The notes beneath the pieces are model-generated. The model was not told the DNA's origin. It did not search any database and was given only the letters and a program-made list of their open reading frames with translations. A stretch of DNA of 64,000 nt from Hyalangium gracile (GTDB lineage: Bacteria > Myxococcota > Myxococcia > Myxococcales > Myxococcaceae): NCBI RefSeq assembly GCF_020103725.1, contig NZ_JAHXBG010000009.1, positions 1 through 64,000 on the forward strand, in the 5' to 3' direction. Position numbers and translations under genes: made by a program. Positions within the stretch are counted from its first letter, which is position 1. Each line of letters opens with the position of its first letter. Shown here in pieces: positions 1-64,000 of this stretch.

Positions 1-150
1 CCGCAAGGCGGGCGTCCTCTCCCGCCACTTCTGGCTCCGTTCCTTGTTGTAAAGAAACTTTTGCCTACCTACTTAGGTACGCGGCGCAGCTCGACTCGTG
101 TGGGCCTTACTCCCTTCAGGCCATCCACCAGTGAGGCAGCCCGGAGTAGG

Positions 151-219
151 GGCGCGAGGAAGGGCGAGCGGGCAGCCCTGCTGGAGGTGCTCGACGCACG
201 AGGCCTGGTGGTGGATGTC
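151..219 (+). pseudogene. possible remnant of an Rpn-type (PD-(D/E)XK) protein C-terminus
   Basis: A short open stretch reads GERAALLEVLDARGLVVD. This resembles the Arg/Glu/Ala-rich tail found at the C-terminus of Rpn-family putative transposases and nucleases. Neither the upstream nuclease domain nor the usual downstream tail is present, so at most it is a scrap. The rest of 1-276 shows no convincing coding sequence, RNA gene or clear repeat. The assignment is weak and rests on eye comparison alone; it may be chance in GC-rich DNA. Confidence 0.2.
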
Positions 220-276
220 ACCTCTCACCAGCCAGACAGGACTCGTGCGCCTCGAAGCCTCGCGATGTCCTGAGCC

Positions 277-615
277 TCAGGTGAGGGCGGCCGTCGCGTT
301 CTCCGCGCCATAGAAGCGCCGGGCCTGGCGGATCATGACCGCGTCGGGCATCCACGAGAGCGCCACATTCCTCACGGCCGCGCGCACCCGGCTGCGCCCG
401 AGGATGAATCCCCGCATCTTCCCCCCGCTCTCCTGATAGCGGGCGTTGAGGGGCTGGATGGCCGCCTCGTAGCTCGCCAGTGCACGGGGCACGTCCGAGC
501 GGTGCTCCGCGATCGCCCTGGCGAGCAGATCGGCCCCCTGGAGTGCCAGCGCGCTTCCCATCCCCGAGGCTGACGGGACCTCAAGCCCTACGAGGTGCCA
601 TTCTCTACTGCTGTG
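277..615 (-). pseudogene. C-terminal remnant of an FAD-dependent monooxygenase
   Basis: The readable part carries GMGSALALQGADLLARA followed by an Ala-rich helix with ASYEAAIQPLNARYQ. This is the C-terminal signature of PHBH-type flavoprotein monooxygenases (second FAD contact and the following helix). The N-terminal Rossmann GxGxxG segment and most of the catalytic domain are missing. The GDA motif that should sit just before the GMGSALAL segment is replaced by unrelated residues, which points to a deletion near position 590. Only about 100 of the usual roughly 400 residues remain, so the fragment should be inactive. It lies in a stretch of broken genes at the left end of the window. Confidence 0.6.
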
Positions 616-722
616 GCTTCCCGGTGGGTGGACAGGCCGCGCAGCCCCCAAGCTGACCTGTCCGTAACGGGTGGCGATGTCTGTTAGAGTGGATTGCTCC
701 TCATCCTTCCCCTGGAGACCCC

Positions 723-1172
723 ATGGCCCGCGGCGCCGCCATCCTCCCCCTCCTCGCGCTGCTCTCCCTCAGCTGCGCGCCGGACGCCTCCACCGCGGTC
801 ATCATTCAAAGCCGCACCGAGGGGTTGAATCTGGGCGGCAAGGCGATCGCCGAGGCCCGGGTGGGGATTGTGAGAGCAGAGGGGGTTTCCGCCTTCTTTA
901 CCAGCGGCGTCCTCTCCTCCTCCACCATCACCGTACACACCTCTGGGCGCCTCTGGGTGGCCCGGGGTGAGGTCCAGGTGACCTTCACGAACCGTGACGG
1001 GATCATTCAGACGGTACGCGCCACGCCTGGCACCCCCGGAGAATGGAAGGCGGACATCCGCACCATGAAAACCCGGGACGGCACCGGCTTCTCCCTGCTG
1101 TTCCAGCCCCTGGGAGGCACGCCGCCGCAGGCGGATGGGGTGCTGCTGGAGGTGTCCTATGAGGCGGGATGA
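723..1172 (+). CDS. small predicted lipoprotein of unknown function
   Basis: This encodes 149 residues. The N-terminus is a short hydrophobic signal peptide ending in the lipobox LSLSC, with Cys18 as the acylation site, so the product is probably a lipoprotein. The mature part is rich in beta-forming residues and has no motif I recognise. The ATG start is supported by a GGAG a few bases upstream. Its neighbours are gene fragments, so context gives no hint of its role. The reading frame is intact and shows the strong third-position GC bias expected of a real gene here. Confidence 0.7.
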   Translation: MARGAAILPLLALLSLSCAPDASTAVIIQSRTEGLNLGGKAIAEARVGIVRAEGVSAFFTSGVLSSSTITVHTSGRLWVARGEVQVTFTNRDGIIQTVRATPGTPGEWKADIRTMKTRDGTGFSLLFQPLGGTPPQADGVLLEVSYEAG

Positions 1173-1191
1173 CCGTGCAGCGTGGGGTTGC

Positions 1192-1478
1192 TCAGCGAGG
1201 TGATCGGTTCTTCTCGATGTACAGCTCCCCGTGCCGCGAGATGGCGCCCGGGTACAGCGACCAGGCCAGGTACCCTGGCATCAGGTACCTGCGCGTGCGC
1301 TTCTGGCCCGTGAGGGTGAGCACATCGTGCTTCACGCTCCACTCGCCCTCGTCGTCTTCCGTGCCGAACAGCATCGCACCCACCTGCCCGGAGGCGCCGG
1401 CGTACTGGTAGACGAACGAGTAATCCTCGCTGAGCACGTGCGGCCCAATCGAATCCGGATCCGGCGGGTTGTTCTGAT
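1192..1478 (-). pseudogene. C-terminal fragment of an unidentified protein
   Basis: About 90 residues at the end of this frame look like real protein, for example YSFVYQYAGASGQVGAML and YLMPGYLAWSLYPGAIS, with balanced composition. Upstream of about position 1480 the frame turns into an Arg-rich out-of-frame shadow of the neighbouring pectate-lyase gene, so the N-terminal part is gone. The break coincides with a tRNA/tmRNA-like 3' end at 1479-1503. The fragment may therefore have been truncated by a site-specific integration or excision event. I do not recognise the family. Confidence 0.5.
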
Positions 1479-1503
1479 TGGAGGCGGCGGGAATCGAACC
1501 CGC
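1479..1503 (-). other. tRNA/tmRNA 3'-end fragment, possible att scar
   Basis: Read on the minus strand, this has a 5-bp T stem (GCGGG/CCCGC) closing a seven-base TTCGATT loop. It is followed by CGCCTCC plus a discriminator A, i.e. the 3' strand of an acceptor stem. That is the layout of positions 49-73 of a tRNA or of the tRNA-like domain of tmRNA. No matching 5' acceptor strand (GGAGGCG), D arm or anticodon arm is found upstream, so this is not a working gene. Such 3' fragments are typical of att sites left by integrases. The T stem also extends into a longer GGCGGCGGG/CCCGCCGCC hairpin, so chance similarity is possible. Confidence 0.45.
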
Positions 1504-1544
1504 CGCCTGGAGGACTGCTCCCCGCTCCGTACCCCTCCCTGGCG

Positions 1545-4500
1545 CTACAAGCGTCGGAACTCGAAGTCGTCGAAGTCCGCGCTGACCGTGGCCGCGTTGT
1601 AGCTGTGCAGCCAGATGCGCGCCGTCACCGCATTGGACGTCGCGGTCGCGTCCAACTGGAAGGACGTCCAGGACGTCGCGCTGTTCGGCACGGTGCGGTT
1701 CCGCGTGGCGGCCGTCACCTCCAGCCCCTGCGCATCGTAGAACTTCAGGTAGACGCCCATGCCGCTGCTCCCAGCGAAGATGCGGCTCCAGAACTGCGTC
1801 CGGTACGTCTTCCCGGGCTGGACGAAGAACGGTGCGCTCAATGCCGAGGAGCCTCCGGAGCCTGCGACACTCGACACCCGCAGCCCCTGGTTTCCCGTGC
1901 GCGCGGCGGCGGCCACGACCTGGCTCATGCCCTGATCGTTCGTCATGTCCCAGGCGCCGAGGTTGGACTCGAAGCCCGGGCTGGCCATCGGGAAGACAGG
2001 GTTGCGCTGCCACTCGAAGATGGAGGGCACGGCGGGCTGGGGCCGAGGCGGCACCTCCGCCAGGGCGAAGTCATCGAGGTCCGCGGTGACCACGGCGTTC
2101 TCTTCCGAGCGGATCCACACCTGCACGAAGGCAGTGCCTGCGGGGGCCTCCGCCCGGTGGGTGTACTCGCGCCACTCAGCTACGTCCGGCAGGCGCCTGC
2201 CCGTGACGACGAGCTCCTGGTGAGCGCTGTCGAGGAACCGCAGCTGGACGGAGATGCCGGCGCCAGACACCTGGCGGCTCCAGAAGCGAACCTGGTAGGT
2301 CCACCCGGCCTGGGCGGCGAGCTCGCCGGAGCTCAGCGAGGACCGCAGGGGACCGTTGCCATCGTTCACCCGCAGGCCCAGGTTGCCGCTGTACGCCGCG
2401 CTCGCCAGGGCCTGGCTCATCCCACCGTCGGCCGCCGTCCAGGCGCTCAGCCCGCTCTCGAACCCGGCGTTGGTCAGCTCGTCGGTGAGCTCTCCGAGCG
2501 TGAAGTCGTCGAAGTCGGCGGTGAGGAGACCATTCGAGTAGGAGTGCAGCCAGATCCGGGCGGAGGTGGCGTTGGGCGGCGCGGTCTCTCGGATGAAGAC
2601 GGGCCGCCAGGTCCCCCCCGCGGGGAGGTTGTAGCTCTGCCGAGCCACCTCCTGGCCCGCGCCGTTGTAGAACAGCCAGTAGACGCCCATCCCGCTGTTG
2701 CCGCCACTGACGATGCGCTGCCAGTAGCGAAGGCCGTAGACGTGGCCGGCCTGGACGCTGAAGGGAGCGGAGTGGACCGAGGAGCCCTGGGTGCTGCTCG
2801 CATCGGTGACGCGCAGCCCCTGAGTCCCCTGGTGGGCAGCGTCGGGTGACACCTGGCTCATCGTCTCGCCCGTGGTCAGCGTCCAGCCCGTCCAGCCACT
2901 CTCGAAGCCAGGGTTGGTGAAGGGGACCGCCGTCAGCACGTCCAGCGCGGTGTTGCCCTGCGCCAGCGCGGGAGCCACCTCGCCGCTGTGGCTCTCCGTG
3001 GCCGTCCCGTACTGCGCATTGAGGGTGAGCTTCACCCCGGTGCAGTCGTTGGTCTCCAGGCGGGCTCCCTCGCCGGCCTCCTTCAGGGCCAGGACGTTGC
3101 CGGTGATGACGTGATCGCTGCTGTGGTTCTTGGCGAGCAAGCCGGGGCCGGAGTCCGCCTGGATGCGGTTGTGCGCGAAGATCCAGCCGCGGTTCTGGCC
3201 TCCCAGCCAGGCCCCGAGCAGGGGCGACGTCACGTCGTTGTTGTAGACGACGTTGCGCGGGCCATTGGGCCCATGGTTCTTGTCCTCCGGCGGCGAGGAC
3301 CACATGCCATAGCCATAGCCACCGTTGCCGCGGTTGGACTCCTGGACGTTCTGCTCGAAGAGGTTCTCGTTCGTCCACCCGGCATGCCACTGCGCGTCGC
3401 TGTCCACGAACGTGCCGCGCCGCACCACGTTGCCAGCCGAGGACCACTGGAGCAGCGGCGCGTGCCGCATCCCACGGGCGGTGACCTGATCCATCAGGCA
3501 GTCGTAGGCATACTCGAAGCCGACGTAGGCGGTGCCGCCCTCCCCCTTGTACCAGGCATCGTCGAGCACGCTGTCGCGCACCTCGCAGAACTTGGCGGGA
3601 CTGAAGTAGAGCGGGAACCGCCCCGCCTTCTTGACCTCCACGTCCCGGGCCCAGCTCCCCCACGACCAGGAGAAGATGATGCCGCTGGTCCAGACGTCAT
3701 TCGTCTGCTCCAGCGAGAGCGACTCCACGCCATTGCCCATCAGCGGGGTGAACTCCTGGACGTAGCTGCCGTCCACCGTGGGGAAGTCGATGCGCAGGGG
3801 CTGGTTGAGCGTCAGCGTGCCGCCGCTGACGCCGGTGATGCGCGCCTGGTAGCGGCGGAAGTTCGTGCTCGTCGTGCACTTGTTGCCCACCTCGTCGTTC
3901 CAGCGGGTCGTGGCGGGAGCGAAGATCTCCACCGCGTCGTTCACCGCCAGGGTGTGGCCGGTGCCCACCGTCACCGTCGTCTGTCCACGCAGCGCATCCT
4001 GGGTCAGCAGGAACGTGCCCCCCCACGCGGCCTGGCCCCAGGAAGTTGATGGCCCCGAGGTAGCCCTGGCTCGGGCTGGGGATGGCGTTGGCGTCGTTGA
4101 CGTTGTTCAGCGTGACGGTGAGCGGCAGGGTGATGACGCCGCTGGGGTACTCCGCCTCCGCCACGAGCTGCTTGTTGGTGCCGTAGCCCGCCTGGGCCGC
4201 CAGCGCGCTGCCCGTGGCGCGCACCGAGAACGTCGCTCCCCAGGTGTCATTCGCGCGCTTCTTCTCGGTCACGACCACTCCCCCCGCCTTGAGGGTGAGG
4301 CGCTGGAGGTTGGCGGGATCGGCGTGGACCTCCAGCCAGTTGTTCTTTGCGAGCGTGTTGCCGCTGACGCCCGGCGGGAAGAAGAAGGCGACGTTCTGGG
4401 TCGGCGCGGCGAACCGGAAGAGAAGCTTCGTCAAGGCCCGCCCCGCGCCGCGCAGCACCACGTTCGAGCGCTTGATGAAGATGGGCCGATCGAGGTGGAA

Positions 4501-4830
4501 CGTGCCGGCGGGAATGGAGACGGCTCCGCCTCCCGCCTGCCCACAAGCCTCCGCGGCCGCTTCCAGCGCCGCGGCGTCATCCTGGTTGTCGTTGGCCACG
4601 GCCCCATGGCTCGTCACCGAGCCACAAGAGGTCAGCTGCGTCGGGATGCCGTTGGGCACCCCCGCCCAGGTCCAGTCCGGATAGATGATTCCATCAGGCC
4701 CCATCACGTCGGCGGCATTCCAGGTCTGCGCGAGCAGGTGCATGCGCGGGGTGAGGACCAGCGCTACGGCCAGCAAGGGCATCAGGACGTGGCATGTACG
4801 ACGAGTCGTCGGAGTGACAAGAGGATCCAT
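1545..4830 (-). pseudogene. secreted pectate-lyase-like beta-helix protein with three C-terminal CBM-like repeats; one frameshift
   Basis: The gene spans about 1,095 codons. The N-terminus has a signal peptide with a hydrophobic stretch around LLAVALVLTP. It is followed by a Pectate_lyase_3-type start (NDNQDDAAALEAAA, then GGGAVSIPAGTFHLDRPI) and a long right-handed beta-helix. The C-terminal part has three tandem modules of about 150 residues, each opening with a P/A-GFES-x-W motif and closing with AD(F/L)DDF, like CBM4/9-type carbohydrate-binding domains. The reading frame changes once between about 4018 and 4040, next to a run of seven C and a run of four C. Restoring one base joins both halves without loss, so either a recent frameshift or a sequencing error is likely. 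If intact, it would be an extracellular polysaccharide-binding or -cleaving protein. The start at 4830 was chosen because it precedes the signal peptide. Confidence 0.75.
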
Positions 4831-4968
4831 GGCGCTCGAGGAAGAAGGACGAGGAAGGTGCGGCACGCGTATGACAGGACGAGGGCCCGGACAGTCGCAG
4901 CGCACCGCCACTTTTCTCCGAACCGGCGTGGTAAAGGTCCGGAACCACTGCCGTGCCAGGAGGGTCAC

Positions 4969-5517
4969 ATGACGTCCATCCGCGCCGTTGTCCTCAGCAC
5001 CCTGCTCTGCGTGGGAGTCGCCACCTCGGCTGCCGCCAAGGACAAGAAACCCACCGGGAGCGCCAGGTCCTCCGCGGCCAGCAAGTCCGCGGACAAGGGG
5101 CCTCGCTGGGTGGAGGTGTCCGATCCCAGCGGCTACACCCTCAAGGTGCCCCAGGAGTTCACCGAGAAGCGCGAGGAGTGGAGCACGTCCTACCGGGCCG
5201 TCCTGCCTCCGGACTCCGCGCAGCTCAAAGCCGTCGTCAGCGTGGAGACGCTCGACGAGCTCACCCCCATCACCAACCTGGAGAAGGCCGTCGAGTCCAT
5301 CACCTCCAAGCGCCCCGGTGGGGTGAGGACCACCATCGCCGAGCAGCGCGACGTGCCGAGTGGCTATCTGGTGGTCATCGGCCCGGACTACGACATCTAT
5401 ACCGTGCACGTCATCCGCAACGGCAAGGAGGTCCAGGTGAAGGCGCAGTGCTCCGGGCCGGCCACCCGCCTCAAGGAGCTCAAGGAGATGTGTCTGTCCG
5501 TGAAGGCCACGAAGTAG
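4969..5517 (+). CDS. small exported protein of unknown function
   Basis: This encodes 182 residues. It begins with a clear Sec signal peptide (MTSIRAVVLSTLLCVGVATS, cleavage near AAA-KD). A Lys/Ser/Ala-rich linker follows, then a domain that reads WVEVSDPSGYTLKVPQEF. That style resembles small PsbP-like or 'photosystem-like' exported domains seen in many bacteria, but the match is too weak to name. An AGGAGG Shine-Dalgarno at 4958-4963 fixes the ATG. It is divergent from the pectate-lyase-like gene, with 138 bp between starts, and convergent with the P-type ATPase gene. Confidence 0.75.
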   Translation: MTSIRAVVLSTLLCVGVATSAAAKDKKPTGSARSSAASKSADKGPRWVEVSDPSGYTLKVPQEFTEKREEWSTSYRAVLPPDSAQLKAVVSVETLDELTPITNLEKAVESITSKRPGGVRTTIAEQRDVPSGYLVVIGPDYDIYTVHVIRNGKEVQVKAQCSGPATRLKELKEMCLSVKATK

Positions 5518-5563
5518 CGGGTGCCCACACGGCGCACACCCGAGGACGCGCTCATCCCTTCGC

Positions 5564-8359
5564 TCAAGAGGTGGGGAGCCTCCGGGGGATGAACGTCCGG
5601 GCCGGGGGACCGGCTCTCACGGCGCTCCGGTTGCGGAGCGCCTTCTCCAGGCTGATCAGCGGCAGGATGACGGTGGCGACGAGCGCCGACAGGCCGAGGG
5701 CCTCCAGCGGGAGCGCCGCCGTTCCGAACACCGTCTGCATGAAGGGCAGATAGATGAAGCCCATCTGCAGAAGGAGGAGGGCGCCGATGCCGGCAAACAC
5801 CGTGCGGTTGGAGAAGAAGCCCACCTGGAAGACGGACGCACGGAGCGAGCGGCAGTTGAGCAGGTAGAAGATCTGGAAGAAGACGACGGTCGTCACCGCC
5901 ATCGTCTGCGCCTCGCGCAGGGCCACCTCATGCCCCCGATGCGGCACCTCCGCCCAGTACTCCCAGAGGAAGAGCCCCACCGCGCCGGCGGCCATGAGGA
6001 AGGCCACCAGCAGGGTGCGGAAGATGACGAAGCGCCCGAGGATGGGAGTATCGGGCGCACGCGGTGGGCGCTTCATCGCATCCGGCTCCCGCACCTCGAA
6101 GGCCAGGGGGAGCGAGAGCGCCACGGAGGCGACGAGGTTCACCCAGAGCAGCTGCGTGGGCAGCATGGGCATGAGCGGAACGCTCTCGCCACCGATGGAC
6201 AGCACCGGGAAGAACGCCACCGCGGCGATGAGGATGAGCCCCAGCCCCAGGTTGGTGGGCAGGACGAAGGCCAGGGACTTGATGAGGTTGTCGTAGATGC
6301 GTCGGCCCTCCTCCACCGCGGAGGCGATGGAGGCGAAGTTGTCGTCCGCCAGCACGACGTCCGCCGCTTCCTTCGAGACCGCCGTGCCGGTGATGCCCAT
6401 GGCGATCCCCACGTTCGACTGCTTGAGGGCGGGGGCGTCGTTGACACCATCCCCCGTCATCGCGACGACGTGCCCCTGCTGCTGAAGGGCCTTCACCAGC
6501 CGCAGCTTGTGCTCGGGCGCCACGCGGGCAAACACGTGGGTCTCCGCGGCGGCCTGGCGAAGTCCCGCGTCGTCCAGGTGCGCGAGCGCCGAGCCAGCCA
6601 TCCCCTTGCCTCCCGCCCCGAGCAGCCCCAGCTGCTTGCCGATGGCCTCGGCGGTGCCCAGGTGGTCGCCGGTGATCATCTTCACGGTGACTCCGGCGGC
6701 ATGGCAGGTCCTCACGGCCTCGATCGCCTCGGGCCGCGGCGGGTCCATCATCCCCTGAAGCCCGAGCAGCTCGAAGCCCTCCTCCACGTCCGCGGCCCCC
6801 AACGCGCTGGCGGAGGCGCCCAGGGGCTTGTGCGCCATGGCCAGGACACGCATGCCCTCGGAGGCCATGGCCGAGACACGGCTCATGACTCCCTGCCGGG
6901 CGCTCGCGGGCAGGTTGCACCGCCGGAGGACCACCTCCGGCGCTCCCTTCATGAACACCACGCGACCGTCGCTCTCGGGCCTCGCATGGAGGGTGGCCAT
7001 GAACTGATGCTCGGACTCGAAGGGGATGGCATCCAGGCGGCGCCAGGCGCGGCGGAGCGCCTCGACGTCGACGCCGGCCTTCATCGCCGCGACGACCAGG
7101 GCGCCTTCGGTGGGGTCTCCGCTGAGACTCCACTGCTTGCCCTCGGTGTAGACCGACGCATCGCCGCAGAGGGCGCCCGCCTCCACCAGCGCCTGGAGGT
7201 CCGCGGGCGCGCTCGTGAGAGGCCCCTTCTGCGAGGACGAGAGCTGTCCCACGGGGGCATAGCCCACCCCCGAGAGCGCGTAGGTGTCTGCGAGCGTGGC
7301 GAGCGACTGGACCGTCATCTCGTTGCGCGTCAGCGTCCCCGTCTTGTCGGAGCAGATGACGGTGGTGCTGCCCAGCGTCTCGACGGAGGGCAGCTTGCGG
7401 ATGACGGCATGGCGCGCCGCCATCCGCTGGACGCCGATGGCCAGCGCGATGGTGATGATGGCGGGCAGGCCCTCGGGAATGGTCGCGACGGCCAGGGTGA
7501 TGGCCACCAGCACGCCGTCAGCGACCGAGTAGCCGCGCAGCAGGCTCACGGCCAGCAGCACCGCGGAGATCGCCAGCACCGCCAGGGTCAGCCACTTGCC
7601 GACGGCGGCGAGCGCCCGCGTGAGCGGAGTCTGCAGCTCCGTCGCCTCCTGGAGCATGTGGTTGATGCGGCCCAGCTCCGTCGCCTGCCCTGTCGCCACC
7701 ACCAGGGCCCGGCCCGTGCCGGACGTCACCAGCGTGCCGCCAAAGGCCATGCTGTGCCTGTCTCCAATGGAGGACTCCTCGCTCACGGGAGTGGTGGCCT
7801 TCCGCGAGGGAACCGACTCCCCGGTCAGCGCCGCCTCCTCCACCTGAAGGTTCCTGGACGAGAGCAGGCGCGCGTCCGCGGGCACCCTGTCTCCAGAGGC
7901 GAGGAGGACCACGTCCCCCGGCACCAGCGCCGAGGAGGAGATGGATTGCGTGCGCCCATCCCGGATGACCTGCGCATCCTGCGGCACCATGCGGGAGAGC
8001 GCCTCGATGGCCTTGCCGGCGCGGAACTCCTGCAGGAAGCCGATGAAGGCATTGACCACCACGGCGCCGAGCACCACCAGCCCATCGAGCACCTTGCCCA
8101 GGGCCACCGCGAGCGCCGCGGAGCCCAGCAGGAGGTAGACGATGGGGCTGTTGAGCTGCCGCCAGAGGAGCGTCAGCACGCCCGGCCCTCGTTGGCGCGC
8201 GAGGACGTTCGGGCCGTGCCGGGCCAGGCGGGCCTGGGCCTCGCTCGTCGAGAGCCCCTGCTCCTCGCGGGAGCCGAGCGCGGCCAGCGCCGCTTCGGGG
8301 GGCAGTGCATGCCAGGCACGAGGGTTCGAGGTGTTCGCGCCAGTCGCGGGAGTCGCCAT
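5564..8359 (-). CDS. P2-type cation-transporting ATPase
   Basis: A 931-residue integral membrane ATPase that moves cations across the inner membrane through a phospho-aspartate intermediate. All core motifs are present: the actuator TGES at 179-182, the PEGLP motif in transmembrane segment 4, DKTGT with the phosphorylated Asp338, and the hinge TGDGVNDAP at 635-643. The N-terminal cation-ATPase domain and the C-terminal four-helix domain are both there, giving about ten membrane segments and normal family length. PEGLP in TM4 fits the Ca2+/Mn2+ or Na+ P2 group rather than heavy-metal (CPx) or Kdp pumps. The true ion cannot be read from sequence alone. The start at 8359 has AAGGAAGG upstream. 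The gene is divergent from an NhaR-like regulator (180-bp gap), which hints at Na+ or pH-linked control. Confidence 0.93.
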   Translation of the reverse strand: MATPATGANTSNPRAWHALPPEAALAALGSREEQGLSTSEAQARLARHGPNVLARQRGPGVLTLLWRQLNSPIVYLLLGSAALAVALGKVLDGLVVLGAVVVNAFIGFLQEFRAGKAIEALSRMVPQDAQVIRDGRTQSISSSALVPGDVVLLASGDRVPADARLLSSRNLQVEEAALTGESVPSRKATTPVSEESSIGDRHSMAFGGTLVTSGTGRALVVATGQATELGRINHMLQEATELQTPLTRALAAVGKWLTLAVLAISAVLLAVSLLRGYSVADGVLVAITLAVATIPEGLPAIITIALAIGVQRMAARHAVIRKLPSVETLGSTTVICSDKTGTLTRNEMTVQSLATLADTYALSGVGYAPVGQLSSSQKGPLTSAPADLQALVEAGALCGDASVYTEGKQWSLSGDPTEGALVVAAMKAGVDVEALRRAWRRLDAIPFESEHQFMATLHARPESDGRVVFMKGAPEVVLRRCNLPASARQGVMSRVSAMASEGMRVLAMAHKPLGASASALGAADVEEGFELLGLQGMMDPPRPEAIEAVRTCHAAGVTVKMITGDHLGTAEAIGKQLGLLGAGGKGMAGSALAHLDDAGLRQAAAETHVFARVAPEHKLRLVKALQQQGHVVAMTGDGVNDAPALKQSNVGIAMGITGTAVSKEAADVVLADDNFASIASAVEEGRRIYDNLIKSLAFVLPTNLGLGLILIAAVAFFPVLSIGGESVPLMPMLPTQLLWVNLVASVALSLPLAFEVREPDAMKRPPRAPDTPILGRFVIFRTLLVAFLMAAGAVGLFLWEYWAEVPHRGHEVALREAQTMAVTTVVFFQIFYLLNCRSLRASVFQVGFFSNRTVFAGIGALLLLQMGFIYLPFMQTVFGTAALPLEALGLSALVATVILPLISLEKALRNRSAVRAGPPARTFIPRRLPTS

Positions 8360-8538
8360 GGGACGCCTTCCTTGAAGAACAACGGAGTCGAAAGGTCGTC
8401 TCAAACATAGGGCCCGGCTGACGCTCGGGAAGTTGATTATCTGGACACGGCGATTCGCCAAAACCAAAACGTCCGCCGCGAGCAGGCAGCCCAGCATCGA
8501 CTCGTCCGCCAGGCCGGGCCCGGTGGTAGAAGCGGGGC

Positions 8539-9435
8539 ATGGCCTGGCTCAACTACCACCACCTGCTCTACTTCTGGACGACGGCGCGCCTGGGGAGCAT
8601 CGCCCTCGCCAGCAAGGAGCTGCACCTGTCCCAGCCCACCATCAGCACGCAGATCAAGCTGCTGGAGGACTCGCTGGGCGCGGAGCTGCTCCAGCGCGAG
8701 GGACGCAAGCTCGTCCTCACGGAGATGGGGCACATGGTGTTCCGGTACGCGGACGAGATCTTCCGCATGGGCAAGGAGCTGCAGCTCGCGGTGGAAGGAA
8801 AGGCCGTCGGCAAGCGGACACGCTTCGTGGTGGGCATCACGGACGTGATTCCGAAGCTCGTCTCCGAGCGCCTGCTCCAGCCCGCCTTCGCCGCGGTGCC
8901 CAACCTCCAGCTGGACTGCCGGGAGGGGCCACTGGAGCAGCTGCTCGCCCAGCTCGCGCTGCACGAGCTGGATGTCGTCATCTCGGAGGTTCCCGCGACG
9001 GACGAAGTCAAGGTGCGCGTCTTCAACCACAGCCTGGGAGAGACGGGCATCTCGTTCTTCGGGTCCCCGAAGCTCGCCGAGCTCCGGAAGGGGTTTCCGG
9101 CCTCTCTCGAGGGCGCGCCCGTCCTGCTCCCGGCCCAGGACTCGGCGGTCCGTCGCGCGCTCGACTCGTGGCTCGAGGCGAAGGGCATCCGCCCCAACCT
9201 GGTGGCCGAGTTCGAGGACAGCGCGCTGCTGAAGGTGTTCGGCCAGCGCGGCATGGGCGTCTTCGTGGCTCCGACGGCCATCGAGGCCGAGGTCTGCCGT
9301 CAGTACGACGTGGTGGTGCTGGGGCGGACGGAGGACATCAAGGAGCGCTTCTTCGCCATCTCCGTCGAGCGGAAGCTGAAGCACCCGGGCGTGGTGGCCA
9401 TCGCCCAGGCCGCCCGCACCCAGCTCTTCGCTTGA
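8539..9435 (+). CDS. nhaR: LysR-family regulator, NhaR-like
   Basis: This 298-residue regulator starts with LNYHHLLYFW, then a winged HTH with LSQPTISTQIKLLE and a periplasmic-binding-protein-like sensor domain. The whole protein lines up by eye with E. coli NhaR, including the YNHLYYFW-type start, RYAD(E/K)(I/M)F, EFxD(S/A)ALxKxFG and the late FVAPT segment. NhaR activates nhaA in response to Na+ in E. coli. Here no antiporter gene is next to it. Its divergent neighbour is a P2-type cation ATPase, which is the most likely target (inference). Neighbouring genes at 9457 and beyond run on the opposite strand. Confidence 0.85.
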   Translation: MAWLNYHHLLYFWTTARLGSIALASKELHLSQPTISTQIKLLEDSLGAELLQREGRKLVLTEMGHMVFRYADEIFRMGKELQLAVEGKAVGKRTRFVVGITDVIPKLVSERLLQPAFAAVPNLQLDCREGPLEQLLAQLALHELDVVISEVPATDEVKVRVFNHSLGETGISFFGSPKLAELRKGFPASLEGAPVLLPAQDSAVRRALDSWLEAKGIRPNLVAEFEDSALLKVFGQRGMGVFVAPTAIEAEVCRQYDVVVLGRTEDIKERFFAISVERKLKHPGVVAIAQAARTQLFA

Positions 9436-9449
9436 GTGGCCCTCGAGGC

Positions 9450-9466
9450 CCACGCCTCAGGCGTGG
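9450..9466. terminator. short inverted repeat between convergent genes
   Basis: CCACGCC and GGCGTGG are separated by only three bases (TCA, which is also the stop codon of the minus-strand gene). The repeat lies between the convergent nhaR-like gene (ends 9435) and the flavodoxin gene (ends 9457). A GC-rich hairpin here could end both transcripts, but no U-rich tail follows on either strand. The overlap with the stop codon may make it accidental. Confidence 0.3.
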
Positions 9467-10365
9467 CCCTGCCTCGGCTCGCCCTTGGGAAACGGCATCA
9501 TCGACATCATCGCCCCGGTACCCCAGGTGGCGAAGAAGATGAGCACGTAGGGCACCCACGTTCCCAGGATGCTCGCGAACATCCGCAGACCGCCCTGTGT
9601 GGGCCCGCCGACGATGAGCAGCTCCAGCAGGGCAACGCAGACCGTCCAGACGAGGGCGACCTGCCGGGGCTCGCGAGCGCCGCGCGGGCGGAAGTAGAGC
9701 CAGGCGATCGCCGTGAAGATGAGCGGTGCGGCGAAGACGTGGACGATCCGCGCGCCGGTGAGGCTCATGACCTGGAGGAGGCCGAGCATCACGCTCGCGC
9801 ACAGAGCCCCTCCCACGACACCGTGAGCGAGCAGGCGGGCAACGGAGCCGGCGCGATGAGTGACGGGCCTGCCGGGAGTCGCGCGTGGGAGCTCGTCGGC
9901 GAGCGTGGCGGCCCAGGCCCGGATGCGCTCGGGGTTGCGCCAGTCACCGCTCCGCTTCTCGGCCATGGCGCTGGCGGGGAAGCCCTTGACATCACGCTCG
10001 AGGCGACCACCGAAGGTGATGTGCCCCTTGGCCCCTATCCGCTCGGCGAGGACGCTCACCTGGCTGGTGGGCGGGATGGCCTCGTGCTCCGCCGAGTCGT
10101 CGAGCGGTCCGCTGGAGAAGAACCAGACGGGCACCCCGCGCAGCTCCGCGGTGTGGCGATGGATGAACCGTCGCACGTTGGCGGGCCACAGGTTGGCGTA
10201 GAGCGCTCCTCCGATGATCACCGCCTGGTACGAGTCGAGCTTCGTGACCTCGTCCACGGGGGCAGTGGCAACGTCGAATCCTCGCTGTCGGAGTGCGTCT
10301 CCGAGGATGTGGGCGATCCCTTCGGTGCCGCCGTGTTTCGAACCCCAGGTGACGAGTACACGCAT
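9457..10365 (-). CDS. flavodoxin domain fused to a C-terminal membrane domain
   Basis: This 302-residue protein has a flavodoxin_5 / HemG-like domain at about residues 1-160. It starts MRVLVTWGSKHGGTEGIA, the FMN phosphate-binding loop, and later has the WFFSSGPLDDSA segment seen in this family. Residues from about 185 onwards form about four hydrophobic helices, ending in a Met-rich tail. The domain is related to menaquinone-dependent protoporphyrinogen oxidase, but the fused membrane part is not in E. coli HemG. It may pass electrons to a membrane partner (inference). The ATG at 10365 was preferred to longer forms because GAGGAG sits just upstream. A sigma54-like promoter is seen at 10395-10410. 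Confidence 0.8.
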   Translation of the reverse strand: MRVLVTWGSKHGGTEGIAHILGDALRQRGFDVATAPVDEVTKLDSYQAVIIGGALYANLWPANVRRFIHRHTAELRGVPVWFFSSGPLDDSAEHEAIPPTSQVSVLAERIGAKGHITFGGRLERDVKGFPASAMAEKRSGDWRNPERIRAWAATLADELPRATPGRPVTHRAGSVARLLAHGVVGGALCASVMLGLLQVMSLTGARIVHVFAAPLIFTAIAWLYFRPRGAREPRQVALVWTVCVALLELLIVGGPTQGGLRMFASILGTWVPYVLIFFATWGTGAMMSMMPFPKGEPRQGHA

Positions 10366-10394
10366 GGCCAGCTCCTCTCGTTCCGCCGGGAAAC

Positions 10395-10410
10395 TGCATG
10401 GCATGTGCCA
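10395..10410 (-). promoter_or_regulatory. candidate sigma54 promoter (-24/-12) for the flavodoxin gene
   Basis: On the minus strand the sequence reads TGGCACATGCCATGCA. It has GG and GC elements with exactly ten bases between them, close to the TGGCACG-N4-TTGC consensus; the only change in the -12 box is A for the first T. The ATG lies about 30 bases downstream, which leaves room for a short leader with GAGGAG. The same region is a CATGGCA-TG-TGCCATG palindrome (10397-10412), so a repressor site is an alternative reading. Confidence 0.4.
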
Positions 10411-10618
10411 TGGCGGTGTCCCGGCAAGAACGAAGGGACCGCCTGCCGGTAGACGCCTGCCCGCGCACCGGATGCGCGCAAGGCCCGCCCGGCGCGAAGC
10501 ACTTGCGTGACACCCCACCGGGCTGGTGCCGCGCGAGGGCCGGATCCACGGCTACTCGTCCTGCTGGGACACCAAGAGCATGACCGACGAGCCGCTCACC
10601 GGGTAATGATGCTGGTTC

Positions 10619-13408
<2,790 letters not shown>

Positions 13409-13454
13409 TCCGAACCGCCAGGCCGGTTACCCCTCCTGTCTGGCTCGCCCTGTA

Positions 13455-13483
13455 CGAACTGGTCTGCTTGTCATACCAGTTCG
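13455..13483. repeat. copy 1 of a 29-bp palindromic repeat
   Basis: The 9-bp arms CGAACTGGT and ACCAGTTCG flank an 11-base centre, CTGCTTGTCAT. The identical 29 bases occur again at 27748-27776, and the similarity continues a few bases to the left (CCTGT before both). This copy sits between two convergent genes, 47 bp after the kinase stop. The right half, TTGTCATACCA, resembles operator half-sites bound by GntR-family regulators. The element could be a dispersed REP-like repeat or a binding site; a convergent location does not favour a promoter operator. Confidence 0.65.
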
Positions 13484-13512
13484 GTACCGGTCCGCCCACA
13501 GGGCACCTCCTT

Positions 13513-13544
13513 GGAGGCCTGGGACACGGAAGGCCCCAGGCTCC
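13513..13544. terminator. candidate hairpin between convergent genes
   Basis: Arms GCCTGGG (13517-13523) and CCCAGGC (13535-13541) can pair, and flanking GAG/CTC extends the stem across a one-base bulge. It lies between the kinase gene (ends 13408) and the minus-strand gene ending at 13559. No T-run follows on either strand, so it is only a possible factor-independent terminator. Confidence 0.3.
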
Positions 13545-13558
13545 TCGCGGCGCGGCGA

Positions 13559-14317
13559 CTACCCTCGGATGCCGCCGGTGTGGCGCGCGGAGAAGATGTT
13601 GCGGCTGGCCTCGCGCTGCAGCTCGCGCAGCTGGTTGTACTCCGTCTCGTCCATCTTGCCGTCGGCCATCGCGCGGCCCAGCGCCTCCGCGATCTTGGTC
13701 TGCTGATCCATCAGGCTGCTGGCCTCGCTGCCGGCGACGGAGCCATCGTTCAGGCCGGCCTGGAGCCGGGTGCGCAGGTTGTTCTGGTGGCCCTCGATGC
13801 GGGAGGTGCGCTCGCCCTCGGCCGGGGCGACCTCCGTCTCGTTGTGCCGCTGCTCGAAGATGTCGCGGCTGGCCTCCTTCTGCATCTTCCGCAGTTCCTT
13901 GAACTCACCCTCGTCGATCTTGCCGTCGGCCATCGCGCGGCTCTTCGCCTCCGCGATGCTGGCCTGCTTCTCCTGCAGGCCCTTGGCCTCCTCGGGGGTG
14001 AGGGTGCCGTCAGCGATGCCCTTCTGGATGCGAGCCGCCTGGCGACCCTCGTGGAAGGCGACGCGGTCGTTCGGAGAGAGAGACTTCAGGTACTCGCGCC
14101 GCTCGGCGCGCGAGCCGAACTTGGGAGCGGCAGAGCCCGTGCCGGAGCCCTGCGTGGGCGAACCCGAGCCAGTGCCCTGCGTGGGCGAACCCGCGGCGGT
14201 GCGCTTCGAGCCAGCCCCCTGCCCGGTGCGCTGCGACTGCGCGCCTGCGCCGGTGCGCTGCGTGAGGGAGGCAGAGCGGAAGTTCCGAGAGTGGGAGGCA
14301 GAGCCGATGGCGCGCAT
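13559..14317 (-). CDS. Ser/Gly/Thr-rich protein with two internal repeats, unknown function
   Basis: This encodes 252 residues. The first 75 are low-complexity, with repeats such as GSPTQGTGSGSPTQGSG, and there is no Sec signal peptide. The rest consists of two copies of a charged helical unit of about 70 residues. Each ends with a near-identical segment: RAMADGKIDEGEFKELRKM and RAMADGKMDETEYNQLREL, followed by Q(K/R)EASR(D/N)IF. The ADGK(I/M)DE phrase resembles TerB-type or half EF-hand loops, but two calcium ligands expected at loop positions 1 and 3 are missing. The ATG at 14317 is preceded by AAGGAAG. The region 14318-14547 upstream holds no gene that I can see. Function is unknown. Confidence 0.75.
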   Translation of the reverse strand: MRAIGSASHSRNFRSASLTQRTGAGAQSQRTGQGAGSKRTAAGSPTQGTGSGSPTQGSGTGSAAPKFGSRAERREYLKSLSPNDRVAFHEGRQAARIQKGIADGTLTPEEAKGLQEKQASIAEAKSRAMADGKIDEGEFKELRKMQKEASRDIFEQRHNETEVAPAEGERTSRIEGHQNNLRTRLQAGLNDGSVAGSEASSLMDQQTKIAEALGRAMADGKMDETEYNQLRELQREASRNIFSARHTGGIRG

Positions 14318-14547
14318 GGTTTTCTTCCTTTGCAGTGGAGGGGTGAGGCACAGCGTCTGGAGCGTCGCTGCTGTGTGCCCATGCCTACTGCGAGGGGCGT
14401 GCCACACACTTGCCGGCCTTGCGGCACAAGGTGCGCACGTCGTTTCAAGGGTTTAGCAAGAGGGCTCGAGGCGCGCAGACCCTGGCGACAGGAGCCCTCC
14501 CCGGCGAGGCCCGTCGCCACCTGGCAACTCGCGTCGCCACCCCGGGC

Positions 14548-15936
14548 TCAGTGCCCGTCCAACCCGTGTTTCTTCAGCAGCTTGCGCAGGTAGAACCGGT
14601 CGATGCCGGCCTCGCGAGAGGCGCGAGAGACGTTGCCCTCGCACCGCTCCATCAGGCTCCGGAGGTAGTCGCGCTCGAAGCCTTCGATGAGCCGCTCCTT
14701 GGCTTCCTTGAAGGGCAGCTCCAGCTCGGCCGCGCCCGCGCCGGCGGAGGGCGCGAGCGGATCCGCCGTCATCTCGGGCAGCGACTCCTCGCCCAGGTTC
14801 ACCACCTGCTCCACCACGTTGCGCAGCTCCCGCACGTTGCCCGGCCACGGGTACTGGGCGAGCAGCGCGCGTGTCTGGTCCGACAGCGCGCCCGGGTGCT
14901 TGCCCATGCGCCGGAGCACCGTGTCCACCAGGAGGGGGATGTCCTCGGGCCGCTCACGCAAGGGCGGCAGGGTGACGCGCAGCACGGCCAGCCGGTGGAA
15001 CAAGTCTCTGCGGAACCTGCCCGCCTTCACCGCGCCCTCCAGATCGACGTGCGTGGCCGCGACCACCCGCACGTCCACGGTGCGGTAGTCATTGGCGCCC
15101 ACCCGCTTCACCTGGCGCCGCTCCAGCACCCGCAGCAGCCGGGGCTGGATCTCCAGCGGCAGCTCGCCCACCTCATCCAGGAAGACGGTGCCCCCGGCGG
15201 CCCGCTCGAAGGCCCCGGCGCGGTCCGAGTGGGCGCCGGTGAAGGCCCCCTTCACGTGGCCGAACAGCTCGGACTCGATGAGCGAGGGCGCCACGCCGGC
15301 CAGGTCCACGATGACGAACGAGCCCTGGCCGCGCCGGCTCTGCTGGTGGATGGCCTCGGCGCACAGCTCCTTGCCGGTGCCCGTTTCGCCCTGCACGAGC
15401 ACATCCGAGTCCCCCGCCGCTAGCCGCTCCAGCAGGGTGAACAGCTCGCGCATGAGCCGGCTGTTGCCCACCAGCGCGCCAAAGGACTCGCGCGTGGAAG
15501 GAGGGACGATGCGCTCGCGGGACTCCTCCGGCACCAGCTTGAACTCGGTGGTGCCCACCTGGAGCACCGCTCCGACGCGGACCTCCAGCTCGTTGAAGCG
15601 CATCTGCTCGCAGTAGGAGCCGTTGCGCGAGCCCGCATCCACGGCCCGCACGCCATCCTCCCGCACCTCGAGCCGCAGGTGCTGGCGGGAGACGGCCTTG
15701 TCGCTCAGGGCAATCTCACAGGAGGGGGATGAGCCGATCCGGTACTCGCCCACCTCGAGCGGGACGCTGCGGCCCACGTCCGGACCGGAGATCACCACGA
15801 GCTTCAGGCGGACCCGCGTAGGGCCGCGCACCTGCTCGAGGGGAGTGGTCTCGAACTCCCCCTGCTGCTCCGACTCTTCCTCTGGGGGCTTGGGTGCCAA
15901 GCGGCCGGATGCTAGCACACGCCGTCCGTCTGGCAC
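14548..15936 (-). CDS. sigma54-dependent transcriptional activator with N-terminal FHA domain
   Basis: This 462-residue protein has an FHA domain (about 43-134: RIGSSPSCEIALSD, then SRQH and SRNGS), which binds phosphothreonine. It is followed by an AAA+ domain with Walker A GETGTGKE (183-190), the sigma54-contacting GAFTGA loop, a Walker B FLDEVGEL and an R-finger region. It ends in a Fis-type HTH (GNVSRASREAGIDRFYLRKL). There is no receiver domain, so control is likely through Ser/Thr kinases rather than a histidine kinase. This architecture is common in myxobacteria. The GTG at 15936 starts the longest form; a shorter start is possible. It could act on sigma54 promoters such as that proposed at 10395. 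Confidence 0.92.
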   Translation of the reverse strand: MPDGRRVLASGRLAPKPPEEESEQQGEFETTPLEQVRGPTRVRLKLVVISGPDVGRSVPLEVGEYRIGSSPSCEIALSDKAVSRQHLRLEVREDGVRAVDAGSRNGSYCEQMRFNELEVRVGAVLQVGTTEFKLVPEESRERIVPPSTRESFGALVGNSRLMRELFTLLERLAAGDSDVLVQGETGTGKELCAEAIHQQSRRGQGSFVIVDLAGVAPSLIESELFGHVKGAFTGAHSDRAGAFERAAGGTVFLDEVGELPLEIQPRLLRVLERRQVKRVGANDYRTVDVRVVAATHVDLEGAVKAGRFRRDLFHRLAVLRVTLPPLRERPEDIPLLVDTVLRRMGKHPGALSDQTRALLAQYPWPGNVRELRNVVEQVVNLGEESLPEMTADPLAPSAGAGAAELELPFKEAKERLIEGFERDYLRSLMERCEGNVSRASREAGIDRFYLRKLLKKHGLDGH

Positions 15937-15966
15937 CCACCGCGAGCGGGGCTCAGGCGCCGAGGC

Positions 15967-16938
15967 TCAGCAGGGATCGCCCTGCAGCTTCTTGCCGATG
16001 CCGGGCTGGCGCAGCTCGGCCCTCATGACGCGCTCGCAGACCCGCTGATCCCGCGGGAAGGGGCTGGACTGGAGCAGCGCCAGGAGGTGCAGGGCCTTGG
16101 GGTTGCCCTTCCGCTTGAGCCACAGCAGCCGGTCCGCGAACTCATCCTTGGACAGGCGGTCCGGGAGCACGGGCCGACTCGAGCCATTGCGGACCGCCTC
16201 CTGGGTGACGTAGTCGATCTCGAGCTCGTAGTCCTTGCGCTCCTGGCGGTGCGCCATGGTGCGGCAGAGGGAGTGCTCCTGGCCGGGCGTGTCCATCCAC
16301 GCCTCCCGGACGCGACCGCTCCCGTCCCCCTGGGAGAGGTGGCGAGGCGGGGCCACGGGGATGAGCGTCCCTCCGTCCGGCGGCGCACGGCTCACGAGCT
16401 CATGCAGCTTCTTGGGAGAGATGTCCTGGATGTTGCCGGACAGCGGATCCGAGATGCGGTAGTTGCCGTCGGGCGTCATGCCGCGCACCAGGATGTAGTG
16501 CGCGCTGCGCTCCCCCGTCTTGGGGTTGACCGACTCCACCTGGGCGATGAGCTTGTTGCCCTGACTCAGGTGCTGTTGCAGGGCCGCGTCCGAGTAGGAG
16601 CTGGGCAGCGCCTTGCCTCCCAGGGGGAGCTTGACGCGCTCGAGCATCTTCACCAGGTCCTGGGGCGAGGAGCCGTTCTTGGACACCAGGTCCACGCTCA
16701 GCTCCTGGATGAGCCGGGCATCCGTCATCCCCGCCGCCCTGTTGGCGCCCCGGGCCAGCATCGCCACCACGGCGGGGCCGCAGAAGGAGGCGCCATTCAC
16801 ATAGCCTTCGTTGGCTCCATCCGGGCGAAGCTGGGAGATGTGCGGGAGCTTCTCCCAGTCCGCGCGCTTCGCATTCTTCGAATCTGAGACGGCGGTGTGC
16901 GACGCGGACGAAATGGTACGGCCATTGTGAAGGCGCAA
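15967..16938 (-). CDS. C39-type (papain-like) cysteine peptidase
   Basis: This encodes about 323 residues. The peptidase part carries NGASFCGPAVVAML with a candidate nucleophile Cys53, ERSAHYILVRG with His147, and RISDPLSG with Asp164. That spacing and context match the Peptidase_C39_2 / bacteriocin-processing-like fold. A C-terminal extension of about 120 residues, rich in Arg, Lys and Glu, has no motif I know. There is no Sec signal peptide; the N-terminus is Ser/Thr-rich. The start is uncertain: TTG at 16938 gives the form listed, and a GTG at 16968 is in frame upstream. It is divergent from the SitA-like toxin gene, with 167 bp between. It may process secreted proteins or toxins (inference). 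Confidence 0.75.
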   Translation of the reverse strand: MRLHNGRTISSASHTAVSDSKNAKRADWEKLPHISQLRPDGANEGYVNGASFCGPAVVAMLARGANRAAGMTDARLIQELSVDLVSKNGSSPQDLVKMLERVKLPLGGKALPSSYSDAALQQHLSQGNKLIAQVESVNPKTGERSAHYILVRGMTPDGNYRISDPLSGNIQDISPKKLHELVSRAPPDGGTLIPVAPPRHLSQGDGSGRVREAWMDTPGQEHSLCRTMAHRQERKDYELEIDYVTQEAVRNGSSRPVLPDRLSKDEFADRLLWLKRKGNPKALHLLALLQSSPFPRDQRVCERVMRAELRQPGIGKKLQGDPC

Positions 16939-17105
16939 AGGTGCGTTCCTCTCGGATCACTCCACACAGGTATTGTCTCGGAATCGAGCGCCAGGTTTCG
17001 TCTTTCCCGCGCGAGGCTCATCCTCCTCGAGAGGTGAGAATTCGAGAGCGCGCAGAGCGGGCCTCGGTAGTACGTCCGCTTCGAGCTGGGCATGATGGTG
17101 GGGAG

Positions 17106-18407
17106 ATGAAGCTCGCCGCCATCCTCCTGCGCCTGCTCCTCGCACCGTGCCTCGCACTTCCCATCTCGTGTGCCACCTCTCTGGGGAGTGAGTACGACGG
17201 CCAGGAAACTGCGCCGGCAGTGCATGCGGTTCAGGTGACGCGATTGCCCGAAGAGCGCCTCCAGCTCGACTTCGTGCCTTTGCCACCCGCCCCCGCCTGG
17301 GAGCAGCTGAGTGAGCAAGAGGTGCGCACAACTCTCGCCGACTTCCTTCGGTGCACCGACACCCTGTCTGAACTCTCGGTGGTTCCGGCACTGGCCTCGT
17401 CCGCCCCCACTCTCTCACCGTGGGAAGCGCGCCTGCGCAGGGAGTTCCTGGCACGCTACGGCCCCGCGCGCCTGCCCCTGCCGGAGTCCTTGCAGCACAG
17501 CCCCCTCTACATGGCGCTCAAGCTCTCCCCTCGCTACATGGGCGCGGGCTTCCGCAACGCGGCGCGGGAGCTGTTCCGCTCGCCAGTCTTCCTGGCCAGC
17601 GTCACCCTCTCGGTCCTGGTGTACTTCGCTGCATGGCTCGCACCCGAGCCCCTCTTCTCCAAGTCCTTCGCCGCCATGTTGACGGCTCGGCTGGCACTGG
17701 CCGTGGGGCTGCTGGAACTGCGCCATGTGGCGCTGACCGTCCTGCAGCTCTACCGCGAGGCTCAAGCCGCCAGGACGCTGGCGGAGCTCGAGGCCGTCGC
17801 CGAGCGCTTCGGCCGTGCCATGGGAGGCACCGCACTGCGTGTGCTCGTCATGGTCGCCAGCTTCGGTGTGGCGAAGTCCCTGCCCAATGTGCCTCCTGGG
17901 GGACTGGGCCCGCTGCTGAGCCCTCCCCGCTTCGCTGTCGCCGGAGGATTGTCGTTCCAGGCCTCGACCACTGCTCAGGTGGTGGCGGATGGCACCATCG
18001 TCCTTGCTGGGGCTGCGGTGGGGACAGCAGGCTCCGCAGTCGCTAGCGCCTGTGCCAATGAATCCCCGAAAAAGGAAGGCCACCACTGGCACCATCTCGC
18101 CACCAACAAGAATGAATCCTCGAAGCAGCGTGGCGGTCCATGGACTCCCCTGTTCGAGGACATCTTCGAGCTGGCGGGGATGAGCCTGGATGCACCCGAG
18201 AACCTCGTCCACCTCAAGGGCCATCAGGGGCCACACCCTGAGGAATACCACCAGGCGGTCTACCAGAAGCTCCGCGACGCGGTCGCAGGCTGCAGGAGCA
18301 CCTCTCACTGCCGGAAGGATTTGGTGGAAGCGCTCCGGCAACTTGCCGCGGAGGTGTGTACTCCCGGCTCACGACTCCACGCCCTGGCAACGAAGCACTC
18401 AGGCTGA
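17106..18407 (+). CDS. SitA-like lipoprotein toxin with C-terminal AHH nuclease domain
   Basis: This 433-residue protein has a lipoprotein signal peptide with lipobox LPISC (Cys22). A long central region follows with hydrophobic segments near 160-180 and 188-208. The C-terminal domain (about 326-395) contains HHWHH (326-330), LFEDIFELAGMSLDAPENLV and HPEEYHQAVYQKL, the layout of AHH-family HNH/Endo VII nucleases. In Myxococcus xanthus, SitA lipoprotein toxins are passed between cells by TraA/B outer-membrane exchange and kill relatives that lack the matching immunity protein. The next gene, 15 bp downstream, is Imm11-like, which completes a toxin/immunity cassette. The ATG is preceded by GGAG-like bases. 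SitA membership is inferred from architecture; the AHH call is stronger. Confidence 0.82.
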   Translation: MKLAAILLRLLLAPCLALPISCATSLGSEYDGQETAPAVHAVQVTRLPEERLQLDFVPLPPAPAWEQLSEQEVRTTLADFLRCTDTLSELSVVPALASSAPTLSPWEARLRREFLARYGPARLPLPESLQHSPLYMALKLSPRYMGAGFRNAARELFRSPVFLASVTLSVLVYFAAWLAPEPLFSKSFAAMLTARLALAVGLLELRHVALTVLQLYREAQAARTLAELEAVAERFGRAMGGTALRVLVMVASFGVAKSLPNVPPGGLGPLLSPPRFAVAGGLSFQASTTAQVVADGTIVLAGAAVGTAGSAVASACANESPKKEGHHWHHLATNKNESSKQRGGPWTPLFEDIFELAGMSLDAPENLVHLKGHQGPHPEEYHQAVYQKLRDAVAGCRSTSHCRKDLVEALRQLAAEVCTPGSRLHALATKHSG

Positions 18408-18422
18408 GGCAAGGCAAAGAGA

Positions 18423-18986
18423 ATGCCGCGCTATTACGATCTTGTTGACGACCGACGCTCGGAGACACGCTGGCATCTAAGAAGCCCTCTGGATGAACAC
18501 GGGAGCCCCATCAACCCCTGGCAATTCTTCGAAGGCCGGAGGCTCGAACTCCAGGAGGTCATCCGGTTTCCCGTCAGGCCAGCGGGCGAAGCGTTGGACT
18601 TCACCTGGGCGGCCTTCAGTATTCCCATTGTCCACCATCGCTTCGTTCAGCTCTTCCAGCGCCTCCGCGTGCCGGACGTCCAGTTCATCCCCGTTCAGGT
18701 GGAAGCCCACCCAGGCCCCTACTTCATCCTCAACGCCCTGCGGCTCATTCGATGTATCGATGATGCACGCTGTGCGGAGGTCCAGTATTGGAAGCCCGAG
18801 GATGGCAAGCCGGAAAAGACCGGTAGGTATCGCTTCGTTGCGGGGATGCGCATCGATGCCACGAAGGTGGGCGACGCTCGCATCTTCCGCACCTGGGGCT
18901 GGGATATTGCGCTCATCCTCTCCGAGGACATCAAGGAGGCCATCGAAGCAGCGGGCCTCTCGGGTGCGCGCTTCGTCGAGGTCTGA
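18423..18986 (+). CDS. Imm11-family immunity protein
   Basis: This 187-residue soluble protein has no signal peptide. Its start (MPRYYDLVDD), the F(F/E)GRRLELQEVIRFPVR stretch and the C-terminal RIFRTWGWDIALILSEDIKEAIEAAG segment fit the Imm11 family (Pfam PF07791, first seen in M. xanthus). Its C-terminal (I)F(R)xxGW..ALI(L/V)S...K.A(I/F)E..G(L/I)xGxxFxEV pattern is typical. It lies 15 bp after the AHH toxin in the same direction, as expected for a cognate immunity protein that blocks the nuclease in the cytoplasm. The GC content and codon use look like those of its neighbours, though the toxin and immunity genes are slightly less GC-extreme. Confidence 0.85.
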   Translation: MPRYYDLVDDRRSETRWHLRSPLDEHGSPINPWQFFEGRRLELQEVIRFPVRPAGEALDFTWAAFSIPIVHHRFVQLFQRLRVPDVQFIPVQVEAHPGPYFILNALRLIRCIDDARCAEVQYWKPEDGKPEKTGRYRFVAGMRIDATKVGDARIFRTWGWDIALILSEDIKEAIEAAGLSGARFVEV

Positions 18987-19000
18987 AACCATCACGGGAA

Positions 19001-19025
19001 GGCGGCGGGAAGCGTGCCCGCCGCC
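19001..19025. terminator. GC-rich hairpin between convergent genes
   Basis: A perfect 9-bp stem, GGCGGCGGG/CCCGCCGCC, encloses a seven-base loop, between the immunity gene (ends 18986) and the glp-type binding protein gene (ends 19041). It is a good candidate for a shared terminator, although neither side has a T-run. The stem arms equal those of the hairpin at 1483-1507, most likely by chance in GC-rich DNA. Confidence 0.5.
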
Positions 19026-19040
19026 CTCACACGCCGGGAG

Positions 19041-20836
<1,796 letters not shown>

Positions 20837-20846
<10 letters not shown>

Positions 20847-21115
20847 CTTCCGAGGACGAGCATGAACATCAACGACACCACGACTGCGATCCACTGCGAG
20901 GCTTCCGTCAGCCCCAGCCACGCGAGGTTGATCCACGCACTGCCCATCAGCCCGAGGAAGAGCCGGTCCCCTCGAGTCGTGGGCATGGGCAGGAACCCTC
21001 GCCGGGGCACCGACGGCGACGCGATGCCCCACACGGTATAGGCGGCAATCAGCGCCGCGATGACCCCGAAGAACAGGGCCGTCTCCGTCGTCCACGCCAT
21101 CCACTGGAGGTCCAT
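20837..21115 (-). CDS. DUF2160 small membrane protein of the glp transporter operon
   Basis: This 92-residue protein has three predicted membrane helices. The sequence MAWT...TAxFF, then RRGFLPMPTTRGDRLFLGLMGSA and AWLGLTEASQW, matches DUF2160. Genes of this family sit between glpQ and glpV in glycerol ABC operons of rhizobia and relatives (called glpU there). Its exact role is unknown; it may be an auxiliary transporter subunit. It lies 6 bp after the glpQ-like gene and overlaps the next start, so it is surely co-expressed. Confidence 0.85.
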
Positions 21116-21121
21116 GGCGGC

Positions 21122-22788
<1,667 letters not shown>

Positions 22789-22806
22789 GTCCTCTTCCCT
22801 CCTCGC

Positions 22807-23895
22807 TCAGGAGACGGCGCGGCCGCCCACGTAGAGCGTCGTCCATTGCGCCGGGAACTCCAGCCAGCAGCTCTCGCCCGCCGAGACGCGCTCCTCCTCC
22901 GGCAGCCGCACCTTCACCACCTGCTGCCCCAGCCGCGCCGTGGCCATGCGGTAGCGCCCCAGCTCCTCCACCTGCGACACCTCCACGCGCACCGCGGACG
23001 GCGCGCCCTCGCGCACCCGGCGCAGGAACTCCGGGCGGATGCCCAGCTTCAGCTCGCCTCCGTCCGCCTTCGCCTTCGCGCACACCTCGGGCGGCAGCGG
23101 GATGCGCTGCCCCTCCACCACGGCGGCGGCCTGCTCCAGCGTGCACGGCAGCAGGTTCATGCCCGGGCTGCCGATGAAGTAGCCCACGAAGGTGTGCGCC
23201 GGGCGCTCGAACAGCTCCTGCGGCGTGCCCGCCTGCACCACCCGGCCCTGGTTCATCACCACCACCTGGTCGGCCAGCGTCAGCGCCTCCACCTGGTCGT
23301 GCGTCACGTAGACGAGCGTCACCTTCAGGCTCTCGTGCACCTGCTTGAGCTTGCGGCGCAGCAGCCACTTCACGTGCGGGTCGATGACCGTGAGCGGCTC
23401 GTCCAGGAGGATGGCCGCCACGTCCTTGCGCACCAGCCCGCGCCCCAGGGAGATACGCTGCCGCATGTCCGCCGACAGCCCGCTGGCCCGCAGCTTCAGG
23501 TCGCCCGTCAGCTCCAGCAGCCCGGCCACCTCCTCCACGCGCGCCTGCGTCTCCGCCCGGCTCACGCCCCGGTTGCGCAGCGGGAAGGCCAGGTTCTCGG
23601 CCACCGTCATCGTGTCGTAGATGACGGGGAACTGGAACACCTGGGCGATGTTGCGCGCCTGCGGCGGCGCCGCCGTCACATCCACCCCGTTGATGAGCAC
23701 CTGGCCCACCGTGGGCCGCAGCAGCCCGGAGATGATGTTGAGCAGCGTCGTCTTCCCGCAGCCCGACGGCCCCAGCAGCGCATAGGCCCCGCCGTCCTGC
23801 CAGACGAGCTCCAGGGGATGCACCGCCCAGTCCTTCTGCGTGGCGGACGCCGGCGCGTAGGAGTGCGCCATGCCGCGCAGTTCAATGCGAGCCAT
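22807..23895 (-). CDS. glpT: ABC transporter ATP-binding protein (GlpT-like)
   Basis: This 362-residue ATPase of the MalK/UgpC class has Walker A GPSGCGKTT, a signature-like LSADMRQRISLGRGL in place of LSGGQ, Walker B AAILLDEP and a C-terminal TOBE-like regulatory domain. The degenerate signature is also seen in the second ATPase of rhizobial glp operons, so it is unlikely to be damage. The start overlaps the end of the GlpS-like gene by 14 bp. It drives substrate uptake with its partner as a heterodimer. The name glpT here follows the rhizobial operon and is not the E. coli GlpT antiporter. Confidence 0.87.
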   Translation of the reverse strand: MARIELRGMAHSYAPASATQKDWAVHPLELVWQDGGAYALLGPSGCGKTTLLNIISGLLRPTVGQVLINGVDVTAAPPQARNIAQVFQFPVIYDTMTVAENLAFPLRNRGVSRAETQARVEEVAGLLELTGDLKLRASGLSADMRQRISLGRGLVRKDVAAILLDEPLTVIDPHVKWLLRRKLKQVHESLKVTLVYVTHDQVEALTLADQVVVMNQGRVVQAGTPQELFERPAHTFVGYFIGSPGMNLLPCTLEQAAAVVEGQRIPLPPEVCAKAKADGGELKLGIRPEFLRRVREGAPSAVRVEVSQVEELGRYRMATARLGQQVVKVRLPEEERVSAGESCWLEFPAQWTTLYVGGRAVS

Positions 23896-24997
23896 GCGCC
23901 GCCTCCTGAGCCGTCACCGTGGGAGCCGCCACCAGGCGCCCCTCCGGGCTGAAGGCGAACAGCCGGCTCGGCGAGGCGAAGAGCTCCAGCTGCGTGCCGT
24001 ACGGGTGCCGGTGGATGCCCTCCACCTGCGCGGTGAGCGAGAGCCGCTCGTGCGTCGCGTGGATGAGCGTCTCCGAGCCGCTGATCTCCTCCACCTCCAC
24101 CCGCGCCGGCAGCCGCACATCCGTGTCCGACGCGGGAGCCAGCCGCAGGTGGTGGGCGCGCAGGCCCAGCCGGTAGCGGCCAGGCGCCAGGGCCCGCAGG
24201 TGCCCGCTCAGGGGCAGGGCCACCTCCGCCGACAGCCGCGCCTCGGCGCCGGACACCTCCACCTCCCACAGGTTCATCTGCGGATCGCTGAAGACCTGGC
24301 CCACCCGCTCGGTGGCGGGCGACTGGTAGACGTCCAGCGTGGGCCCCACCTGGAGCAGCCGGCCCTCGTGCAGCACCGCGGTGCGCCCACCCAGCAGCAG
24401 CGCCTCGGTGGGCTCGGTGGTGGCGTAGACGATGACGGCGGGCCGATCCTTGAAGATCTGCCGCATCTCCGTGCGCAGCTCCTCGCGCAGCTTGTAGTCC
24501 AGGTTGGCCAGCGGCTCGTCCAGCAGCAGCAGCGAGGCGTCCTTCACCAGCGCGCGCGCCATGGCCGTGCGCTGCTGCTGCCCGCCGCTCAGCTCCGCCG
24601 GCAGCCGCGCCAGGAAGGGCTCCAGGCGGAGCACCGCCGCCGTGTCCCGCACCCGCTTGTCGATCTCCTGCTTGCTCAGCCTGCCGGCCAGCCGCAGCGG
24701 CGAGGCAATGTTCTCGTACACCGTGAGCGAGGGGTAGTTGACGAACTGCTGGTACACCATGGCCACGTTGCGGCGACGCACGTCCCACTGCGTCACGTCC
24801 ACCCCGTCGAAGCGGATGGCGCCCGAGGTCGGCCGGTCCAGGCCGGCCATCAGCCGCAGCAGCGACGTCTTCCCCGCGCGCGTGCGGCCCAGCAGGATGT
24901 TGAATGAGCCCGGCTCGAGTCGGAGCTCGATGTCCGCGAGGTACATCTCCCCGCCGACCACCCGGCCAACCCTGTCGAGCTCGATGCCTTGCTTCAA
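23882..24997 (-). CDS. glpS: ABC transporter ATP-binding protein (GlpS-like), first gene of the operon
   Basis: This 371-residue ATPase has a Walker A variant GRTRAGKTS, the canonical signature LSGGQQQR, Walker B LLLLDEP and the D-loop LANLD, plus a C-terminal regulatory domain. The GRTxAGKT variant is typical of the first ATPase in glpSTPQV operons. It heads a six-gene minus-strand operon with very short gaps or overlaps. No glpK, glpD or glpR gene lies next to it, so the kinase and dehydrogenase must be elsewhere. The region 24998-25279 upstream holds the promoter area and an inverted repeat at 25171-25212. Confidence 0.87.
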   Translation of the reverse strand: MKQGIELDRVGRVVGGEMYLADIELRLEPGSFNILLGRTRAGKTSLLRLMAGLDRPTSGAIRFDGVDVTQWDVRRRNVAMVYQQFVNYPSLTVYENIASPLRLAGRLSKQEIDKRVRDTAAVLRLEPFLARLPAELSGGQQQRTAMARALVKDASLLLLDEPLANLDYKLREELRTEMRQIFKDRPAVIVYATTEPTEALLLGGRTAVLHEGRLLQVGPTLDVYQSPATERVGQVFSDPQMNLWEVEVSGAEARLSAEVALPLSGHLRALAPGRYRLGLRAHHLRLAPASDTDVRLPARVEVEEISGSETLIHATHERLSLTAQVEGIHRHPYGTQLELFASPSRLFAFSPEGRLVAAPTVTAQEAAHGSH

Positions 24998-25170
24998 CCG
25001 GCTCCCCTCGGTGGACGCGCTGCGTTGCGGGCGGCGAATCTAGGGGGAGCCTCGAGCGGGAGCCAGTTTTGAATAGCGACGTCCCAGGTCACGCCGCGGC
25101 GCGGCGTCCGGCCCCCTCTCGGGGTCCCCCCGACCCTCACTCTCCGTCCGACGTGGCAGCAGGGTTACAA

Positions 25171-25212
25171 CAGGGCCGTTCGAGCGGGCTCCACTACCGA
25201 ACGGCAGCCCTG
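25171..25212. promoter_or_regulatory. inverted repeat in the divergent glp/ampG promoter region
   Basis: The 8-bp arms GCCGTTCG (25175-25182) and CGAACGGC (25198-25205) face each other across 15 bases. CAGGG and CCCTG lie just outside them. The repeat lies between the divergent glpS-like and ampG-like genes, about 70-175 bp from each start. It could be an operator or a leader hairpin; nothing else in 24998-25279 looks like a gene. Confidence 0.35.
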
Positions 25213-25279
25213 TCCCAGGACGAGCGAGCGAACACTCGGCCTCGGGCGGCAACGTGCGAAGTGAAGCGGAGGGCGTAGA

Positions 25280-26686
25280 GTGCGCTCCTCGGTCCTACCT
25301 ATGTCCTTCGTCTCTTCCCTCACCGCCATGATGCGGAACCCTCGCGCGAGGCTGATGCTCGCGCTGGGCTTCTCGTCCGGTCTCCCGCTCTACCTCGTTG
25401 GCAGCACCCTGAGGGCGTGGATGACGAACGAGGGCATCTCGCTGGCGAAGATTGGCCTCTTCGGGCTCGTGGGCACTGCCTACGCCTGCAAGTTCGCCTG
25501 GTCGCCCTTGATGGACCGCTACTTCCCGCCGTTCCTGGGCCGCAGGCGCGGATGGATGCTGGTGACCCAGGTGCTGCTGGCCCTGGGCCTCTTCGCCATG
25601 GGCCAGGTGAACCCCCGCACCGACGCGGTGCTCATGGCCGCCTTCGCCGCCCTGGTGGCGTTCTTCTCGGCCAGCCAGGACATCGCCGCGGACGCCTACC
25701 GCACCGAGCTGCTCGAGGAGACCGACGCGGATCGCGCCTTCGGCATCACCACGTTCACCCTCGGCTACCGCATCGGCATGGTCTTCGCCATGGCCGTGGC
25801 GCTCATCCTGTCCGATGTCATCGGCTGGAAGGGCAGCTATACCGTCATGGCCGCGCTGATGTCCGTGGGCATCATCGCCACCCTGCGAGCCCCCGAACCC
25901 AAGGTGGAGCGCCCACCCCACACCTGGGCCTCGGCCGTGGTGCACCCCTTCCTGGACTTCTTCCGGCGCTACAGCCGGGAGCGCCCAGCGGCCTTGAACC
26001 CGGTGCTGGGCTTCCTGCAGCGCTACTGGCTGGCGCTCGTCATCCTGCTCTTCCTCATGCTGTTCCGCGTGGGTGACGGCTTCATGTCCCAGATGAACAC
26101 CACGTTCATCTTGAAGCAGGGCTTCACCAACTCGGAGGTGGGCGTCATCCAGAAGGGCGTGGGCATGACGGGCGCAATCCTCGGAGCGCTGACGGGCGGC
26201 CTGCTGGTGGCGACGCTCGGTGTCAGGCGGGGCCTGTTCCTGTTCGGCACGGCCCAGGCCCTCACCAACCTGCTCTACGTCGGGCTCGGCATGGTGGGGA
26301 AGAACTCCCTGTTCCTGGCGCTCACTGTCGGGCTGGACAACTTCAGCGGCGGCATGGGCGGAGCCACCATCACCGTCTTCAGCACGGCGCTGTGCAGCAA
26401 GAAGTTCTCCATCACCCAGTACGCCCTGCTCTCCAGCCTGGCCGCGGTGCCCATGCAGGTGCTGGGTGCCAGCTCGGGTATCCTCGTCGAGAGCGTGGGC
26501 TGGAACAGCTTCTTCCTGCTCACCGCGCTGGCCATGGGCCCCGCGCTGCTCGTGCTGATGCTGATTCCCCGCGACGTGGGCACGTCCGCCCAGCCCGAGG
26601 CCGCCGCCGAGCAGCTCACCCGCCCGACCCTGGCTCCCGAGGCCGCCGCCGAGCTGGCCTCGGCGGCCAAGAAGAGCGCCGGCTGA
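25280..26686 (+). CDS. ampG: AmpG-family muropeptide MFS transporter
   Basis: This protein of about 468 residues belongs to the major facilitator superfamily and has roughly 12-14 membrane helices. The opening NPRARLMLALGFSSGLPLYL and the following TLRAWMTNEGISLAKIGLF match AmpG permeases, as do the SASQDIAADAYRTELL and the middle GFTNSEVGVIQKG segments. AmpG brings GlcNAc-anhydroMurNAc peptides into the cytoplasm for cell-wall recycling. The GTG at 25280 is preferred because GGAGGG lies six bases upstream; an ATG at 25301 would remove seven residues. Its 3' end meets the MBL gene with only 15 bp between. Confidence 0.87.
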   Translation: MRSSVLPMSFVSSLTAMMRNPRARLMLALGFSSGLPLYLVGSTLRAWMTNEGISLAKIGLFGLVGTAYACKFAWSPLMDRYFPPFLGRRRGWMLVTQVLLALGLFAMGQVNPRTDAVLMAAFAALVAFFSASQDIAADAYRTELLEETDADRAFGITTFTLGYRIGMVFAMAVALILSDVIGWKGSYTVMAALMSVGIIATLRAPEPKVERPPHTWASAVVHPFLDFFRRYSRERPAALNPVLGFLQRYWLALVILLFLMLFRVGDGFMSQMNTTFILKQGFTNSEVGVIQKGVGMTGAILGALTGGLLVATLGVRRGLFLFGTAQALTNLLYVGLGMVGKNSLFLALTVGLDNFSGGMGGATITVFSTALCSKKFSITQYALLSSLAAVPMQVLGASSGILVESVGWNSFFLLTALAMGPALLVLMLIPRDVGTSAQPEAAAEQLTRPTLAPEAAAELASAAKKSAG

Positions 26687-26701
26687 GCGCGGCGCGTCCG
26701 G

Positions 26702-27679
26702 CTACTTCGCGGTGACGCAGCCCGGGGTGCCCCCGAAGAACTTCTTCCACGCCTCGCGGTCGTGCGCGGGCAGGAAGTGGAGCTCCGGGACCAGCTCGTG
26801 GAGCTGGGAGAGCTTCGCCACCGCGGCCTTCGCCTCGCCGCTGTCCGTGTCCGTGAAGAACTGCATGACGGTGCTCTTGGGCAGGCGCCGCTCGATGGAC
26901 TCGGTGAGGTTGACCGTGTCTCCCACGTGCACCAGCCGCTTCGTGGGGGACAGGTTGACGAAGGTGGCGATGCTGCCCGGCGTGTGTCCCGGAATCTTCG
27001 TCACCACGAGCACGCCATCCCCGAAGAAGTCGAAGCTCTCGTCGAAGGTCTCATAGGGCTTCGGCTCGAAGGCCATCGCCGTCATCCGTCCCTCCACCGC
27101 CCTGGCCTGCTCCAGCACGACGGCCTCGTCATGCGCGCGGATGAGCTCCAGCTCCTCGGGAGGCAGCCACACCGGCACCTGGGTGAGCTCCACCATGCCG
27201 CCCAGGTGGTCCTGGTGCGCGTGCGAGGCGATGAACCCCTTCAACCCGGCCGGCGTGGCCCCGACACGCTGGAGCGCCTGGGTCGCCGTGGATGCATCCC
27301 GGAGTCCCCCGAGGGCAATCTTCGTGAAGAGCCGCTGCAGGAGCGGCCGGCCCTTCGTCTCCTCGAGCACGTTCGGGCTGTAGCCGGCGTCGATGAGCAC
27401 CTCGCCCTTGGGGTGCCGCACGAGCAGCCCGGAGGCGGTGTTCCTCCAGGTGGCGGTGCGCGTCAGGCCCGCCGTGCCCATCTGCCCCCAGACGTCACTG
27501 CGCGAGAACTCCAGCCAGCACACCTCCACCCGCGGGAGCGCATCCAGCTTCGGCGCGGCGCGGGCGTGGGCCGGCGCGGGGGACAGCTCCGCGGTCAGGA
27601 GCTTGATGCCCCCCGCGATGAGCCCGAGCACGACGAGCGCGCCCAGGAGACGTCCCCAGCGAATCCTCACTCTGGCCAT
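26702..27679 (-). CDS. membrane-anchored MBL-fold metallo-hydrolase
   Basis: This protein of about 325 residues has an N-terminal hydrophobic segment (LLGALVVLGLIAGGIKLL) that is an uncleaved anchor or a signal peptide. The MBL domain has the zinc motif SHAHQDHLGG, then GHTPGS, GDTVN and PAHDR, so all metal ligands appear present. The substrate is unknown; lactonase-like or other hydrolase activity is possible. The listed ATG was chosen because it precedes MARVRIRWG and the anchor. An ATG at 27694 adds five residues, and neither has a clear Shine-Dalgarno. It is divergent from mtnP, and the shared region contains a 29-bp palindrome. Confidence 0.82.
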   Translation of the reverse strand: MARVRIRWGRLLGALVVLGLIAGGIKLLTAELSPAPAHARAAPKLDALPRVEVCWLEFSRSDVWGQMGTAGLTRTATWRNTASGLLVRHPKGEVLIDAGYSPNVLEETKGRPLLQRLFTKIALGGLRDASTATQALQRVGATPAGLKGFIASHAHQDHLGGMVELTQVPVWLPPEELELIRAHDEAVVLEQARAVEGRMTAMAFEPKPYETFDESFDFFGDGVLVVTKIPGHTPGSIATFVNLSPTKRLVHVGDTVNLTESIERRLPKSTVMQFFTDTDSGEAKAAVAKLSQLHELVPELHFLPAHDREAWKKFFGGTPGCVTAK

Positions 27680-27747
27680 GCCGCTGCATAGCACCGAGGT
27701 GGGGCTCGCTTGAACCGGCCAGACGCCCCCTCCGGGCGCGGCCTGTC

Positions 27748-27776
27748 CGAACTGGTCTGCTTGTCATACCAGTTCG
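27748..27776. repeat. copy 2 of the 29-bp palindromic repeat
   Basis: These 29 bases are identical to 13455-13483, with arms CGAACTGGT and ACCAGTTCG. This copy lies in the divergent region between the MBL hydrolase gene and mtnP, about 120 bp before the mtnP start. That position would suit an operator for a GntR-like regulator, but the other copy lies between convergent genes, which favours a dispersed repeat. Confidence 0.65.
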
Positions 27777-27893
27777 TGGCTCCTCGGACCGGCCCGGGGG
27801 CGCGGGCCTTCTTGTGCCTTCGCTGTTGCCTCTCCGAGGCGTGCCGGGAAGACTGCCCCTCCGAACCCCGCACCTCTCGCCCGGAGCCTGCCC

Positions 27894-28778
<885 letters not shown>

Positions 28779-28841
28779 ACGTGCCGGGTACTTGCATCCG
28801 CTCACTCGGGGCGAATAAAGCAGCGGGCCACAAGGAGACTC

Positions 28842-29915
28842 ATGCCCTCTGCCTTCACTCGAGTTCTAGGGAGCGGTTTCGTCGTCGGGGAGCACTGCGT
28901 CAAGAACGAGACGCTGTCCAAGATCTGCGACACTTCGGACGACTGGATCCGCGAGCGCACCGGTATCGAGCAGCGGTACTTCGTCGAGGAGGGGGTCGCC
29001 ACGAGCGATCTCGGCGTCCGGGCGGCCCGCAAGGCGCTCGAGGATGCGAAGGTGGCGCCCGAGCAGATCGACTACATCGTCTTCGCCACGATGACGCCGG
29101 ACTACTACTTCCCGGGCTGTGGCGGCCTGCTCCAGGCGAAGCTGGGGCTGAGCAACGTGCCGGCGCTGGACATCCGCCAGCAGTGCAGCGGCTTCATCTA
29201 TGGCCTGCAGGTCTGTGACGCACTGCTCCGTTCCGGGGCGGCCACGCGCATCCTCTTCGTGGGAGCCGAGGTCCACACCGGCTTCATGCCCTGGTCCAAG
29301 CAGGCGTTCGACCTCATCACGGGCAAGGCGGAGGGAGTGCTCCCGAAGGAGGAGCACGACTTCAACACGAAATTCCGGGACCGGACGTCGCTGTTCGGCG
29401 ACGCGGCGGGCGCGCTGGTGCTGGGCCCCACGGACAACCAGGAGCGGGGCCTGCTGGGCTTCGTGCTGCACTCGGACGGGAGCAAGGCGGAGAGCCTGTA
29501 CGTGTCGTCTGCGGGCTTCGCCTACCGGCCGTACGTGGGCGGCGACACGCACATCCGCGAGGCGCGCTACGTGCCGACGATGGATGGGCGCACGGTGTAC
29601 AAGATGGCCGTGTCGAAGATGCCCGAGGCCGTGAACGAGGTGTGCCAGAAGGTCGGCGTGACGGTGGATGACATCTCCATGCTGATCGCCCACCAGGCCA
29701 ACCTGCGCATCAACGAGGCGGTGCAGAAGGCGCTCAAGCTGCCGGACGAGCGCGTCTACAACAACATCCAGCGCTACGGGAACACCACCGCGGCGACCAT
29801 CCCCATCGCCTATGACGAGTGCCGCCGCAGCGGCAAGGTGAAGGCTGGAGACCTGGTGTGCTTCGTGGGCCTGGGCGCCGGGTTCCACTGGGGTGCGGCG
29901 CTGATGCGCGAGTAG
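28842..29915 (+). CDS. fabH: 3-oxoacyl-ACP synthase III (FabH-like)
   Basis: This 357-residue thiolase-fold condensing enzyme has the catalytic triad Cys115 (DIRQQCSGF), His284 (IAHQANLRI) and Asn314 (RYGNTTAA). It is longer than the usual roughly 320 residues because of an insert near 165-190 ([19 protein letters not shown]). FabH starts fatty-acid synthesis by condensing acyl-CoA with malonyl-ACP. A relative used for a special acyl chain (for example iso-branched lipids, common in myxobacteria) is equally possible. It lies between mtnP and mtnA, 28 bp before mtnA, which is unexpected. AAGGAG precedes the ATG. Confidence 0.88.
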
Positions 29916-29943
29916 CCGTCGTCCCCAGCTCGAGGAGAAACCA

Positions 29944-31053
29944 ATGAAGGTTCATGGCCAGCCGATGCGCACCATCTGGGTCGAGCCCGACGGCTGGTCC
30001 GTGGGCATCATCGACCAGACGCGTCTGCCGCACGCCTTCGTGACGCTGCGGCTCACCACCATGGAGGAGGTGGCCCATGCCATCCGCTCCATGCAGGTGC
30101 GAGGCGCTCCACTCATCGGCGCCGCCGCTGCTTATGGCGTGTGCCTGGCCCTGCGCGTGGATGCGTCCGACGGAGCGCTGGAGAAGTCCTGCGCCGCGCT
30201 GGCGGCCACCCGACCTACCGCCATCAACCTGCACTGGGCCCTGGAGGAGATGCGCCGGGCCCTCCGGCCGCTCTCTGCCCCCGAGCGTGTCGCCGCGGCC
30301 TACCGGCGCGCCGCGGCCATCGCAGACGAGGACGTGGCCATCAACCGGAGCATCGGCTCCAACGGCCTGCCGCTCCTTCAGGCCGCCTGGGAGCGCAAGG
30401 GCAAGAAGGGTCGGCTCAACGTCCTCACCCACTGCAACGCGGGCTGGCTCGCCACCGTGGACTGGGGCACCGCCCTCTCGCCCATCTACCTCGCCCACGA
30501 GGCGGGCCTCCCCGTGCATGTCTGGGTCGATGAGACGCGGCCGCGGAACCAGGGCGCCAGCCTCACCGCCTGGGAGCTGGGCCAGCACGGCGTGCCCCAC
30601 ACCGTCATCGCCGACAACGTGGGCGGCCACCTCATGCAGCACGGCGAGGTGGACCTGTGCATCGTCGGCACCGACCGGACCACCGCTCGCGGCGATGTGG
30701 CGAACAAGATCGGCACCTACCTGAAGGCCCTCGCCGCCAAGGACAACGGCGTGCCCTTCTACGTGGCGCTGCCTTCTCCCACCATCGACTGGACGCTCGA
30801 GGATGGCGTGCGCGACATCCCCATCGAGCAGCGCGAGGGCGCCGAGCTCACCGACATCAGCGGGCGGCTGCCCTCCGGCGACGTCGTCACCGTGCGCATC
30901 ACGCCCCCGGGCAGCCCCGCCGCAAACTATGGCTTCGATGTGACTCCGGCCCGGCTGGTGACGGCGCTCGTCACCGAGCGCGGAGTGTGCGCAGCCTCCC
31001 CCGAAGGACTGCGGTCGCTCTTCCCCGAGCGCTTCCGAGGAACCGGGACGTGA
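29944..31053 (+). CDS. mtnA: S-methyl-5-thioribose-1-phosphate isomerase
   Basis: This 369-residue enzyme of the eIF2B-like family turns 5-methylthioribose-1-phosphate into 5-methylthioribulose-1-phosphate. The catalytic Cys164 sits in THCNAGWLA and the general-acid Asp244 in [31 protein letters not shown] near the start and the [11 protein letters not shown] segment complete the family picture. AGGAG lies before the ATG. The stop overlaps the GTG start of the following class II aldolase (GTGA), so translation of the two is coupled. Confidence 0.95.
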
Positions 31054-31700
31054 GCCCCCTGCCGCACCTGTGGCAGCGTGAGGCCATCATCGCCACCGCT
31101 CGGCGGCTGAACCCTTCCGGGCTCAATCAGGGCACCTCCGGCAACCTCGGCCACCGCGTGGAGGACGGCTTCCTCGTCACTCCCACCGGCATGGACTACG
31201 ACTCGCTGCGTCCCGAGGACATCGTCTTCATGCGCTTCGATGGGAGCTCGGAGGGACCGAGGCTTCCCTCCTCCGAGTGGCGATTCCACCGGGACATCCT
31301 CGTGGCGCGGCCCGAGGTCCAGGCCGTGCTCCACACCCACTCCCTGCACAGCACGGCGCTCGCGTGCCTGCGCCGTGGCATTCCGCCCTTCCATTACATG
31401 GTGGCCGTGGCCGGAGGCACCGACATCCGCTGCGCGCCCTACGCCACCTTCGGGACCGAGGAGCTGTCCCGTCACGCCGTGGCCGCGCTCGAGGGGCGCA
31501 AGGCGTGCCTCCTGGCCAACCACGGGCTGATCACCGTGGGCGCGGACCTGGCCGGAGCCTTCAAGCTGGCCGTCGAAGTCGAGACCCTCGCCGCCATGTA
31601 CCTTCGGGCACTCCAGGTGGGCGAGCCCGTGCTCCTCGATGACGCCGAGATGGCCGTAGTATTGGAGAAGTTCCGGACCTACGGGCAGCAAAAGAGGTGA
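31050..31700 (+). CDS. class II aldolase family protein, probable methylthioribulose-1-phosphate processing enzyme
   Basis: This 216-residue zinc enzyme of the FucA/AraD/MtnB fold has the [12 protein letters not shown] substrate loop, the Glu of SSEWRFH and the [11 protein letters not shown] metal ligands, and a later His in LANHGLI. In the salvage context it could be MtnB (a dehydratase) or an Ald2-like aldolase that gives DHAP and methylthioacetaldehyde. No mtnC or mtnD lies nearby, so the DHAP-shunt option deserves weight. It starts with GTG overlapping the mtnA stop and ends six bases before the next gene. Confidence 0.85.
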
Positions 31701-31705
31701 CCCAC

Positions 31706-33943
31706 ATGCGCCAGGCCTCCAGTCGAGCTCAGCGGAGTCTCCTTCCGATGGGCCTTGGGAACTCACGGCCTCACCTGGGACTCCTGGCGCTGATGTGTGG
31801 CCTCACGCTCGCCCTCGCGGCCTGCGACGACGACCCGCCGAACACGGGGGAGCCGGACAGCGGAGTCCCGAGTCCAAGCCCTGACGCCGGTCCCGATGGC
31901 GGCACGAGCTCCGAAACGGACGCCGGCAGTGACGGCGGAGTGCTCCCCAACCCGGACGCAGGCACCGATGGCGGCATGAACCCCACCGTCGACGCCGGCA
32001 GCGATGGCGGAGTCACTCCCATTCCGGACGGCGGGACGGACGGCGGAACGCCTCCCCAGGCCTGCGGCGATCTCGTCGAGGACAACGTGCTGACGCGCTG
32101 GTCCGCCTGGTCCGAGGACAACGCCGTGACGAACCTGAGCACGCTCGGAGCGCCCGACGTGGTTCGCGGCACCAGCTCACTGCGTGCCGTCACCCAGTCC
32201 GGCTTCGACTTCGCCCTGCGCTACACGCCTGCTGGCGGCACGATGAATGTCTCCAGCGCCGCGCAGCTGCGCTTCGCCATCCGCGCGCTCAACACCACGC
32301 CCACCGGCTGGCAGGGCAACTTCCCCGTGGTGGTGCTCCAGGACTCGACCGGCAAGCGGCGCACGTACACCCCCAGCCGCCAGTTCCTCGGCCGCGACGG
32401 CGCCAGCTGGGTACCCATCACCCTCCCCCTGGCGGGCGATGCCACCTGGAGCCTCTCCGGCAGCGCGGTGAACCTGGCGGCCCTGAGCCGCGTGGAGCTC
32501 CACGCGGACACCTGGGAGTCCGGCTTCACCCTGGACGTGGACGCCATGAGCTTCGAGCAGGCGCAGACCGTCTGCTCCCTCGAGTGCCCCAACGCCTGCA
32601 GCGGCCGCGGCACCTGCGACGCCACCATCCTCGCCTGCACCTGCGACCTGGGCTACGGCGGCCCCGCCTGCGCCACCTGCGCCCCTGGCTTCGTCTCGCA
32701 GAACGGCACCTGCGTGCTGCCCAATGACGCCAACCACTCCGAGTGGCCCAACGCCACCAGCAAGGCCAACAGCGACACCTGGCTCCAGGTCCACCACGCC
32801 CAGCTCCAGACGCTCAAGCCCAAGGTGCTGGCGCTCAACTTCGTCAACCCGAGCAACCCCACCCAGGTCTCCCAGCTCATCTCCCAGCTCATCAGCGCGT
32901 TCGCCGAGGGCTCCAAGGTCCAGGGCTCCAAGAACGCGTCGGCGCCCGCGCAGCTCCAGTACCAGCTGGCCAAACCCATCCTGGACCTGCGGGACGGAGT
33001 GAACGGCCGTCCGCCGCCGCCCTCGGGGTACGCGTACGAGAACAGCACCCTCTTCCCGCGCCGGCCCCAGAGCGAGCCCGGCGGCTGGCGCTTCGACTAC
33101 GCCACCCTCTTCGAGCAGGGCTTCGCCCAGCACTACGGCTATCGGGATCCGGCCAACGCCAGCCGCTACCTCACCCTGTGCGAGCTGGTGGACCGTGGAG
33201 AGATCCACGAGCTGTGGGTCATCGGCTCGGGGGATGTGCCGGACGTGAACGCGGCGGAGGTGCTGGAGTCCAAGCCGCGCTACACGCGCACCGGCAACCG
33301 CATCCCCAACGCCGTGGAGCGCTGCGCGGGCAACGGGTGCTTCGACGAGGACGTGCCCTTCTGCGGCCGGAGCCTGCGCATCGGCTTCGTCAACTACAAC
33401 CGAGGCCCGGGCTGCTACGTGCACTCGCACGGCCACGGGCTGGAGTGGACCTCCAACAGCGGCGCGGTGCCCGCGCTGACGGAGTGGTTCACCCCGCTGG
33501 CCCGATTCGATCTCGACACGCGATACAGCCTGCCCTTCTCCAAGTGGTACGACATGGGCTGCGCCACCGAGCCGTGCCTGAGCTTCCCCTCCGCCACGAG
33601 CGCCCGCGTCGTCCACCAGGGCTCCACATACAACGTGAACCCGTACGACGCGGCCTGCGGCAACGTGCACTTCCCGCCCAACGGCGTCAGCCACTACGAC
33701 TACGGCAACGCCACCTCGGTGCGCACCTCGTGCTCCGGCTTCGGCCGCCACCAGGGAGCGGGCGGCACCGACGCCACCGAGCTCGTGAACAAGGACACCT
33801 GGGCCCGCTACCTGCCCCTGGCCAATGACTGCGGCGGCGAGTTCCTCGTCTGGTGGTTTCAGAACATGCCGGGCTACAACTCGGGACAGACCTACTCGGA
33901 TGGGAGGCCCATGCCCTCCCTCTGGCCGTTCTTCTTCTACTGA
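31706..33943 (+). CDS. large lipoprotein with Asp-Ala-Gly linker and EGF-like domain
   Basis: This 745-residue protein has a lipobox ALAAC (Cys40) and a linker of DAG-x-DGG repeats (about 55-120). A beta-rich domain of about 150 residues resembles carbohydrate-binding modules (VELHADTWESGFTLDVDAMSF). An EGF-like Cys cluster follows (CSGRGTCDATILACTC, then CATCAPGF), and then a roughly 400-residue C-terminal domain rich in Trp, Tyr and Cys that I cannot name. It ends in WPFFFY. Similar surface lipoproteins are common in myxobacteria. The ATG at 31706 has AAGAGG seven bases upstream; a later ATG at 31748 gives a more normal signal peptide length. It follows the aldolase closely but its role in that operon is unclear. 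Confidence 0.8.
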   Translation: MRQASSRAQRSLLPMGLGNSRPHLGLLALMCGLTLALAACDDDPPNTGEPDSGVPSPSPDAGPDGGTSSETDAGSDGGVLPNPDAGTDGGMNPTVDAGSDGGVTPIPDGGTDGGTPPQACGDLVEDNVLTRWSAWSEDNAVTNLSTLGAPDVVRGTSSLRAVTQSGFDFALRYTPAGGTMNVSSAAQLRFAIRALNTTPTGWQGNFPVVVLQDSTGKRRTYTPSRQFLGRDGASWVPITLPLAGDATWSLSGSAVNLAALSRVELHADTWESGFTLDVDAMSFEQAQTVCSLECPNACSGRGTCDATILACTCDLGYGGPACATCAPGFVSQNGTCVLPNDANHSEWPNATSKANSDTWLQVHHAQLQTLKPKVLALNFVNPSNPTQVSQLISQLISAFAEGSKVQGSKNASAPAQLQYQLAKPILDLRDGVNGRPPPPSGYAYENSTLFPRRPQSEPGGWRFDYATLFEQGFAQHYGYRDPANASRYLTLCELVDRGEIHELWVIGSGDVPDVNAAEVLESKPRYTRTGNRIPNAVERCAGNGCFDEDVPFCGRSLRIGFVNYNRGPGCYVHSHGHGLEWTSNSGAVPALTEWFTPLARFDLDTRYSLPFSKWYDMGCATEPCLSFPSATSARVVHQGSTYNVNPYDAACGNVHFPPNGVSHYDYGNATSVRTSCSGFGRHQGAGGTDATELVNKDTWARYLPLANDCGGEFLVWWFQNMPGYNSGQTYSDGRPMPSLWPFFFY

Positions 33944-34011
33944 CGACGCCAGCACTCAAAGGCCTGGAGTTCCGCACCCACCAGGCCTACGGTTCGCGCA
34001 CTTCGTGCACG

Positions 34012-34806
34012 ATGCGGCTTCGGACTTTTCCTCCCCAGGTCGAGCAGCTCGCACAGCTCTGGCGCGCGCAGGTCCTGACGACCTCTTCGTGGGTGCAGGT
34101 CGGTGAGCCGATTCCGGGAGCCGAGTCCGAGCCGTTCTTCGTTCGCTCCACGGACGGCTTCTCGGGCCTCGCCAAGCCTGGGACAAGCCAGCCTCCCGTC
34201 CACCGGCACCCCAGGGCGGCACACGAGAAGATCGCGGCGGACCTCGCCTACGAGCTGGGGCTTCCTGTCCCTCCCGTCATCCTTTGGAGAAGCGGACGCC
34301 CGGGGATGTCCATCTCCGCGCTCGCCTTTCCCCGGGCCCTGCCTTGGGGCGCCATCCCCCCTTCCATGGGAGGACAGCTGCTCCCTCGGCTCGCGCCCGT
34401 GGCTTCCGCCATGGCCGCCTTCGACTCATGGCTCGCGAACACGGATCGGCAGAATGACGGCAACCTGCTGCTGAGCGAGGACGACACCGTGACGCCTCCC
34501 GTGCTCCGGGTGGCCTACCTGGACTTCGCCAACTCGATGACTTATCGCTGGGCCCAGAACCAGCGGTGGCAACTCGATGATGCGGTCGCTTGTTATCCAG
34601 ACAGGATCCCCGTGGATGAGACGAGCTTGCGCGCCACCCTCCAGGAGATCGAGCAGTTCCCCAGAACGACGATTGAAGAGATCGTGACTAGAATCCCCGA
34701 GGACTTTCTATCGGTCGCACATCGGACCACCATTCTCGATGGGCTGCTGCACCGGCAATCGCGGGTTCGTGGGATGATGGCCACCGTATACCCGGGTATT
34801 CCATGA
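34012..34806 (+). CDS. HipA-like kinase-domain protein
   Basis: This 264-residue protein has the HipA-type kinase motifs: LAKPG near the N-terminus (ATP-binding Lys), FDSWLANTDRQNDGNLLL (catalytic Asp and Asn) and VAYLDFANS (Mg-binding Asp). It is shorter than E. coli HipA (about 440 residues) and fits the compact 'HipA_2' group. No HipB-type HTH gene lies next to it. Instead, its stop overlaps the ATG of a 180-residue partner (ATGA). It may phosphorylate a protein or small molecule. It is not safe to call it a persister toxin. Confidence 0.75.
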   Translation: MRLRTFPPQVEQLAQLWRAQVLTTSSWVQVGEPIPGAESEPFFVRSTDGFSGLAKPGTSQPPVHRHPRAAHEKIAADLAYELGLPVPPVILWRSGRPGMSISALAFPRALPWGAIPPSMGGQLLPRLAPVASAMAAFDSWLANTDRQNDGNLLLSEDDTVTPPVLRVAYLDFANSMTYRWAQNQRWQLDDAVACYPDRIPVDETSLRATLQEIEQFPRTTIEEIVTRIPEDFLSVAHRTTILDGLLHRQSRVRGMMATVYPGIP

Positions 34807-35345
34807 GCTTGGACAAGGTGTGGTTCTCGTTCATCGACTACCGGCCGGACCCTTCCGAGCCGGAGAAGAACCGGATTGTCCTGGGAAGCATCCTGTCCGC
34901 GCGACTCGGACGCAGGCACGGGACCGTTGTCCTCGATGCTCGCGACCACCTCACCGAGGACGAGCTCCAGCACATGGACGGCCTCAGTCGGAAGCTGCTC
35001 GCCTATCCCGAGCACTATCTGGATGGCGAGATCCAGCGCTTCTTGAAGACCGCTCCTTTCGACGGCCAATCCTGGCTGAGCGCCCTCTCCCAGTTGCACC
35101 GCTGGTCGCTCTACGTCACTCCGCCTCGGAAGCTCCAGGTCGAGCGGCACCTGTCCCAGACCAACCAGGAGGCACTCACCACGGTCTGTCATGACCTGCT
35201 CATCGCCCACATGCTAGGTCGGGATGTCCCGCTCACGGGCCGCCTGCGCGCGAAGCGGATCATTCCCGATGACTGGCGGACCCAGGTTCCCCCGGCCTGG
35301 CAGCTCACCAGCCGCTCCTTCGCCGCGGCCTCACAGCGGTCCTAG
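34803..35345 (+). CDS. partner protein of the HipA-like kinase, possibly DUF3037-like
   Basis: This 180-residue protein has no signal peptide. It opens with DKVWFSFIDYRPDPSEPEKN, which resembles the start of DUF3037 proteins (YS..RY.PDP..GE..N.G). DUF3037 genes often sit beside compact HipA-like kinase genes. The rest is alpha-helical with no catalytic motif that I can see. The ATGA overlap with the kinase gene means they are co-translated. It could be a partner, substrate or antidote. The link to DUF3037 is by eye only. Confidence 0.65.
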   Translation: MSLDKVWFSFIDYRPDPSEPEKNRIVLGSILSARLGRRHGTVVLDARDHLTEDELQHMDGLSRKLLAYPEHYLDGEIQRFLKTAPFDGQSWLSALSQLHRWSLYVTPPRKLQVERHLSQTNQEALTTVCHDLLIAHMLGRDVPLTGRLRAKRIIPDDWRTQVPPAWQLTSRSFAAASQRS

Positions 35346-35363
35346 CGCCTGAGCCGGCCGCCC

Positions 35364-36299
35364 ATGCCCCCTCGCAAGCTGCCGCGACACCTCAACTGGC
35401 TGGAGGCCTTCGCGGCCGCCGTCGAGGCCGGCAGCCTGGAGGGCGCCGCCGAGCACCTGGGCGTCGCCCGCTCCGTCGTCAGCGAGCACATCCGCGCCCT
35501 CGAGGCCTCCCTCGGGGATGGCGAGCCCCTGCTCGAGCGCGGGCCGGGCCGCCGCCTCCACCTCACCCCTCGCGGCCAGCGGCTCTACGCCGGCACCCAG
35601 ACGCCGCTGCACCAGCTGGACCTCAAGCGCCTGAGAGACCTGGCCAGCTCCGAGCCCAGCCTCCGCCTGGGCCTCAACCACACGCTCTCCACCATGCTCC
35701 TGCGCGACATCGCCCGGGACGCCGCCCAGGCCGGCATCAAGCTGGAGATCGGCTTCGGCGGCCCCTTCGAGCTCGTGCGCGAGGTGCAGACGGGCCAGCG
35801 CGACGTCGTCATCGGCTTCACGCCCCTGCCCTCCCACCGGGGCGTCGAGGCCGAGTCCCTCATCAGCCTGCCCTTCGTGGTGCTCGCCGGCCCAGACACG
35901 CCCCTGGCCGCCCGCGCCGGGGCGCGCAAGGCCCTCCAGGTGAAGGACCTCGAGGGCCAGTCCTTCGTCGACTGGCTCCGGGATGATCCCTACGGCGGCG
36001 CCAACAGCGCGCGCTTCGCGGCCCACGGCGTCACCGTTCGCGAGGTGGCCCGCGTGGAGAGCTTCCTCCACCTCTTCGATGTCCTCCGCGCCTTCGGGCA
36101 GGCCTGCGCCGTCGCGCCGGACCTGCGGCCCCTGAGCCCCTTCCCTCCCGAGCTCCACGTCTGGCCGCTCCAGGAGGAGCAGCCCCAGCTCATCGAGGTG
36201 GTGGCCCTCTGGCCCACCGGCGCCCACAGCGCGGAGACCCGCCATGTCCTCCAGGGACTGCGACGGCGCCTGGGGCAGAAACGTCGGAAAACCGACTAG
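35364..36299 (+). CDS. LysR-family transcriptional regulator
   Basis: This 311-residue regulator has an N-terminal winged HTH (WLEAFAAAVEAGSLEGAAEHL, then ARSVVSEHIRALE) and a LysR effector-binding domain (LRLGLNHTLSTML... and the later FVVLAGPDTPLAAR). It lies 73 bp before, and in the same direction as, an aromatic amino acid hydroxylase gene. It may control that gene and itself (inference). Two short palindromes lie between them. The effector is unknown. Confidence 0.88.
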   Translation: MPPRKLPRHLNWLEAFAAAVEAGSLEGAAEHLGVARSVVSEHIRALEASLGDGEPLLERGPGRRLHLTPRGQRLYAGTQTPLHQLDLKRLRDLASSEPSLRLGLNHTLSTMLLRDIARDAAQAGIKLEIGFGGPFELVREVQTGQRDVVIGFTPLPSHRGVEAESLISLPFVVLAGPDTPLAARAGARKALQVKDLEGQSFVDWLRDDPYGGANSARFAAHGVTVREVARVESFLHLFDVLRAFGQACAVAPDLRPLSPFPPELHVWPLQEEQPQLIEVVALWPTGAHSAETRHVLQGLRRRLGQKRRKTD

Positions 36300-36325
36300 A
36301 ACTTCGAAATTTTACGGATTTCCGT
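36283..36325. promoter_or_regulatory. two short palindromes before the aromatic amino acid hydroxylase gene
   Basis: GTCGG-AAAA-CCGAC (36283-36296) overlaps the end of the lysR-type gene. ACGGA-TT-TCCGT (36314-36325) lies in an AT-richer stretch about 50 bp before the hydroxylase ATG. They could form an operator for the neighbouring regulator. No clear LysR T-N11-A motif was seen, so the case is weak. Confidence 0.3.
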
Positions 36326-36372
36326 CCCCGCCTTCCGGCCTTACCTTCCTTGGGTCGACTGGAGGAGCGCGC

Positions 36373-37989
36373 ATGACCCCGACGGAGAGGACCCTGGCCC
36401 GCCTGCCTGCCCACCTGCGGCGCTACGTGGTGGGACAGGACTACGCGTCCTATACGCCGCGAGACCACGCGGTGTGGCGCCACATCCTCCTCCGTCTGCG
36501 CAACCACTTGTCGGACAAGGCCCATTCCGCCTACCTGGACGGGCTCGAGGCCACCGGCATCAGCGTGGAGCGCATCCCCAGCCTGGATGAGATGAACGAG
36601 AAGCTGGCGCGGCTCGGCTGGGGCGCCGTGGGCGTGCGCGGCTTCATTCCTGGCGCGGTGTTCACCGAGTTGCAAACCCTGGGCGTGCTGGCCATCGCCG
36701 CGGACATCCGCACCCACGAGCACATCCAGTACACGCCCGCGCCGGACATCGTCCACGAGAGCGCCGGCCACGCCCCCATCATCGCCAACGCGCGCTACGC
36801 CCAGTACCTCAAGCGCTGCGGCATGACGGGCTTCAAGGCCATTGCCTCCGTGGAGGACCTGGCCATCTTCGAGGCCATCCGCAACCTCAGCGTGGTGAAG
36901 GAGGATCCCGCCGCCACGAAGGAGGAGGTGGAGCATGCCCAGGCGCGCCTGGACGCCGCCAACAACAGCAGCCGCTACGTGAGCGAGAGCACGCGCGCCG
37001 GTCGCCTCTACTGGTGGACGGCCGAGTACGGCCTGGTGGGCAGCCTGGAGAACCCGCGCCTGTACGGCGCTGGCCTGCTGTCGAGCATCGGCGAGGCCGA
37101 GCACTGCCTCACCCCGGCGGTGAAGAAGGTCCCGCTGACCGTCGCCTGCACGGAGACCGAGTACGACATCACCCGGATGCAGCCGCAGCTCTTCGTGGCG
37201 CGCGACTTCGAGCACCTCTTCGAGGTGCTGGAGCAGTTCGAGGCCTCGATGGCCTGGAAGCGCGGCGGCGACTACGGCCTGCACGAGGCGCTGCGGGCGC
37301 GCTCGGTGAACCACCTGGTGCTCTCGGATGGGCGCGAGGTGACGGGCAAGGTGATGGAGCTGACCGCGGGCCTGCGCCCCGTGGCCGAGGGGCTGGGCAC
37401 CGCGCTGGTGCACCTGGAGGGCCCCGTGCTGCTCTCGCACGAGGGCAAGGCCCAGGGCAAGCCGTGGACGGGCAACGCGCTGGTGGCCTTTGGCGCCGGC
37501 ACGCTGCCGGAGCGCGGCGAGTTCCAGCTGGAGCTGGCCAGCGGCCTGCGCCTGAAGGGCTTCGCGGTGGGAGACGGCGAGGTGCTCCACCTGCAGGGGT
37601 GGCTCGGCGAGCGGAAGCTGGAGCTGCCGTCGGTGTCGCGCCTCTACCTCAGCGAGCGCGTGCCGTCCGTGGCGGGCGGCCCCGGGGATCCGGGCACGTG
37701 GGACCACTGGTTCGGAGAGCTCAACGCCTTCGCCGCGGGCGATGGCGAGGCTCGGGCGCGGGCGCGCAAGGCCGAGTCCCTGCCCAAGCCCCTGGCCGCG
37801 CTGTATCGCGAGGTGCGAGCCCTGCGCGAGTCGGGTGACGTGCGGCCCGACCGCCTGGAGCAGCTCGTTCGGGCCGCCAGCGCGTTCCCGGACGAGTGGC
37901 TGCTCCATGAAGAGGTGGCGGAGCTCCGTTCCTCCCTCTCCCTGCCTCCCGTGAAGAGCGCGTTCACCGAGCAGCGCGCCCACCCGTAG
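36373..37989 (+). CDS. phhA: aromatic amino acid hydroxylase (phenylalanine 4-hydroxylase type)
   Basis: This 538-residue protein has a catalytic biopterin-dependent hydroxylase domain in its first 300 residues. The iron ligands are visible as His128 and His133 in HESAGH and Glu218 in WWTAEYGLVG. A further roughly 230-residue C-terminal region, rich in beta structure, is not part of the classical bacterial enzyme (about 270-300 residues) but is seen in the long forms of Bacteroidetes, Bacillus and myxobacteria. It makes tyrosine from phenylalanine with O2 and a tetrahydropterin. GGAGGAG lies before the ATG. The pterin-recycling gene phhB is not nearby. Confidence 0.9.
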   Translation: MTPTERTLARLPAHLRRYVVGQDYASYTPRDHAVWRHILLRLRNHLSDKAHSAYLDGLEATGISVERIPSLDEMNEKLARLGWGAVGVRGFIPGAVFTELQTLGVLAIAADIRTHEHIQYTPAPDIVHESAGHAPIIANARYAQYLKRCGMTGFKAIASVEDLAIFEAIRNLSVVKEDPAATKEEVEHAQARLDAANNSSRYVSESTRAGRLYWWTAEYGLVGSLENPRLYGAGLLSSIGEAEHCLTPAVKKVPLTVACTETEYDITRMQPQLFVARDFEHLFEVLEQFEASMAWKRGGDYGLHEALRARSVNHLVLSDGREVTGKVMELTAGLRPVAEGLGTALVHLEGPVLLSHEGKAQGKPWTGNALVAFGAGTLPERGEFQLELASGLRLKGFAVGDGEVLHLQGWLGERKLELPSVSRLYLSERVPSVAGGPGDPGTWDHWFGELNAFAAGDGEARARARKAESLPKPLAALYREVRALRESGDVRPDRLEQLVRAASAFPDEWLLHEEVAELRSSLSLPPVKSAFTEQRAHP

Positions 37990-38018
37990 AGGTCCACCCC
38001 GCGCTCACCCCGCGCGGC

Positions 38019-38300
38019 TCAGCTGAGGATGGGCTGGCAGATGGCTTGCTGGCACTCCAGCGCGCCGCAGCACCCCACGCTGCCTCCACAGGCAGCGCCT
38101 TCCGGGGCACAGGTGGAATCCGGCGCGCCCGCGTCCGGCGTGGACGAGCCTCCATCCGGCGACGAAGTACCTCCGTCCGTGGCAGATGGTGATCTTGTCC
38201 TTGGCGTCATTCGAGTCCGCCGTGGCCCCACCGTTGAGCGCCCCATCCCGGAGCGTCGGGCTGGAGCCGTCCTCTCCCAGGGTGCCGTCTCCGCGCACAT
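38019..38300 (-). pseudogene. remnant of a Cys-rich, DAG-linker lipoprotein
   Basis: Two adjacent frames each read like half of one protein. The upstream half has LRDGALNGGATADSNDAK, then KDKITICH, which recalls the K(V/I)TICH-x-PPGN motif of many secreted proteins. The downstream half, in another frame, has TSSPDGGSSTPDAGAPDSTC, then a Cys-rich end, CCGALECQQAIC. A frameshift near 38180 separates them, and no start or signal peptide is found upstream. It is therefore a decayed gene, or a very short gene with a sequencing error. The rest of 37990-38340 has no other visible gene. Confidence 0.5.
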
Positions 38301-38340
38301 GGGTGGACCGGCGCTCCCGAAGGACTGCTAGGACACCGCC

Positions 38341-38688
38341 ATGAATGACGCCGACACCTTCCTCCGCCTCGCCTTCGCCCAGGCTCCCGCCGCCGAGGCC
38401 AACACCGCCATCTCGCGCACCCGCGAGGAGCAGGGAGACCTGAAGAGCTACGAGCTCATCCTGCCCGCCGAGAACGTCCGCGCCTTCCTGCTGGAGCGCA
38501 CGCTGCCCAGGCTCGTGGACTACCTCGAGTCCGTCGGCGCGAAGCTGCCCGGCTGCGGAGGCGTGTTCCTCTCGGTGTTCGCCGGGGACACGCTCCACTT
38601 CATCCACGCGCGGGACGCCATGCGGCTCCTGTCCGAGTGGAGCGGCCTGTCCCTGGAGGAGGTGAGGCAGCGCTACCGCCCGCGCTAG
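38341..38688 (+). CDS. small hypothetical protein
   Basis: This encodes 115 residues with no signal peptide or membrane segment. The sequence alternates helices and strands (FLRLAFAQAPAAEAN, then LPRLVDYLESVGAKLPGCGG) and has no motif that I recognise. It precedes the M28 peptidase gene by 76 bp in the same direction. The frame has the expected third-position GC bias. Function is unknown. Confidence 0.65.
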   Translation: MNDADTFLRLAFAQAPAAEANTAISRTREEQGDLKSYELILPAENVRAFLLERTLPRLVDYLESVGAKLPGCGGVFLSVFAGDTLHFIHARDAMRLLSEWSGLSLEEVRQRYRPR

Positions 38689-38764
38689 CCTCGGCGCTCG
38701 AGAGCTTCTGTGCGGCACCCGAGAGACGGGTAGGCTGCCACGCCTTCCGTTCTCGGAGATCCTC

Positions 38765-40264
38765 ATGCGCCCTGTCCACCGCCCGCTGCGCTCTGCCCTC
38801 CTCTGCCTCTGTCTCCTCGGTGCTCCGGCCCTCGCGGCGCCCCCGAAGACGGAAGCTGCCGCCAGCCCCGAGCTGTCCCGGCTGCTCGCCACCTTCCTCG
38901 GAGACACGCCGATGCTGAGCGATCTCCAGTCGCTCACCGACGAGATCGGCGGAAGGGCCACGGGCTCCCCCGCCAACCTGCGCTCCGTGGAGTGGGCGCT
39001 CGCACGCTTCCGCGAGGCCGGAGTGGACGCCCGGAAGGAAGCCTTCCAGATGCCCTCGCTGTGGCTGGAGCGCTCGGCGCGAGCCACCGTGCGCGGAGAG
39101 GGCGTCACCTACGCGCCCCGCCTGGCGGCCATGCCCTTCTCCACGGCCACGCCGAAGGGCGGGCTCACGGCGCCGCTGCTCTCCGTGGGAAAGGGAACGG
39201 CCCAGGAATTCCAGGCGCTCGGGGCTCGGGCACGCGGGGCCTGGGTGCTCGTGGAGACCGAAGAGCTGAAGGACATCGAGGGCCTGTTCCGCGAGTACAA
39301 GGAGGACGCGGCCATCGAGCAGCTCGCGTATGGCGCGGGCGTCGCGGGCGTGGCGTACATGGGCTCGCGCTCCGACAACCTGCTCTACCGCCACAACGTG
39401 GCCGCGGGCGAGCGCAACAAGCTGCCCATGTTCGTCATGGAGCGTGATGGCGCGCTGCGCGCGGTGCGGCTGCTGCGGAGCGGCAAGGCGCTGACGCTCA
39501 CCGCCGACATCGAGCTCCAGTCCGGCCCCGCCTACACGAGCTACAACGTCATTGGCGAGCTGCGCGGCACCACCCGGCCGGACGAGGTGGTCATCATCGG
39601 AGCCCACCTGGACTCGTGGGATTTGGGCACGGGGGCCCTGGACAACGGCGCCAACGTGGCGGTGCTCATCGACGTGGCGCGCCAGATGAAGCGGCTCGGC
39701 ATCAAGCCGGCGCGGACGCTCCGCTTCGCCCTGTGGAACGGCGAGGAGCAGGGTATGTACGGCTCGTGGGGCTATACGCGCACGCACGAGGCGGAGCTGG
39801 ACAAGCACGTGATGGCGACTTCCGTCGACATGGGCTGTGGGCGCATCACCGGCTTCTTCACCGGACGCCGCCCGGAGCTGCCGGCCCTGGTGGACCAGGC
39901 GCTCGCGTCGGTGAGCGGGCTGGGGCCCTTCACGCAGGTGGATGAGCCCGTCGTCGGCACGGACAACTTCGACTTCATGCTGCACGGCGTACCCAATCTG
40001 GTAGCCAACCAGCTGCCCGAGTCCTACGGCCCCAACTACCATGCGCGCTCGGACGAGCTGGACAAGTGCGACGTGCGCCAGCTGCGGCTCAACGCGGCCA
40101 TCATCGCGGCGCTCGCCCATGGCTTCACGCAAATGGACGCGAAGCTGCCCCGCCACTCCCGCGCGCAGGTGGAGGAGCTGGCCCGCACCTCGGATGTGCT
40201 CGAGGCGATGAAGTCCTTCGGCGTCTACGAGGACTGGATGGCCGGCAAGCGAGGGCGGAAGTAG
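38765..40264 (+). CDS. secreted M28-family aminopeptidase
   Basis: This 499-residue protein has a Sec signal peptide ([16 protein letters not shown]). A PA-like insert lies in the middle, and the M28 zinc domain has all five ligand regions: [21 protein letters not shown], the EEQG catalytic Glu, the Asp of TSVDMG, and the His of NYHARSD. Such enzymes remove N-terminal residues from peptides outside the cytoplasm. GGAG lies before the ATG. It follows a small hypothetical gene and precedes a GST gene, both in the same direction. Confidence 0.9.
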
Positions 40265-40349
40265 TACCTCGGGAGGAGCGAAACGCCACCGCGCCCCAGG
40301 CATCTTCCCCGTCGCGGCATGTCATCCACCCCAAGAAGGAGCCGAACCG

Positions 40350-41027
40350 ATGATCGATCTCTATACCTGGGCCACACCGAATGGCTGGAAGATCTCCGTC
40401 ACGCTGGAAGAGCTGGGGCTGCCCTACACGGTGCACCCCATCGACATCAGCAAGGGCGTGCAGAAGCAGCCGGACTTTCTGAAGATCAACCCGAACGGGC
40501 GCATCCCGGCCATCATCGACCGCGAGGAGCAGGACTTCGCGATCTTCGAGTCCGGGGCGATCATGATCTACCTGGCGGAGAAGACCGGGCGGCTGATGCC
40601 GACGGACCGCAAGGGGCGCTCGCGGGTCATCCAGTGGCTGATGTTCCAGATGAGCGGCGTCGGGCCCATGCAGGGGCAGGCCAACGTCTTCTACCGGTAC
40701 TTCCCGGAGAAGATCCCCGCGGCCATCCAGCGCTACCAGAACGAGACGCGGCGGCTCTACACGGTGCTCGACACGCGGCTGCAGCAGAGCGAGTACCTGG
40801 CGGGGGACTTCAGCATCGCGGACATCGCCACCTGGGCCTGGGTGCGCGGCTACAGCTGGGCGGGCGTGTCGGTGGAGGGGCTGCCCCAGCTGCAGCGCTG
40901 GCTCGCGGCCATCGAGCAGCGGCCCGCCTCGCAGCGCGGGCTGAAGGTGCCCCACGATCTCAAGCTCGACAATGCCGCCACGCAGGAGAGCATGCTCAAG
41001 GGCGCGCAGACCATGCTCCAGCGCTGA
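40350..41027 (+). CDS. glutathione S-transferase, Nu-class-like (YfcG/YghU type)
   Basis: This 225-residue cytosolic protein has an N-terminal thioredoxin-like domain with [20 protein letters not shown] and [10 protein letters not shown], and an all-helical C-terminal domain ([14 protein letters not shown]). The TPNG start, with Thr and Asn in place of a Ser or Tyr, is the hallmark of the Nu class, whose members act as disulfide-bond oxidoreductases. It probably handles glutathione-based redox or detoxification. It is last in a co-directional row with the M28 peptidase gene. Confidence 0.87.
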
Positions 41028-41145
41028 AGCGGTCCCGGGCGGCGCCGAGGCTCGGAGCGGCACCTCGCCAGTCCGCGATTCTCCCGGGGACTCCTCTGCG
41101 CGCTCGGTGACCACCGCAGCCGGCTGGAGCGATGGCAAGGGGTCA

Positions 41146-41640
41146 TCACCGGAACGAGTCAACGATGTAGACCGATGCCTTGGAGAATTCGAGGAGGGCG
41201 GTCCCAGGCTCCGAGCCTGGAAGCTTCCGAAGCTGCCCCTTGGCCAGCCGGGCGACCGCGCAGATGGGAACTTTTTCCCCGTCAGGCGGGTGAGCCTCGT
41301 AGTACCGGACAACGGCGTGCGGACCACTCGTCCAGACCCGTCCATAGAGGCGCGTCACCGCTGGCAAGATGCCGAGTTCGTCATTCAGCATGCTCTCCAC
41401 GGGGCCCTCGTACAGCGTGATAGGGCTGACATCGGTCTGGTTTACGTCGAGTTCCACAGAGGCCGCATCGCCCACACGGAGCCGAAGGATCCGCATGGTC
41501 GTGAGGGCATCCCGGGAGCACTCTTCCGGTCCTGGGGTCCCGTCGGACCGCAGAGCGACACCACCTGACGTCGTCGAGCACGCTGAAGCCGTGCCCAGAA
41601 GGGCTGCAGAGACAAGAAGCACCACTCGGGCTGGAGCCAT
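41146..41640 (-). CDS. predicted lipoprotein, partner of a DUF2381 gene
   Basis: This 164-residue protein has a signal peptide with lipobox TASAC (Cys21). The mature part has no family that I know. It lies 15 bp after the DUF2381 gene on the same strand, and pairs of this kind recur in myxobacteria. It may act with the DUF2381 protein at the cell surface (inference). Confidence 0.72.
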   Translation of the reverse strand: MAPARVVLLVSAALLGTASACSTTSGGVALRSDGTPGPEECSRDALTTMRILRLRVGDAASVELDVNQTDVSPITLYEGPVESMLNDELGILPAVTRLYGRVWTSGPHAVVRYYEAHPPDGEKVPICAVARLAKGQLRKLPGSEPGTALLEFSKASVYIVDSFR

Positions 41641-41655
41641 GGTGAGGAGGACGTA

Positions 41656-42564
41656 TTACCGCAAGAGGGAAGGGTCCAATTCGACGATGGCTTCTTTCAA
41701 GCCGTCTTGCCGGAAGATTTCGAGTACGAGCCGCTCGGGCCCTCCGGCGGCATCAAAGGCATGCCCGTCGATGACGAAGGCCACCCGCCCACGCGTCCCC
41801 TCATGCAAGAAGGCTCCGCTCGTCCGCATCGCAAAGGGCCTCCTCTCCTCTTTGGAAGTCCGCAGACGCGCTTCGAGAAGGCTCCAAGGCTCTGGGTTGC
41901 CGTTCCGTACGCTGAGAACCACTGCTGCTTTGTCACGACTCCTGCTGGTGTAGACGAAGACCTGGATCTCGGTGCCTTCTCCCTCGTCCTTCAGCAACCA
42001 GGACTTCCGCTCTCGAAACGGTGTCATCTTGATGGCCCCCTTCGCGAGAAGCGAGGCGAGGGCATGGTCGATCGTATCCTCCTGCTCGAGTTTCTCGAAC
42101 TTCTCCCGGTAGATGCGCTCCATGACTCGCGCCTCGGCCAAGGATGCACGCATGTATCTGTCGTGATCGCGGTCCCGCAGCAGATTGACCTGATGATCAA
42201 CGCTCGCGTTATCCGCTGTCACCGTGAAGGGCCATTGCGTCCCGTCCACCATCGTCACCACAAGCGGAATGCGGTCCTCCGAGGTCAGGTCGTAGAGCGG
42301 CACCAGAACCACCACGCGACCGGCCACGCCTGGAGGTTCAAAGCGGCCTTCCCAGCCTTCTAGCTTTGTGCGCCTCGGGTCCACGTCCGTCTCGAAGCGA
42401 AGGACCGTGGCGACCTCTCCAGCAACGTAGATCGGACGTGCACGCTGATCGGGTCCGTTCGGAAGGATGACGTTCCGAACCCGGAACTCGCGGTCCTTGG
42501 CACTGGCGGCAGAGGCAACGAGAAGCCCCAGCAGAATGAACCGGCATGGCACGACGAGCCGCAT
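41656..42564 (-). CDS. DUF2381 (TIGR02268) family protein
   Basis: This 302-residue protein has a signal peptide (MRLVVPCRFILLGLLVASAA). The pattern after cleavage (REFRVRNVILP, then YVAGEVATVLRFE, PLYDLTSEDRIPL) belongs to the DUF2381 family. It was first described as an M. xanthus paralogous family and is nearly confined to myxobacteria. Members often lie near Ser/Thr kinase and lipoprotein genes. Function is unknown. The ATG at 42564 precedes the signal peptide; the ribosome-binding site is weak. Confidence 0.82.
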   Translation of the reverse strand: MRLVVPCRFILLGLLVASAASAKDREFRVRNVILPNGPDQRARPIYVAGEVATVLRFETDVDPRRTKLEGWEGRFEPPGVAGRVVVLVPLYDLTSEDRIPLVVTMVDGTQWPFTVTADNASVDHQVNLLRDRDHDRYMRASLAEARVMERIYREKFEKLEQEDTIDHALASLLAKGAIKMTPFRERKSWLLKDEGEGTEIQVFVYTSRSRDKAAVVLSVRNGNPEPWSLLEARLRTSKEERRPFAMRTSGAFLHEGTRGRVAFVIDGHAFDAAGGPERLVLEIFRQDGLKEAIVELDPSLLR

Positions 42565-42668
42565 GGTGAGGAAACCTACTGGATTGGCTTCCCGGCGTCC
42601 AACCCGCTGGAGGACTTGCTGATGAGGCTGCTTGTCGGCCTCCTCTTCAGGACGTCGTCTCGGCCCTC

Positions 42669-43838
42669 TCACAAGGAGCGGGTGGCGATCTCCGTCAACT
42701 CCTCTTCGGTGAGCACCAGGGGGTTGGCCTTCATGCTGCTCGCCACCCGGGCCTTCTCCACCAGCCGAGGCACCTCCGCCTCCGTCAGCCCGTAGCGACG
42801 CAGGCCCGGCACGCTCAGCGCCTGGCACAGCTCCTTCACCCAGGTGATGGCGTCCTCCGCCTTCGCATCCATCCTGCCGGTGAGCACCGTGGCCACGTCC
42901 AGGAGGCGAGCCACCGCCGGATGCTGGGGCGCACGAGCCCGCAGGGCCCGCAGGTTCACCTCGAGGCTGGCCGCCAGCAACGCCGCGCACACCGCCCCGT
43001 GCGGCGCATGGAACATGCCGCCCATCGGCGCCGCGAAGCCGTGCACGGCGCCCAGGCCCGCGTTGGCCAGGCACAGCCCACCGAAGAGGCTTGCCAGCGC
43101 AAGGTCCTCCCGCGCCGCTGCGTCAAAGTCCTCCAGCACCGCGCGCCGCAGCGAGCGTGCCGAGCGGCGCATCCCCTCGCGGGCCAGCGCGTCCGTGAGC
43201 GGGTTGGCCCGAGCGGAGAGGAACGGCTCGATGAGCTGGGAGAGCGCATCCAGGCCGCTGGAGGCAATCACCGGCTTGGGAGCCCCCGCGAGCAGGTCTG
43301 GATCCACGATGGCCACGCGCGGCAGCATGAGCGGGCTGCGCAGGCTGGCCTTCACCTTCTCCTCCCTGGCGCCCAGCACCGCGTTGCGCGTCACCTCCGA
43401 GCCCGTCCCCGCCGTGGTGGGAATGGCCACCAGGGGCACCGAGGGCTGCGTCAGCGGCCTGCCCCGGCCAATCACCTCCAGATAATCGAGCGGGTCTCCG
43501 CCGTTGGCGGCCAGCGCCGCGATGGCCTTGCCCGCATCCAGCACGCTGCCTCCACCCAGCGCCACCACGGTGTCACAGCCGGCGGCGATCGCCGTGGCCG
43601 TGCCCTCGCGCGCCAGCTCCAGCGTGGGCTCGCTGTCCACCCGGAACAGGACGGTGGACAGCCCCAGGCGGTCCAGCCCCTCTCGCAGCGGCGCGGCGCG
43701 GGCCGGCGTGCTCCCGGTCACGATCATCACCCGACGCCCGCCCAGGGCACGCACCACCTCGGGGGCTTCCGCCATGCGCCCCGCACCGAAGAGGACTCGC
43801 GTGGCGGTGGCGAACTCGAAGGCCAGCTCGGTGCTCAT
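42669..43838 (-). CDS. iron-containing alcohol dehydrogenase family protein
   Basis: This 389-residue protein of the Fe-ADH / maleylacetate-reductase fold has the NAD-binding [27 protein letters not shown], and the metal ligands Asp in [11 protein letters not shown] and His in [18 protein letters not shown]. The true alcohol or aldehyde substrate cannot be read. It starts 1 bp after the stop of an LsrG-like monooxygenase gene, so they form an operon; such pairs recur in other bacteria. Confidence 0.88.
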
Positions 43839-43839
43839 G

Positions 43840-44157
43840 TCACCACTCCGCGTCTTCCGGGAAGCAGTTGACGTACTTCCGGCTCGTGCGGGGCTCCGCC
43901 ATCATCGGCGCCACGGCGTCCCGCCACTTCAGGTAGTGCGCCGTCTCCTTGTGCGCGGCCGGCGCGGTGGGCGTGCGGTACGCCTCGACGAGCACGAAGC
44001 GCGTCTTGTCCTCGGTGTCCTGGACGACGTCGAAGCGGGCAATCCCCGCCTCCTTCACGCTCTCGCGGGCGTTGGCCAGGGTGGCCTCGCGGAAGGCGTC
44101 GACGTACTCGGGTTTGACATGCACGTGGACGTGCACGACCAGCAGGCTCTGGGGCAT
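43840..44157 (-). CDS. antibiotic biosynthesis monooxygenase (ABM) family, LsrG-like
   Basis: This 105-residue ABM-fold protein includes [20 protein letters not shown], then [19 protein letters not shown] and [13 protein letters not shown]. That order aligns by eye with E. coli LsrG, which breaks down phosphorylated AI-2. It could also be a plain quinol or aldehyde monooxygenase. The ATG at 44157 was chosen because the ABM domain begins at once. It leads an operon with the Fe-alcohol dehydrogenase. Confidence 0.8.
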
Positions 44158-44229
44158 GCGTCCAGGGTAGCGCGAGCCCGGTCCGCCCGGAACCACCGGC
44201 CGGTTCAGGACCAGAGTATTCTCGACAGG

Positions 44230-45084
44230 ATGCGTTTCCTGCTCAGCCTCCTCCTGCTCTCCACCGCCGTGCAAGCCGAGCCCGGCGACGCCGCGCCCCG
44301 CGCCCCCTCGCGGGAGGAGCTGGCCCGATACCCCTGGCTGGCCAAGGACGTGAAGGTGCGTCCGCTGGAGGCCACCTTCCCGGCGCCTCCGGGCTACACA
44401 CGGGTAGCCGTGGAGCCGAGCACCTTCGGGGCCTGGCTGCGCGGCCTGCCGCTGCGTCCCGAGGGCACACCGGTGCGCGACTTCCAGGGCGGCCAGGTGC
44501 TGGCCGGAGATGACTCCCGGCTCGCGGCCGTGGCCGAGCTGGAGGTGGGCACGGCGAACCTCCAGCAATGCGCGGACTCCATCATCCGGCTGCATGCCGA
44601 GTGGCTCTGGGCCCAGGGCCAGAAGGAGCGCATCGCCTACCGCTTCACCAGCGGAGACCTGGCCTCCTGGACGCGCTACGCCGCCGGGGAGCGCGCGAAG
44701 ATCTCCGGCTCGAAGGTGAAGTGGGTCCGCGGCGCCAACGCGGACAGCTCTCGCGCGGCGTTCCGCTCGTACCTGGACCTGGTCTTCACCTACGCGGGGA
44801 CACTGTCGCTGCAGGCGGAGAAGAAGCGGCCCTCGCGCGAGGACGTGCGGCCCGGGGACTTCTTCGTGCTCGGAGGCAGCCCGGGCCACGCCGTCCTGGT
44901 GCTGGACGTGGCCGTGAACGCCGAGGGGAAGCGGCTCGCGCTGCTCGGCCAGGGCTTCATCCCGGCCCAGGACTTCCAGGTGCTGTCCCCCGCCCAGGAC
45001 GGCCCGTGGTTCTCTCTGGACGGCGAGGAAGTGGCCACTCCCTTCTGGAAGCCCTTCCCCTGGTCCTCGCTGCGCCGGCTCTGA
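44230..45084 (+). CDS. DUF4846 family exported protein
   Basis: This 284-residue protein has a signal peptide ([16 protein letters not shown]). It shows the DUF4846 pattern: [38 protein letters not shown] and a late [19 protein letters not shown]. The His in [10 protein letters not shown] and the earlier conserved Cys and Glu may form an active site, as the domain resembles a cysteine-peptidase fold, but this is unproved. It lies between divergent and co-directional genes, with no clear operon. Confidence 0.85.
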
Positions 45085-45185
45085 GCGGGAATAGGAGGAG
45101 GTGCCGCCTGTTCGGCCGCCCGCCCCGGGTAGACGAAGCCCACCCGGTCCGCTAACACCCGCCTCCCCCTATCCCCCGGAGACCC

Positions 45186-47222
45186 ATGAGCCTCAAGTCC
45201 CTTGCCCGTCACTTCTGGGCCCCAGGCGCGCTCAGCGTCCTGCTGCTCACCGGCTGCGCGACGGCGCCGCGCAAGCTCGGCGTCGAGGTGAAGAACTTCG
45301 ACACCAGCGTCCGCCCGCAGGATGACTTCTACCAGTACGTCAACGGCACCTGGCTGAAGACCACGCAGATCCCCGCCGACAAGGCCCGCTACGGCACCTT
45401 CGTCGAGCTGCTGGACAAGAGCGAGGCCGCCCTCAAGGCCATCATCGAGGAGACCGCGGCGAACCCGAACGCCAAGGACGGCAGCGAGGCCCAGAAGATC
45501 CGCGATCTCTACCTCAGCTTCATGGACACCCAGCGCATCGACTCGCTGGGCGTGGAGCCGATCCGCGCGGAGCTCCAGCGCGTGGCCGCCCTCAAGAGCA
45601 CCGAGGAGCTGCCCGAGCTGTTCGCGGAGCTCTACCTCGCCGGCGTGCAGACGCCCATGCTCGTGTTCGTGGGGCAGGACGCAAGGCAGACCACGCGCTA
45701 CATCGTCTACGCCACCCAGAGCGGCCTGGGCCTGCCGGACCGGGACTACTACTCCAAGCAGGAGCCTCGCTTCGTCGAGGTGCGCGCGGCCTACCAGGCC
45801 TACATCGAGAAGCTGCTCACCCTGGGAGGCCAGCCGGACGCGGCCGCCGCGGCCCAGGCCATCGTCGCCCTGGAGGCGAAGCTGGCCGAGAAGAGCTGGG
45901 ACCGAGCGCGCAGCCGCGACCGCGAGGCCACCTACAACCTCAAGACGGTGGCGGAGCTGGATCAGCTCACCCCGGGCTTCTCGTGGCCGCGCTACCTGAA
46001 GGCGCTGGGCGCGGAGAACACTCCGGGCGTCGTCGTCCGCCAGCCGGACTACTTCCAGGCCATGGCGGCCGTGCTGAAGGAGACGCCGCTGCCGGTGCTC
46101 CAGCAGTACCTCACCTACAAGGTGCTCGACGAGAACGCCGAGCTGCTCGGCAAGCCCTTCGAGGAGCTGCACTTCGACTTCCGCGGCCGCACGCTCCAGG
46201 GCCAGCAGGAGAACCGCCCCCGCTGGAAGCGCGGCGTCGCCATGGTGGAGGCCGCCCTGGGCGAGTCCGTGGGCAAGCTCTACGTGGAGCGCCACTTCAG
46301 CCCCGAGTCCAAGGAGCGGATGATCCAGCTGGTGAGCAACCTGCGCGAGGCCTTCAAGCAGGGCATCGAGCAGCTCGACTGGATGAGCCCCACCACCAAG
46401 GCCAAGGCCCAGGAGAAGCTGTCGAAGTTCGGCGTGAAGATCGGCTACCCGGACAAGTGGCGGGACTACTCGAAGCTGCAGGTCGTCGCCGGGGACATCG
46501 TCGGCAACATGAAGCGCGCCACCGCCTTCGAGGCCCGGCGCAACTTCGACAAGCTGGGCAAGCCCATCGACCGGACCGAGTGGGGCATGACGCCGCAGAC
46601 GGTGAATGCCTACTACAGCTCGTCGATGAACGAGATCGTCTTCCCGGCAGCCATCCTCCAGCCGCCCTTCTTCGATCCGGCGGCGGATGACGCGACCAAC
46701 TATGGCGCCATCGGCGGCGTCATCGGCCACGAGTTCAGCCACGGCTTCGACGATCAGGGCTCGCGCTCGGACGGAGACGGCAACCTGCGCAACTGGTGGA
46801 CGGACGAGGACAAGAAGGCCTTCGAGCAGCGCACGGCCGTGCTCGTGGAGCAGTACGGCGCCTTCAAGCCCATCGACGCGATGGCGGTGAACGGCAAGCT
46901 GACGCTGGGCGAGAACATCGGCGACCTGAGCGGCCTGACGGTGGCCTACCGCGCCTACAAGCTGTCGCTGGATGGCAAGGACGCCCCCGTCATCGACGGC
47001 TTCACCGGGGACCAGCGCTTCTTCTTCGGCTGGGCGCAGATCTGGCGCACGCTTTTCCGCGACGACTTCCTGCGGCAGATGCTGCTGACGGACACGCACT
47101 CGCCGAGCCCGTACCGCGTCAACGGCGTGGTGCGGAACATGCCCGAGTTCCACCAGGCCTTCGGCGTGAAGGAGGGCGACGGCGCGTGGCTGCCGCCCGA
47201 GCAGCGCGTGAAGGTCTGGTAG
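45186..47222 (+). CDS. pepO: M13-family (neprilysin/PepO-like) metallopeptidase, lipoprotein
   Basis: This 678-residue protein has a lipobox LLTGC near Cys22. The long N-terminal M13_N domain (FDTSVRPQDDFYQYVNGTWL) precedes the catalytic domain, with NAYYSSSMNEIVFPAAILQ, the zinc motif HEFSH (in GGVIGHEFSHGFDDQG) and the third ligand in GENIGDLSG. All key residues are present and the length is normal. It cuts peptides outside the cytoplasm, probably on the outer membrane. It is followed by a strong hairpin. Confidence 0.93.
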   Translation: MSLKSLARHFWAPGALSVLLLTGCATAPRKLGVEVKNFDTSVRPQDDFYQYVNGTWLKTTQIPADKARYGTFVELLDKSEAALKAIIEETAANPNAKDGSEAQKIRDLYLSFMDTQRIDSLGVEPIRAELQRVAALKSTEELPELFAELYLAGVQTPMLVFVGQDARQTTRYIVYATQSGLGLPDRDYYSKQEPRFVEVRAAYQAYIEKLLTLGGQPDAAAAAQAIVALEAKLAEKSWDRARSRDREATYNLKTVAELDQLTPGFSWPRYLKALGAENTPGVVVRQPDYFQAMAAVLKETPLPVLQQYLTYKVLDENAELLGKPFEELHFDFRGRTLQGQQENRPRWKRGVAMVEAALGESVGKLYVERHFSPESKERMIQLVSNLREAFKQGIEQLDWMSPTTKAKAQEKLSKFGVKIGYPDKWRDYSKLQVVAGDIVGNMKRATAFEARRNFDKLGKPIDRTEWGMTPQTVNAYYSSSMNEIVFPAAILQPPFFDPAADDATNYGAIGGVIGHEFSHGFDDQGSRSDGDGNLRNWWTDEDKKAFEQRTAVLVEQYGAFKPIDAMAVNGKLTLGENIGDLSGLTVAYRAYKLSLDGKDAPVIDGFTGDQRFFFGWAQIWRTLFRDDFLRQMLLTDTHSPSPYRVNGVVRNMPEFHQAFGVKEGDGAWLPPEQRVKVW

Positions 47223-47237
47223 CGCTCCGCGCCTCGC

Positions 47238-47266
47238 GTGGGTCCACCGCTCCTGGGTGGGCCCAC
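47238..47266. terminator. hairpin after the M13 peptidase gene
   Basis: Arms GTGGGTCCACC (47238-47248) and GGTGGGCCCAC (47256-47266) pair over 11 bp with one G-U, around a seven-base loop. It lies between the convergent pepO-like gene (ends 47222) and the nuclease-fusion gene (ends 47280). It is a good shared terminator candidate, despite having no T-run. Confidence 0.5.
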
Positions 47267-47279
47267 TCGGCGGGCAGGC

Positions 47280-48512
47280 TCAGAAGTCCTGGATGCGGTC
47301 GGCCAGGTTCGAGTGCTCGACGAACTGGTTGACGTTGCCCTGGATGCCGGCGATGCGGCGGTTGCGCTCGATCTCCGCCGTGTCCACCACGTCCAGCTTG
47401 TTCCACTGGCGCAGCACCGACTCCTCCTCGGGGGCGATGCGCTTGTTGTACTCGGCCGAGAAGTAGAACATCGCCCGCGCCACGTTGCCCTTGTGCTCAT
47501 CGGGCGGCTCGAAGACCTTGCGGCCCTGGGCGTCGGTGCCGAACTTCGCCCCGCTCGGGCTGCTCCACTGCACCTTGTCCACCTTGCCGAACGGGAAGCT
47601 GCCGCGCGTGCTGTTGGCCCGGCTGTCCGTGGGGTACAGGTGGTGCAGGTCGCTCTTGGCCGCGCCCGTGGCGCCCTTGGACTGCGGCCAGGTGTGTTCC
47701 ACGTTCATGTCCGAGCTGTTGGGGATCTTCCCGCCGTTGATCTCCCGGTGCGTGTACACGTCGCGAACCTTGCCGTTGCGCACGTCCAGGTCGGTGAAGA
47801 TGGCCTTGCGCGCCTCGTTGTAGCTGAGCACGTGCTTGCCGTCCGAGGAGGCCTGGATGGCCTTCAGCAGCGCCGTGTCCCGCAGGCCCTGGAACGGATC
47901 GTCCGTCTGCGGCGGCTCGGTCGGCGGCTCCTGCGTCTCGCCCGTGCCCGTCAGCTCCAGGTCCCACGCCTTGAGCGTGCCCACGTCCTGCTTCGCCGTG
48001 TCCTTCACGGTGAGCTTCCACTCGCCCTGGGTGGGCTCGCCCGCGAAGCCGCTCAGGTCGAACTTCGCCTTCAGGTTGTCCGCCGAGCCGCCCTCGCGGT
48101 CCGCCAGCGTGAGGCTCTTGCCCGAGGGGCTCGTCAGCGTCACCACCAGGTCGCCCCGGTAGGTGTGGGGGATGTCCACCGAGAGCGAGCCGCCCTTGAG
48201 CTTCAGCGCGTCGTTCACCCGCAGGGTGGACTCCACCTGGGAGCTGTCCGGGATGGCGAGGTTCGGAGTGGCTCCGGCGCGAACCGTCTGCTCCGTCTGC
48301 CCGGTGGCGCGCGTGGCCTTCGGGGCCGACGGCGCGAAGCTCGAGCCGAGCCGCGTCAGCGTGGACGCATCCGCGCGGGGCTGGCTCGCCGAGAACGACG
48401 AGCGGTCCGTCGAGCGGGCCGAGGCGGCGGTCGGGGTGGAACGAACGGCCTCCCTCGAGGACGGCGTCACGAGGGGGCGGGGCTGGGAGCGCTGGAGGCT
48501 GACGGAGTTCAC
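47280..48512 (-). CDS. P-domain fused to an endonuclease I-type nuclease
   Basis: This 410-residue protein has an N-terminal Ser/Thr/Arg-rich stretch of about 85 residues without a Sec signal. A proprotein-convertase P-domain follows (VDIPHTYRGDLVVTLTSPSG, then GEWKLTVKDTAKQDVGTL, DLELTG). A Pro/Glu/Thr linker precedes an endonuclease I (EndA/NucM-like) domain with MNVEHTWPQS, KSDLHHLYPTDSRANSTRG and GNVARAMFYF. The ordered His, Glu and Asn residues of this beta-beta-alpha metal nuclease are present. P-domains are normally found on subtilases and metalloproteases, so joining one to a DNase is unusual. It may be an extracellular DNA-degrading enzyme (inference). Confidence 0.87.
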   Translation of the reverse strand: MNSVSLQRSQPRPLVTPSSREAVRSTPTAASARSTDRSSFSASQPRADASTLTRLGSSFAPSAPKATRATGQTEQTVRAGATPNLAIPDSSQVESTLRVNDALKLKGGSLSVDIPHTYRGDLVVTLTSPSGKSLTLADREGGSADNLKAKFDLSGFAGEPTQGEWKLTVKDTAKQDVGTLKAWDLELTGTGETQEPPTEPPQTDDPFQGLRDTALLKAIQASSDGKHVLSYNEARKAIFTDLDVRNGKVRDVYTHREINGGKIPNSSDMNVEHTWPQSKGATGAAKSDLHHLYPTDSRANSTRGSFPFGKVDKVQWSSPSGAKFGTDAQGRKVFEPPDEHKGNVARAMFYFSAEYNKRIAPEEESVLRQWNKLDVVDTAEIERNRRIAGIQGNVNQFVEHSNLADRIQDF

Positions 48513-48639
48513 AAATCAGTTATCGGGGTGGAACACCTACAGTTGCTTCCATCTCCCGACGTTTTTCGCAATTTCCCTTCCAGTGCTACTGGAGTGCGCC
48601 CCGAAGCCGGGGAGTGCACTCGTAACCGCTGGGAATTGC

Positions 48640-49233
48640 TCAGAAGGCCAGGCCTATGCCGGCATGCGGCAGGGCCGTCACGCCCTCGGCCCACATGAGG
48701 GCCATGCCCCCGGAGAGGAAGATGCCCACGCCCGGTGTGGACAGCTCCAGGGAGGCGCCCGCGCTGGCGCTGGGAAACGCCCAGTACGCCCGCTCGGGGC
48801 TGTCGTAGCGGGAGAAGCCCGCGGCGACGTCGAGGAAGAGGCGGTGGTTGGGCCCGGTGATGGTGGCCATGCGGAGCACCGCCTCGGCGGTTCCCAGCAC
48901 GGGCCCCTCCTCGAAGCGGAGGTCCTTCACGACGAGCACGCTGCCGCCCAGCTCGATGCGAGGCGCCAGCACCACGGTGTAGCCCAGCTGCATCCCCAGG
49001 CCGCTCGAGGCGCCGTCCGTGGAGAGGATGCCTCCGCCGACCACGCCGATGCGGAACTTCTGGCAGATGCCGTAGTGGGTCCGGTAGCAGAGCGGATCCT
49101 CGGGGACGCTGCCTCCTCCTCCTCCTCGGGAGCGTCCCCGGCGCTGTGCGAAGGCGCTCTCGGGCAGGAGCACCATCAGCATCAGTCCCAGCCAGCACAG
49201 CGCCCAGAGGTTCGTGGAGCGAGCTTTCACCAT
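48640..49233 (-). CDS. predicted outer-membrane beta-barrel protein
   Basis: This 197-residue protein has a signal peptide (LWALCWLGLMLMVLL, cut near AFA-Q). An Arg/Gly-rich patch follows, and then alternating beta strands (GGGILSTDGASSGLGMQLGY, AEAVLRMATITG). It ends in Phe, the usual final residue of outer-membrane barrels. Two Cys near LCYRTHYGICQ may form a disulfide. No family was recognised. The start at 49233 was chosen because it gives a proper signal peptide. Confidence 0.72.
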   Translation of the reverse strand: MVKARSTNLWALCWLGLMLMVLLPESAFAQRRGRSRGGGGGSVPEDPLCYRTHYGICQKFRIGVVGGGILSTDGASSGLGMQLGYTVVLAPRIELGGSVLVVKDLRFEEGPVLGTAEAVLRMATITGPNHRLFLDVAAGFSRYDSPERAYWAFPSASAGASLELSTPGVGIFLSGGMALMWAEGVTALPHAGIGLAF

Positions 49234-49353
49234 GGGCGTAGTATTCCACAATGTCTGGGAGTTCCGCTTCCTCCCCCCTGCATGCCGCGGCGCGGCGAAA
49301 GGCTCACGTGAGCGCCAGCACGGGCGCCCGTACGGAAAGGGGCTCGCGATAGA

Positions 49354-51990
49354 GTGGATCCGGTGAGCGAGCGGACTCCGAGCCACAGGGGCGCTGCCGT
49401 GGGAGCGATCCTGGTGGCGCTGGGTGTCGCTGGGCTCTGGTTCCTTCTGGGGGATGCGCCGCGGGAATCGCTCCCGGCAAGAGGCGCGGGCACCCCGACC
49501 GTCGGGGCGACGCCCGGCCCCTCGAAGGCCCCGGCCTCCCGACAGAAGCCTCGTGCGGCGAAGCCAACGGCTCCCTCCGAAGCGCAGCCGGCGAGGCGCC
49601 CCGAGGGCGTGCTGGAGGTGGAGGTCCTCTCCGCGAACCAGCCGCTGCCCGGCGCCCAGGTCCAGCTTTACGAGCGCGAGCCGGCGGACCTCGCTTCCTT
49701 CCCGGCGCGGTGGACCGGCAAGCCAGGAGGCGAGACGGGCGCGGACGGGCGATGGGTGCTGCCCGTCGCTCCCGGGAGCTACTACGCGACGGCCCGCGCG
49801 CCAGGGCTCGCTCCCGCCTACGCCACCGTGGTGCATCCGCCGGGCTCGGCTCGGACGCGGGTGCGGCTGCTCCTGGAGGAGGGCGCGGAGCTGGTCGGCA
49901 CCGTCCTGGCGAAGGGGACGGGCGAGCCCGTGTCGCTCGCGGAGATCATCCTCACACCTCCCGCGTTGCCGGCCAGCGGGAGAAACCGCCCGGATGCTCC
50001 CGAGGAGGAGAGCCTGGTGGCCACCAGCAGCGAGACGGGGGAGTTCCGGTTCTCAGGGCTGGCCATGGGCCGCTACCGCATCGAGGTGCGCGCGCCCGGC
50101 TACGTCACGGAGGTGCTGCCCTCGGCACCGGTTCCCTTTGGAGGCCGCATCACGCTGCTGATGTCCCTCGGGGGTGAGCTCGAGGGCACGGTGCTGCGCG
50201 CGGACGGACAGCCTGCCGTCGAGGCGGAAGTGCAGGCCGCCACCTTCGAGCAGGAGACGACGGTGCTCACCGACGACGAGGGACACTTCTCCTTCGAGCT
50301 GCCCCCGGGCTCCTACTCCCTGTCGGCGCGAAAGGGCCAGGAGTCGGGAGCACTGGATCAGGTGGTGAAGCTGGCCGTGGGACAGCGTGTCCAGGGCCTG
50401 CGCCTCCAGCTCGGCGCGGGAGCGTCTGTCTCCGGGAAGGTGATTCACAAGGATGGGACGCCGGTCCTGGGCGCGGGGGTGATGGCGATGCGCGAGAGCA
50501 ACTGGAAGACCCACAGCCCGGTGGCGACGGACGAGCGCGGTGCCTTCTCCATCTCGTCGCTGCCAGCGGGTACCTACGACTTCCAGGTCCTCATGCCCGA
50601 GGGCACGGACTTCCGTACCGGCTCCGTCACGCTGGCCACGGGCGGGCATGCGTCCGTCACGCTCACCGCCGAGGACGAATCGAGCGGCGGCATCCACTGC
50701 CAGGTCCAGAGCCAGAACCAGCGTGCCCTGAAGGGACTGCGGGTCCGGGCAAGCGCATTCCAGCCACAACCGCCCGTGGAGAACACGCCCGTCAAAGGCA
50801 TCACGGACCGCGGGGGCCATGCCCGCTTCCACCGGCTGCGGCCCGGAATGTACCGGGTGGAGCTGCTGGGCGAGGACGGCTCCGAGCGCGTGTCCCTGCC
50901 CGTGCTCGTCCACGAGAACGGGATCGCCCCCTGTGTCTTCTACGTCGACGCCTCGGACGAGCCCCGCCCCTGGATGGCCACCGTGGAGGGCCGCGTCCTG
51001 CAGCGCTCGGGCGAGCCTGCCGGTGAGCCCGTCGTGATCGAGTTCTCCGAGTGGCCCGCGCCGCGGCGCTTCCTGTCGGACGCACAGGGAGGATTCCGGC
51101 TCACCGTGTCTCCATCGAAGCACACGGTGCGCGTGTTCCGGCAACGCGTCGTCCAGTGCGCCACGGGTCAGCAGCAGGTCGAGCTCGTGCGCGGTCCCAA
51201 CCCGGAGCTCATGCTCTTCCTGGACGAGCGTGAGCCGGATCTCCGGCTCCGGGTGCTGGATGTGGATGGAGCGCCCGCCAAGGGGATGCTGCTGAAGGTG
51301 CTGGTCCACGCCGGGACGAACCATGCCGAGTTCGTCCAGACCGATGATCAGGGGCGCCTGGACATCTGTCTTCCTTCCGGAGCTTCGCCGAGGCTGCCCG
51401 CTACCCGGGTGACCGTCAGCTCCTTCGACGCGGCGCGAGCGGTGACGATCGACGCGGTGAGCGGCGGCAGGCAGCTCACCGTCCAGCTGCGTGCCCTGCC
51501 CACCCTCCAGGGGCGGCTCGTCCACGCGCGAGGGGCGCCCATCCAGCAGGTCATGCTGAACATCCTCTCGCCCGAGTCGATGAATCCCCTGAAGTCCTAC
51601 CGGTTCGCGGGAGATCGGTTCGAGCTCCCCGAGTTCCCCCTGGGCCCGAACCTCCTCGTCGTCAACGCGGATGGGATGAGGGCCGCGCTCTTGCTGGATC
51701 TTCAGCCCGGCGAGCGCAAGGTGCTGGAGCTCCCCGTGTATCCAGGGGTGTCGATGCGGGGACGGTTCGTGGACGCCGTTACACGGCAACCCGTGCAGGC
51801 CCAAATCGTCCCTCCGCTGAGTCGAGGCCGCTTCACCGAGCAGGACGGCCTGTTCTCCTTCCGCGATCTGCCCTCGGGAGAGCTCTTCCTCCACATCTCC
51901 CGACCAGGAGGCTCGAACCTGCTCCAGCGAGTGACGCTGGCGCCCGAGCGGGACAACGACCTGGGCGACATCCCGGTCCCCGCGCCGTGA
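49354..51990 (+). CDS. large membrane-anchored protein with carboxypeptidase-regulatory-like (CnaB-type) repeats
   Basis: This 878-residue protein has an N-terminal membrane anchor (VGAILVALGVAGLWFLL) and a Pro/Ala/Lys-rich linker. Many repeated beta-sandwich units of about 80-90 residues follow, each with a VxGxVxxxxGxPxxxAxV start and a DxxGxFxFxxLPPGxYxL turn. They belong to the carboxypeptidase-regulatory-like group. Such proteins probably sit on the cell surface or in the periplasm and bind other proteins or sugars. GTG at 49354 and GTG at 49363 are both possible starts. No catalytic motif is seen. Confidence 0.82.
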   Translation: MDPVSERTPSHRGAAVGAILVALGVAGLWFLLGDAPRESLPARGAGTPTVGATPGPSKAPASRQKPRAAKPTAPSEAQPARRPEGVLEVEVLSANQPLPGAQVQLYEREPADLASFPARWTGKPGGETGADGRWVLPVAPGSYYATARAPGLAPAYATVVHPPGSARTRVRLLLEEGAELVGTVLAKGTGEPVSLAEIILTPPALPASGRNRPDAPEEESLVATSSETGEFRFSGLAMGRYRIEVRAPGYVTEVLPSAPVPFGGRITLLMSLGGELEGTVLRADGQPAVEAEVQAATFEQETTVLTDDEGHFSFELPPGSYSLSARKGQESGALDQVVKLAVGQRVQGLRLQLGAGASVSGKVIHKDGTPVLGAGVMAMRESNWKTHSPVATDERGAFSISSLPAGTYDFQVLMPEGTDFRTGSVTLATGGHASVTLTAEDESSGGIHCQVQSQNQRALKGLRVRASAFQPQPPVENTPVKGITDRGGHARFHRLRPGMYRVELLGEDGSERVSLPVLVHENGIAPCVFYVDASDEPRPWMATVEGRVLQRSGEPAGEPVVIEFSEWPAPRRFLSDAQGGFRLTVSPSKHTVRVFRQRVVQCATGQQQVELVRGPNPELMLFLDEREPDLRLRVLDVDGAPAKGMLLKVLVHAGTNHAEFVQTDDQGRLDICLPSGASPRLPATRVTVSSFDAARAVTIDAVSGGRQLTVQLRALPTLQGRLVHARGAPIQQVMLNILSPESMNPLKSYRFAGDRFELPEFPLGPNLLVVNADGMRAALLLDLQPGERKVLELPVYPGVSMRGRFVDAVTRQPVQAQIVPPLSRGRFTEQDGLFSFRDLPSGELFLHISRPGGSNLLQRVTLAPERDNDLGDIPVPAP

Positions 51991-52002
51991 GGTGGCTGGC
52001 GC

Positions 52003-54516
52003 TCACTCCCAGGGCGCGGCCAGCAGCTCACCGAAGCGCATGCCCAGCTCCATGCGTCCCACCATGGCCTGCCCCCAGGCATGGGCCACCGCGGGCCACG
52101 TGGCGATGTCGAGCCCCGCCGAGGCCATGGCCTTCATCGGATCTCCCATGCCCATGGCCTTCAGCAGCCGCACGTAATCCAGCAGCGTGGGCAGGGGCTT
52201 GCCGGGGAAGAGGACCTCGTCGTCGATCGGCTTCGCGGCGATGCGCGGGCGCAGCGCTCCAGGCCGTCCTCCCGTCTCACTGGTGCCCGAGACCGCCGAG
52301 AAGCCACGCTCCGCCGCCGCCGCCGCGCGCTGAGCCTCCATCACGCGCTGGGCCTCCTCCGCCGCCCGCCGAGCCTCCTCGGCCTGACGCTCGGCCTCCC
52401 TCGCCTGTCGCTCGAGATCCTTCCTCCGGGACTCCTCCACCCGCCGCTGCATCTCCTGCTGCCACTTCCAGTCCTCTTCCTCCTGCATCCGGTCGAGGCG
52501 CTCGCGAATCAGACGGGCCTCCGTGTGGAGCTCCTCCAGGAAGGGCCGCATCGGGGCCCGGCGATCGTCCTCCGGAGGAGTCGTCTTCACGCGCTGCTCG
52601 AAGCCGGGGAGCCACTCCAGGAACCACTTCACCTGCGGAGCGAGCCCGTCCTCCCCCGCCCGGAACGCGTTGGCCAGCGCCGCCGCCGCGTAGAACGCTC
52701 CCAGCGAGGCGATCAGCGGCTGCTTCGCCACCACCTCCTCCGCCGCCGAGAACACACTCCGCGCGTACCGAGGCAGCTCCTTCGCGGGAACGTCTCGCAT
52801 CAAGAGATCCGCCTGCCGGGCGAACCCGTCGGGACTCACCCGCCACCAGGCCTCGAATCGCGCGACGGGGTCCTCGGGTGATGCGAGCTGCCGCTCCCAC
52901 AGCTCCTGGTGCCACGGCGCGAAGACGGAGAGCAGGTCGGCGCGCTCGTCCGGGTGTTGCTGGAAGCGCTGCCACACCGCGTCGATGAGCTCCTCCCGAC
53001 CCGAGATGGCGCTCCACTCGCGCACGGCCTTCCCGAGCGGCTCCAGCAGCGTCTCCCGTCCGGGCCCTTCCCACACCGCCAGCAGCAGGCGAGCCGCCTG
53101 TCCCTTCGGCTCCTCCCAGTCGCGGATGCGCGAGGTCAGCGTCATCAGCGTGCGCGCGAGCGGAAGGCCGCTCCCGGCCTCACGCGCCCACTGGTTCAGC
53201 AGCGGCTCCTGCTCGGAGCCCGCCAGCGCGAGGAAGCGCGAGCAGTACGCGTCATCCAGGAGCCTGGCGCGCTCGTCCGCGGACGCTCGTGTGAGCGCCT
53301 GGGCCGTGGCCTCCACGAAGACCCGCGCGGCCTGTCTCTCCACCGGTGGCTGCGCCGCCCAATGGAGGATGCGCAGCGCGGCCTCTCCCGGCAGCTCATG
53401 CATCACGGCATGGGCCCACGTGCACCAGAGATCCCGAGCCGCCGCAGAACTCTCGGCGAAGGGCTCCACCTCGATGAGCCGCAGGATCGCCTCCGGGAGT
53501 CGGCCCGGTGACTGCTCCGAGGCGGCAAGCACCGCCTTCAATGCCTCGAACGAAACGGGGCGCTGAAGCGTGGAGACCACATCCAGCGCGAAGTCCTTGC
53601 CCCGCTCGAGCACCAGCCGTCGGAAGAGCCGTGACGAGCCCTGCAAGGCCAACGCCCGGCGGGCCGCGGAGACCTGCTCGGCGTCGGTCGATTCGAGCGC
53701 CGCCATGAGCCCGGCCTCGTCCTTGAGGCACAGCGCGCACTCGAAGCGCACCTCGGGATCGGCATGGCCCAGCCCCGAGCGGAGGGCGAAGAGCACATCC
53801 ACCTCGGGCTCCGCCCCACCCGAGGCCCGCACCCACGCAACGGCGGCGCGGGGAGCCAGCTCCGGCTGAGCCAGGGCCTTCCGGGCGAGCTCCCTCACCC
53901 GCGTCCACCCCTCCCGGTTGAGCCGGGCCCACCGCCAGTTCCTCCAGCGCGTCAGCGCGAGCATCGCCTCCAGCCCCGTCCGCCCCTCTTCTTGCAGCGC
54001 CGAGTGCACCGAGTAGAGCACCCCGGGAGCCGAGCTCCCCTGGCGCAGCAGGGCAATGGCGGCCAGCTGCTGCACGTGCCAGGAGGCGCTGTTCTCGAGC
54101 AGCTCCTCCAGCGTCGGAGGACGCTTCACGGAGCGAACCTCCGCGGCGAGCCGCTCGGGATCCGTCGGGAGCCTCTCGGCCAGCCGCTCCTCCTCCTCCT
54201 CGACGAAGCCCTCCTGCAGCAAGGAAGCGGCGCACAGGCGCACGTCCTCGAGCAGGGGCTGGACCAGCGCCCACTGCTCGGCGTACTGGCGCTCGAACAG
54301 CTCGGCCTGGGAGGGCTCCAGCTGAGCCACCCGCTGCGCCAGCGCGAAGCGATCCACACCCGCGCGCAGCAGCATGCGAGCCGCACCATGGCGCTCGACC
54401 GGAACCTCTCCGCAGCCACAGGAGGGGCACGCCCCCACGGGGGACTTGAAACGGAGGCACGCCGGGCAGCGGACCTCGCCGCCCCGGCGCACGGCACTCG
54501 TGTCGAACGCAGCCAT
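52003..54516 (-). CDS. zinc-ribbon / HEAT-repeat protein with C-terminal coiled coil
   Basis: This 837-residue cytosolic protein starts with a zinc ribbon (Cys17, Cys20, Cys30, Cys33, in CPACLRFKSPVGACPSC). A very long alpha-helical region with HEAT-like repeats follows (about 100-600). Then comes a charged coiled coil of about 110 residues, rich in Arg, Glu, Gln and Ala. The final 70 residues read LPTLLDYVRLLKAMG. It may be a scaffold. The ATG at 54516 was preferred to the upstream start because AGAGGG lies before it. Confidence 0.72.
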   Translation of the reverse strand: MAAFDTSAVRRGGEVRCPACLRFKSPVGACPSCGCGEVPVERHGAARMLLRAGVDRFALAQRVAQLEPSQAELFERQYAEQWALVQPLLEDVRLCAASLLQEGFVEEEEERLAERLPTDPERLAAEVRSVKRPPTLEELLENSASWHVQQLAAIALLRQGSSAPGVLYSVHSALQEEGRTGLEAMLALTRWRNWRWARLNREGWTRVRELARKALAQPELAPRAAVAWVRASGGAEPEVDVLFALRSGLGHADPEVRFECALCLKDEAGLMAALESTDAEQVSAARRALALQGSSRLFRRLVLERGKDFALDVVSTLQRPVSFEALKAVLAASEQSPGRLPEAILRLIEVEPFAESSAAARDLWCTWAHAVMHELPGEAALRILHWAAQPPVERQAARVFVEATAQALTRASADERARLLDDAYCSRFLALAGSEQEPLLNQWAREAGSGLPLARTLMTLTSRIRDWEEPKGQAARLLLAVWEGPGRETLLEPLGKAVREWSAISGREELIDAVWQRFQQHPDERADLLSVFAPWHQELWERQLASPEDPVARFEAWWRVSPDGFARQADLLMRDVPAKELPRYARSVFSAAEEVVAKQPLIASLGAFYAAAALANAFRAGEDGLAPQVKWFLEWLPGFEQRVKTTPPEDDRRAPMRPFLEELHTEARLIRERLDRMQEEEDWKWQQEMQRRVEESRRKDLERQAREAERQAEEARRAAEEAQRVMEAQRAAAAAERGFSAVSGTSETGGRPGALRPRIAAKPIDDEVLFPGKPLPTLLDYVRLLKAMGMGDPMKAMASAGLDIATWPAVAHAWGQAMVGRMELGMRFGELLAAPWE

Positions 54517-54692
54517 GGGTTCCCTCTTACAGCATCCTTCGCGGGCGCCGCCGGGCACCTCTCCCCACCCTTCCCCCGCTCTGGGCGTTCACCGGTCAAC
54601 CCTCACCCGGCCCGGAGGTGCCGGTCAGCGGAGGGATGTCAGAAACGTCATTAGAATGGAAAACCGGAATTTCCAAAAAGCAGAGGTGACTG

Positions 54693-55967
54693 ATGCGTCT
54701 GTCGACCGTATCGAAGAGGGCCCTGTCCGGGCTGGCCGTGTCCCTGCTGATGGCGTGCCCGAAGAGCCCACCGGATGGGGACGATCCGAACAAGCCGTGC
54801 TCCAGCGGGGTGACGATGACGGCGGCCCAGGCGGCGCAGGAGAAGTTCGTCACCGTCGACAAGCCCATTCCGGGAGAGTTCATCGTCGTGCTGAAGGAGC
54901 CGGCGGCGGGGGTGCAGCCGCAGCCGGTGCAGGCGCTCTCGCAGCAGCTGACCACGCGGTACGGCGGCACCGCGTTCTCCCTGTACGAGCACGCGCTGCG
55001 CGGCTTCGCCAGCAGGATGACGGACGACCAGGCGAAGGCCATGTCCGCGGATACGGAGGTGGCGTACGTGCAGCAGAACCAGGTGGTCACGGCGTTCGAG
55101 TCGCAGCCCAACGCGACGTGGGGCCTGGACCGCGTCGATCAGCGCGACCTGCCGCTGGACAAGCAGTACAACTTCGGTGCCCGGGGCAAGGGGGTGCACG
55201 CGTACATCATCGACACGGGCATCCGCATCTCGCACAGCGACTTCGGTGGGCGAGCGGACGTGGGCTTCGACGCCATCAATGATGGGAACAAGGGCATCGA
55301 CTGCAACGGGCACGGCACGCACGTGGCGGGCACGGTGGGCGGCAGCACGTACGGCGTGGCGAAGGACGCGCTGCTCCACGCGGTGCGGGTGCTGGGCTGC
55401 TCTGGCTCGGGCTCGACGGCGGGCGTGGTGGCGGGCATCGACTGGGTGACGAACAACAAGCAGCTGCCAGCGGTGGCGAACATGAGCCTGGGTGGCGGAG
55501 CGGACCGGGCGATGGATGACGCGGTCCGCAGGTCGGTGGCGGCGGGCATCACCTACGTGCTCGCGGCGGGCAACGACAACAGGGATGCGTGCGGCAGCTC
55601 GCCGGCGCGCGCGGCCGAGGGCATCACGGTGGGGGCGACGACGAACAGCGACGGTCGCGCCTCGTTCTCCAACTATGGCGGGTGCGTGGACATCTTCGCG
55701 CCGGGCCACAACATCACCTCGGCGTGGCACACGGATGACGGGGCCAACAAGACGATCAGCGGCACGTCGATGGCCGCTCCGCACGTGGCGGGCATGGTGG
55801 CGCTGTACCTGGGGACGCGCACGGACGCCACGCCCAATGACGTGGCCAAGGCGATGACGGACAACGCCACGCCGGACAAGGTGGGCTCGGCGGGCAAGTG
55901 CTCGCCCAACAAGCTGGGCTTCATGGGCTTCATCGCGCCGGCCGCGCCTCCGCCCGCGGCGCTGTGA
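54693..55967 (+). CDS. S8 subtilisin-like serine peptidase (proteinase K-like), lipoprotein
   Basis: This 424-residue protein has a lipobox LLMAC (Cys22) and an inhibitor_I9-type propeptide (PGEFIVVLKEP, then YEHALRGFASRM and VAYVQQNQ). The peptidase domain has the triad Asp in YIIDTGI, His in NGHGTHVAG and Ser in SGTSMAAPHVAG. It should be a secreted protease that clears its own propeptide. The lipoprotein signal suggests it is attached to a membrane. A terminator hairpin follows. Confidence 0.92.
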   Translation: MRLSTVSKRALSGLAVSLLMACPKSPPDGDDPNKPCSSGVTMTAAQAAQEKFVTVDKPIPGEFIVVLKEPAAGVQPQPVQALSQQLTTRYGGTAFSLYEHALRGFASRMTDDQAKAMSADTEVAYVQQNQVVTAFESQPNATWGLDRVDQRDLPLDKQYNFGARGKGVHAYIIDTGIRISHSDFGGRADVGFDAINDGNKGIDCNGHGTHVAGTVGGSTYGVAKDALLHAVRVLGCSGSGSTAGVVAGIDWVTNNKQLPAVANMSLGGGADRAMDDAVRRSVAAGITYVLAAGNDNRDACGSSPARAAEGITVGATTNSDGRASFSNYGGCVDIFAPGHNITSAWHTDDGANKTISGTSMAAPHVAGMVALYLGTRTDATPNDVAKAMTDNATPDKVGSAGKCSPNKLGFMGFIAPAAPPPAAL

Positions 55968-55989
55968 GGAAGGACTGAGCCGTGCGAGG

Positions 55990-56026
55990 GGCCCCGGGTT
56001 CTCACGAGCCTGGGGCCTTCTCTTTT
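55990..56026 (+). terminator. rho-independent terminator after the subtilase gene
   Basis: A stem of about 9 bp pairs GGCCCCGGG (55990-55998, one G-U) with CCTGGGGCC (56009-56017), and is followed at once by TTCTCTTTT. It lies 23 bp after the stop of the subtilase gene. This is the clearest terminator in the window. Confidence 0.75.
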
Positions 56027-56072
56027 CGAGCCCTCCGCGTTGACCTACGGTGGTGGGCGAGGAGGAGGCGAG

Positions 56073-56645
56073 ATGGCGCAGCGAATCCTGGTGGGCTTCA
56101 GCACCGTGCAGGGCCAGACGGCCAAGGTGGCGGAGCACGTGGCCCGGACGCTGCGGGCCGGCGGGGCGGAGGTGGACGTGCGGGATGTGGGCGAGATTCC
56201 GCGGGTGTCGCTCGCGGATTACGACGGTGTGGTGCTGGGGGCGAGCATCCACGTGAACCGGCACCAGCGCCGCATGGTGGAGTTCGTCCGGAGCCACCGG
56301 GAGGCACTGGCGGGCAGGCCCAACGCCTTCTTCTCGGTGAGCCTGACGGCCACGAGCGCCTCGGCGGAGCACCGGCGGCAGGCGGAGGCCTACGTGGAGG
56401 CCTTCACGAAGGAGACGGGGTGGAAGCCAGCCCGGGTGGCGCTGTTCGCGGGAGCCCTGCCCTTCACGCGGTATGGGTTCATCGTGCGCTTCGTCATGAA
56501 GCGCATCTCGCGGGCGAGGCTGGGCCCGCTGGACACGTCTCGCGATCATGAGTTCACCGACTGGGAGTCCGTGACTCGCTTCGCCGAGGAGTTTCTCCGG
56601 ACGCTCGGCGCGTCCGGGACGCAGCCCGTGGGGAAGGCCGGGTAG
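56073..56645 (+). CDS. HemG-like flavodoxin-domain protein
   Basis: This 190-residue protein has a flavodoxin_5 domain that starts RILVGFSTVQGQTAKVAEHV (phosphate loop) and continues with YDGVVLGASIHVNRHQRR, AFFSVSLTATS and LFAGALPFTRYGFIVRFVMK. These match HemG-type menaquinone-dependent protoporphyrinogen oxidase. It lacks the membrane domain of the gene at 9457. Its start at 56073 has GGAGGAGG upstream. It probably oxidises protoporphyrinogen IX for haem synthesis or acts as a related FMN oxidoreductase. Confidence 0.85.
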   Translation: MAQRILVGFSTVQGQTAKVAEHVARTLRAGGAEVDVRDVGEIPRVSLADYDGVVLGASIHVNRHQRRMVEFVRSHREALAGRPNAFFSVSLTATSASAEHRRQAEAYVEAFTKETGWKPARVALFAGALPFTRYGFIVRFVMKRISRARLGPLDTSRDHEFTDWESVTRFAEEFLRTLGASGTQPVGKAG

Positions 56646-56662
56646 CAGCCGTGGCCTGACGC

Positions 56663-56947
56663 TCAGGCTGGAAGGCGATGCACCTGGGGCGGCTCGGCGA
56701 TCCAGTCGTCGTGGATGTCGTGGAACGAGACCTCGCCTCGGGAGAGATCGACGAGGGCGAAGCAGGGTTCGTGGTCTCGATGGAGGGTGCCGGCGTTGAT
56801 GAGGGTCAGCCCTTCGATGGTCCGGACCATGCGTCGGTGGGAATGAGTCTCCAGCTCGCGCAGTAGCTCCACGGTGAAGAAGGGGAGCACGGCCGCGAGC
56901 GACACGTGCTCGCAGTGGATGTCACCGATGAGGCCAATCCGATTCAA
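56663..56947 (-). pseudogene. internally deleted metallophosphoesterase (YfcE-type) remnant
   Basis: The frame of 94 residues opens with the metal-binding start of a metallophosphoesterase, IGLIGDIHCE, and closes with HSHRRMVRTIEGLTLINAG, the end of the same fold. The central motifs GD, GNHD/E and the first GH are gone. An in-frame deletion of about 120-140 residues would explain this, so it cannot work as an enzyme. It uses a TTG start that overlaps the stop of the trypsin-like gene, at the end of the minus-strand operon. Confidence 0.65.
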
Positions 56948-57819
56948 GGAGACTCCATCTTCCGGGCTTGTTCGATCTGCCCTTCAATCCAATCACGGTA
57001 GCTGTAGGTGCTCGTGAACCAGGACTCTGGAGCACCCTGGCTGACATACCCGCTGCTGATCCCCACGAGCCAGCGGCTTCCATTCTCCTCGAGAAAGCAG
57101 GGAGCACCACTGTCACCAGGTCGTGCATGCGCGCCCGGGTGCCGGAAGCCTATCTCGTGCCCATTCGGATTAGAGGAGGATCGAAGCTCCGAGACAGTGT
57201 TCCTGCCCAAGCGACGCACGCCTCCATTGCTTCCGGTCGCGTCCGTGGTCCCGTACCCCACAAGGGTCAGCTCGTCATTGAGCCGGACCTCCTCGCGACT
57301 GAGCGTTCGGTCGACTCGAGTGTTTGCGAGAGGCCTCTCCAAGCGGACTACCGCGAGATCCGCCAGGCGATTCTTGACCAAGGTCCTGCCGCCCACGCCC
57401 TGAGTCTCTGCGCGAAACTCCGCGTGCACCACCACTGTGCCCTCGGATGTGTCCAGAATGGTCCGCGGCTCCTCCCCGGCTCGCTCATGGAAGGAGCTCA
57501 CGGCCATCGCCCTTCTGCCGCAACTCGCCTCCCCCTTCTTTGGGTCCATTCCACCTCCTGGAGGGCAGAAGCAGTGGGCGGCTGTCAGCACGAGCCGTGG
57601 AGCAACGAGGACACCGCTACAAAATCCCAGGTCGCTCCGGATCAGCACGACGGAGGAGTAGCGGTTGTCCTCATCCTTCCAGCGGAGAACCTGGCCCGAG
57701 TCCCCCTCAATGGAACGGGTACCAGCATCCGCGCGTCCACCACCACCGCCGCCGCCGCAGCTCGGCAGCAGCACGACGGCCAGCAGCAGGGGTACGGTCC
57801 AGACTCCATCTCGGAGCAT
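56944..57819 (-). CDS. trypsin-like serine protease lipoprotein (paralogue 1)
   Basis: This 291-residue S1-family protein has lipobox LLPSC (Cys21). The triad is complete: His82 in TAAHC, Asp154 in ADLAVV and Ser237 in GDSGAPC. It should be an active, membrane-attached protease. It is the last of three paralogues in a row, 14 bp after paralogue 2. The ATG at 57819 precedes the signal peptide; an in-frame ATG upstream would add unlikely residues. Confidence 0.87.
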   Translation of the reverse strand: MLRDGVWTVPLLLAVVLLPSCGGGGGGGRADAGTRSIEGDSGQVLRWKDEDNRYSSVVLIRSDLGFCSGVLVAPRLVLTAAHCFCPPGGGMDPKKGEASCGRRAMAVSSFHERAGEEPRTILDTSEGTVVVHAEFRAETQGVGGRTLVKNRLADLAVVRLERPLANTRVDRTLSREEVRLNDELTLVGYGTTDATGSNGGVRRLGRNTVSELRSSSNPNGHEIGFRHPGAHARPGDSGAPCFLEENGSRWLVGISSGYVSQGAPESWFTSTYSYRDWIEGQIEQARKMESP

Positions 57820-57833
57820 CCGACATCGCCCGT

Positions 57834-58709
57834 TCAATCCACTTCCGCCTTCTGGATACGCTCCGCGATCCATGCGCGGTAATGAAAGATGCTCGTGAAC
57901 ACGGAGATCGTACCTCCATTCGCATGACCGCTGTTGACTCCGACGAGCCAGCGTCTTCCTCGCTCCTCGCGGAAGCAGGGACCGCCGCTGTCCCCCTCTT
58001 GAGAGTGCGTTCCCAGCGCACGGAATGCGAACACGCCATTGCCGCCCGCCGCGAGTTGGATGTTCGTGACGACGTTGCGCCCGTAGCGACGACGTCCTCC
58101 CTGCTCTCCCTCAGGTCCGGTGGCTCCGTATCCCACCATGACCAGAGACTCATCGAGCTCAACCTCGGCCTTCGGCAACCGAACCTCGATTCTCATCCCC
58201 TCCACGGGCTTCTTCAGACGTACGACCGCCAGATCCGCCTCCAACGACACGACTCCTGCTTCTCGCATGCTCGCTTTGAAGGACGGGTGCGCGGAGGCCA
58301 GTCCTTGATACGAGCGAGGATGGCTCGTCACTGGACGCCGCGGGCCTGCTCCCACTTCATAGGTGTGGGCTGTAACGGTCACATCCACCGCGCAGTTCGA
58401 GGTGTCGATGGGACGCTCCGGGAGACCTTGGGTGGGCGGCAGACAGAGGCAGTGAGCCGCTGTCAGGACGAGACGCGGGGAGAGCATGACGCCGCTGCAG
58501 AGGCCTCGCTCGCTGGTGACGAGAACCGTCGTTCGATACCGGTTCTCCAGATCCTCCTTCGCACCGGAGAGCGTGAACTCGAAGCCAGGAGGCAGCGCGG
58601 AGGCATCCCCTTCAAAAGCAGCGGCAGTGCTCGCGGCGCATCCCTCCAGCGCACACAGCCACAGCAGAACAGACACCCATGGGAAAGAGTCCTTCCGGAA
58701 TCGGCTCAT
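57834..58709 (-). CDS. trypsin-like serine protease lipoprotein (paralogue 2)
   Basis: This 291-residue S1-family protein has lipobox LEGC (Cys24) and the complete triad: His86 in TAAHC, Asp159 in EADLAVV and Ser241 in GDSGGPC. GGAGGAG lies just before the ATG. It lies between paralogues 1 and 3 with gaps of 14 and 11 bp, so all three are co-transcribed. It should be active; its specificity cannot be read with confidence. Confidence 0.88.
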   Translation of the reverse strand: MSRFRKDSFPWVSVLLWLCALEGCAASTAAAFEGDASALPPGFEFTLSGAKEDLENRYRTTVLVTSERGLCSGVMLSPRLVLTAAHCLCLPPTQGLPERPIDTSNCAVDVTVTAHTYEVGAGPRRPVTSHPRSYQGLASAHPSFKASMREAGVVSLEADLAVVRLKKPVEGMRIEVRLPKAEVELDESLVMVGYGATGPEGEQGGRRRYGRNVVTNIQLAAGGNGVFAFRALGTHSQEGDSGGPCFREERGRRWLVGVNSGHANGGTISVFTSIFHYRAWIAERIQKAEVD

Positions 58710-58720
58710 GGGCTCCTCCT

Positions 58721-59731
58721 TCATGGGCCAGGCGGCTTGCTGCCCCGAGAGTCCTTCGCGCGCTGCAGCTCCGAATGCAGCCACGCCTCGTATGTGACGG
58801 TGCTCGTGCACACGAGTTCCCGATCCGCGCGGGCCCTCGCGACGCCGACCAGCCAGCGCCGCCCTTCTGCTTCGCGGAAGCACGGTCCTCCGTCGAAGCC
58901 GTTGTACGCGGCAGCCCCTTGCTGCTCGTATTGAATCCGTCCTCCTTCGGAGGGCGTGACCCCCACCACCTTGTTCTTGCGAGAGTAACGAACGCCGTGG
59001 AAGCCACCCACGATCTCATCATGGCCGTATCCCGCCATGACCAAGGCTTCGCCTACCTGGGCTTCATCCCTTGCAAGCAGAACCTCCGAGGCCTCCTCCT
59101 CCATGGGTTCATCCAGCACGATCGTGGCAAGGTCGGCCTGGCTTCTCACGACGAAGCCGCGTGGGTCCAGAATCAGCTCCAGGCTCGGATGAGGGCTGAC
59201 GGAGCCTGCGGACGTGTGGAACTGCATGTCCGTCGTCCTCTCCTTGAACCTGGGATTGCCTACCTCCCCATAGGCGACAGCGGTCACGAGAACCCGCTTC
59301 ACACATGACGACTTGTCCGCCCTGCTCTCCGCTCGAGCAATGGAGAGAGCCCCCTTTTCTCTCAGTGCGCAGACGCAGCTCCCCGCGGTCAGCACCAGGC
59401 GAGGCCCCAAGAGAACTCCACTGCAGTCCGGCAGAGCCATGGGGTCGTTCAGCGAGAGCATCACGACGGGCAGGTAGCGGTTCTGCACATCCATCTCGCC
59501 CGCGAATTGTCGGACGTCTGGTTGGGCAGGACCGAACTCAAACCCCTCCGCGCCAAGCTCGGTGGAGGGTGCCAGCTCTCCATTGACGGGCCGGGTACCA
59601 GCGAGGAGTCCTTCCACCGTCAGGCGAGACTTCTTCCCTGCTCCAGCCTCGTGTCCATCACAGCGACCACAGCCCAGCAGGCAGGTGAGGGCCACCACGC
59701 CAGGAAAAAGCCATCTTTGAGGGAGGGGCAT
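58721..59731 (-). CDS. inactive trypsin-like paralogue (pseudoprotease) lipoprotein
   Basis: This 336-residue protein is clearly related to its two neighbours (DVQNRYLPVVML, SGVLLGPRLVLTAG, ADLATIVL and GGPCFREAEGRRWLVGV segments), with a lipobox LLGC (Cys21). The catalytic His is Ser118 (TAGSC instead of TAAHC). The GDSGGP motif has become GFDGGP, so Asp280 replaces the Ser, while the Asp of the triad (Asp200) remains. It should not cut peptides. It is 45 residues longer than its neighbours, mostly before the domain. It may bind substrates or regulate the active pair (inference). Confidence 0.87.
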   Translation of the reverse strand: MPLPQRWLFPGVVALTCLLGCGRCDGHEAGAGKKSRLTVEGLLAGTRPVNGELAPSTELGAEGFEFGPAQPDVRQFAGEMDVQNRYLPVVMLSLNDPMALPDCSGVLLGPRLVLTAGSCVCALREKGALSIARAESRADKSSCVKRVLVTAVAYGEVGNPRFKERTTDMQFHTSAGSVSPHPSLELILDPRGFVVRSQADLATIVLDEPMEEEASEVLLARDEAQVGEALVMAGYGHDEIVGGFHGVRYSRKNKVVGVTPSEGGRIQYEQQGAAAYNGFDGGPCFREAEGRRWLVGVARARADRELVCTSTVTYEAWLHSELQRAKDSRGSKPPGP

Positions 59732-59744
59732 CCAGCCTCCCCTG

Positions 59745-60350
59745 TCACTGCGGCTTCGTGAAGGGCACGTCGAGCACGGGCAGCTTCTTCGCTCCCGGCA
59801 GATCGTAGTGCCACCACTCCATCCTGTTGCGCTTGAAGCCGGCGCCTTCCATCGCCTGGCGGAGGAGCTCCCGGTGCTTGCGCGAAGCCTCCGTGCCGCC
59901 CTTGTAGCCGTGGTGCGCCGCGGGCGTGAAGTCATCGAACGCCGTCGGCATCTCCACCGGGGCCCCGTCCGCCGTCACCAGCGTCAGGTCCACCGCCGCG
60001 CCCCGGTTGTGGTTCGAGCCGAACTTCGGGTCCGCCACGTACCCCGGCTCCGGCAGGATCTTCCACATCTCGTACTGCACCGCGCGCGGCCGATAGCAGT
60101 CGTACACCTTCAGCCGGTAGCCCTTCGGCCGCAGCGTGTCCGCCGCCTTCTTCAGCCGGTTCGCCGTGTCCGGCAGCAGCATGCAGCGCGCGCCGTCCGG
60201 GTACACCTTCCGCTTCAGGAAGTTGTCCTCCGTCGCGTAGCGCAGGTCCAACACCAGATCCGGGATGAGCTCCGTGGCGTCCACCACGGGCGACTCGCCC
60301 GCTCCCGCCGAGAGCCACAACGTCAGCGCCAGCTTCGCCGCGGGCAGCAT
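59745..60350 (-). CDS. VanX/DdpX-family D-Ala-D-Ala dipeptidase
   Basis: This 201-residue protein has a short signal-peptide-like start. The zinc ligands are His114 and Asp121 in SNHNRGAAVDL and His181 in EWWH, with the catalytic Glu178; the CYRP motif with Arg87 is also present. Such enzymes split D-Ala-D-Ala dipeptide. Here it probably recycles cell-wall dipeptides; no vanH or vanA gene lies nearby. It starts with an ATG that overlaps the queC stop (TGATG), so the two are coupled. Confidence 0.9.
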   Translation of the reverse strand: MLPAAKLALTLWLSAGAGESPVVDATELIPDLVLDLRYATEDNFLKRKVYPDGARCMLLPDTANRLKKAADTLRPKGYRLKVYDCYRPRAVQYEMWKILPEPGYVADPKFGSNHNRGAAVDLTLVTADGAPVEMPTAFDDFTPAAHHGYKGGTEASRKHRELLRQAMEGAGFKRNRMEWWHYDLPGAKKLPVLDVPFTKPQ

Positions 60351-61039
60351 CACTTCGCCTCCATGTAGGGCGTCGGGTCCGGGACCCCCGCCTCCTGGAA
60401 CCCCTTCTTCCGCAGCACACAGCTATCGCAGTGCCCGCACGCGAGGCCCCGCGCGTCCGGGTCGTAGCACGAGTGCGTCATCCCATAGTCCACGCCCAGC
60501 CGCGTCCCCTCGCGGATGATGTCCGCCTTCGTCATCCCCGACAGCGGCGCGTGGATCTTGAAGCGCGCCCCCTCCACTCCCGCCTTCGTCGCCAGGTTCG
60601 CCAGCGCCTCGAACGCGCGGATGAACTCCGGCCGGCAGTCCGGGTAGCCGCTGTAGTCCACCGCGTTCACGCCGATGTAGAGGTCCTGCGCGCCCACCAC
60701 CTCCGCCAGCCCCAGCGCCAGCGCCAGGAAGAGCGTGTTGCGCGCCGGCACGTACGTCACGGGGATGCCGTGGGACATCTCCGTCTCCGGCCGGTCCTTC
60801 GGCACCGGGATGTCCGCCGTCAGCGCCGAGCCTCCCACGCTCCGCAGGTCGATGGGCACCACGCGGAAGTCCTTCACCCCCATCGCCTCCGCCACCTTGC
60901 GCGCGCGCTCCAGCTCCACCGCGTGGCGCTGGCCGTACGAGATCGCCAGGCACACCGGCTCGAAGCCCGCCGCCTTCGCCATGGCCAGACAGGTGGTGGA
61001 GTCCAGCCCTCCGGAGAGCAGCACCACGGCCTTCTTCAT
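60350..61039 (-). CDS. queC: 7-cyano-7-deazaguanine synthase
   Basis: This 229-residue enzyme makes preQ0 from carboxy-deazaguanine in queuosine synthesis. It has the PP-loop [13 protein letters not shown], the segment [17 protein letters not shown] (here with VNAVD), and four zinc Cys at the C-terminus ([18 protein letters not shown]). All features are intact. Other que genes (queD, queE, queF) are not in the window. It is coupled on both sides by TGATG overlaps, which is unusual for its neighbours' functions. Confidence 0.95.
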
Positions 61040-61653
61040 CAGTTCACCCGCATCCCTTCCACCGTGTACACAGCCCGGCATCCCTTGATGCACGTGCAGT
61101 TCTTCGTGCCCGGGATGAAGTCGTCGATCAGCGTTCCACACGCCCGCTGCACGTCATACCCGTTCGGCGTGGGGCCCGGAGGCTGCACGCCGCCATCACT
61201 CTCCGGCACGCCGCCATCCACCAGCCGCGCGCAGCTGCGGCCGATCAAGTCATCCTGGCTGCTGCTCAAGAGGAGGGTGTCCAGCGTCTCCTCGATCTGC
61301 GCGCCCTCGCAGCCACTGCCGCAGCCCGCCAGCGTGGCCGCCACGCGCTGCACGGACACCACCCGCTGCCCGGTGTAGTCCGCGTCGCGAGAGAATCCCT
61401 GCACCGTCAGCCAGCCCTCGTCCCCGCTCGTGTTGCGCGAGAAGGTGCCCTCGAAGCGGAGGGGCCCCGCATCGCTGAGCTGGACGATGCCCCCTGGGTT
61501 CGTGGTGCAGGTGGTCCGCGACCAGTCGATGGTGGCATCGAACCGGAAGGTCCCCAGCACCTGGTCTCCCGGGTACTGGGGTTCGGACAGACAAGCGACG
61601 GCCGCCATCACGAGGATGGGGAAGGAGAGGAGGACGTATCTTCGCAGGCGCAT
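61039..61653 (-). CDS. predicted lipoprotein, unknown function
   Basis: This 204-residue protein has a signal peptide with lipobox VMAAVAC (Cys19). The mature part has eight or more Cys, among them [15 protein letters not shown] and CTCIKGC, so disulfides are likely. A proline/aspartate linker ([17 protein letters not shown]) separates two parts. No family was recognised. The stop overlaps the queC start (TGATG). Confidence 0.75.
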
Positions 61654-61666
61654 GGCGCCGCGCAGC

Positions 61667-64000
61667 CTACACGAGCTCGAGCACCGTGAGGGCGACTGCG
61701 CGGAACGCCGGGCTGGCGACGAGCACCGCCCCCTCATCCACGTCCATCGGGTCTCCGCCCCGCATGTCGGGGTCCAGCCGGGCCAGCACCCGCCCCGCCG
61801 CCAGGGAGGTAGGCATCGCGCGGAAGGCCTCCACCGCCGCCTCCTCCAGGCCCTCCACCGGGCCTGGACGCGCCAGAGCCACGCCCTTCTCCCCCAGGCT
61901 CAGCGCCAGGGCGCAGAGGTAGCCCAGCTCCACCGGACCGAAGCACGTGAGCGCGCCCGCGCCCAGCACCAGCTCCTCCGGGCTGGCCAGCCAGGCCTCC
62001 ACGCCGCCGACGGGATCCAGCAGCACCTGCGTGCCGCCCGCCCCCAGCTTCTTGAGGATGGGCCGGAGCGCCACGTACACCCGAGGAAGGCGCTCCTCCG
62101 TCACCGGCAGGAGGCCCGAAGGCATGGGGTGGCGGAAGCCGCTCGGCGGCTTCGGCAGGGGTAGCACGTGCACGGAGGGCGCCATCAGCTCGCTGTCGGA
62201 CAGCACCGCGGCGACGCCGTCCACGCGCTCGGCGGCGTCGGTCCGGCCGAGCTGACGCAGCGCCTCGGCGTACAGCGTCCACCCATCCACGTCGAACGTC
62301 TTCTCCTTCAGCAGCACGGGCCAGAGGCGCGCGGCCAGCCGCGCCCCCTGGATGGAGGGAGAGAGCCGCTCGGCCACCAACCTCGTGGCGCCCACGGAGA
62401 GGGCCTGCCGCTCCAGGAGCCGCTCGGCCAGCTTCACCGCGAAGGGGAAGAGCTGCGCGTCCAGGTAGCCGCGGAGGATCGTCTCCAGCGCCTCGGGCTC
62501 GTCCGTCAGCCGCTCGCGCAGCTGCAGCGCCTCGCCCGTGAGGCCTCGCTCCTCGGCCAGCCGCACCCGCCGCTCCAGCCGCTCCGGCGTCTCCGGCAGC
62601 GCCGCGAGCTGGGCCGCCGCCTCCGCGGGCTTCCCGAGGGCCTCGTAGGCATCGGCCATGCGCTCGCGGTAGGGCTCCAGCGCCTCGGCCCCCGCCAGCG
62701 ACTCCAGGCGTCCGGCCATCGCGACGAAGGCCTCGGCGTCCTGCTTCTCGTCGTACAGCGCCAGCAGGTGCTTCAGCGCCGGGAGGCACGTGCCGTCCTC
62801 CGACAGCGCGCGCTCGAAGGACGCCCGCGCCTTCGGGCGAGCCGCCGCGAAGCGCTCCTCCTGGGGCAACGAGAGCATCACCTCGCCGTACTCCAGCCGC
62901 AGCGCCACCCGGGCCCGCGTGTCCGTCTCTCCCTCGACGAGCGCCGCCAGGGTGAGCACCGCGTCCTCATGACGGCCCTCGGAGCGCTGCAGCTCGAACA
63001 GCTCGCGCAGGAAGGCGGGGCGCCGCTCGGGCCAGCCCTGCTCCACCGCTCGGAGCGCCTCGATGCGCCGCGTGGGAGGCAGCGCCCGGACGTACGCGAG
63101 CACCGCCTCCGCCAGCTCCGTCGGGAGCTGTCCCATCACCGCCAGCAGCCCGGGGAGCCGGTGCTCGAAGTCCGGCCCCGAGACCAGCACCTGGAAGGCG
63201 CGCAGGCGCAGCTCCACCGGAGCCGTCGCCGCGTCCAGCACCTCGCCGCGCAGGATGCCCGCGAGCCCCGCGTCGCGCCCGGCCACGAGGTCCGCCAGCC
63301 GCAGCACCCCCGCGAGGTCCGCCTCCGCCTGCAGGCTCTCCACCAGCCGGCCCACGTGCGAGGTGCTCGCGTCCGGCGCCGCCGCGAGCGCCCAGAGCGC
63401 CTCGCGCACCCGCGCCGCATCCCCCGCCTTCTCGGCCAGGGCCAGCGCGTCGGCGAGCTTGCCGGCCACCATCGCGGGCCCGAAGCCCACCTCCACCGCC
63501 CGAGCAGAGGCCCCGAGCCGCAGGAAGCGCTCGGCCAGCTCCGCGGTGCTCAGCGCCTCGGGCGTCTCGGCCGCGAAGCGCTCGATGACCTCCAGGGCCT
63601 CGGACTTCTCTCCGGCCTGCTCCCAGAGGTCGGCGGCCTCCAGCAGCAGCGCGGGCTTCTCCTCGGCCGTGGAGGAGCGAACCGCCAGCAGCAGCGCCTT
63701 CGCCGCGCGCGGAGCCTCCCCCGAGGCGAGGTAGAGCCGGGCCATCAGCCGCAGCGTGGGCACCTCCGGATCGACAGCGGCGGCGGCCTTCACCGCCTTC
63801 AGCGCGTCCGGGAGGCGTCCCGCGGCCTCGAAGTCCTTCGCCGCGGAGACGAGCAGCTCCTTGTGGGCGCTGCCCTTGGCGAACTCCGCTCGTGCCACGC
63901 GGACCTCGGCGCGCCGGGCGGGCTCGTCGGCCAGCAGGGGCTCCAGGGCCTCCAGCGCGTCGCCGTAGCCAGCGCCCGAGGCTCCTCGCGAGACGACCTT
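61667..64000 (-). CDS. TPR-repeat protein, 5' end beyond the window
   Basis: At least 777 codons are open up to the right edge of the window, so the N-terminus is missing. The visible part is a chain of Ala/Leu/Glu-rich helical repeats typical of tetratricopeptide or related solenoids (for example KDFEAAGRLPDALKAVKAAA and ALEAYEAL-type units). It ends with a C-terminal region LGAGALTCFGPVELGYLCAL that is less repetitive. Similar very long TPR proteins are common in myxobacteria; the role is unknown. It lies 13 bp upstream of the next gene of the right-hand operon and may head or continue that operon. Confidence 0.8.
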   Translation of the reverse strand, partial: KVVSRGASGAGYGDALEALEPLLADEPARRAEVRVARAEFAKGSAHKELLVSAAKDFEAAGRLPDALKAVKAAAAVDPEVPTLRLMARLYLASGEAPRAAKALLLAVRSSTAEEKPALLLEAADLWEQAGEKSEALEVIERFAAETPEALSTAELAERFLRLGASARAVEVGFGPAMVAGKLADALALAEKAGDAARVREALWALAAAPDASTSHVGRLVESLQAEADLAGVLRLADLVAGRDAGLAGILRGEVLDAATAPVELRLRAFQVLVSGPDFEHRLPGLLAVMGQLPTELAEAVLAYVRALPPTRRIEALRAVEQGWPERRPAFLRELFELQRSEGRHEDAVLTLAALVEGETDTRARVALRLEYGEVMLSLPQEERFAAARPKARASFERALSEDGTCLPALKHLLALYDEKQDAEAFVAMAGRLESLAGAEALEPYRERMADAYEALGKPAEAAAQLAALPETPERLERRVRLAEERGLTGEALQLRERLTDEPEALETILRGYLDAQLFPFAVKLAERLLERQALSVGATRLVAERLSPSIQGARLAARLWPVLLKEKTFDVDGWTLYAEALRQLGRTDAAERVDGVAAVLSDSELMAPSVHVLPLPKPPSGFRHPMPSGLLPVTEERLPRVYVALRPILKKLGAGGTQVLLDPVGGVEAWLASPEELVLGAGALTCFGPVELGYLCALALSLGEKGVALARPGPVEGLEEAAVEAFRAMPTSLAAGRVLARLDPDMRGGDPMDVDEGAVLVASPAFRAVALTVLELV

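Follow-up and report, generated by a model that had tools for sequence, protein, structure and literature searches.

The genes P1 and P2 of Hyalangium gracile appear to be one copy of a dispersed two-gene cassette. In the reading that we favour, and to which we give evenly balanced confidence, the second gene (B) would encode a probably active, lipid-anchored protease of the trypsin fold, and the first (A) a non-catalytic partner of the same fold that restrains or escorts it. Support for the partnership comes from the pairing of the genes, the loss of catalytic residues on one side, the parallel histories of A and B, the selection acting on catalytically dead A genes, and an asymmetry in gene loss. 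To our knowledge, partnerships between bacterial proteases and pseudoproteases are known from only a few systems. A literature search, with subscription papers mostly outside it, found no paper on these A–B pairs.

The window is the stretch of 64,000 nucleotides at the start of contig NZ_JAHXBG010000009.1. L-numbers and G-numbers are working labels of loci and genomes, respectively, G000 being the genome of the window. The residue numbers 57, 102, and 193–197 follow chymotrypsin and were assigned by alignment.

The P1–P3 locus

The original prediction placed three trypsin-fold lipoprotein genes at 56944–59731, and the ORFs, Pfam scores, and lipoboxes bear this out. The genes follow one another on the minus strand in the order P1–P2–P3 (Table 1), with gaps of 11 bp (P1–P2) and 14 bp (P2–P3), in agreement with the predicted spacing of 11–14 bp. 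All three proteins match the Pfam Trypsin model PF00089 (26.4, 63.3, and 65.7 bits for P1, P2, and P3; cutoff 20.6), and only trypsin models are found for them in Pfam, with no TauE, lectin, or other domain. Each carries a signal peptide and a lipobox cysteine, as called by a scripted sequence rule rather than a trained predictor. AlphaFold domain models of P1 and P2 (mean pLDDT 83.5 and 81.8) have trypsin-fold structures as their best PDB matches, with TM-scores around 0.6 and rmsd mostly 5–7.

The active-peptidase triad His57/Asp102/Ser195 is present in P2 and in P3 (H82/D154/S237, counted from the P3 Met), the two paralogues predicted to be intact, and absent from P1. The alignment places Ser118 and Asp280 of P1 at the positions of the catalytic His and Ser, as had been noted from its sequence, and Asp200 at that of Asp102, the triad positions of P1 thus reading S/D/D. 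A further change, missing from the prediction, is Phe279 in place of the conserved Asp194.

Table 1. Features of the P1–P3 locus and its borders, in window coordinates
Feature	Position	Strand	Basis
P1, pseudoprotease lipoprotein of A type (336 aa), opening the cassette	58721..59731	-	sequence, Pfam, tree
P1 lipobox Cys21 (LLGC), with a second Cys at +4 (CGRC)	59669..59671	-	rule-based call
P1 Ser118 codon, at the place of catalytic His57	59378..59380	-	alignment
P1 Phe279-Asp280 codons, at the place of Asp194-Ser195 (NGFDGGPC)	58892..58897	-	alignment
P2, B-type trypsin-like lipoprotein, triad H86/D159/S241 intact	57834..58709	-	Pfam, alignment
P3, second B-type trypsin-like lipoprotein, triad intact	56944..57819	-	Pfam, alignment
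D-Ala-D-Ala dipeptidase (Peptidase_M15), at one border of the insertion site, 13 bp upstream of P1	59745..60353	-	Pfam
Subtilase gene, at the opposite border of this site	54693..55967	+	Pfam

P1 starts only 13 bp behind the dipeptidase gene, so the transcription unit of P1–P3 may begin further upstream. Between the subtilase and dipeptidase genes there is also a plus-strand gene for a Flavodoxin_5-domain protein (56040–56645). It has no match at E 1e-20 in the genomes of seven relatives, in a search run without a positive control, and so is perhaps a recent arrival. An ORF of 94 aa on the minus strand (56663–56947) overlaps the end of P3 and resembles the final part of a calcineurin-like phosphoesterase (20.0 bits against a Pfam cutoff of 27); it looks like a gene remnant.

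Size and distribution of the family

The window genome gives 36 matches with P3 as the query and 34 with P1, some genes matching in two pieces, and 31 domain matches with the family profile. Tandem A-then-B arrays hold 27 of these 31 domains, which correspond to 13 scored pairs and P3. Together with its relatives, 128 family ORFs were recognised in 71 loci. The tree comprises 108 ORFs, including two long-branched outliers (L079 in G011 and L080 in G031); the 20 ORFs covering fewer than 190 of the 252 profile positions were excluded.

With the window's own genome counted throughout, the family is present in 7 of 39 relatives at E 1e-10 (G011 and G031 have single weak outlier matches), in 7 of 96 genomes of the Myxococcaceae at E 1e-25, and, when 195 genomes from the whole phylum are searched at E 1e-30, again in 7, all of them from that taxonomic family. 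Three of the seven genomes of the genus are positive (31, 47, and 32 matches) and the other four have none. The only search covering other phyla, a scan of one genome per species over 84,980 species with the dead-A alignment, a pattern-based method that may overlook divergent members, found seven loci in two genomes. These are Hyalangium versicolor H56D21 and a Myxococcaceae metagenome bin, both already in the set of relatives.

Pairing and one-sided loss of the active site

The A and B genes form largely separate lineages, the A/B label changing three times on the tree among the 86 rows that carry one. The gap from A to B is mostly −4 to 53 bp, with a 4-bp overlap in eight pairs and outliers at L034 (199), L071 (−20), and L078 (−32); by eye, the linkers have no conserved motif. 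Among the genes with a lipobox found, out of 43 of each type, Cys-x-x-Cys occurs at the lipobox in 26 of 41 A genes versus 2 of 40 B genes. Of the two B genes with the motif, inspection by eye shows one to be the second, A-type gene of L034, while the other hinges on the cysteine chosen. The locus L034 (2707–4939) is a tandem of two A-type genes, close to a contig end and with no B in the stretch read. Lysine at +2 after the lipobox cysteine, which would fit inner-membrane sorting as in Myxococcus xanthus (PMC3222651), is found in 11 of 41 A genes and 0 of 40 B genes; it was set aside as a feature of A, since P1 has Gly at this position.

Active-site residues were compared in 43 scored pairs from five genomes, scored where each gene of the pair covers the three catalytic columns (13 pairs in G000, 12 in G002, 12 in G006, 5 in G020, and 1 in G009). 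Partial-gene and single-gene loci lie outside this count, and some scored B genes are imperfect: that of L019 ends early, its match reading through a stop, and the one in L065 is missing the initial profile positions. The triad is intact in all 43 B genes versus 25 of the A genes, and Ser195 is kept in 43 versus 26. The GDSG motif is retained by 42 B genes and only 8 A genes, the sole B gene without it being the second gene of L034, which has GESG and groups with the A genes. Gly193 is likewise kept in every B gene, against 31 of the A genes; Ser, Gln, Asn, Glu, or His replaces it in the other 12. The eight A genes with both triad and GDSG may be active enzymes.

Fisher and sign tests on the 43 pairs overstate significance, as the sequences are related by descent. 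Counted as the fewest changes on the tree, Ser195 changed five times in A and never in B, the triad six times in A and never in B, and GDSG five times in A and once in B. Distances among the A genes and among the B genes on the tree are correlated (r 0.62, reached in 0 of 9999 permutations), a parallel that is also expected of any two linked genes duplicated together. One further pair, with GESGG in A and GDSGG in B, and one broken pair are found in a later genome, G040. A second A clade of six (L012, L013, L015, L051, L068, and L073) keeps Ser195 and has lost Asp194 (G-S-G-[EDA] type), a different route to loss of the GDSG site, and has a B clade of its own.

The clade of P1

P1 belongs to a clade of 22 A genes (SH-aLRT 100), aligned here in 21 rows with L042 left out. 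Gly193, Gly196, and Gly197 are invariant in all 21 rows, and residue 194 is aromatic throughout (Tyr in 13, Phe in 8). Residue 195 takes ten types (Ala 6, Thr 4, Asp 3, Asn 2, and Lys, His, Glu, Pro, Arg, and Ser 1 each) and is the 18th most variable of the 245 columns in the clade alignment. Residue 57 is Ser in 14 rows, His in 5, and Asn in 2, and the three members from G020 keep His57. The nearest relative of P1, the A gene of L057 (68% identity; 60% in a match over 319 aa), has Ser at 57 and Glu at 195. A loss order of 194, then 195, then 57 would fit this pattern.

The original prediction looked to conservation of Ser118 and Asp280 as a sign of a dedicated pseudoprotease. Ser at position 57 does predominate in the clade and recurs in L057, whereas Asp at position 195 is one of many residue types and is not shared with that relative. 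Relatives with intact triads had been named as evidence against such a role, and one clade member, L077, does have H/D/S; yet it carries Tyr194, and Ser195 is absent from the other 20 rows. The change in P1 goes beyond chance, as indicated by the clade of 22 similarly altered proteins and by the asymmetry between altered A and intact B over the 43 pairs.

Selection on catalytically dead A genes

Ratios of dN/dS were obtained with a scripted Nei–Gojobori method. Nine comparisons between dead A genes give 0.15–0.50, the highest value resting on few changes; for P1 and L057 the ratio is 0.15, at nearly saturated synonymous sites (pS 0.65). Five comparisons of B genes give 0.12–0.25 and four of other A genes 0.19–0.34. 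Where both compared A genes stand alone, the ratio is higher, at 0.34 and 0.45. The values for dead A show that these genes are retained as proteins under purifying selection. With one-sided loss and parallel A and B histories, this makes general what had been proposed for the window, that active-looking proteases are accompanied by a dedicated dead relative.

The dead A genes of L019 (3816–4874), L042 (3027–3956), and L065 (3896–5170), from three genomes, are 92–96% identical, against 58–84% for other copies, which suggests a recent transfer of this cassette. The B genes of the three loci all have incomplete ends.

Origin of the triple

The subtilase and dipeptidase genes adjoin in G002 (L098) and G020 (L097), with about 95 bp between the matches and no cassette. 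At the same site in G006 (L067) there is an A gene with 47% identity to P1 and a broken B with 63% identity to P3 over 142 aa. The dipeptidase and the genes upstream of it are present in G001, G003, G004, and G005; in these genomes the stretch read showed no subtilase, and no family gene was found. At another locus of G006, L057, a frameshifted B, 56% and 61% identical to P2 in its two pieces, lies beside the P1-like A.

Since P1–P2 resembles the L057 pair and P3 the B gene of L067, the A gene of an earlier pair at the site was probably displaced by a P1–P2-like pair, with P3 left behind. P3 would be a further B that joined the array in this way, and two proteases with one pseudoprotease, as first proposed for the window, are probably not a fixed unit. 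The longest direct repeats flanking the insertion are the gene copies themselves, with no clear terminal repeats.

Genes standing alone and broken partners

For nine full-domain A genes the stretch read contains no B, whole or remnant (L011, L014 at 12494, L032, L037, L039, L041, L044, L055, and L074). Three of the nine lack Ser195, and the rule finds no lipobox in those of L011, L044, and L055. Four other A genes (L051, L057, L067, and L072) stand beside a broken B; the B of L042, near a contig end and also without its first part, is left out of this count. No intact B without A was seen among the loci examined. The lone B-type ORFs are all defective or cut: L021 is a fragment, L070 has an altered triad (D/D/S, outside the 43-pair count) and a stop, L082 lacks a recognisable signal peptide, and L085 lies at a contig end. 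At L084 and L099 damage affects both genes, L069 has only an A, itself damaged, and L101 (G077), a lone gene of uncertain type, was left out of the counts. Independent loss events number fewer than 13, as some loci are orthologous (e.g., L011 and L055) and G002 is fragmented.

Possible roles of the A gene

In the favoured reading, B is judged from its residues to be a probably active trypsin-fold protease anchored to lipid, and A would be a neighbouring lipoprotein in which catalysis has been lost or is being lost. A would bind B, or the substrate of B, in the cell envelope and would mainly restrain or escort it; B alone would be useless or harmful, and A alone tolerated. We prefer restraint or escort because A occurs without B, whereas intact B was not seen without A. 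The support for restraint is this asymmetry, which comes in part from the fragmented G002. The nine lone A genes, including those without Ser195, show that A need not act on an adjacent B.

That intact B was not seen without A would also be accounted for if A were an obligatory activator or a folding or scaffold subunit of B, in which case B without A would be dead weight and not dangerous. The changes from Ser195 to Thr and at Gly193 in A genes, which are MamO-like, are in keeping with such a role, but the nine lone A genes are left unexplained unless they act in trans on a B elsewhere; we regard this role as quite conceivable, though unlikely. An unlikely reading, too, is that the cassettes form a diversified system of self/non-self recognition or competition. 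B would be an envelope protease harming cells that lack the matching A, and A an immunity-like pseudoprotease derived from that protease, the lone A genes being orphan immunities. The varying position of the former nucleophile would tune which B is held, and a spread of cassettes between sites would explain why matches number from 31 to 47 in three of the seven genomes of the genus, against none in the other four.

A could instead be a binding protein in its own right, with a disused cleft that holds a peptide or surface ligand (from prey, kin, or its own envelope) and with B a mere neighbour. Lone dead A genes under constraint, a highly variable residue inside the conserved active-site motif, and the presence of UmbA chains among the top structural and profile matches would suit this reading, for which UmbA, described as lacking the triad and binding UmbB (PMC11062931), is a precedent. 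The tight pairing of A with B and the fact that no lone intact B was seen argue against an independent binder, and UmbA is not specially close in sequence, its rank varying with the profile, while its lectin part is missing from P1, P2, and P3; we consider this reading quite doubtful. That P1 is a decaying pseudogene is extremely improbable. Both His57 and Ser195 are lost and residue 195 varies widely in the clade, but the dN/dS against L057 is low, the frame is open with signal peptide and lipobox in place, and the clade has lost Ser195 almost throughout while the flanking glycines never change. Random decay, the other pattern named at the outset as contrary evidence, is rejected for P1 and the dead A genes on the evidence of dN/dS, the open frame, and the invariant glycines, and the constancy of the aromatic residue at 194 likewise differs from it.

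Partnership between A and B, with restraint or escort as its main form, remains our preferred reading. One genome provides 13 scored natural pairs that differ in how far catalysis has been lost, some of them showing no detectable loss, in addition to lone A genes. The family allows a direct test of how an enzyme turns into the partner of its sister protein, and of whether partner specificity is bound to the pair. It also bears on which catalytic position goes first: in the clade of P1, residue 194 is aromatic in every row, while five members keep His57 and one keeps Ser195.

Comparison with known systems

Comparison of neighbouring ORFs revealed no gene common to most family loci. The largest cluster, from 10 loci and with a protein-kinase-like example, is not specific, and the ORFs may include shadow frames. 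A defence system was rejected as a candidate, the PADLOC matches being weak only (best LmuA, 22.9 bits for P3), and an NCBIfam search of the proteins gave nothing near cutoff. SitA and SitI are a linked toxin and immunity; SitA lipoproteins are transferred between cells by outer-membrane exchange. The sole features of the cassette relevant to this comparison are the lipobox and the asymmetry in gene loss.

In VMAP-type conflict systems, trypsin domains in the effector position are described as nearly all inactive, with decoy or dominant-negative roles proposed (PMC7159879); in contrast to the cassettes, these are domains of multi-gene vWA-MoxR systems. UmbA of Streptomyces is a secreted bacterial pseudo-trypsin used for binding, and its cleft is reported to hold an extended part of UmbB, uncut (PMC11062931). 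UmbA has a lectin domain and joins UmbB and UmbC, whereas P1 is a single trypsin domain with a lipobox beside an intact-triad relative; seven neighbouring genes in the window have no lectin or Umb-like match in Pfam, and two of them no match at all. Descent from UmbA found no support: UmbA ranks first with a mixed profile and fourth with a B-only profile and is absent from the ten matches of the dead-A profile.

MamO has a degenerate site (Thr at 195, Glu at 193) and is reported to activate, or be needed for, MamE-dependent proteolysis, and pseudoproteases of magnetotactic bacteria are described as having arisen independently in three taxa (PMC4794232). The likeness lies in a trypsin-fold pseudoprotease with a changed nucleophile and an active relative in the same gene island (PMC4794232), and the cassettes do contain a dead paralogue kept by selection beside one with an intact site. 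MamO and MamE differ in being HtrA-derived, with a TauE domain in MamO and a role in magnetosomes (PMC4794232), whereas the cassettes encode single-domain lipoproteins in up to 13 scored pairs per genome; no link of the cassettes to magnetosomes was seen. CspB, CspA, and CspC of Clostridioides difficile similarly combine one active protease and related pseudoproteases in a single transcription unit, and the pseudoproteases are proposed to restrain the protease (PMC6464247), but they are subtilisin-like and serve spore germination. By analogy, the cassette would work most like MamO/MamE and, in another fold, like CspB with CspA and CspC, as a member of neither system. What sets it apart from the known protease–pseudoprotease pairs is its occurrence as dispersed, multi-copy lipoprotein pairs with repeated one-sided inactivation.
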